Shown here: in pieces, positions 1 to 20,598 of the stretch | Layout: each line of letters begins with the position of its first letter | Numbering within the stretch: the first letter of the stretch is position 1 | Source of the DNA: a virus | Reading direction: 5' to 3' (one strand) | IMG/VR virus record: IMGVR_UViG_3300029319_000467 | Span: 1 to 20,598 of that record | Length of the DNA stretch: 20,598 bases | Translations under genes and position numbers: made by a program | The notes under the pieces: generated by a model | Told to the model about the DNA's origin: nothing | What the model saw: only the letters and a program-made list of their open reading frames with translations | Database searches by the model: none

Positions 1-2634
1 ATACACATCGGTGATGACGGTGCCGATTCGGTACACATTGGTCGAACTAATACAGGATTTGCAAAGATCCATCTTCGATCAGGCGCAGACAATGACCTTG
101 TTGTTTCCAATTCTAAAGTGGGTATTGGAACTGACGCACCAGGAACTCAAGTTCAAGTCACCGGTTCCGCACCATATGTGACTTTGAAAAACTCTACTGC
201 TGAAAATACAGAGGGTGGAGCAGAGTCTCGAATCATATTTGAAGATCATGCAGATGTTACGTTGGGGCAACTGGAAGTAAGTCATAGTGGCTCAGCAGAC
301 GATACCAAGGGTAAGATGATTTTATCTACCCACAATGGAACATCATTAACTACTGCCGTGACAATAGATGATGCTCAAAATACTACATTTGCTGCTGACA
401 TTATTACGGCTTCTACAAGAGATGCTGCAGATGCTAGTGGTGCCAACGCTGCATTAAGTGTGCCCGGTGGTGCTAGTATTGCAAAAGCATTGTATGTTGG
501 AACTACTCTTAGTGTTGCAAACGATACTCAGTTCCTCGGTGACACGAATACATTTTCGTCTGCAAACACCACTGATCCACTGTTAATTATCAAAAACACC
601 ACTAATGATGCCAACGGTGCTCGTCTTAGGTTTGTTAAAGATAAGGGTGCTGCTGGTGCTGCTAGTGATGTTGCAGGACTTATAGAATTTTATGCAGATG
701 ATGCTAATCAAGACCAAGTGTTGTTCTCTGAGATTAAATCTGAGATTCGAGTCGCAACAAACGGACAGGAGGGAGGTAAGCTAACTTTCTCTGTTGCTTC
801 GCATGATGGAGAATCTCAACCTGGTTTAATCATTGTAGACGGTGATGCAGAGGATGAGGTTGATGTCACTATAGGTAATGGATCGGCGTCTCTAGTTACT
901 GTACCAGGTGACCTTGATGTGGACGGAACTGCAAATCTTGACGTTGTCGATATTGATGGGGCAGTTCAAATTGATAACACCGTAACAGTCGGAGTGGATG
1001 ACACTGGCTACGACGTTAAATTCTTCGGAGCATCTGCGTCACATTTTATGTTGTGGGACGAATCTGCAGATGAATTAGTTTTAGCGCAAGATTCAAAGCT
1101 TTCTTTCCACGATGCTGCTGGCGGGGAGAACATTGTTGCTTCTTCTGATGGACATTTAGAAATTAACGCTGGCACTACGCTTGATATGACCGCGCCCACG
1201 GTGGATATTAATGCAACTAGCACCGTGACCGTAGACACCGACACGCTGACCTTACAATCGTCTAATGCAAACGATCCTGTCCTTCAGATACTGAATGCTG
1301 CGGATGACGATACCGCTGCTAGGCTTAAATTTAACAAGCGTAGAGGAGCAGACGCTCAAGATGGCGATGATATCGGAGATATCCAGTTCTGGAGTTACGA
1401 TGATGGAACGCCATCTACACAGCAATACGCTAGTATTTTAGCAGAAGTATCCGATGCGTCGGCTGGCGCGGAGGGCGGTAAACTAAGTCTTAGAGTTGCA
1501 GAGCACGATGGAACTATTACCACAGGTTTGTTGCTGCAAGACGGTAACGCTGACGGTGAGATAGATGTCACTATTGGTGCGGGTGCGTCGTCACTCGTCA
1601 CTTTGCCGGGTGATATTGATGTAGACGGTACTGCAAATCTAGATGTAGTTGATATCGATGGTTATGTGGATATTAATCCTGGCGGTTCTGCTGGGGCACC
1701 TGCTCTTAGAGTAGTTAGCTCAGATGCTGATCAAGTAGGATTCAAAGTAGAATCTACTAATACAACTGCACACGCGGTATCCATCAACTGCGACGATAGT
1801 TTAACTACGGGTAGCGCATTACATATCGACCATAACGACGCAGCGACAAGTGCCGTGACTCCTAAAACAGTACACTTTGACTTTGATAAAGACGGAGTCA
1901 CTGGGGACGGGGTAACATCAGCGTACACTTTAGTGGATCTTGATATGACTGATGGCGCTACTAATCACGCCAATGCTACTGTCCAGATGGTCGGCTTAGA
2001 TCTGGATATCATATCAACAAATGCTCAAGGTGCTCTTAATAACTACGGACTACTTGTTAATGTGTCTGGCGGTGATATCAATATGGCCGCACAACTCACC
2101 GGAGATACTGCAAATCAAACAGCAGTTCACATACATAACGATGGTAATAATGCCAATCGGTACGGATTATCTATTTCAGCCGGTGTCGATACTATTAGTG
2201 GTAACGGTGAAATAGCATGGTTAATTTTTCAAGACGGTAATGGGGATACCATATCTACTGTAGTCAATAGCACTGCCAGTCCTTATGCTACTTTTGCCGC
2301 ACCTTCTGACGAACGTCTCAAGCAAGACATCGCACCAACTAAAGTTATTGGTTTGGATGTTATTAATAAGCTTAAGATGTCCGAGTTCCGTTGGAAAAAA
2401 GACGGTGATGAAGGTCGATTGGAAGAGATTGGATTTATCGCACAAAATTGTGAGGTAGCATACCCAGGAATGGTTGGTGAAAAGGAAGGTTTGTATGGGG
2501 ACTATGATTTCCCTGTAAAAGATGTGGCACCAGCTACACTAATTCCTGTTATGGTAAAGGCAATTCAAGAGTTGAGCGATAATAATAAAGCTTTGCTAAA
2601 TAGGATTGAAGAGTTAGAAAGTAAACTATCCTGA
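1..2634 (+). CDS. Tail fibre protein with C-terminal S74 intramolecular chaperone (5' partial)
   Basis: The reading frame is open from base 1, so the gene begins upstream of the window; the GTG at 118 is internal. About 877 residues are visible. The body is rich in Asp, Thr, Ala and Gly, and contains the KVGIGTDAP-type motif frequent in S74 fibres and two long degenerate repeats about 234 residues apart. The last ~109 residues match the peptidase S74 chaperone: SDERLK holds the Ser (codon 2305-2307) and the Lys five residues later that form the autocleavage dyad in the endosialidase family, followed by FRWKKDGDEGR, IGFIAQ, a conserved proline-rich patch and a terminal coiled coil (IQELSDNNKALLNRIEELESKL). 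The family trimerises the fibre and then cuts itself off just before the Ser. The likely role is host-surface binding; the receptor cannot be read. Its place upstream of the neck genes is less usual than after the baseplate genes. Confidence 0.9.
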   Translation: MHIGDDGADSVHIGRTNTGFAKIHLRSGADNDLVVSNSKVGIGTDAPGTQVQVTGSAPYVTLKNSTAENTEGGAESRIIFEDHADVTLGQLEVSHSGSADDTKGKMILSTHNGTSLTTAVTIDDAQNTTFAADIITASTRDAADASGANAALSVPGGASIAKALYVGTTLSVANDTQFLGDTNTFSSANTTDPLLIIKNTTNDANGARLRFVKDKGAAGAASDVAGLIEFYADDANQDQVLFSEIKSEIRVATNGQEGGKLTFSVASHDGESQPGLIIVDGDAEDEVDVTIGNGSASLVTVPGDLDVDGTANLDVVDIDGAVQIDNTVTVGVDDTGYDVKFFGASASHFMLWDESADELVLAQDSKLSFHDAAGGENIVASSDGHLEINAGTTLDMTAPTVDINATSTVTVDTDTLTLQSSNANDPVLQILNAADDDTAARLKFNKRRGADAQDGDDIGDIQFWSYDDGTPSTQQYASILAEVSDASAGAEGGKLSLRVAEHDGTITTGLLLQDGNADGEIDVTIGAGASSLVTLPGDIDVDGTANLDVVDIDGYVDINPGGSAGAPALRVVSSDADQVGFKVESTNTTAHAVSINCDDSLTTGSALHIDHNDAATSAVTPKTVHFDFDKDGVTGDGVTSAYTLVDLDMTDGATNHANATVQMVGLDLDIISTNAQGALNNYGLLVNVSGGDINMAAQLTGDTANQTAVHIHNDGNNANRYGLSISAGVDTISGNGEIAWLIFQDGNGDTISTVVNSTASPYATFAAPSDERLKQDIAPTKVIGLDVINKLKMSEFRWKKDGDEGRLEEIGFIAQNCEVAYPGMVGEKEGLYGDYDFPVKDVAPATLIPVMVKAIQELSDNNKALLNRIEELESKLS
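541..960 (+). repeat. Fibre repeat unit, copy 1
   Basis: Encodes a ~140-residue unit beginning around DTNTFSSANTTDPLLIIKN, running through GGKLTFSVASHDGE and ending in DVDGTANLDVVDIDG (916-960). It aligns along its length with the unit at 1234-1662. The closing 15 residues are identical between copies, while 8 of their 15 codons differ synonymously. A more diverged relative (LKNSTAENTEGGAESRI to the TTAVTID stretch, about 184-369) probably represents a third copy. This looks like an elongated repeated shaft module, an inference from composition. Confidence 0.75.
1234..1662 (+). repeat. Fibre repeat unit, copy 2
   Basis: Second copy of the shaft unit, starting at DTDTLTLQSSNANDPVLQILN, passing through ARLKFNKRRGAD and GGKLSLRVAEHDG, and ending in the invariant DVDGTANLDVVDIDG (1618-1662). 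The offset from copy 1 is about 700 bases. Copies differ by small length changes and many substitutions except in the terminal motif. Confidence 0.75.
2302..2322 (+). other. Predicted S74 autocleavage site in the fibre
   Basis: The codons read P-SDERLK. By analogy with phage endosialidase chaperones the bond before the Ser (2305) would be cut, with the Lys five residues on as catalytic partner, releasing a ~109-residue C-terminal chaperone fragment encoded by 2305-2631. Both key residues are present, so cleavage is likely to be active. Confidence 0.75.
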
Positions 2635-2652
2635 GGGGGCCTCTATTGGAGG
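2633..2652 (+). promoter_or_regulatory. Two mutually exclusive short stems over a ribosome binding site
   Basis: CCTC at 2640-2643 can pair either upstream with GAGG at 2633-2636, which overlaps the fibre stop codon, or downstream with GAGG at 2649-2652, which is the core of the Shine-Dalgarno of the next gene. The stems are only 4 bp, so this may be chance. If real, ribosomes terminating on the fibre gene would affect access to the next start. Confidence 0.25.
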
Positions 2653-2660
2653 GTGGTATT

Positions 2661-2987
2661 TTGGACGCAGTTAAGAAACATTGGTACTTAGTTCTTGCAG
2701 TAGTAGGTGCGCTCTCTTGGTTTACTAGTCAGGTGGTGGGAGCATCTGCCACCATGGCCGATATAAACGACTCTATACAGCGCAATCAAGAAAAGATAGT
2801 TGACTTAGAAGAAGATGTTGAGAAGCACGAAGAAGGTATTGGCCACCCTCAAGTTAACGAGAGACTAATTCGTGTAGAGACGGAATTGATACATATAAAT
2901 AGATCGCAATTGGAAAGCTTTCAGGATATAAAATTACAATTAAATACAATGCAGGAAGATATAAAAGAAATTACCAGGAACCCATAA
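2661..2987 (+). CDS. Small single-pass membrane protein with coiled coil, holin-like candidate
   Basis: I chose the TTG at 2661 (108 residues) because GGAGGG at 2648-2653 lies 7 bases before it. The frame is also open from a TTG at 2646, but that codon lies before the Shine-Dalgarno. Residues 1-7 are short and positively charged (MDAVKKH), 8-28 form one hydrophobic segment (WYLVLAVVGALSWFTSQVVGA), and 33-104 are mostly charged heptad-like helix broken by GHPQ near 61-64. This gives a membrane anchor with a long coiled coil. Small phage proteins with one transmembrane helix and a coiled coil include holin-like XhlA proteins, though XhlA has the reverse order. A role in lysis or in anchoring virion assembly is possible; no endolysin is visible nearby to support lysis. 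Function is unproven. Confidence 0.75.
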   Translation: MDAVKKHWYLVLAVVGALSWFTSQVVGASATMADINDSIQRNQEKIVDLEEDVEKHEEGIGHPQVNERLIRVETELIHINRSQLESFQDIKLQLNTMQEDIKEITRNP

Positions 2988-3009
2988 TAGTTAGTAACGG
3001 AGAAACGTC

Positions 3010-3867
3010 GTGGCAATTACCTCACATGGTGCTACAACCAAAGTAGAGAAGGGAAGATTCGCGTTTCTCCCTGTGATACTCGGGGCTGAGAACGTAGATA
3101 ATAGTGGTGCCACAGCACCTTCAACGATCACTGTTAAGTATAGAAAGCAGAATTCACTGTCGTTTTTATCCAAAACACTTAACAACACTACTAGCACAAC
3201 GTCAGCGGCGGCTTCAGCCAGCGATACTACTGTTAAATTAGTAGACTCTAGTTCTTTTCCACCTTTTGGTAAGGCTTATGTAGAGAATGAGCTTGTGGAG
3301 TACACTGCTAATAATGTCTCTACTGGCACTCTTACACTATCCTCTGGCCTCAGTGGTAATCACAATTCTGGTGTAACAGTCACTCGAATTGATTGGTTGA
3401 ACCTTAGTAGTGATATTGCTAGTGCTGGTTCTACCGAGGGATATTACCTTATTCTTTTTACGAACACTGAGTTAAGTGCGTTAGGTACTTTTACTTACTC
3501 AGTTGTTTTTGATACTGGCACGGATGAGATTGTAGTCCGTACAGTGGATGTTGTAGCTGCATCTGGTGTGGATACTGAGTCAGCGCCTTCTGTGTCTACC
3601 TGCATCCTTAAAGATCATGTTATTAATCTGGATGGAACCGCTGCTCAAAATGTCGTTGTATATGCTCGATTGTTAGCTTTACCTACGCTATCTGGTAGTG
3701 CTGGTATAATTGACCAGGTAGTGTCTGCAAAGACAGACGCAAACGGTTTTTTCCAACTTTCTGTTCCGCAGGAAGCGACATTAGATGTTACCATACCTGC
3801 AATAGGATATCGTCGAACCATAAAGGTTCCTTCTGCAACCCTTCAAAACTTGTTTGAGATTACTTAA
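3010..3867 (+). CDS. Beta-rich virion protein with CnaB/carboxypeptidase-regulatory-like C-terminus
   Basis: A GTG start is preceded by GGAGAA at 2999-3004 with a 5-base gap. The 285-residue product has three parts: an N-terminal beta-rich region (1-60), a Ser/Thr/Ala-rich linker leading into a module at about 68-128 (TTVKLVDSSSFPPFGKAYVENELVEYT) of the surface-module type also seen in neighbouring proteins, and a C-terminal domain at about 196-285. The C-terminal domain has VVVYARL, TDANGFFQLSVP and a hydrophobic strand series typical of CnaB or carboxypeptidase-regulatory-like folds. Its stop overlaps the next ATG by one base (TAATG), so the two are translationally coupled and probably belong to one assembly, likely the neck or head-tail connector region. 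I do not recognise a specific family. Confidence 0.75.
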   Translation: MAITSHGATTKVEKGRFAFLPVILGAENVDNSGATAPSTITVKYRKQNSLSFLSKTLNNTTSTTSAAASASDTTVKLVDSSSFPPFGKAYVENELVEYTANNVSTGTLTLSSGLSGNHNSGVTVTRIDWLNLSSDIASAGSTEGYYLILFTNTELSALGTFTYSVVFDTGTDEIVVRTVDVVAASGVDTESAPSVSTCILKDHVINLDGTAAQNVVVYARLLALPTLSGSAGIIDQVVSAKTDANGFFQLSVPQEATLDVTIPAIGYRRTIKVPSATLQNLFEIT

Positions 3868-5369
3868 TGGCTGTTACTGCTGTCACATCCGTCGCTGTAG
3901 ACCAGGACGAATATAGTAAGTTTGAAGAAGATCGAGCCGTGATCGAAGCGGAGATTTTTGTTTCTGGAACTGTGGAAGTCGCTGACGGCACTACAAATAC
4001 GAACAGTAAAATTACAGTCGAGATTGTAAAAGCTAGACGCGCAAGGAGTGTAGTTGTACTTACCAAAACAGTTGATTTGGCTACTTATTTTAGCCTTAGT
4101 GATGGTGGGACGATTCCTAGCACAACTCCAGTTTACGTAAACTTAGACACTCGTGATGCTGTTGGATCTACAGACTCTATTAACCTTATTCGTCGTGGAA
4201 AGTACTTTATACGTGCTTATAAGGCCGGTAGCTATGAGGCTACTGATGCCTTTTTAAATGGTCCGTTGTGTGGGAAGTCTGATGACTTTCACATCAGTAT
4301 TATTACTGTTAATCGTATGCGTAGAGATTGGCTTTTTGGCTTAGACCTTCAAGCTTCAGATATGCGAACGTTTAAGTACAACCCAAGATCTATTACGGGC
4401 GTAAAGTTATTAGAGGTGAGTCGCAATCATAAATTAGCGATGTTCCCTATAAAGTACACTGTTGACCCTAGTGGTAATAAATTTTTGTCTTGGGACAACG
4501 GTCGTATGGTGCCTATTAGTACGAATCATAAAGAGTACCTTCTACCGGCTTCTGGACCTTCATCAGAGTATATAACGGTAAAGGTAGATCATAATAGGCT
4601 ACCTACTAGTAGTGTATCTGAAGAACTTTTTATTGAAGAGGATAGATTAGACGATACGTCTATCCGAAGGTATGTGAACGACTCTGTTGATCACGTAGAG
4701 AATACTCTTCTTCAAGTGTTTTTAGAGCCTACTCAGATTGTAACGGACATCGATGCATCTAAGCTCACATACACTGGTGACGGCGGCACTATCGTGATCA
4801 ATGAGGACTACGACTTTATCAAGAGTCCTGTGAGTTTTTATCCTAGAATTCCTGGAGAGTGGATTTCTATACAGTTTCCGTTTCCAAGTCTTTTGAAGGT
4901 TGACCAGTTGTACGGCGCTGTGGCTAACACAAGAGTTGTGCATGTTAACTACGAGTGGATAGAGATATCTGAACCTAGTGGGTTTACTCAATTAGTACCG
5001 TTTAATACAGAGTTAGCTTTTGATTTTGTAGGACTTATTTGGGTTGAGTCTCTTAGGAGCGCCACTCCGATACCCAACTTTTGGCACTACAACCTTGTAG
5101 CCGGTTTGAGGGAGTGCCCAGGCGACGTTATTGAGTTGATTGGTCGCCATGCCGCTATTCCTATATTGGCTGCTGCCGGTGCTGCGTTTAGGGGTGGGTA
5201 CAGTTCGCAGTCTATATCTAGAGACGGTGTTTCCGAGAGTGTTTCTTATACTTCGTCTGCTATTTACGGAATTTATAGTGCTAGTATTGAGGACTATAGA
5301 AACTGGATACGAGAAAATTTGCCTGCGCTTAGAAACCGCTACCGTGGGCCACAGCCAATAATCATGTGA
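3867..5369 (+). CDS. Head-tail connector (adaptor-like) structural protein, putative
   Basis: A 500-residue protein starting on the ATG that shares its A with the previous stop codon; there is no strong Shine-Dalgarno, which fits coupling. The N-terminal ~150 residues are beta-rich; the middle is mixed, with several Tyr/Trp-rich strands (SPVSFYPRIPGEWISIQFPF). The last ~90 residues are helical and carry a pattern I associate with connector-region proteins of uncultured marine phages: a helix (LIGRHAAIPILAAAGAAF), a Ser-rich stretch SISRDGVSESVSYTSS, then YGIYSASIEDYRNWIRENLPALRNRYRG. Position directly before the head-closure, completion and terminator candidates supports a neck role. The assignment is by context and pattern, not by a named family. 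Confidence 0.65.
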   Translation: MAVTAVTSVAVDQDEYSKFEEDRAVIEAEIFVSGTVEVADGTTNTNSKITVEIVKARRARSVVVLTKTVDLATYFSLSDGGTIPSTTPVYVNLDTRDAVGSTDSINLIRRGKYFIRAYKAGSYEATDAFLNGPLCGKSDDFHISIITVNRMRRDWLFGLDLQASDMRTFKYNPRSITGVKLLEVSRNHKLAMFPIKYTVDPSGNKFLSWDNGRMVPISTNHKEYLLPASGPSSEYITVKVDHNRLPTSSVSEELFIEEDRLDDTSIRRYVNDSVDHVENTLLQVFLEPTQIVTDIDASKLTYTGDGGTIVINEDYDFIKSPVSFYPRIPGEWISIQFPFPSLLKVDQLYGAVANTRVVHVNYEWIEISEPSGFTQLVPFNTELAFDFVGLIWVESLRSATPIPNFWHYNLVAGLRECPGDVIELIGRHAAIPILAAAGAAFRGGYSSQSISRDGVSESVSYTSSAIYGIYSASIEDYRNWIRENLPALRNRYRGPQPIIM

Positions 5370-5370
5370 T

Positions 5371-6153
5371 ATGTCAGATAAACCATTTTCCAGACGTACA
5401 AATTCCCAAACTGGTCTTGGAATAGATTTTTCTGATAATCATAAATTCCAAGACGGGTTAATTGCTAATCGAGGACAAGTTCTTGTTCACGAAATGGGTG
5501 TATCTTGTACCTGTAGATCTGGAGATAGATCTGAGCCTGTTGTGGGCGGTAGTGGTAAATTTAATTGTGGTAAGTGCGAGAACGGTATTATGTATCGTAA
5601 TCCACGACAGATCATGGGCTTGATTAGTGGTATCGGATATCAAAGGCAATTACTAGAAACCGGGTTTGCGAATCCTGGTGATTGTGTATTGTCTGTATCT
5701 CCAAATTTAGATGCTCCACCTGCTGATTTTGATAAGATTACGTTTACCTGGCCAGAAAATATAAACGACGGTCAGGTTATTATCCGAGGGGCAGAGGGGG
5801 AGAACCCCCATGTGTCATTAAAGGCAAATGAGGATAGACTTCATTATAAAGGTGCTAAGTCACTTCACGTAGAGGATGAAGACGGAGTTATTTACTATGA
5901 AAACTCTGACTTTTATTTTGAAGGTAGAAAGATAGTTTGGATTAATGCTCCAGAGAAAAACAAGAGATACGCTATAAAGTACATGGCGTATTTAGAATGG
6001 ATTGTGTTCAACTCTCCGATGTCTAGAAGGGACAAAGATGGTTCTCTAGGGTATAGAGTTATATTGCGGAAGAAGCACATTGTTAATCTCAAGGACCCAA
6101 TAGAAGAAGAGTTGTTAGAGAAGGCATCATTCCAATCAAGAGTGAGGGCATAA
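5371..6153 (+). CDS. Neck/head-closure protein with four-cysteine (zinc-ribbon-like) motif, putative
   Basis: The ATG lies one base after the preceding stop with no clear Shine-Dalgarno, so it is probably coupled. The 260-residue protein has Cys46-x-Cys48, a 17-residue gap and Cys66-xx-Cys69 (codons 5506-5577), a spacing compatible with a structural zinc site. Short phage connector proteins often carry a similar cysteine cluster followed by Gly. Residues 95-190 are beta-rich. The C-terminal third (YAIKYMAYLEWIVFNSP, then SLGYRVILRKKHIV near 215-240) resembles the closing strands of head-closure or connector proteins. It sits just upstream of a gp10-like and a terminator-like gene, the usual place for a head-closure protein. 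Metal binding and exact role are inferred. Confidence 0.65.
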   Translation: MSDKPFSRRTNSQTGLGIDFSDNHKFQDGLIANRGQVLVHEMGVSCTCRSGDRSEPVVGGSGKFNCGKCENGIMYRNPRQIMGLISGIGYQRQLLETGFANPGDCVLSVSPNLDAPPADFDKITFTWPENINDGQVIIRGAEGENPHVSLKANEDRLHYKGAKSLHVEDEDGVIYYENSDFYFEGRKIVWINAPEKNKRYAIKYMAYLEWIVFNSPMSRRDKDGSLGYRVILRKKHIVNLKDPIEEELLEKASFQSRVRA

Positions 6154-6154
6154 G

Positions 6155-6865
6155 ATGGCTGATACAAGTGTTAAATTTTTTACTGATGATCAGGTTAGAC
6201 GTTTTGTTGTCATTGACACTGATGGATTCAGAAAGAAAGCAGAGGCTCTTGCTGTAGGTTTTTCTGCAGCAGCCTTAAGCTATTGGGCAGATTTAGCCAG
6301 AAGCACGTTTAGCCCTAGCACCGCACAAAGGTATATTGAGAGTTTATTTTGGAATCCTCAAAACCCTGAGAAGATACAGATGTCTGTTATGGCCGATACT
6401 CTAGCAGATCTGTTAGAGGGTGGTCAGGATGAGAGGGACCTCACTGAGATATTTTTAAAGTCCTCCAAGCTTACATCAAAAGGTAAAAGATATAGAATTA
6501 TACCAATTGATTATCAAAAACAAGATCCGTACTTGGGAATACAGAGAGAGACACTCGGTATGGATGTAGAAGAGGTCATTGGTTTAATTAAGAGTAAAGG
6601 TGCTGTAAAAGCTAAGTCTGTATTTATCTCTAAGATGAATCAGTTTGAAAAGGCTGGAGTGCCATCTAAAGGCTTTGAGCGAGCTAACCCACTGTCTGCA
6701 GCAGAGAAAGCGGTGGGTAAAGAGACCATGAAGTTTAGGACTATTACTCCAGAGTCAACTTGGAGACATCCGGGCATACGCGCAGCTTTACTGTCTAACC
6801 AAGTGGCTGAGTGGATGCGTTTAAATAGAACTAGATTTTCAAATGAGTTATTTGGAGAGCAATGA
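6155..6865 (+). CDS. Tail completion/neck protein, HK97 gp10-like, putative
   Basis: The ATG follows GAGGG (6144-6148) by 6 bases and the previous stop by one base. The 236-residue product is mostly helical at its N-terminus (FRKKAEALAVGFSAAALSYW, then ARSTFSPSTAQRYIESLFW at about 48-66), followed by a strand-rich middle (KGKRYRIIPI) and a C-terminal FRTITPESTWRHPGI with WRHPG at 203-207. The FRTIT...W-HPG ending is a recurrent mark of HK97 gp10-type tail-completion proteins, which attach to the tail end and help dock it to the head. It overlaps the next gene by 4 bases (ATGA), and that gene looks like a tail terminator, the typical partner order. Confidence 0.65.
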   Translation: MADTSVKFFTDDQVRRFVVIDTDGFRKKAEALAVGFSAAALSYWADLARSTFSPSTAQRYIESLFWNPQNPEKIQMSVMADTLADLLEGGQDERDLTEIFLKSSKLTSKGKRYRIIPIDYQKQDPYLGIQRETLGMDVEEVIGLIKSKGAVKAKSVFISKMNQFEKAGVPSKGFERANPLSAAEKAVGKETMKFRTITPESTWRHPGIRAALLSNQVAEWMRLNRTRFSNELFGEQ

Positions 6866-8226
6866 GTTTAATACCTGAAATAATCATTCAGCGTGTGCTG
6901 GTGAATGGGATTAGGGAGCTACGGAATAATCCGTGGAAGTCTGATCAATTATTCAGGAACGTCCCTCAGGACTTTGCTCAAAACTTTCAGCAGATGCTTG
7001 TAAGTACATCCATTGATGTCACTGTAAACTATCCGAGAGAAGACAGTCAGTTCCCTTGTGTTGCGATATTGTTGCGTGGAGAAGAGGAAAACAACATTCT
7101 TTTAGGGGACTTGTTGGGTGGTGGTCTTACAGAAGATCAGGGTCTGTTCCAAAACTCAAGTCAGTTTTTCTATACACCAGACGAGTCTTCTGAGTCCTCT
7201 GCTTTAGATGCCGATGATTTAATCGGTGAGCCTAGACGGATATTTGATTCGACAGACAATGTTTACAAAGAGCGTAGAGGTTCCGGGTACGTGAGTAGCT
7301 ACATGCTACAGATTATGGCCGATAATCAAGACTTCACGTTATTCCTATATCACGCAGTTAGACAGATTATCATGTCTAATATAAAGACTTTTGAGCGTAA
7401 CGGCATATTTGAGTTGAGACTTAGTGGTACAGATTTCTTACCGCAACCTGCACACCAACCCTCTTTTATATTTATGAGAGGGCTTACGCTCAACTTTACT
7501 TACTTTGCGGAACACTTCACTGTATTTGATAATACAGATCCGAATGAGCCTAAAGTTGCCAAGTCTTTTGTTATTGATATGGAGTTGAGTGACCAGCTTG
7601 GTACGGATCCTGGTGAAGGGACAATAGCAGCGATGCAATCGCCTCACATAGAAAGTGTTAAACTAAGTGGAGACTCCGCTGTTTATGGGACTTCTATTTC
7701 TGGCGCAGCAGGAAGTACTCTTACTGGAAACAAGATAAAAGGTATTAATTTACACGCAGGATTTTCTTTATCTATATTTGATCCTGTTACGCTATCTGCG
7801 TCGGATGTTACTCTATCTAATATAAAATTGTTAGACAGTGTAAAAACTACCGTTTTTATATCAGATAATTCTGGACAGTCAATTTCCACTAATCTAGAAT
7901 ACCAGGCAAGATCTACAGATACTATACCTTCAGGACTATTAGAGGGAATGGTTTTACGCGTGACTGGCCCTAAAACTCATAGTGCTTTTAATGAGCATCG
8001 TAGAATTGTTAGCTTTACTTCTGGTTCTGGAGGGTCTATTACAGTAGCTAACGAATTTTCATCCAGTTTATCTGGAGCTTTTATAGAAGTTTTTAAACAG
8101 GAGACCGAAGTTTCATTTGATGCCGCGATTGCCTCTGATGCAGCTACTGGGTCCCGAAATATAAAAATTACTAACTCAGACTTGAAGTCAGATACGCTAG
8201 TTAGCGGATTTACTGTGACTTCTTAA
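6862..8226 (+). CDS. Tail terminator-like protein with C-terminal Ig-like (IPT/TIG-type) extension
   Basis: Starts inside the preceding gene's ATGA, with GGAGAG 5' of it. Residues 1-230 have the layout of phage tail terminators: an N-terminal helix (IIIQRVLVNGIRELRN), a strand with FPCVAILLRGEEE, then YMLQIMADNQDFTLFLYHAVRQII and an ELRLSGTDF strand and final LTLNFTYFAEHF. Such proteins form the ring that ends tail polymerisation. Residues ~260-454 are an addition: strands resembling an IPT/TIG Ig-like domain, ending in ASDAATGSRNIKITNSD and SGFTVTS, the usual close of that fold. Residues ~334-413 look like a separate beta module (GMVLRVTGP...HRRIVSF) set inside it. Most terminators are far shorter, so the extension probably faces outward as virion decoration. 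Domain calls are from pattern. Confidence 0.65.
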   Translation: MSLIPEIIIQRVLVNGIRELRNNPWKSDQLFRNVPQDFAQNFQQMLVSTSIDVTVNYPREDSQFPCVAILLRGEEENNILLGDLLGGGLTEDQGLFQNSSQFFYTPDESSESSALDADDLIGEPRRIFDSTDNVYKERRGSGYVSSYMLQIMADNQDFTLFLYHAVRQIIMSNIKTFERNGIFELRLSGTDFLPQPAHQPSFIFMRGLTLNFTYFAEHFTVFDNTDPNEPKVAKSFVIDMELSDQLGTDPGEGTIAAMQSPHIESVKLSGDSAVYGTSISGAAGSTLTGNKIKGINLHAGFSLSIFDPVTLSASDVTLSNIKLLDSVKTTVFISDNSGQSISTNLEYQARSTDTIPSGLLEGMVLRVTGPKTHSAFNEHRRIVSFTSGSGGSITVANEFSSSLSGAFIEVFKQETEVSFDAAIASDAATGSRNIKITNSDLKSDTLVSGFTVTS

Positions 8227-8254
8227 CCGAAAAACTAACTGAAGATTACTCAAG

Positions 8255-8482
8255 ATGGCAAAAAAATCCGCAAAAAGTAAAGTAGTAGTAAAAAAAGAAG
8301 AAGAACCTAAAATAATTAATAAGGGTTTTGCTAAACCTGTGGTACTTATTAATGCGAGAGATTACTTACTAAGTGTAGGTACTCGACCTAGCCGAATTGA
8401 ACCTCGTGTTGAGTGGGCTAGAGGCCAGGGGTTTACTGTTTTGACTGCTGCTGAGTGGGAAAACCTGTTCTTGAAATACTAG
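8255..8482 (+). CDS. Small lysine-rich protein of unknown function
   Basis: A 75-residue gene between the terminator-like and sheath genes. The start follows only a weak GAAGA (8241-8245). Residues 1-19 are a Lys/Glu-rich, probably disordered tail (MAKKSAKSKVVVKKEEEPK). Residues 25-75 look like a small folded unit with INARDYLLSVGTRPSRIE and a C-terminal AAEWENLFLKY helix. I recognise no family. Position suggests a small tail or neck component or an assembly factor for the sheath; the charged tail could contact nucleic acid or an acidic protein surface. It is in frame, spaced sensibly and followed 11 bases later by the sheath start, so it is likely a real gene. Confidence 0.7.
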   Translation: MAKKSAKSKVVVKKEEEPKIINKGFAKPVVLINARDYLLSVGTRPSRIEPRVEWARGQGFTVLTAAEWENLFLKY

Positions 8483-8493
8483 GGAGACGTTAA

Positions 8494-11193
8494 GTGGCTA
8501 AATTCATTACATTCAATGGCGTAACGCTCTATCACCCAGGCGGTCTTACTAAGATTGATGCCGCTGGGCTTGCACAGGTGGGTAGTGGAGTATCTGGTAT
8601 TGTTGGTGTTATTGGTGAGGCTGATGCTGGCCAACCTTGTACTGCAGCAGACCCAAAGGTTTACGAGTTTACAGATCCATCGGCTGCGATTGAAGTGTTT
8701 AAGACAGGACCTATGGCAGACGCTATAGATTTCTTGTTTAACCCGTCAAACGATGTCCGTATTCCTGGGGGCGCTCAAAAAGTAATTTGTGTTAAAACAA
8801 ACGCAAGTACTCAAAGTAGTGTAACTTTGCCTCTCGCAAATGATAACTCAAAGAATGCCATTACAGTTCAGTCTGTTGATTACGGTGTAAACACTGCAGG
8901 AATTCAGGTAAAAGTAAGCCAGAATGCTACAGATGACGACAAGTTTGATGCTACGGTTAACGATACTGTTAACGGAGTAGTTGAATCGTTTACCTCTCTT
9001 GGTGGTAAAGCGTTAATGAACGTTAAGTACCAAGGACCATCCGATCCTGTTGTAGTAGAAACATTAACCGCCACAGATACTGATAATACCATTCTTACGG
9101 CAAGTGCGGGAATTGGTAACGCTAAGGCTGGTCAATGGGTTAGGATTAAGTCCGGTGCCCAATCAGACGTGAATGGTCAGATTCGAAGAATCACCAGTGT
9201 GGATGCTGGTGAAAATAGAATTTTTGTTGAGCCTGCCTTTTGTGACGCTAGTGGCGCACAAGTAGGTCCTTCACAGAACTGTATATTTGAGGTAATTCGA
9301 ACAGTCATTGGTCCATTTTATGTAGAATCTGGACCAGATGTTAGTAGCTTTACACTTAAATCTTTACCTAGTGCTGCGGCTCATGCTTCCGCATGGGCTG
9401 AAGGTGACCCAATTATAGCCATTAACGATGCTGCTGAATCCCTTTATGGGTCAGCTACAAACGGTCCTAATTATGTAAAGGTTGTTAGTGGTACTGGAGC
9501 AGGTCAAATAAGAAGAATTTCAAGCGTTAATGGGAATAATGACGTAACGGTTGACATAACTGTTAATGTTACACCAGCTTTCGACACGAAGTTAGATACG
9601 ACATCGCGCATTAGCTTTATTAATGCCGTACATGACGCAACCAGTGTTGCGTCTGGTCACGGAGCCTTTGGAGTTATTGAGGGGGCAAATGGCGCTGCTA
9701 GTAAGTTAATACTAAGTTTTAGACCGGGTGCTGGTGAAGATGACGGTTCGGGAACTGCTGTTGCTCTTGGTGGTGCTGGTACAGGTTATGTAGCTTACGA
9801 ATTTTCTCTTGGAAGCGCCGCTACAGTAAGCTCTGTAGTGAATAGTATCAATTCAAGTAGTGGTAATAGTAACTCTCTAAACGCTACTGCAGCCACTGCA
9901 CATAGTGCAGGAGCTTGGTCTGCACAGGTTGGTCCTGGTAGGTCTGGATTACTCACTACAGATCGCTTTGACTTCATGCTCAACGGCGGAACTGACCAAA
10001 CCACAGATCTTACGAATGGTGGTGTAGCTTCAGACGATTCAGACAAAGTTGATTTGCTTTGCGACTTCAATCAACAGTTCTCAAAAACGTTTGGTGTTTC
10101 TAGTGCTAATTCCGTAAAGAAGCATCGATTCTTGGACAACCTGGCGCAGTTAGAAGATGCATTAGACAACCAAAGTCTTATCGTAAACGCTACTCGATCT
10201 ACTTCCGGCACTGGAGATGGTGCTGGGATGCCTAAGTTCAACCCAACGTTCGCAGAGAGCCTTTCAGGCGGTGCGAAGGGAGCAAGCTCTGCTTCTACAG
10301 TTGAGTTAGCTTTTGAGCAGTTAATCAAGAAGCGTCACAACACTGCAGTCGCCCTATTTAGTAGTGACTATAGTAGTGGTGGAAACACGTTTACGATTGA
10401 TTTTGTCCATAGCCAGTTGAAAAGCCACGCTAACAACGGCGCTGGAGCACATCGGAACGAAGTGGACTGTATCGCAGCATACGATGCTTCTGTGGCTGCA
10501 TCTACAGCGTTAGTGGATACCATTGCTAAGGCTAACGGTATCAACAACAGAAACGTTGGTCTTGTGTATCAAAAGATTCAGCGACCTGCATTGGACGGAA
10601 GCAACAAGGTGTTTGGTCCAGAGATGCTTGCCTGTGCTCTTGCCGGTATGCAAGCTGGAGCCACAGTCGGTGAGCCTCTGACATTCAAGTTTGTTAATGC
10701 TTTGGACATCGTTAGCCCTGTGAATGCAGATCCTCAAGACAAAAACGATTCTGATCAACTGCTCCAGAACTCAGTTCTGTTCTGTGAGAAGGTGCAGGGT
10801 CAAGGGTTCCGAGTGGTTAGAAACTACTCGACATACGCTCAAGACGATAATTTAGCGTTCACAGAGCGCCATGTTAACGCTGAGTTGAACTACATGGCTT
10901 ATGACCTGAGAACTTTTATTGAAGATCGCTTCACAGGTCTTAAGGCAACCCCAGCTACTGTTGCGAATATCAAGAGTGCTGTTGTCTCCAAGTTGGAGGT
11001 CTACAAGCGTGACCTTGAGATTATCGTAGATAGTAACGATCCAGTTACCGGTGCGGTACTAAACGCATACCGGAATTTAAAAGTTACCATTTCGGGTGAT
11101 ATAGCTACAATTCGCTTTGAGATATTCCCGACAATTGGTATTAATTACTTCAAGTTTGATATTGTTGCACAACTACCAACAATTAGCGCATAA
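8494..11193 (+). CDS. Tail sheath protein, unusually large
   Basis: GTG start after GGGAGA (8482-8487). At 899 residues it is longer than most sheaths (roughly 400-700). The N-terminus (VTLYHPGGLTKIDAAGL, VGVIGEADAG, FTDPSAAIEVFKTGP, DAIDFLFNPS) and the C-terminus (QNSVLFCEKVQGQGFRVVRNYST, then LNYMAYDLRTFIEDRFTG, LEVYKRDLEIIVD and a final strand pair) match the conserved sheath core, whose C-terminal domain interlocks neighbouring subunits and drives contraction. Between them, about residues 205-500, lie extra beta-rich regions including two copies of a module with GQIRRI(T/S)SV. These insertions probably project from the tail surface. The protein assembles around the tube encoded further downstream. 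Confidence 0.9.
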   Translation: MAKFITFNGVTLYHPGGLTKIDAAGLAQVGSGVSGIVGVIGEADAGQPCTAADPKVYEFTDPSAAIEVFKTGPMADAIDFLFNPSNDVRIPGGAQKVICVKTNASTQSSVTLPLANDNSKNAITVQSVDYGVNTAGIQVKVSQNATDDDKFDATVNDTVNGVVESFTSLGGKALMNVKYQGPSDPVVVETLTATDTDNTILTASAGIGNAKAGQWVRIKSGAQSDVNGQIRRITSVDAGENRIFVEPAFCDASGAQVGPSQNCIFEVIRTVIGPFYVESGPDVSSFTLKSLPSAAAHASAWAEGDPIIAINDAAESLYGSATNGPNYVKVVSGTGAGQIRRISSVNGNNDVTVDITVNVTPAFDTKLDTTSRISFINAVHDATSVASGHGAFGVIEGANGAASKLILSFRPGAGEDDGSGTAVALGGAGTGYVAYEFSLGSAATVSSVVNSINSSSGNSNSLNATAATAHSAGAWSAQVGPGRSGLLTTDRFDFMLNGGTDQTTDLTNGGVASDDSDKVDLLCDFNQQFSKTFGVSSANSVKKHRFLDNLAQLEDALDNQSLIVNATRSTSGTGDGAGMPKFNPTFAESLSGGAKGASSASTVELAFEQLIKKRHNTAVALFSSDYSSGGNTFTIDFVHSQLKSHANNGAGAHRNEVDCIAAYDASVAASTALVDTIAKANGINNRNVGLVYQKIQRPALDGSNKVFGPEMLACALAGMQAGATVGEPLTFKFVNALDIVSPVNADPQDKNDSDQLLQNSVLFCEKVQGQGFRVVRNYSTYAQDDNLAFTERHVNAELNYMAYDLRTFIEDRFTGLKATPATVANIKSAVVSKLEVYKRDLEIIVDSNDPVTGAVLNAYRNLKVTISGDIATIRFEIFPTIGINYFKFDIVAQLPTISA
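9121..9303 (+). repeat. Beta module in sheath insertion, copy 1
   Basis: Codes for residues ~210-270 of the sheath: WVRIKSG, then GQIRRITSV, VEPAF and IFEVIRT. It aligns with the module at 9469-9621 around SG...GQIRRI-SV-x-N/G and a following strand. Relationship is visible in protein only; DNA identity is low. Confidence 0.6.
9469..9621 (+). repeat. Beta module in sheath insertion, copy 2
   Basis: Codes for residues ~326-376: YVKVVSGTGAGQIRRISSV, a polar turn, then VTPAFDTKLDTTSRISFI. The SGTGAGQ-R-I-SV motif is common in surface modules of phage structural proteins. Together with copy 1 it indicates an internal duplication inside the sheath insertion. Confidence 0.6.
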
Positions 11194-11204
11194 GGAGAGC
11201 CACG

Positions 11205-12698
11205 ATGGCAGCTATTACATCACTCAGTGACGCGGCACAAACCGAATTCATTAAGCTACGTCATAAATACTTGAATGGCTCCGGTGAGCTTATCCAAGCA
11301 GGTACTAAAATATTACAGTCAGGAACTTTTCCAGACGTGCTCAGTACTTCAGTTATGGGGAAAGGTTTTCTTCAGGAAGCTAGTTTAACTGGTGCTAGGG
11401 AGCTTGTACTCCAGTCTGCGTCTGAAGCTGCACAGTTTAAAGTTGGAGACACACTACACTGCTTTACCACTGCTGGTGCTGCTGAATTTACAGCAGTGCT
11501 TGTTGAGGGTGTAAAAGGGCAGAAGGTTCTTGTTGAAGCAACAAGCGGGGCTGCTTCTGCTGGCTCTATCTGCGTTAAGTTTGCTGACGGACAAGTTGGC
11601 GGTCAGGCATCTGGAGATTCTGCTGGAATTGCTTATGTTGGTGCTGGGGATGTGGCTGCTTTCCTGCAAGCGATTCAAGATAACATTACTAATGTGATGT
11701 ATACTGGTGATATCGATATCGACGCTACTGCTTCTGCTGATGATGGTATTTATTCTGTACTTCAAACATCCACTGACGTACCAACTACGGGTGGCGGATT
11801 GACACCTAACGCTGCCCTTTTGAACGGTGACTTGGTTACTTTCAAAACATCGCCAGCCGCTTTGGTAGGATGTACTGCCCGTATTATTAAACACACTACA
11901 GGAACTGCCGTAACGATAACAGTTGGGGATATTAGAGATTCCAATGGTACGTTTCTTGGAAATCAGTTTCCTGTAGCAACTTCTGCTGCCCATAGTGGTG
12001 GGGCGAGTGCCTCAGTGTCCCCAGATACTGATACTCAAGCAACACTTGCCTCTGGCAAGGCTGACAAGTACATTCGACAGCTTTCCGGTTCTACCTCCTA
12101 CCCAACACCTGAGTTACAGGGCGGAGTGGAGAACTCAAATGACCCCGGAGCTTCAAATGTTCTCGTGACTGCGTTGTTTGAGATGTTACAACACTTCTCA
12201 CCAACTGGTGGTGAGGGTGCTGGAGACCAGGAGCTTATCCCTGCAGATCTTGAAGAGAAACTCTTTGGATCTATGGTTAAAGGCAGCGTTTCGAACTTGG
12301 GCACTGCTCAAGGAAAGCGAGTTAGACTCGCCGCAGCCGCTGCGTCTGGAGACTCATCCCTCACCGTGGAAAAGGACAACTTAGTTAATGATGTTCCGTT
12401 TCCGTTAAGTGGTAGTGTGAGAGTCTTTAACAATCGTGGTCAAGGCAATACACAAGGTATTGATGGTGCTGGAGTAAGCGCAAATAAGACCTTTACTAGA
12501 ACTAAAAGAAGCGACGTACTTTCTCTTGGATCAAATATTGGTATTACCTGTAAAGTCGGGGATATTGTAGAGTTGCTTCCAGCACACGGAATGATTAAGA
12601 AGCCAATCGCTTCTCAAATCTCCGGTGAAGACATGGTTACTATCATGATGGCTATGCGGAACTGCATAAAGACAATTCCTACTATCACTGTTGACTAG
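11205..12698 (+). CDS. Beta-rich structural protein of unknown role, between sheath and tube genes
   Basis: Strong AAGGAGA (11192-11198) before the ATG. A 497-residue protein rich in Ala, Gly, Ser and Thr, with few aromatic residues. It starts with a helix (LSDAAQTEFIKLRHKYLNG), then shows repeated beta segments with FKVGDTLHCF, LNGDLVTFKTS and CKVGDIVELLP, suggesting several small barrels or decoration modules in series. A central helical stretch (NVLVTALFEMLQHF) and a C-terminal helix (GEDMVTIMMAMRNCIKT) are also present. I do not recognise a family. Its location between sheath and tube, and its tight link to the sheath gene, point to a tail or virion surface component. It is less likely to be enzymatic, as no catalytic motif is visible. 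Confidence 0.7.
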   Translation: MAAITSLSDAAQTEFIKLRHKYLNGSGELIQAGTKILQSGTFPDVLSTSVMGKGFLQEASLTGARELVLQSASEAAQFKVGDTLHCFTTAGAAEFTAVLVEGVKGQKVLVEATSGAASAGSICVKFADGQVGGQASGDSAGIAYVGAGDVAAFLQAIQDNITNVMYTGDIDIDATASADDGIYSVLQTSTDVPTTGGGLTPNAALLNGDLVTFKTSPAALVGCTARIIKHTTGTAVTITVGDIRDSNGTFLGNQFPVATSAAHSGGASASVSPDTDTQATLASGKADKYIRQLSGSTSYPTPELQGGVENSNDPGASNVLVTALFEMLQHFSPTGGEGAGDQELIPADLEEKLFGSMVKGSVSNLGTAQGKRVRLAAAAASGDSSLTVEKDNLVNDVPFPLSGSVRVFNNRGQGNTQGIDGAGVSANKTFTRTKRSDVLSLGSNIGITCKVGDIVELLPAHGMIKKPIASQISGEDMVTIMMAMRNCIKTIPTITVD

Positions 12699-12710
12699 TA
12701 ATTAACTAAA

Positions 12711-12791
12711 GGTCGAGGGTTATTTTCCTCCTAGAGTGCCCTGTAGCAAATTCAGTTCTTACGAATCTACTTCAGGCACTCAACCTTGACC
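12711..12791 (+). ncRNA. Predicted structured leader RNA element before the tail tube gene
   Basis: In the 148-base non-coding gap 12699-12846, bases can fold into nested stems: P1 GGTCGAGG (12711-12718) with CCTTGACC (12784-12791), 8 bp with one G-U; P2 GAGTGCC (12734-12740) with GGCACTC (12775-12781), 7 perfect bp; P3 GTAG (12743-12746) with CTAC (12767-12770); P4 ATTC (12750-12753) with GAAT (12763-12766), closing a 9-base loop. The 5' side between P1 and P2 (12719-12733) is an unpaired pyrimidine-rich strand including CTCCTA (12728-12733), complementary to TAGGAG (12835-12840), the tail tube Shine-Dalgarno. It could be a translational control element or a processing site. It is not tRNA-like, and lacks the U-run of a terminator. 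Confidence 0.5.
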
Positions 12792-12814
12792 ATTTACCTT
12801 TCTAATGACAAAAT
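12786..12814 (+). promoter_or_regulatory. Weak sigma70-like promoter candidate
   Basis: TTGACC (12786-12791, five of six to the -35 consensus) is followed after 17 bases by CAAAAT (12809-12814, four of six to the -10). A promoter here would give the abundant tube protein its own short transcript, starting after the leader fold. Phages of this type often use their own late promoters, so this is only a candidate. Confidence 0.2.
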
Positions 12815-12846
12815 TAATTTACTTTTTACCTGCATAGGAGTGTGCC

Positions 12847-13305
12847 GTGGCTAAAGAAATTTTTACTGGTGCGAGGGCCAGATTTTTCCTCGATGATGTA
12901 CCTATTGGATATTGTGCTGGCGTTAGTGGCGAAGAGGCTATTGACTATGAACCAGTTGACACATTAGAGTTCTTACAAGTTCGAGAGCATGTTCCTGTAG
13001 CGTATCGTGCTTCGATGAGTGCTGCGTTCTTCCGTCTTATTGGATCTTCTTTGAAGGAGTATGCTGGTAAGGATGAAGATGCGGGTGGGAAAGAGATTTT
13101 CCCGAAGTTCAATAACATTCTTTTATCGGGTGCCATGACTGCTGCGATTATCGAAACAAAAAGTGATAGTCCCAGGGTCATTGCTCAGTTTCAGGATGTT
13201 CGGGCTGCGAGTAAGACGTTTGATGTTTCTTCTCGTGGAATTGTTACGGAGAACTGTTCTTTCGTTGCAATCAACATGTTCGACGAGTCTGAAATTGATA
13301 TTTAA
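12847..13305 (+). CDS. Tail tube protein
   Basis: GTG start 6 bases after TAGGAG (12835-12840). The 152-residue product matches the short tube proteins of contractile-tailed phages: FTGARARFFLDDVPIGY and GVSGEEAIDYEPVDTLEFL at the N-terminus, REHVPVAYRASMSAAFFRLIG, a middle ILLSGAMTAAIIE strand, and a C-terminal TFDVSSRGIVTENCSFVAINMFDESE. These form a beta-sandwich that stacks in hexamer rings around the tape measure and carries DNA into the cell. It is preceded by the only long non-coding gap in the window and followed by the tail assembly chaperone genes, the standard order. Confidence 0.88.
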   Translation: MAKEIFTGARARFFLDDVPIGYCAGVSGEEAIDYEPVDTLEFLQVREHVPVAYRASMSAAFFRLIGSSLKEYAGKDEDAGGKEIFPKFNNILLSGAMTAAIIETKSDSPRVIAQFQDVRAASKTFDVSSRGIVTENCSFVAINMFDESEIDI

Positions 13306-13331
13306 AAAATAATTATATTGGGAGATACATA

Positions 13332-13805
13332 ATGAATCAGCTTACAAAGACCTTTCATATAGATGTTGTTTCGAAAGTAGACAACCGCAGATACCAAGGG
13401 TCATTTACTACTAAAAAGCTCACCATGGGCGATCTATCTAAGATGGGTATGCTTAAAGCAAGATTGGGCGGTGGCTTCAACTATGACCCTTCAACAGGTC
13501 AAGGTCTTGATGCTGCCACCAATCTCCTTAACGAGATGATTGTTCATTGTAATGTTGCTTTGGTACAGAAGCCTGACTGGTTTGATCCTGAGAACATGAG
13601 TGACGTGAACGTGCTTCAGCAAGTTTACGAGGAGGTGGCTTCTTTTGAGGCCAACTTTCACGCAGCAGAACCCCAAGTTGGAGGGGAAGGATCTTCTGGA
13701 GGCGGCGAAGACCCAGGCAGCATTGAACTTGAAGGGTCACGGAGATCCGCTGACGCGCATCAGGATTTGGTGGACAAAAAAGTACCAAAGATCTCCCAAC
13801 TCTGA
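13332..13805 (+). CDS. Tail assembly chaperone, short (G-type) form
   Basis: GGGAGA (13320-13325) precedes the ATG. The 157-residue product has the usual G-protein core: an N-terminal strand pair (FHIDVVSK, YQGSFTTKKLT), a helix with MGDLSKMGMLKARLGGG, a GLDAATNLLNEMIVHCNVALVQKPDWFDP segment, and VLQQVYEEVASFEANF at about 97-112. Beyond residue 114 it becomes Gly/Ser/Glu-rich and low in predicted structure, where a second frame takes over with conserved-looking coding. In known phages the short form, in excess, coats the tape measure during tail assembly together with a longer frameshifted product. Its 3' end overlaps the next frame by 161 bases. Confidence 0.85.
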   Translation: MNQLTKTFHIDVVSKVDNRRYQGSFTTKKLTMGDLSKMGMLKARLGGGFNYDPSTGQGLDAATNLLNEMIVHCNVALVQKPDWFDPENMSDVNVLQQVYEEVASFEANFHAAEPQVGGEGSSGGGEDPGSIELEGSRRSADAHQDLVDKKVPKISQL

Positions 13806-14121
13806 GGAGTTTAAGAGTTATACGTTCTTTCAGCTTCTGACTGAATTCTTTGAAGATTACTTCGAAGAGAAGCCTGAAGCTATGAAGGGGTTAGATCTCC
13901 CAGCTAGTCAATTTGGCGATGATGTCATTGATAAGTGGGAGCGTGAGGTTGAACAGGGGCTTACCCCAGACCTGCTTGAGGATCTCACTCCTGAGCAGGG
14001 AAGACACTTACGTTCGTGGAGTCGTCGAGTTGGAAAGCTCAAGAGAGATCGAGGCGGCATAGGATATAGTCCTCCTAAGTCAGAGAGTGTTGGCGAAGAA
14101 GTATATAGGGAAGAGTTCTAA
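13645..14121 (+). CDS. Tail assembly chaperone, T-type extension (+1 frame)
   Basis: This frame is open from 13609 to 14121 and is shifted +1 (equivalently -2) relative to the short chaperone. It encodes KDLLEAAKTQAAL, a WWTKKYQRSPNSEEF motif, then FFQLLTEFFEDYFEE and a charged C-terminus, a typical T-domain pattern of tail assembly chaperones. It is probably made as a fusion: slipping on CCC.C (13671-13674) would join residues 1-114 of the short form to 148 residues here, 262 in all. An independent start is also plausible: TTG at 13645 lies 8 bases after a perfect AGGAGGT (13630-13636), giving 158 residues. The T part is known to bridge the chaperone-coated tape measure to tube protein. The stop overlaps the tape measure ATG by one base. 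Confidence 0.8.
   Translation: MRPTFTQQNPKLEGKDLLEAAKTQAALNLKGHGDPLTRIRIWWTKKYQRSPNSEEFKSYTFFQLLTEFFEDYFEEKPEAMKGLDLPASQFGDDVIDKWEREVEQGLTPDLLEDLTPEQGRHLRSWSRRVGKLKRDRGGIGYSPPKSESVGEEVYREEF
13671..13686 (+). other. Candidate +1 ribosomal frameshift sites
   Basis: In the short chaperone frame the codons are GAA CCC CAA GTT GGA GGG GAA. CCC followed by C (13671-13674) lets tRNA-Pro re-pair one base forward and continue at AAG (13675). GGG followed by G (13683-13686) permits the same with tRNA-Gly, continuing at AAG (13687). Both lead into the T frame. No -1 slippery heptamer would reach that frame. CCC.N is a known class of +1 site. Confidence 0.55.
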
Positions 14122-15908
14122 TGGCAGATGATTCAAAGAGACTAGTAGAACTAAATACCCAACTAGCTGACCTCGCTGATAAGTCGTCACAGTTAGAGAA
14201 AGAACTACAAAAAATAAAGATGGCGGGGCAGGGTATCGGCACAACCCTACCTCACAACTTTAGAAAAGCTTCTGCTGCTGTAGATCAACTCTCTGCAAAA
14301 ATAAAGCAATTGGAAACCGCGCAGAATCGTCTTGCAACTTCGGGAGGGGCTGTCGGCGCTGCCCGAATTAGTGCGGCGCACTCAACCTTGACAGGATTAG
14401 GTCGCGGTGGAGGCGGATACGGAAGTAGTGGTGGGTTTATGCCATTCCCCCAAAACCCGTTTCCTGGGAGAATGGATGAAATCCCACGAGGAGGTGGAGG
14501 AGGTTCCGGTGGCAATCTGCTAACAAGACTCATGGCAAAGATTCTTGAGATGGCAGGATCGGCTGCGAAAAGAGCTATTGGAGGCTCTATGGGTGCTGCT
14601 TACCAATCTAGTATTATGGCCATACGAAATAGGCAAAGCTTTGAAGAGCAGACAAGATTTCTTCGTGCTGGAAGTTTAGAGCAGGGGATAGGGTCTCTTG
14701 GTAATTTAATAGATAGTGAGACCGGCAACCTAGTCGCATACCATGGATATAACGCTAGAGAGTCTGCAGCACACAGGATTCAATTACTTCGCGCTGCTGG
14801 GGGTATGAGTGAAGAGTTGTCTCCTATGGTTGGTACAGAAAAAGCTTTTCAGGCGATGAGTAATCGTTTGAGGAATCCTGTACAAAATTTAATTGGGGCT
14901 GCTGGTGTTCTTGCAGGTGGCGGTTTTGAGGCAGAAGACTCAATAAAAGTTCTTCAAAGAATACAAACGACTTTAGAGAACATTGAAGGTATTAACAGTC
15001 AAACTCCAGAGTATCTTAGAACGTCATCTATTTATTTAGATTCTCTTCAGCAATTAGCTCAACAACAGTTAGCAGTGTCTGGAGCTTTAAGTCAGGCTCA
15101 AATGGGGGCTTTTCAAGGTGTTGTGAGTAAATTAAGTACTGACGCTGGATTTGATCCAACACAAGCCTCTGCCATAGCTAATATTATGCAGCAGAGAACG
15201 ATATCTCCTGGCGGTGGCGCTGCTGGTGAGATATTCCAGATGCAAGCGTTTGGTTTCGCAAACGCAAACATAGGTGCTTTTAAAAAAACTGCTCAAGCAA
15301 GGGGTATAGATCCAGCCATATTTAAACGACGAGGTCTTTTTGAGTATAGGGACTTTATGGAGAATGCAACTCTGGCTCAAAAAGCACAGGCTTACATGGT
15401 GGGTCTTGAGACGAAATTTGGTAATCGGCCTGACGCTATGGCGTACATACTTGGTACGTCACTTATGCCAGAGCTTGGTCAGACAAGAGCGCGTGAGTTG
15501 GTGGGGATGTACCAACGCGGCGGTTTGAGTACCGCACAAATAGAACAGTACATGAAAGAATCACCTGCTGGAGCTACTGAGTCTGCTCTGGACGTAGCGA
15601 AATCAGGTACTACTGAACAGACAGCTACTTTTATGAAGTTTAAAAATGTTCATGACGCATATGCAGATACGATACTTGAATTTGGTGGAAAAGGTGGTTT
15701 AGAGAGTCTTAACTCTATAAATCAAGCATTAAGAGACTTTCAAATTACGCTTGCAAGTGTGGCTTCAAATATAGGGAATATAGAACTTATAAAAGAATTA
15801 CTTGCAGCGGCGGCAGGTTTGTCGGGTAAGGCAGGTGCTTTCGCCAACACTAGCCCTAGAGAGGTAGTTGTTCCTCCAGAGGTTAGAACAAATAATACTA
15901 CCCCTTAG
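14121..15908 (+). CDS. Tail tape measure protein
   Basis: The ATG shares a base with the T-frame stop and has GGGAAG (14108-14113) 7 bases ahead. The 595-residue product opens with a coiled coil (about 5-70: LVELNTQLADLADKSSQLEKELQ), then a Gly-rich flexible stretch (about 94-135), and is otherwise mainly helical with Ala/Gln/Leu-rich segments such as LDSLQQLAQQQLAVSGALSQ. Position after the chaperone pair and before the baseplate hub is diagnostic. Using the family rule of about 0.15 nm per residue, tail length would be near 90 nm, a moderate value. I see no peptidase, lysozyme or transglycosylase motif. A hydrophobic patch (NLIGAAGVLAGGGF) could be the membrane-active segment seen in some tape measures. 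Confidence 0.78.
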   Translation: MADDSKRLVELNTQLADLADKSSQLEKELQKIKMAGQGIGTTLPHNFRKASAAVDQLSAKIKQLETAQNRLATSGGAVGAARISAAHSTLTGLGRGGGGYGSSGGFMPFPQNPFPGRMDEIPRGGGGGSGGNLLTRLMAKILEMAGSAAKRAIGGSMGAAYQSSIMAIRNRQSFEEQTRFLRAGSLEQGIGSLGNLIDSETGNLVAYHGYNARESAAHRIQLLRAAGGMSEELSPMVGTEKAFQAMSNRLRNPVQNLIGAAGVLAGGGFEAEDSIKVLQRIQTTLENIEGINSQTPEYLRTSSIYLDSLQQLAQQQLAVSGALSQAQMGAFQGVVSKLSTDAGFDPTQASAIANIMQQRTISPGGGAAGEIFQMQAFGFANANIGAFKKTAQARGIDPAIFKRRGLFEYRDFMENATLAQKAQAYMVGLETKFGNRPDAMAYILGTSLMPELGQTRARELVGMYQRGGLSTAQIEQYMKESPAGATESALDVAKSGTTEQTATFMKFKNVHDAYADTILEFGGKGGLESLNSINQALRDFQITLASVASNIGNIELIKELLAAAAGLSGKAGAFANTSPREVVVPPEVRTNNTTP

Positions 15909-15933
15909 TAAAAACACTGGAATTTAAAGACTG

Positions 15934-18900
15934 ATGGATCAATCTAGAGCAAAATACGGTTTTAAAAGCGCAAGCAGGACAACTGCGACTGTTCTGATTG
16001 ATACGCACGACCGTGGTAAAGACTTTGGAAGTCAACGCCTAGATATATCTGAATACATCACTCAGTTGACAATAGATTCGCATATAGCAGGAGGCGGTGC
16101 TGCTAACATAACAATGCCTGGTATAGATTATTTTGAAGACATTATAGCCGCAGGTGATTTGGTAAATATCTACTTAGATACGCACAGAGGCGACGACAAC
16201 ATCTACAACCGTGGAAACGTAAGGGTGTTTTTTGGCTACGTAGATGCAGTATCAAAATCGGTTAGTGTTAGTGGTGACGGTACTAAGTCTACTATGTACA
16301 CAATACTGTGTCAGGACTTTGCGAAGGCAATCAGGTCTACTGAAGTTTATAATAATCCTTTCTTGTCTATTCAAAGAGGGGATGGGTCAAATGACATAGT
16401 AAGAGAAGAGCTATCTGACAACCTTGGAGGTTTAGCGTTACACGCTTTAGGTATTCCGTATGAAGGGACCCCCAGAGAAGTCGTACTACAAGGTTTGATG
16501 CGGTGTTTAGGTACCGGGGGACAGTGTATACTCCCGCAACATTATTCAGAGGGACTGCCAGGATCTCAATACAATGTAAACTTTGAGGCACCAAAAGACC
16601 CACTATCTGAACAAATACAATCAATAAAACTAGGGATTGCAACATCTCCTACAGTAGCTGAGCTTGAGAAACTTAAGGATTCGTTCTCAGATTTAGTAGG
16701 TGTGATTGATGAGTTTGATGAGTTTACAAAGTCGCTCGACGGAGTTACTGACAAGAAAGATTTGTTAAAAATTATAAAATCTAAAGAGACGCCAAAAATT
16801 ATAAATTTTGACGCAAAACTTGTGCTTCAAAACAAAAAAGTAAAAGTCCCTTACAGGTCTTACTTAAGTAATACGTTTTTTCAAATTGGACCTGGTATAG
16901 GTCAAAAAGGAAACGACGATAAAATTACTTATGGACCTATAGATAATAAAATTAAACCTTTCATTGAAAAGACAATTACTAAGGTTGCTTTCGAGGCACA
17001 ACAAAGTTCTGGTAAATTCAGACTTTCTCCGATGGTAAATCATCTTGCAGATCCAGCCGTAAATGAAGATGTGGTACAGCATGCCCTCACAATATTTAAC
17101 ATCTTGTGTTTAGATTATATGGAGGATGTTGACGGGTATTGGGGTGATTGGCGGTGGATGCGGTACCAAGGAAACTTGATGGGGGCACTATTGGACGGTG
17201 CCAACACGATGATAAACGAGTTGTTTTTTGATCTGAGGCCGATGCCTGTGTTCGACAACAACCTCTCTAAAGACGGGTTAGGAGTAAAAACAAACGGAGC
17301 CATTGCGATGGTCCCAGCGGTTATTCTTAGGGAAAAACCCTTTACAAACTATCCGCACCCTACGAAAGGGATATCTAATGCTGATGGGAAGTCTTCTATA
17401 CGAATTGGCGCTCTTTTAGATGAAAAAGATGTTTCGACTGGACTGGAGAAAATACCTTCAGAACCAATAACAAACGATACAAAACCGTATAAACACAAAA
17501 TATCCCAGACAGATCAATTATTTGTGTCAACTACATCCCCACAAGGAACAACCAGCACGTTTGACGCTTCTCAAAGAGGTGCTGTTGAAAGCATTCTTAA
17601 AAAATCTTTAGATAAATCTGTGGTGGATAATATTGAAGAAATAGATGTTCCATACCTTAGCACTTACGACCCAGAACTTCATAAACTTGCAAATTCTGGG
17701 AAGTTTGCAGTTTTAAGTGAGGTAGATGGTGGGTTGGACGCGTTTAAAAAATTTGAAGGCGATGAGTTTTTTCAGAATCTTCCAAGTCAAGAACTGCCTA
17801 CTGAAGACTTTGAAAAACTTTTAGAAATACAACAAATACTTTCAGAGTTGTCTGTTTCAGAGAAATCTTACCTAAAAGCGTTAATCGCTAATGACGGTGA
17901 GATAAAAAAATCTTTGGTTATTGGTGGAAAGCTAGACCAACAAATAGTAGGAAAACAATTTGGAACGATATTGTCTCTCCCCAGACCCGTGTTTAGATCT
18001 CCAGACGGAACTAGAATAACGCAAGAAAAGAAAATAGCTGTTACGCAGAGAGTAATAGGGACTATAGCCACAGATGCATCTGGTAATGATGCATCATTCA
18101 AAGCGTTTTCCACCACCGACCCCACAGGGGTGTCTGAGTTAGATGGGTATTTTGAATCGCACAATACTGGCGACAACAAGACCCCAAATGCAAATCCGCT
18201 TCTTGCCCCAGGCTCAGATTTAGGTTCTGTTAAAAAAACATTGTCAGAAGCGCAATCCGAGAGATGGCACTGTCTAGATTTTATGACCATCTATCCACAT
18301 GATGTGATGGTTGAGACACACAATAGGGGAGATAATAATTTAGCAAATACTATTGAACTCACTGGGAGTTTAACCGTACCAACACCAGAGGCGCAAAGAT
18401 TCACACTAAATAACATTATTCCTGTAATGACTCCTGTATCTATTCACAGGTTTGGTATACGAGTAAACGCTGTTCAGACAAAATTTATGGACATTTTGAA
18501 CATGGGCGGCGGGTCTGCTGCTGCAGGCGATAAAGAATACGATTGGCACAGTGGGTTGTTGATTCGTTGGAATGTCTTGTTAGATATGTGGAGCCAACAC
18601 AACCACGAATATGTATCAGCGTCTATGACCGTTAGAGGTATGCCAGGTTTGCGCGTTGGATATAGGATAGATAGGCCAGATTTAAATCTATCTTTTTACG
18701 TAGATAGAGTGTCACATACCTGGTCGTACCCAGGGCTGTTAACCACTCAAGTATCTGCAACCCGTGGACAACCTATAAAAGGTGTTACTCAAAGTATTGA
18801 TATGGATGGTAACGTAAAGAAAGTATCAAAAGTACTTCCTTATTACCCACCAGAACCTAACGTAGTAGCGGGTAAACAACAGAGACAGAAGTTAGGTAAG

Positions 18901-19062
18901 ATATTTAGAGTAGGAGAGACGGAGAAAGGAAAGCGTAAAGCTCCTCCAGGTACGTATACAGGTAATTCATTATACACAAAAGTTAGAGGTAGAGACGATG
19001 CAGTTGAAGAATTTCCAGTGCCAATCCAAGGCGACTCTGGCGATAATCAGCTTCCAGAATAA
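15934..19062 (+). CDS. Baseplate hub protein, gp27/gpD-like, with large central insertion
   Basis: The ATG has only a weak AAAGA ahead, 25 bases after the tape measure stop. The 1042-residue N-terminus fits the hub fold of T4 gp27 and P2 gpD: LDISEYITQLTIDSHIAGGGAANITMPG, then DLVNIYLDT, VRVFFGYVDAVSKSVS and YTILCQDFAKAI. The C-terminus continues it (FTLNNIIPVMTPVSIHRFGIR, SASMTVRGMPGLRVGYRIDRP, FYVDRVSHTWSYPGLLTTQVSATRG). Hubs form a trimer that carries the spike. The region ~210-790 is larger than in model hubs and holds helical segments (VAELEKLKDSFSDLVGVIDEFDEF), a mid block with NELFFDLRPMP and VPAVILREKPFTNYPHP, and Lys-rich stretches. The next gene encodes the OB-fold spike, its expected partner. 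Confidence 0.82.
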   Translation: MDQSRAKYGFKSASRTTATVLIDTHDRGKDFGSQRLDISEYITQLTIDSHIAGGGAANITMPGIDYFEDIIAAGDLVNIYLDTHRGDDNIYNRGNVRVFFGYVDAVSKSVSVSGDGTKSTMYTILCQDFAKAIRSTEVYNNPFLSIQRGDGSNDIVREELSDNLGGLALHALGIPYEGTPREVVLQGLMRCLGTGGQCILPQHYSEGLPGSQYNVNFEAPKDPLSEQIQSIKLGIATSPTVAELEKLKDSFSDLVGVIDEFDEFTKSLDGVTDKKDLLKIIKSKETPKIINFDAKLVLQNKKVKVPYRSYLSNTFFQIGPGIGQKGNDDKITYGPIDNKIKPFIEKTITKVAFEAQQSSGKFRLSPMVNHLADPAVNEDVVQHALTIFNILCLDYMEDVDGYWGDWRWMRYQGNLMGALLDGANTMINELFFDLRPMPVFDNNLSKDGLGVKTNGAIAMVPAVILREKPFTNYPHPTKGISNADGKSSIRIGALLDEKDVSTGLEKIPSEPITNDTKPYKHKISQTDQLFVSTTSPQGTTSTFDASQRGAVESILKKSLDKSVVDNIEEIDVPYLSTYDPELHKLANSGKFAVLSEVDGGLDAFKKFEGDEFFQNLPSQELPTEDFEKLLEIQQILSELSVSEKSYLKALIANDGEIKKSLVIGGKLDQQIVGKQFGTILSLPRPVFRSPDGTRITQEKKIAVTQRVIGTIATDASGNDASFKAFSTTDPTGVSELDGYFESHNTGDNKTPNANPLLAPGSDLGSVKKTLSEAQSERWHCLDFMTIYPHDVMVETHNRGDNNLANTIELTGSLTVPTPEAQRFTLNNIIPVMTPVSIHRFGIRVNAVQTKFMDILNMGGGSAAAGDKEYDWHSGLLIRWNVLLDMWSQHNHEYVSASMTVRGMPGLRVGYRIDRPDLNLSFYVDRVSHTWSYPGLLTTQVSATRGQPIKGVTQSIDMDGNVKKVSKVLPYYPPEPNVVAGKQQRQKLGKIFRVGETEKGKRKAPPGTYTGNSLYTKVRGRDDAVEEFPVPIQGDSGDNQLPE

Positions 19063-19073
19063 GGAACTAGTTA

Positions 19074-20598
19074 ATGGCTGATAATTCACAATTCTTTCCT
19101 CGTGGAGGGGTAGACCAAAACGGTAGGCAAAAGCCTAGCGAAGACCCGTCTTACATGCACAGAACGCAAGCTAAGATGCGTGATGTGAATTGGCCTGTTT
19201 TGGGAATAATCACCAGAGTGCATTTTGCAGACGCTAAAAGTAATAAATCACAAGGTGCTCAAACAGCAGAGTCCGGGTCAAGCGATAAAGCTATTTTAGA
19301 TGGTGGGTATTTAAAATCCTTAGCAGAGGGGACTAACAATAAAGGTCATCGCCTTGAGTGTGACGTGTTGGTTGTTCGAGGTCTTGAAGGTTTTACAGAC
19401 ACTCCGATATTTAGAAACGTCCCTCTTTGTAGCGGATTTGGTGGTGTAGAGGACTTTAGTATGGTTGTTCCTAAAGCCAGGGACAACACATCTGCTCAAT
19501 ACGAACACGGAAAAGGTAACGGTGATTACTGTATCATACAGTTTATTGGGGGAAACATAGGAAGTCCGATTATTACTGCTTTCTATCCCAACCCTGTGAA
19601 CACAGAAGACCCACCTCGTGTCATTGACGGTAAAACTGCAAGTTTTAGATTCAATGGAGTTAAATTTTACATCGATGACGACGGAAACTTCTACATGGAC
19701 AGTAGAAGTGCAGGTCAGCACGTATCTGTTGGACCTAAGTCCGGTAAGGTCACTAGAAGTAAAACAATAGGTGCTGACGGTAAAATAAATGTTTCCACTA
19801 AAAGCGATATTGTTATCTCAGCGGGAGTTCCAGACGCTCCAGGCCAAGAGAACGCTTTGCCAAAAGGTAAGGCTACGTTTGCAGCATCCAAAGAAGTGAA
19901 CATTGTTTCGTCAAAAGACGACGTAAAGATACAAGCGCCGTATAAAAACCTTAAAAAGGCTGCTCGACAATACGATAGTGTGAAAGTAAACGGTGGGGAG
20001 CTTTTTGAGTATATTTTGAAACTAAAACAAATGTTATTTTTTATGACCGCAAACATAGAACAAGCCTCTAAGGCGCTTGAGGCCAAAGGACAATTCGATG
20101 TCTCGATGCCTTTGTTTATGGCGTCCACTGTCATGAAAGAGTTTTTGAAGCAAGATTTGCCTAAGTCTGCTACGGGTCATATTACTGGCGGCAGTAACGT
20201 TTGTTATATAGGTAGTGCTAGTTTTTCTGCTTTAGATATAGGTAACGCTGCGTTGGGTTTTAGTGACGAAGATTTAAAAGCTATACAGGAAGAGTGTGCT
20301 CTTGATTCTGCTCAGGATGCACTTTCAAATTTATCTTCAATAAATTCAGGCTTTGAATCTGCACAAGGCCTGTCAGATTTGGGGGCCACTATAATACCCA
20401 TAATAAAAGCTCTTGAAGATTTTCCAGTCTTTCCGCCCTTTTTGCCTCCTGGGACAACTAAATCAGTTCAAGATGCATTAGCAAAAGCTGTGGAAGTGAT
20501 AGCTGGCGGTGGTAGTGTAAACACTGGTAATTTAAGCGGTAAATCAAATAGTGCATCAGAGAGCGCCTCTGAATTTGTAGACGAAGATGGGAATCTTG
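19074..20598 (+). CDS. Baseplate spike protein with OB-fold, gp5/gpV-like (3' partial)
   Basis: The start follows AAGGA (19061-19065) by 8 bases; that site overlaps the hub stop. The frame stays open to the window end, 508 codons. Residues ~35-175 look like the OB-fold of baseplate spikes (gp5, gpV, VgrG): WPVLGIITRVHF, an inserted loop, then GDYCIIQFIGGNIGSPIITAFYPNP. After it come strand-turn repeats (GVKFYIDDDGNFYMDS, VSTKSDIVISAG, KEVNIVSSKDDVKIQAP), a possible short beta-prism, then a helical region (LFEYILKLKQMLFFM, IEQASKALEAKGQ) and a Ser/Asn-rich portion. The protein would form the membrane-piercing tip bound to the hub. The lysozyme domain of T4 gp5 is not visible here, and the C-terminal tip lies beyond the window. 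Confidence 0.8.
   Translation, partial: MADNSQFFPRGGVDQNGRQKPSEDPSYMHRTQAKMRDVNWPVLGIITRVHFADAKSNKSQGAQTAESGSSDKAILDGGYLKSLAEGTNNKGHRLECDVLVVRGLEGFTDTPIFRNVPLCSGFGGVEDFSMVVPKARDNTSAQYEHGKGNGDYCIIQFIGGNIGSPIITAFYPNPVNTEDPPRVIDGKTASFRFNGVKFYIDDDGNFYMDSRSAGQHVSVGPKSGKVTRSKTIGADGKINVSTKSDIVISAGVPDAPGQENALPKGKATFAASKEVNIVSSKDDVKIQAPYKNLKKAARQYDSVKVNGGELFEYILKLKQMLFFMTANIEQASKALEAKGQFDVSMPLFMASTVMKEFLKQDLPKSATGHITGGSNVCYIGSASFSALDIGNAALGFSDEDLKAIQEECALDSAQDALSNLSSINSGFESAQGLSDLGATIIPIIKALEDFPVFPPFLPPGTTKSVQDALAKAVEVIAGGGSVNTGNLSGKSNSASESASEFVDEDGNL

Follow-up and report, generated by a model that had tools for sequence, protein, structure and literature searches.

The stretch of DNA analysed here (20,598 nucleotides; the window) belongs to a virus record of 25,206 bases and comes from a phage of the contractile-tail type, the sheath protein of which is distantly SPO1/Herelleviridae-like (phrog_279) and about 28% identical to that of Bacillus phage BSP14. 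The genes run on the + strand in the order sheath, an open reading frame (ORF) of 497 amino acids, a non-coding leader, a tube-like gene, and a tail assembly chaperone. The sheath gene (8494 to 11193) is unusually long, encoding 899 amino acids, and its best stretch of similarity to the sheath family begins at residue 348, so that roughly the first third of the protein is extra. The 497-amino-acid ORF (11205 to 12698, + strand) has no family match and is hypervariable among relatives; it is about 40% identical to its counterpart in the relative L001, compared with 88 to 91% for sheath and tube. The leader that follows it (12699 to 12846, + strand) spans 148 nucleotides and is, as the initial annotation had stated, the sole long gap between main + strand ORFs, all other intervals ranging from –161 to 28 nucleotides.

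The tube-like gene (12847 to 13305, + strand) begins with a GTG codon and encodes 152 amino acids belonging to phrog_985, a family whose sole annotation is "virion structural protein." Its identity as the tail tube fits this assignment together with the gene order, with the sheath on the 5' side and the assembly chaperone on the 3' side. The name "tail tube" used in the initial annotation is consistent with both lines of evidence but unproven; the AlphaFold model of the protein has a pLDDT of 41, which is too poor to confirm a tube, and a PDB sequence search with the protein matched no solved relative. Further downstream, the chaperone ORF (13332 to 14121) shares positions 13609 to 13805 with another ORF, read in the +1 (or –2) frame, and the same overlap occurs in seven relatives. 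Within it, most of these records carry a Shine-Dalgarno-like GAGGAGGTGG followed by TTTTGAGG, and the overlap is a candidate for a programmed frameshift.

The leader is predicted to fold around two helices. The outer stem, P1, pairs a 5' arm at 12711 to 12718 (GGUC, termed P1a, and GAGG, termed P1b) with a 3' arm CCUUGACC at 12784 to 12791 and contains 8 pairs, including one G-U. Its 5' arm is invariant except for one pair-keeping A-to-G change in L029, the third record carrying the leader, and its 3' arm lies inside the invariant AACCUUGACC (12782 to 12791). The inner helix, P2, is formed by GAGUGCC (12734 to 12740) and GGCACUC (12775 to 12781) through 7 perfect pairs, which in L029 are rebuilt by two-sided changes. 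Upper P2 and an apical hairpin occupy 12743 to 12770 and include the conserved motif UCAGUUCYYACGA (12752 to 12764), with one change in L001 (T12760C). Between P1 and P2 lies the strand GUUAUUUUCCUCCUA (12719 to 12733), which is unpaired in the P1 state, includes the anti-Shine-Dalgarno-like CUCCUA (12728 to 12733), and shows two C-for-T changes, in L029 only. An A/U-rich linker with little structure (12792 to 12834), near-identical in L001 and about half conserved in L029, leads to the Shine-Dalgarno UAGGAG of the tube-like gene (12835 to 12840), which is kept in all three leaders. Both stems reproduce the lengths given in the initial annotation, and the exact complementarity that it had noticed between CTCCTA and TAGGAG, about 100 nucleotides apart, is likewise present. 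About 23 nucleotides at the start of the tube gene (12847 to 12869) are identical between the window and L001, with GAAATTTTTA also common to L029, and the conserved RNA may extend into the tube coding region.

Folding energy was compared with that of dinucleotide shuffles, as had been proposed earlier. The core of the leader (12710 to 12791) stands out, with a z score of –3.96 and none of 200 shuffles as good; only 7 of 1,026 window segments of 82 nucleotides reach this value, placing the core in about the best 1%. The excess is smaller over the whole gap (z = –2.18, 6 of 200 shuffles as good) and smaller still when flanks are included (z = –1.48). Folding energy by itself is only suggestive and insufficient, and the structural case is built on the comparison of relatives. 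No Rho-independent terminator, recognizable as a GC stem with a T run behind it, was found in the leader. A perfect hairpin at 2842 to 2859 of L029, CCTGCTC-CGTA-GAGCAGG, encloses the stop of the upstream ORF and is also without a T run.

Nine other IMG/VR records, some being near duplicates, contain homologues of the tube-like protein. The leader lies directly 5' of the tube gene in L001 (tube 90% identical) and L029 (68% amino acid identity), whereas in L003/L002, L006, L025, L026, and the distant L004/L005 the tube gene comes straight after the upstream ORF. With five related tube loci lacking it, the leader is evidently unneeded for tube expression in general. The model R1 and a DNA pattern allowing up to 3 mismatches each recovered exactly one copy in the window, L001, and L029, and none in the remaining records, several of which are fragments. 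Other pattern hits had different surroundings and no leader architecture and were regarded as chance matches; pattern and protein scans thus revealed no carriers beyond these three. Cultured phages yielded no tube homologue with a meaningful E-value, their 50,697 records contained no leader-like DNA apart from chance matches, and the bacterial genome collection held neither tube homologue nor leader. A single gain followed by vertical descent fits the chaperone tree, which groups the three carriers with support of 95/98; the tube tree is weaker and lacks a clade of the three. In every carrier, the leader is on the same strand as the tube-like gene and directly before it, the position of a cis-regulatory leader, and the upstream ORF terminates 10 to 14 nucleotides 5' of P1.

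Over positions 12702 to 12846, the leaders of the window and L001 are identical at 142 of 145 sites (98%). Identity at four-fold sites of the flanking genes is far lower (79% for sheath, 38% for the hypervariable ORF, 55% for tube, and 49% for chaperone), and this difference requires either strong selection or very local exchange; local recombination could account for part of it. Between the window and L029, three segments are nearly invariant, namely the 23-nucleotide GGUCGRGGGUUAUYYUCCUCCUA, the 10-nucleotide AACCUUGACC, and the apical UCAGUUCYYACGA, and P2 retains its pairing with an altered sequence. In the leader alignment, 97% of cells are paired and 4 pairs are changed on both sides. 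Column shuffles gave a mean of 1.3 double-sided pairs and reached 4 in 3 of 500 cases, and controls in which the partner was slid by 1 to 3 columns were only 31 to 40% paired, with 0 or 1 double changes. The inner hairpin of L029 folds better than all 5,000 constrained shuffles, and that of the window better than 4,988 of 5,000. The initial annotation would have given up the structure had relatives offered neither covariation nor conservation; the comparison yielded both, and the structure survived it. Since the window and L001 have nearly the same sequence, the compensatory changes, which are those of a conserved structure in a cis-regulatory mRNA leader, come from two effective lineages. Taken with the conservation, they make a real and selected structure very probable.

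These observations bear on two readings in which the fold is not itself the functional element. That it arose by chance, or that the leader encodes a regulatory peptide, is scarcely credible: conservation and compensatory changes exceed chance, and although short GTG frames begin at the same place (12736), frame and peptide are wholly different in the window and L029 and have no Shine-Dalgarno. A leader-peptide attenuator was accordingly rejected, as no conserved short ORF with a Shine-Dalgarno exists. The leader might instead act as DNA, either as a conserved patch for swapping the hypervariable upstream ORF between phages or as an internal promoter. The divergence of that ORF between the window and L001 (38% at four-fold sites, about 40% in protein) between flanks that are alike would suit such a patch, and TTGACC-17-CAAAAT at 12786 to 12814 is promoter-like. 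The pair-preserving changes in L029 are, however, unexpected for a recombination patch, and a sigma-70 promoter was rejected, with 1 match found against 0.9 expected by chance and none in L029. We regard a DNA-level role as improbable.

A further question is which strand is functional. For the window by itself, the more stable fold is that of the – strand (z = –5.28), and single-sequence folding therefore cannot decide the strand. Across relatives, 2 cells are broken among 25 pairs on the + strand versus 6 among 28 on the – strand, and the covariation term is –1.99 versus –0.21. The + strand keeps more pairs because several one-sided changes convert G-C to G-U on that strand. If the – strand instead gave rise to a small antisense RNA against the tube leader, its better fold in the window would be in keeping with that, but its pairs are broken more often, its covariation term is almost nil, and no promoter-like or terminator-like matches were found on the – strand near the leader; we consider this reading very improbable. 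The operon itself runs on the + strand, which is favoured as the strand of the functional RNA.

Constrained folding of the three leaders points to two alternative states at the base. The segment GRGGG (GAGGG at 12715 to 12719 in the window) has two mutually exclusive partners: UCCUC just 3' of it (12726 to 12730), which yields an alternative hairpin, H1, in place of the P1 3' arm, or CCUU of that arm, which yields P1b. The calculated energies of H1 and P1b are –27.2 and –27.8 kcal/mol in the window and –26.4 and –27.0 kcal/mol in L001. In L029, H1 in the same register reaches –35.0 kcal/mol and, shifted by one register, –38.2 kcal/mol, compared with –37.7 kcal/mol for P1b. The gap between the two states is thus 0.6 kcal/mol in both the window and L001 and 0.5 kcal/mol in L029 (with the register-shifted H1), and because of this similarity, a bistable leader base in all three carriers is plausible.

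The initial annotation had suggested that the free strand masks the Shine-Dalgarno; on this reading, a long-range pseudoknot between CUCCUA and UAGGAG would keep translation off until released, with an effect comparable to that of the sequestered Shine-Dalgarno in T4 genes e, soc, and 49. Several features are compatible with such a switch: CCUCCUA and UAGGAG are both retained in the three carriers, the CUCCUA:Shine-Dalgarno duplex is worth –8.4 to –9.6 kcal/mol, and CCUCCUA would be free to reach the Shine-Dalgarno in the P1b state, whereas H1 occupies most of it. An equally long Watson-Crick match to the Shine-Dalgarno region nevertheless occurs in 22% of shuffled leaders of the window and 24% of those of L001 (2% for L029), and the 6-nucleotide match in the window and L001 is no more than expected by chance. 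TAGGAG also serves as the Shine-Dalgarno of the leaderless L026, and the conservation of CCUCC is explained equally well by GRGGG:UCCUC pairing within the leader. The apical loop of L029 is a stronger partner still (–16.5 kcal/mol), but the same pairing fails in the window and L001 (–4.3 kcal/mol). We also rejected a local hairpin over the Shine-Dalgarno in the consensus fold, ACUUUUU:UAGGAGU, which is weak and rich in G-U pairs and for which the ensemble Shine-Dalgarno probabilities differ between members. Pairing of the Shine-Dalgarno above chance is not common to all members, and the best partners differ from one to the next. Masking by the loop was therefore not borne out as proposed, and we rate the switch as rather unlikely. 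A decoy for 16S rRNA, put forward at the same time, is likewise undercut by the chance-level CTCCTA match and by the GRGGG:UCCUC explanation of CCUCC.

The main rival of a role in tube expression is processing by a double-strand-specific RNase. Here the long helix would be cut by an RNase III-type host enzyme, or would block decay, and the tube part of the transcript would acquire a 5' end and an abundance separate from the rest. The uninterrupted 15-bp helix of L029 with its apical hairpin would suit this, as would the location of the leader within a long operon and ahead of a gene encoding a protein required in many copies, and the helix is free in sequence with its pairing kept. Against it, the helix of the window is short and interrupted (7 bp, followed by an internal loop), and neither the invariant apical loop nor the 23-nucleotide 5' strand is explained. 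Such processing is unlikely in our view, although less so than the masking switch.

The most likely target of the leader is expression of the tube gene, and its place immediately 5' of the Shine-Dalgarno and start codon, within an operon that otherwise leaves little space between genes, speaks for this. Specifically, we propose, with a probability of roughly 0.45, that it is a cis-acting structured leader of the late polycistronic mRNA that adjusts tail-tube translation. The leader RNA would be transcribed within this mRNA, and GRGGG at its base would alternate between UCCUC and CCUU as partners. The balance might be shifted by a phage protein recognizing the apical hairpin or by ribosomes ending on the upstream ORF, and the shift would alter the efficiency of translation initiation at the tube gene, possibly via CUCCUA:Shine-Dalgarno pairing. 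A ribosome terminating 10 to 14 nucleotides before P1 could also couple the two genes. A more elaborate version, amounting to a new class of phage RNA regulator in which a structural or assembly protein of the phage reads the bistable base and conserved apical loop to set the amount of tube relative to sheath and tail-assembly proteins, is speculative and distinctly unlikely. As regards a riboswitch, no ligand-related gene lies downstream of the leader.

Structure-based control of initiation is known in phages from T4, although none of the examples concerns a tail tube. The T4 genes e, soc, 49, and I-TevI have the Shine-Dalgarno and/or start codon inside an RNA helix, which for gene e forms only in longer transcripts (PMC3014915). 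The leader resembles these as a structured phage mRNA 5' of a gene that could lower 30S binding, but its Shine-Dalgarno lies about 43 nucleotides 3' of the fold and pairs with the leader at chance level. Genes 43 and 32 of T4 carry translational operators, the former a hairpin about 40 bases 5' of the start codon and the latter a pseudoknot (PMC3014915, PMC535899). A conserved-loop hairpin upstream of the start, with a lower stem varying between relatives, is common to these operators and the leader; the latter differs in its larger size, its base stem, and a possibly bistable strand. Structured RNAs such as manA and wcaG were found by comparative genomics, mostly in metagenomic sequence including phages (PMC2864571). 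They share 5' leader position, covariation, and metagenomic origin with the leader but precede metabolic and photosynthesis genes rather than a tube-like gene. The sheath-tube region of SPO1-like Herelleviridae shares distant sheath homology (phrog_279) but not leader DNA, judging from the 50,697 cultured phage records.

A scan of the whole window against Rfam 15 returned nothing at the gathering threshold, and the leaders of the window and L029, searched at E-values up to 10, gave chance-level matches only, which upholds the earlier statement that no described RNA element matches. A conserved tail-tube leader RNA was likewise absent from Rfam 15 and from the literature searched, where coverage was partial and Rfam is the better test. 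The leader is thus a candidate for a new, narrowly distributed leader RNA family. Its presence in some close relatives and absence from others provides a natural comparison for its purpose. If the leader does control tube translation, some contractile-tail phages would tune the stoichiometry of their tail parts at the RNA level, through a control element that is compact and testable.

What the first reader, a model, noticed from the sequence alone, without database searches (positions are those of the whole stretch)
13609..13805. Tail assembly chaperone frames differ by +1 (or -2), not the usual -1
The short chaperone frame and the T frame overlap with the T frame one base forward. Most phages use a -1 slip here; Mu-like phages use -2 and Listeria phage PSA is known for +1 shifting in structural genes. 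CCC.C at 13671-13674 and GGG.G at 13683-13686 are both simple +1 slip sites that would give a 262-residue fusion. The T-frame protein pattern is strong on the far side, so the second frame is truly coding. An assembly indel is the main alternative explanation.
Basis: partly seen in the sequence, partly recalled or inferred. Interest (0 to 1): 0.72.

Follow-up and report, generated by a model that had tools for sequence, protein, structure and literature searches.

The report
Plus-one frameshift in phage tail chaperone
This uncultured contractile-tailed phage very probably makes its two tail-assembly chaperones from one gene by letting some ribosomes skip one base at a conserved UUU-C site; about 60 related contigs and 20 SPO1/Twort-type phages share the +1 arrangement, nearly all with the same site, so it is real biology and not a sequencing error.

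Summary
In detail: the G frame (13332-13805) and the T frame (open 13609-14121) are offset by +1. It is not an assembly error: 63 of 66 homologous loci and 20 of 20 Herelleviridae representatives show the same offset. The conserved site is TTT.C at 13656-13659, at the end of the conserved G domain (FEANF | TQQNPKLEGK, 262-aa fusion). All 40 non-redundant homologs with TTT.C keep TTT at this Phe, including genomes where TTT is almost unused. tRNA-Phe would re-pair from UUU to UUC, as in influenza PA-X; SPO1 carries the exact PA-X 9-mer. A +1 product is already annotated for SPO1, and TTT-CGC was proposed for HF1-group haloviruses, so the kind is known. Two features seem new: (1) a Shine-Dalgarno-like AGGAGGTG (13630-13637), conserved at synonymous sites and found mostly where the A-site codon is not CGN; (2) in the window's clade the unshifted frame stays open and conserved for 45-50 codons past the slip, so 13659-13805 is probably dual-coding. 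Frameshifting itself is inferred, not measured.

The parts
13332..13805 (+). G: tail assembly chaperone, frame 0, 157 aa; conserved domain residues 1-109 (13332-13658)
   Evidence: PHROG 25000 E 1.7e-6; 25 of 28 homologous fusions hit PHROG 25000; gene order as in SPO1
13630..13637 (+). Internal Shine-Dalgarno-like AGGAGGTG (codons E100-E101-V102), 26 to 19 nt before the slip codon; putative stimulator
   Evidence: extreme synonymous conservation; GAG at E101 26/26 against 13.7 expected
13656..13659 (+). TTT.C, the +1 slip site (P-site UUU, A-site CAC)
   Evidence: TTT in 40/40 non-redundant homologs; 20/20 Herelleviridae
13609..14121 (+). T frame (+1 relative to G), open stretch; the part read after the shift is 13660-14121 (153 codons plus stop)
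   Evidence: homologous to the T half of Herelleviridae chaperones
13659..13805 (+). Dual-coding stretch: frame 0 encodes the 48-residue tail of G, frame +1 encodes the start of T
   Evidence: open-frame test P 0.003 in the window and 0.000-0.028 in 11 relatives; cross-clade conservation z about 4
12847..13305 (+). Tail tube protein, upstream neighbour
   Evidence: PHROG 985 virion structural protein E 3.5e-7; position after the sheath gene as in SPO1; homologs
14121..15908 (+). Probable tape measure protein, downstream neighbour
   Evidence: position only; no confident family match

Best explanation
13332-14121 is a tail-assembly chaperone gene expressed by programmed +1 ribosomal frameshifting at UUU_C (13656-13659). 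Most ribosomes stay in frame and make G (157 aa). [quoted passage not shown] By analogy with lambda, G and G-T chaperone the tape measure and recruit tail tube subunits. Shown: the frame offset and its conservation, codon-level conservation of TTT.C, synonymous conservation of an upstream AGGAGGTG. Inferred: that the shift happens, its direction at this codon, its efficiency, the role of AGGAGGTG, and the chaperone function.
For: Offset +1 in 63/66 homologous loci, -1 in 3. TTT.C sits at the end of the G domain in 51/66, TTT.TTC in 5 more. In 40 non-redundant homologs the codon is TTT every time; the product of local TTT frequencies is about 10^-19.7; in the 28 genomes above 50% GC the other Phe codons of G are 34 TTT / 112 TTC. 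A synonymous-conservation scan of the G domain gives four extreme codons: E100, E101, V102 (AGGAGGTG) and F109. Herelleviridae: 20/20 TTT.C, 19 with CGN next, and in 10 the two frames overlap by only 17 nt, which pins the site. Profiles of both groups align through the slip Phe. GenBank notes +1 slippage for SPO1 gp10.2-11.1 and Adastra. Precedents for UUU_C +1: PA-X (PMC3498833) and HF1-group haloviruses (PMC7230728).
Against: No protein or reporter evidence in this phage. A second in-frame TTT.C (TTT CAT near residue 8) lies in the same gene, so TTT.C alone is not sufficient. The window's A-site codon is CAC, not the usual CGN, and A-site codons are not rare in the GC-rich homologs. No conserved downstream structure was found (mean z -0.25). 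Seven distant homologous loci keep a +1 offset without TTT.C, so some other route exists there. The TTT statistic treats related sequences as independent and was computed on loci that have TTT.C, although no homolog with an aligned Phe had TTC.C.
Confidence: 0.9

Rival explanations
1. -2 frameshift (Mu type) at or near the same place gives the same T frame with one extra residue.
For: A -2 and a +1 shift reach the same frame; phage Mu uses -2 in this gene (PMC5009743).
Against: At NNN TTT C a -2 slip would leave tRNA-Phe on mismatched bases that vary among homologs (AC-T, CC-T, AT-T), while +1 gives perfect UUC pairing and explains why the base after TTT is C.
Confidence: 0.04
2. T is not fused: it is translated on its own from the internal AGGAGG with TTG 13645 as start codon (158 aa).
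For: AGGAGG lies 9 nt before TTG 13645 in the T frame, and the SD-like sequence is conserved at synonymous sites.
Against: Of the homologs with AGGAGG/GGAGG about half have no start codon in the T frame there (L025, L028, L029, L033, L034, L041, L042, L057, L064, L066, L068). Herelleviridae lack the element, and in ten of them the T frame opens only 17 nt before the G stop. It would not explain TTT.C.
Confidence: 0.04
3. Assembly or sequencing indel between 13609 and 13805.
For: Metagenomic contig, single-base offset.
Against: Same offset in 63/66 homologous loci and 20/20 cultured-phage representatives.
Confidence: 0.005
4. Slip at CCC.C 13671 or GGG.G 13683.
For: Both are simple +1 slippery tetramers in frame 0.
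Against: Neither is conserved beyond the nearest relatives, while T-frame residues upstream of and across them (N-P-K-L) are conserved in the T frame.
Confidence: 0.01
5. Transcriptional slippage, for example at the A6 run 13776-13781.
For: A6 (A7 in L025/L026) lies in the overlap.
Against: T-frame conservation begins more than 100 nt upstream of the run, and distant homologs have no such run.
Confidence: 0.01

Closest known systems
SPO1 / Herelleviridae tail assembly chaperone gp10.2-gp11.1
   Same: Same gene order, homologous halves (HHalign E 2.6e-17), +1 offset, TTT.C at the homologous Phe; +1 slippage annotated for SPO1 and called an unusual +1 for Moonbeam (PMC4299906).
   Different: Herelleviridae sites are UUU_CGN in 19/20, with no AGGAGGTG 20 nt upstream and a short frame-0 tail; the window has UUU_CAC, AGGAGGTG and a 48-residue conserved frame-0 tail.
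HF1-group haloarchaeal myovirus tail chaperones (TTT-CGC)
   Same: Tail chaperone pair, +1 offset, TTT.C at the end of the first gene; proposed in PMC7230728, sequence seen in HF2.
   Different: Archaeal hosts; CGC in the A site; protein homology to the window was not tested.
Influenza A PA-X (UCC_UUU_CGU) and amalgavirus UUU_CGN +1 sites
   Same: P-site tRNA-Phe slippage from UUU to UUC, confirmed by mass spectrometry for PA-X (PMC3498833). SPO1, Sb-1, LysYB1, BSwM-KMM1, L039, L062 and L071 carry the identical 9-mer.
   Different: Unrelated genes and eukaryotic ribosomes; a shared mechanism, not homology.
Lambda G/GT and Mu gpG/gpGT
   Same: Same position and logic: short chaperone plus a rarer frameshift extension, just before the tape measure gene.
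   Different: -1 (lambda) or -2 (Mu) instead of +1.
prfB (release factor 2) +1 site
   Same: +1 P-site slippage with an upstream SD-like sequence (from general knowledge).
   Different: [quoted passage not shown] here a sense codon and a 20-nt spacer.

Membership tests
Frameshifted G/GT tail assembly chaperone genes | Two overlapping frames between tail tube and tape measure genes, the second without a conserved start of its own | tested here: met
   gene order as in SPO1
Frameshifted G/GT tail assembly chaperone genes | Sequence similarity of the G half to known tail chaperones | tested here: met
   PHROG 25000 E 1.7e-6; 25 of 28 homologs hit PHROG 25000
Frameshifted G/GT tail assembly chaperone genes | -1 slippery heptamer (usual but not universal) | tested here: not met
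   Offset is +1 and the conserved element is TTT.C; +1 and -2 members are already known, so this does not exclude membership
Frameshifted G/GT tail assembly chaperone genes | Both products made in a fixed ratio | not testable with these tools
   needs proteomics or a reporter
UUU_C +1 frameshift sites | UUU in the P site followed by C, conserved at codon level | tested here: met
UUU_C +1 frameshift sites | CGN in the A site (UUU_CGN subtype) | tested here: not met
   Window has CAC; 24/40 homologs and 19/20 Herelleviridae have CGN
[quoted passage not shown]
   AGGAGG ends 20 nt upstream; A site is CAC
Herelleviridae-like tail module | Related sheath and chaperone proteins | tested here: met
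   Sheath tblastn hits are mostly Herelleviridae at 26-28% identity; chaperone profile E 2.6e-17
Herelleviridae (virus family) | Whole-genome or marker-gene phylogeny | not tested
   only tail genes were compared; the record is a 25-kb fragment

The most novel reading that the evidence does not exclude
A large uncultured group related to Herelleviridae uses a two-part +1 recoding signal: UUU_C as slip site plus an internal AGGAGGTG about 20 nt upstream that stands in for the usual CGN A-site codon as stimulator. In the window's clade the unshifted frame is selected too, so one 147-nt stretch encodes both the start of the T domain and a conserved 45-50-residue tail of G. A Shine-Dalgarno element acting on +1 slippage at this distance would be a new kind of stimulator.
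Probability: 0.3. Interest if true: 0.7.

Novelty: new variant of a known kind. Interest (0 to 1): 0.52.

Why it matters
Annotation pipelines look mainly for -1 heptamers and miss +1 tail-chaperone fusions. One short site (UUU_C, mostly UUU_CGN) accounts for the fusion in all 20 Herelleviridae representatives examined and in a broad uncultured group; in RefSeq and PHROGs the T half of these phages is often a separate gene named RNA polymerase beta subunit. The deep alignment is a natural mutagenesis set (A-site codon, E-site codon, upstream SD-like element) for the poorly understood +1 mechanism, which a reporter can test directly. The identical 9-mer in SPO1 and influenza A suggests that tRNA-Phe slippage on UUU_C is shared by bacterial and eukaryotic ribosomes.

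Tried and rejected
CCC.C and GGG.G as slip sites (not conserved). Assembly indel. Internal initiation of T at TTG 13645 as the general route (start codon not conserved). Downstream RNA structure as stimulator (mean z -0.25 over 40 homologs, window +1.2). An upstream hairpin in the window folds well (z -3.7), but the mean over homologs is only -0.9 and complements of AGGAGGTG are not conserved. GAGG at -9 as a prfB-like SD: weak (17 GAG of 23, 12.6 expected). Rare A-site codon as a general cause: not rare in GC-rich homologs. PDB relatives by sequence: none. The window fusion cannot be made with the code TTTC=F because of another in-frame TTTC near its start. Bacillus phage phiBsKO1-1 (L019) was left out because its G frame is interrupted.

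Full report
Observation. The G frame runs 13332-13805 and the T frame is open from 13609 to 14121, one base forward. The genes stand between a tail tube protein (12847-13305) and a probable tape measure gene (14121-15908), downstream of a tail sheath gene. SPO1 has the same order: 9.1 sheath, 10.1 tube, 10.2 and 11.1 chaperone, 11.2 tape measure. The source is a 25,206-base virus record. G residues 4-110 match the tail assembly chaperone family PHROG 25000.

Not an error. Searches of IMG/VR and GTDB contigs gave 66 loci holding both halves. Sixty-three have the +1 offset and three (L078, L079, L084) a -1 offset. Twenty Herelleviridae representatives from Bacillus, Lysinibacillus, Exiguobacterium, Staphylococcus, Listeria, Enterococcus and Lactobacillus phages all have +1. 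A profile of the uncultured fusions aligns with a profile of the Herelleviridae fusions over 151 columns, through the slip Phe, E 2.6e-17.

The slip site. In the first relatives compared, the only shared shift-prone codon is TTT followed by C at the last residue of the conserved G domain: window 13656-13659, AAC TTT CAC. It gives MNQL...FEANF | TQQNPKLEGKDLL..., 262 aa. Fifty-one of 66 loci have in-frame TTT.C there; five more have TTT TTC, which also permits slippage. In 40 non-redundant homologs with TTT.C the product of local TTT fractions is about 10^-19.7; in the 28 genomes above 50% GC the other Phe codons of the same G gene are 34 TTT and 112 TTC. This number treats related sequences as independent, and the set was picked by TTT.C, but no homolog with an aligned Phe has TTC.C. 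In ten Herelleviridae the two frames overlap by only 17 nt, and TTT.C lies within it.

Mechanism. One tRNA-Phe (anticodon GAA) reads UUU and UUC, and after a +1 slip it pairs better. This is the mechanism shown by a junction peptide for influenza PA-X at UCC_UUU_CGU (PMC3498833). SPO1, LysYB1, Sb-1, BSwM-KMM1 and the uncultured L039, L062 and L071 carry that same 9-mer. For HF1-group haloviruses a TTT-CGC +1 site was proposed in the same gene pair (PMC7230728), and the HF2 sequence agrees. SPO1 and Adastra records already annotate a +1 product, and the Moonbeam authors called it unusual (PMC4299906). The kind is therefore known. The exact UUU_C assignment for Herelleviridae was not found in the papers searched, which is a limited library.

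Upstream element. A scan for codon conservation beyond codon usage over the G domain found four extreme codons: E100, E101, V102 and F109. The first three spell AGGAGGTG (13630-13637). At E101 the codon is GAG in 26/26 genomes with Glu there (13.7 expected) and at position 100 21/23 end in G (12.7 expected), against 196/320 (175 expected) for other Glu codons of G. GGAGG occurs there in 23 of 40 homologs. With it the A-site codon is CGN in 8 and CUY/CAY in 15; without it, CGN in 16 and CAU in 1 (Fisher p 2e-4, not corrected for phylogeny). On the tree, non-CGN codons appear in several separate places, nearly always with GGAGG. Herelleviridae representatives inspected lack the element and have CGN. 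I read this as a stimulator that can stand in for CGN, but the 20-nt spacing lies outside the SD effects I know of, so its mode of action is open. Internal initiation of T is not conserved, and no conserved 3' structure was found.

Dual coding. In the window's clade (window, L022-L030, L032, L034; 12 genomes) the unshifted frame stays open 45-50 codons past the slip, while synonymous reshuffling of the T frame gives medians of 2-8 codons (P 0.000-0.028 in each). Across the two sub-clades its amino acids are more alike than in reshuffled sequences that are also open (z about 4). The tail is a G/S/E-rich linker ending in a VVDKK-like motif. Most of the more distant homologs and the Herelleviridae stop within about 20 codons. 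So 13659-13805 probably encodes two selected proteins. Residual shared ancestry may inflate the second test; the first is made within each genome.

Limits. Frameshift efficiency, product ratio and chaperone function are inferred. Codon usage came from loci of a few kb. The host is unknown. Seven distant loci with Trp instead of Phe at the site keep a +1 offset without TTT.C and must use another route.

Verdict. Observation confirmed, interpretation corrected: +1 at UUU_C, not at CCC.C or GGG.G. It is a solid member of a known kind, with two features (AGGAGGTG, dual-coded tail) that make it a new variant.

Noticed in passing
L017:1892-2350, L018:1892-2362, L088:1316-1672, L090:1340-1933, L093:1280-1873, L094:1322-1720: The T half of Herelleviridae tail chaperones is annotated in RefSeq and PHROG 1316 as RNA polymerase beta subunit and as a separate gene; it lies in the +1 extension of the upstream tail chaperone. 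A library-wide naming error.
   Followed up: partly
L045, L061, L063, L069, L075, L076, L080: Distant homologs with Trp at the slip position have a +1 offset but no TTT.C; L069 and L075 have GGG.G and L080 CCT.T near the end of G. How T is expressed there is open.
   Followed up: partly
L078, L079, L084: Homologs in which the same gene pair has a -1 offset, so the direction of the shift changed within the family.
   Followed up: partly
window 13776-13781: A6 run (A7 in L025/L026); in the T frame it reads A AAA AAG, a -1 heptamer that could return shifted ribosomes to frame 0 and end at 13805.
   Followed up: no
window 8494-11193: Tail sheath of 899 aa, much longer than the 489-column family profile, so it carries a large extra region.
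   Followed up: no
window 11205-12698: 497-aa protein of no known family encoded between the sheath and the tube genes, where SPO1 has nothing.
   Followed up: no
L037:2292 and L038:2292: In these 63-66% GC contigs TTT is nearly unused (1/28 and 0/16 Phe codons in the counted flanking ORFs) yet is kept at the slip site.
   Followed up: yes
E-site codon before TTT, 40 homologs: Biased to TCC and ACG (TCC 8 seen, 2.5 expected; ACG 7 seen, 2.8 expected), recalling the stimulatory UCC of PA-X.
   Followed up: partly
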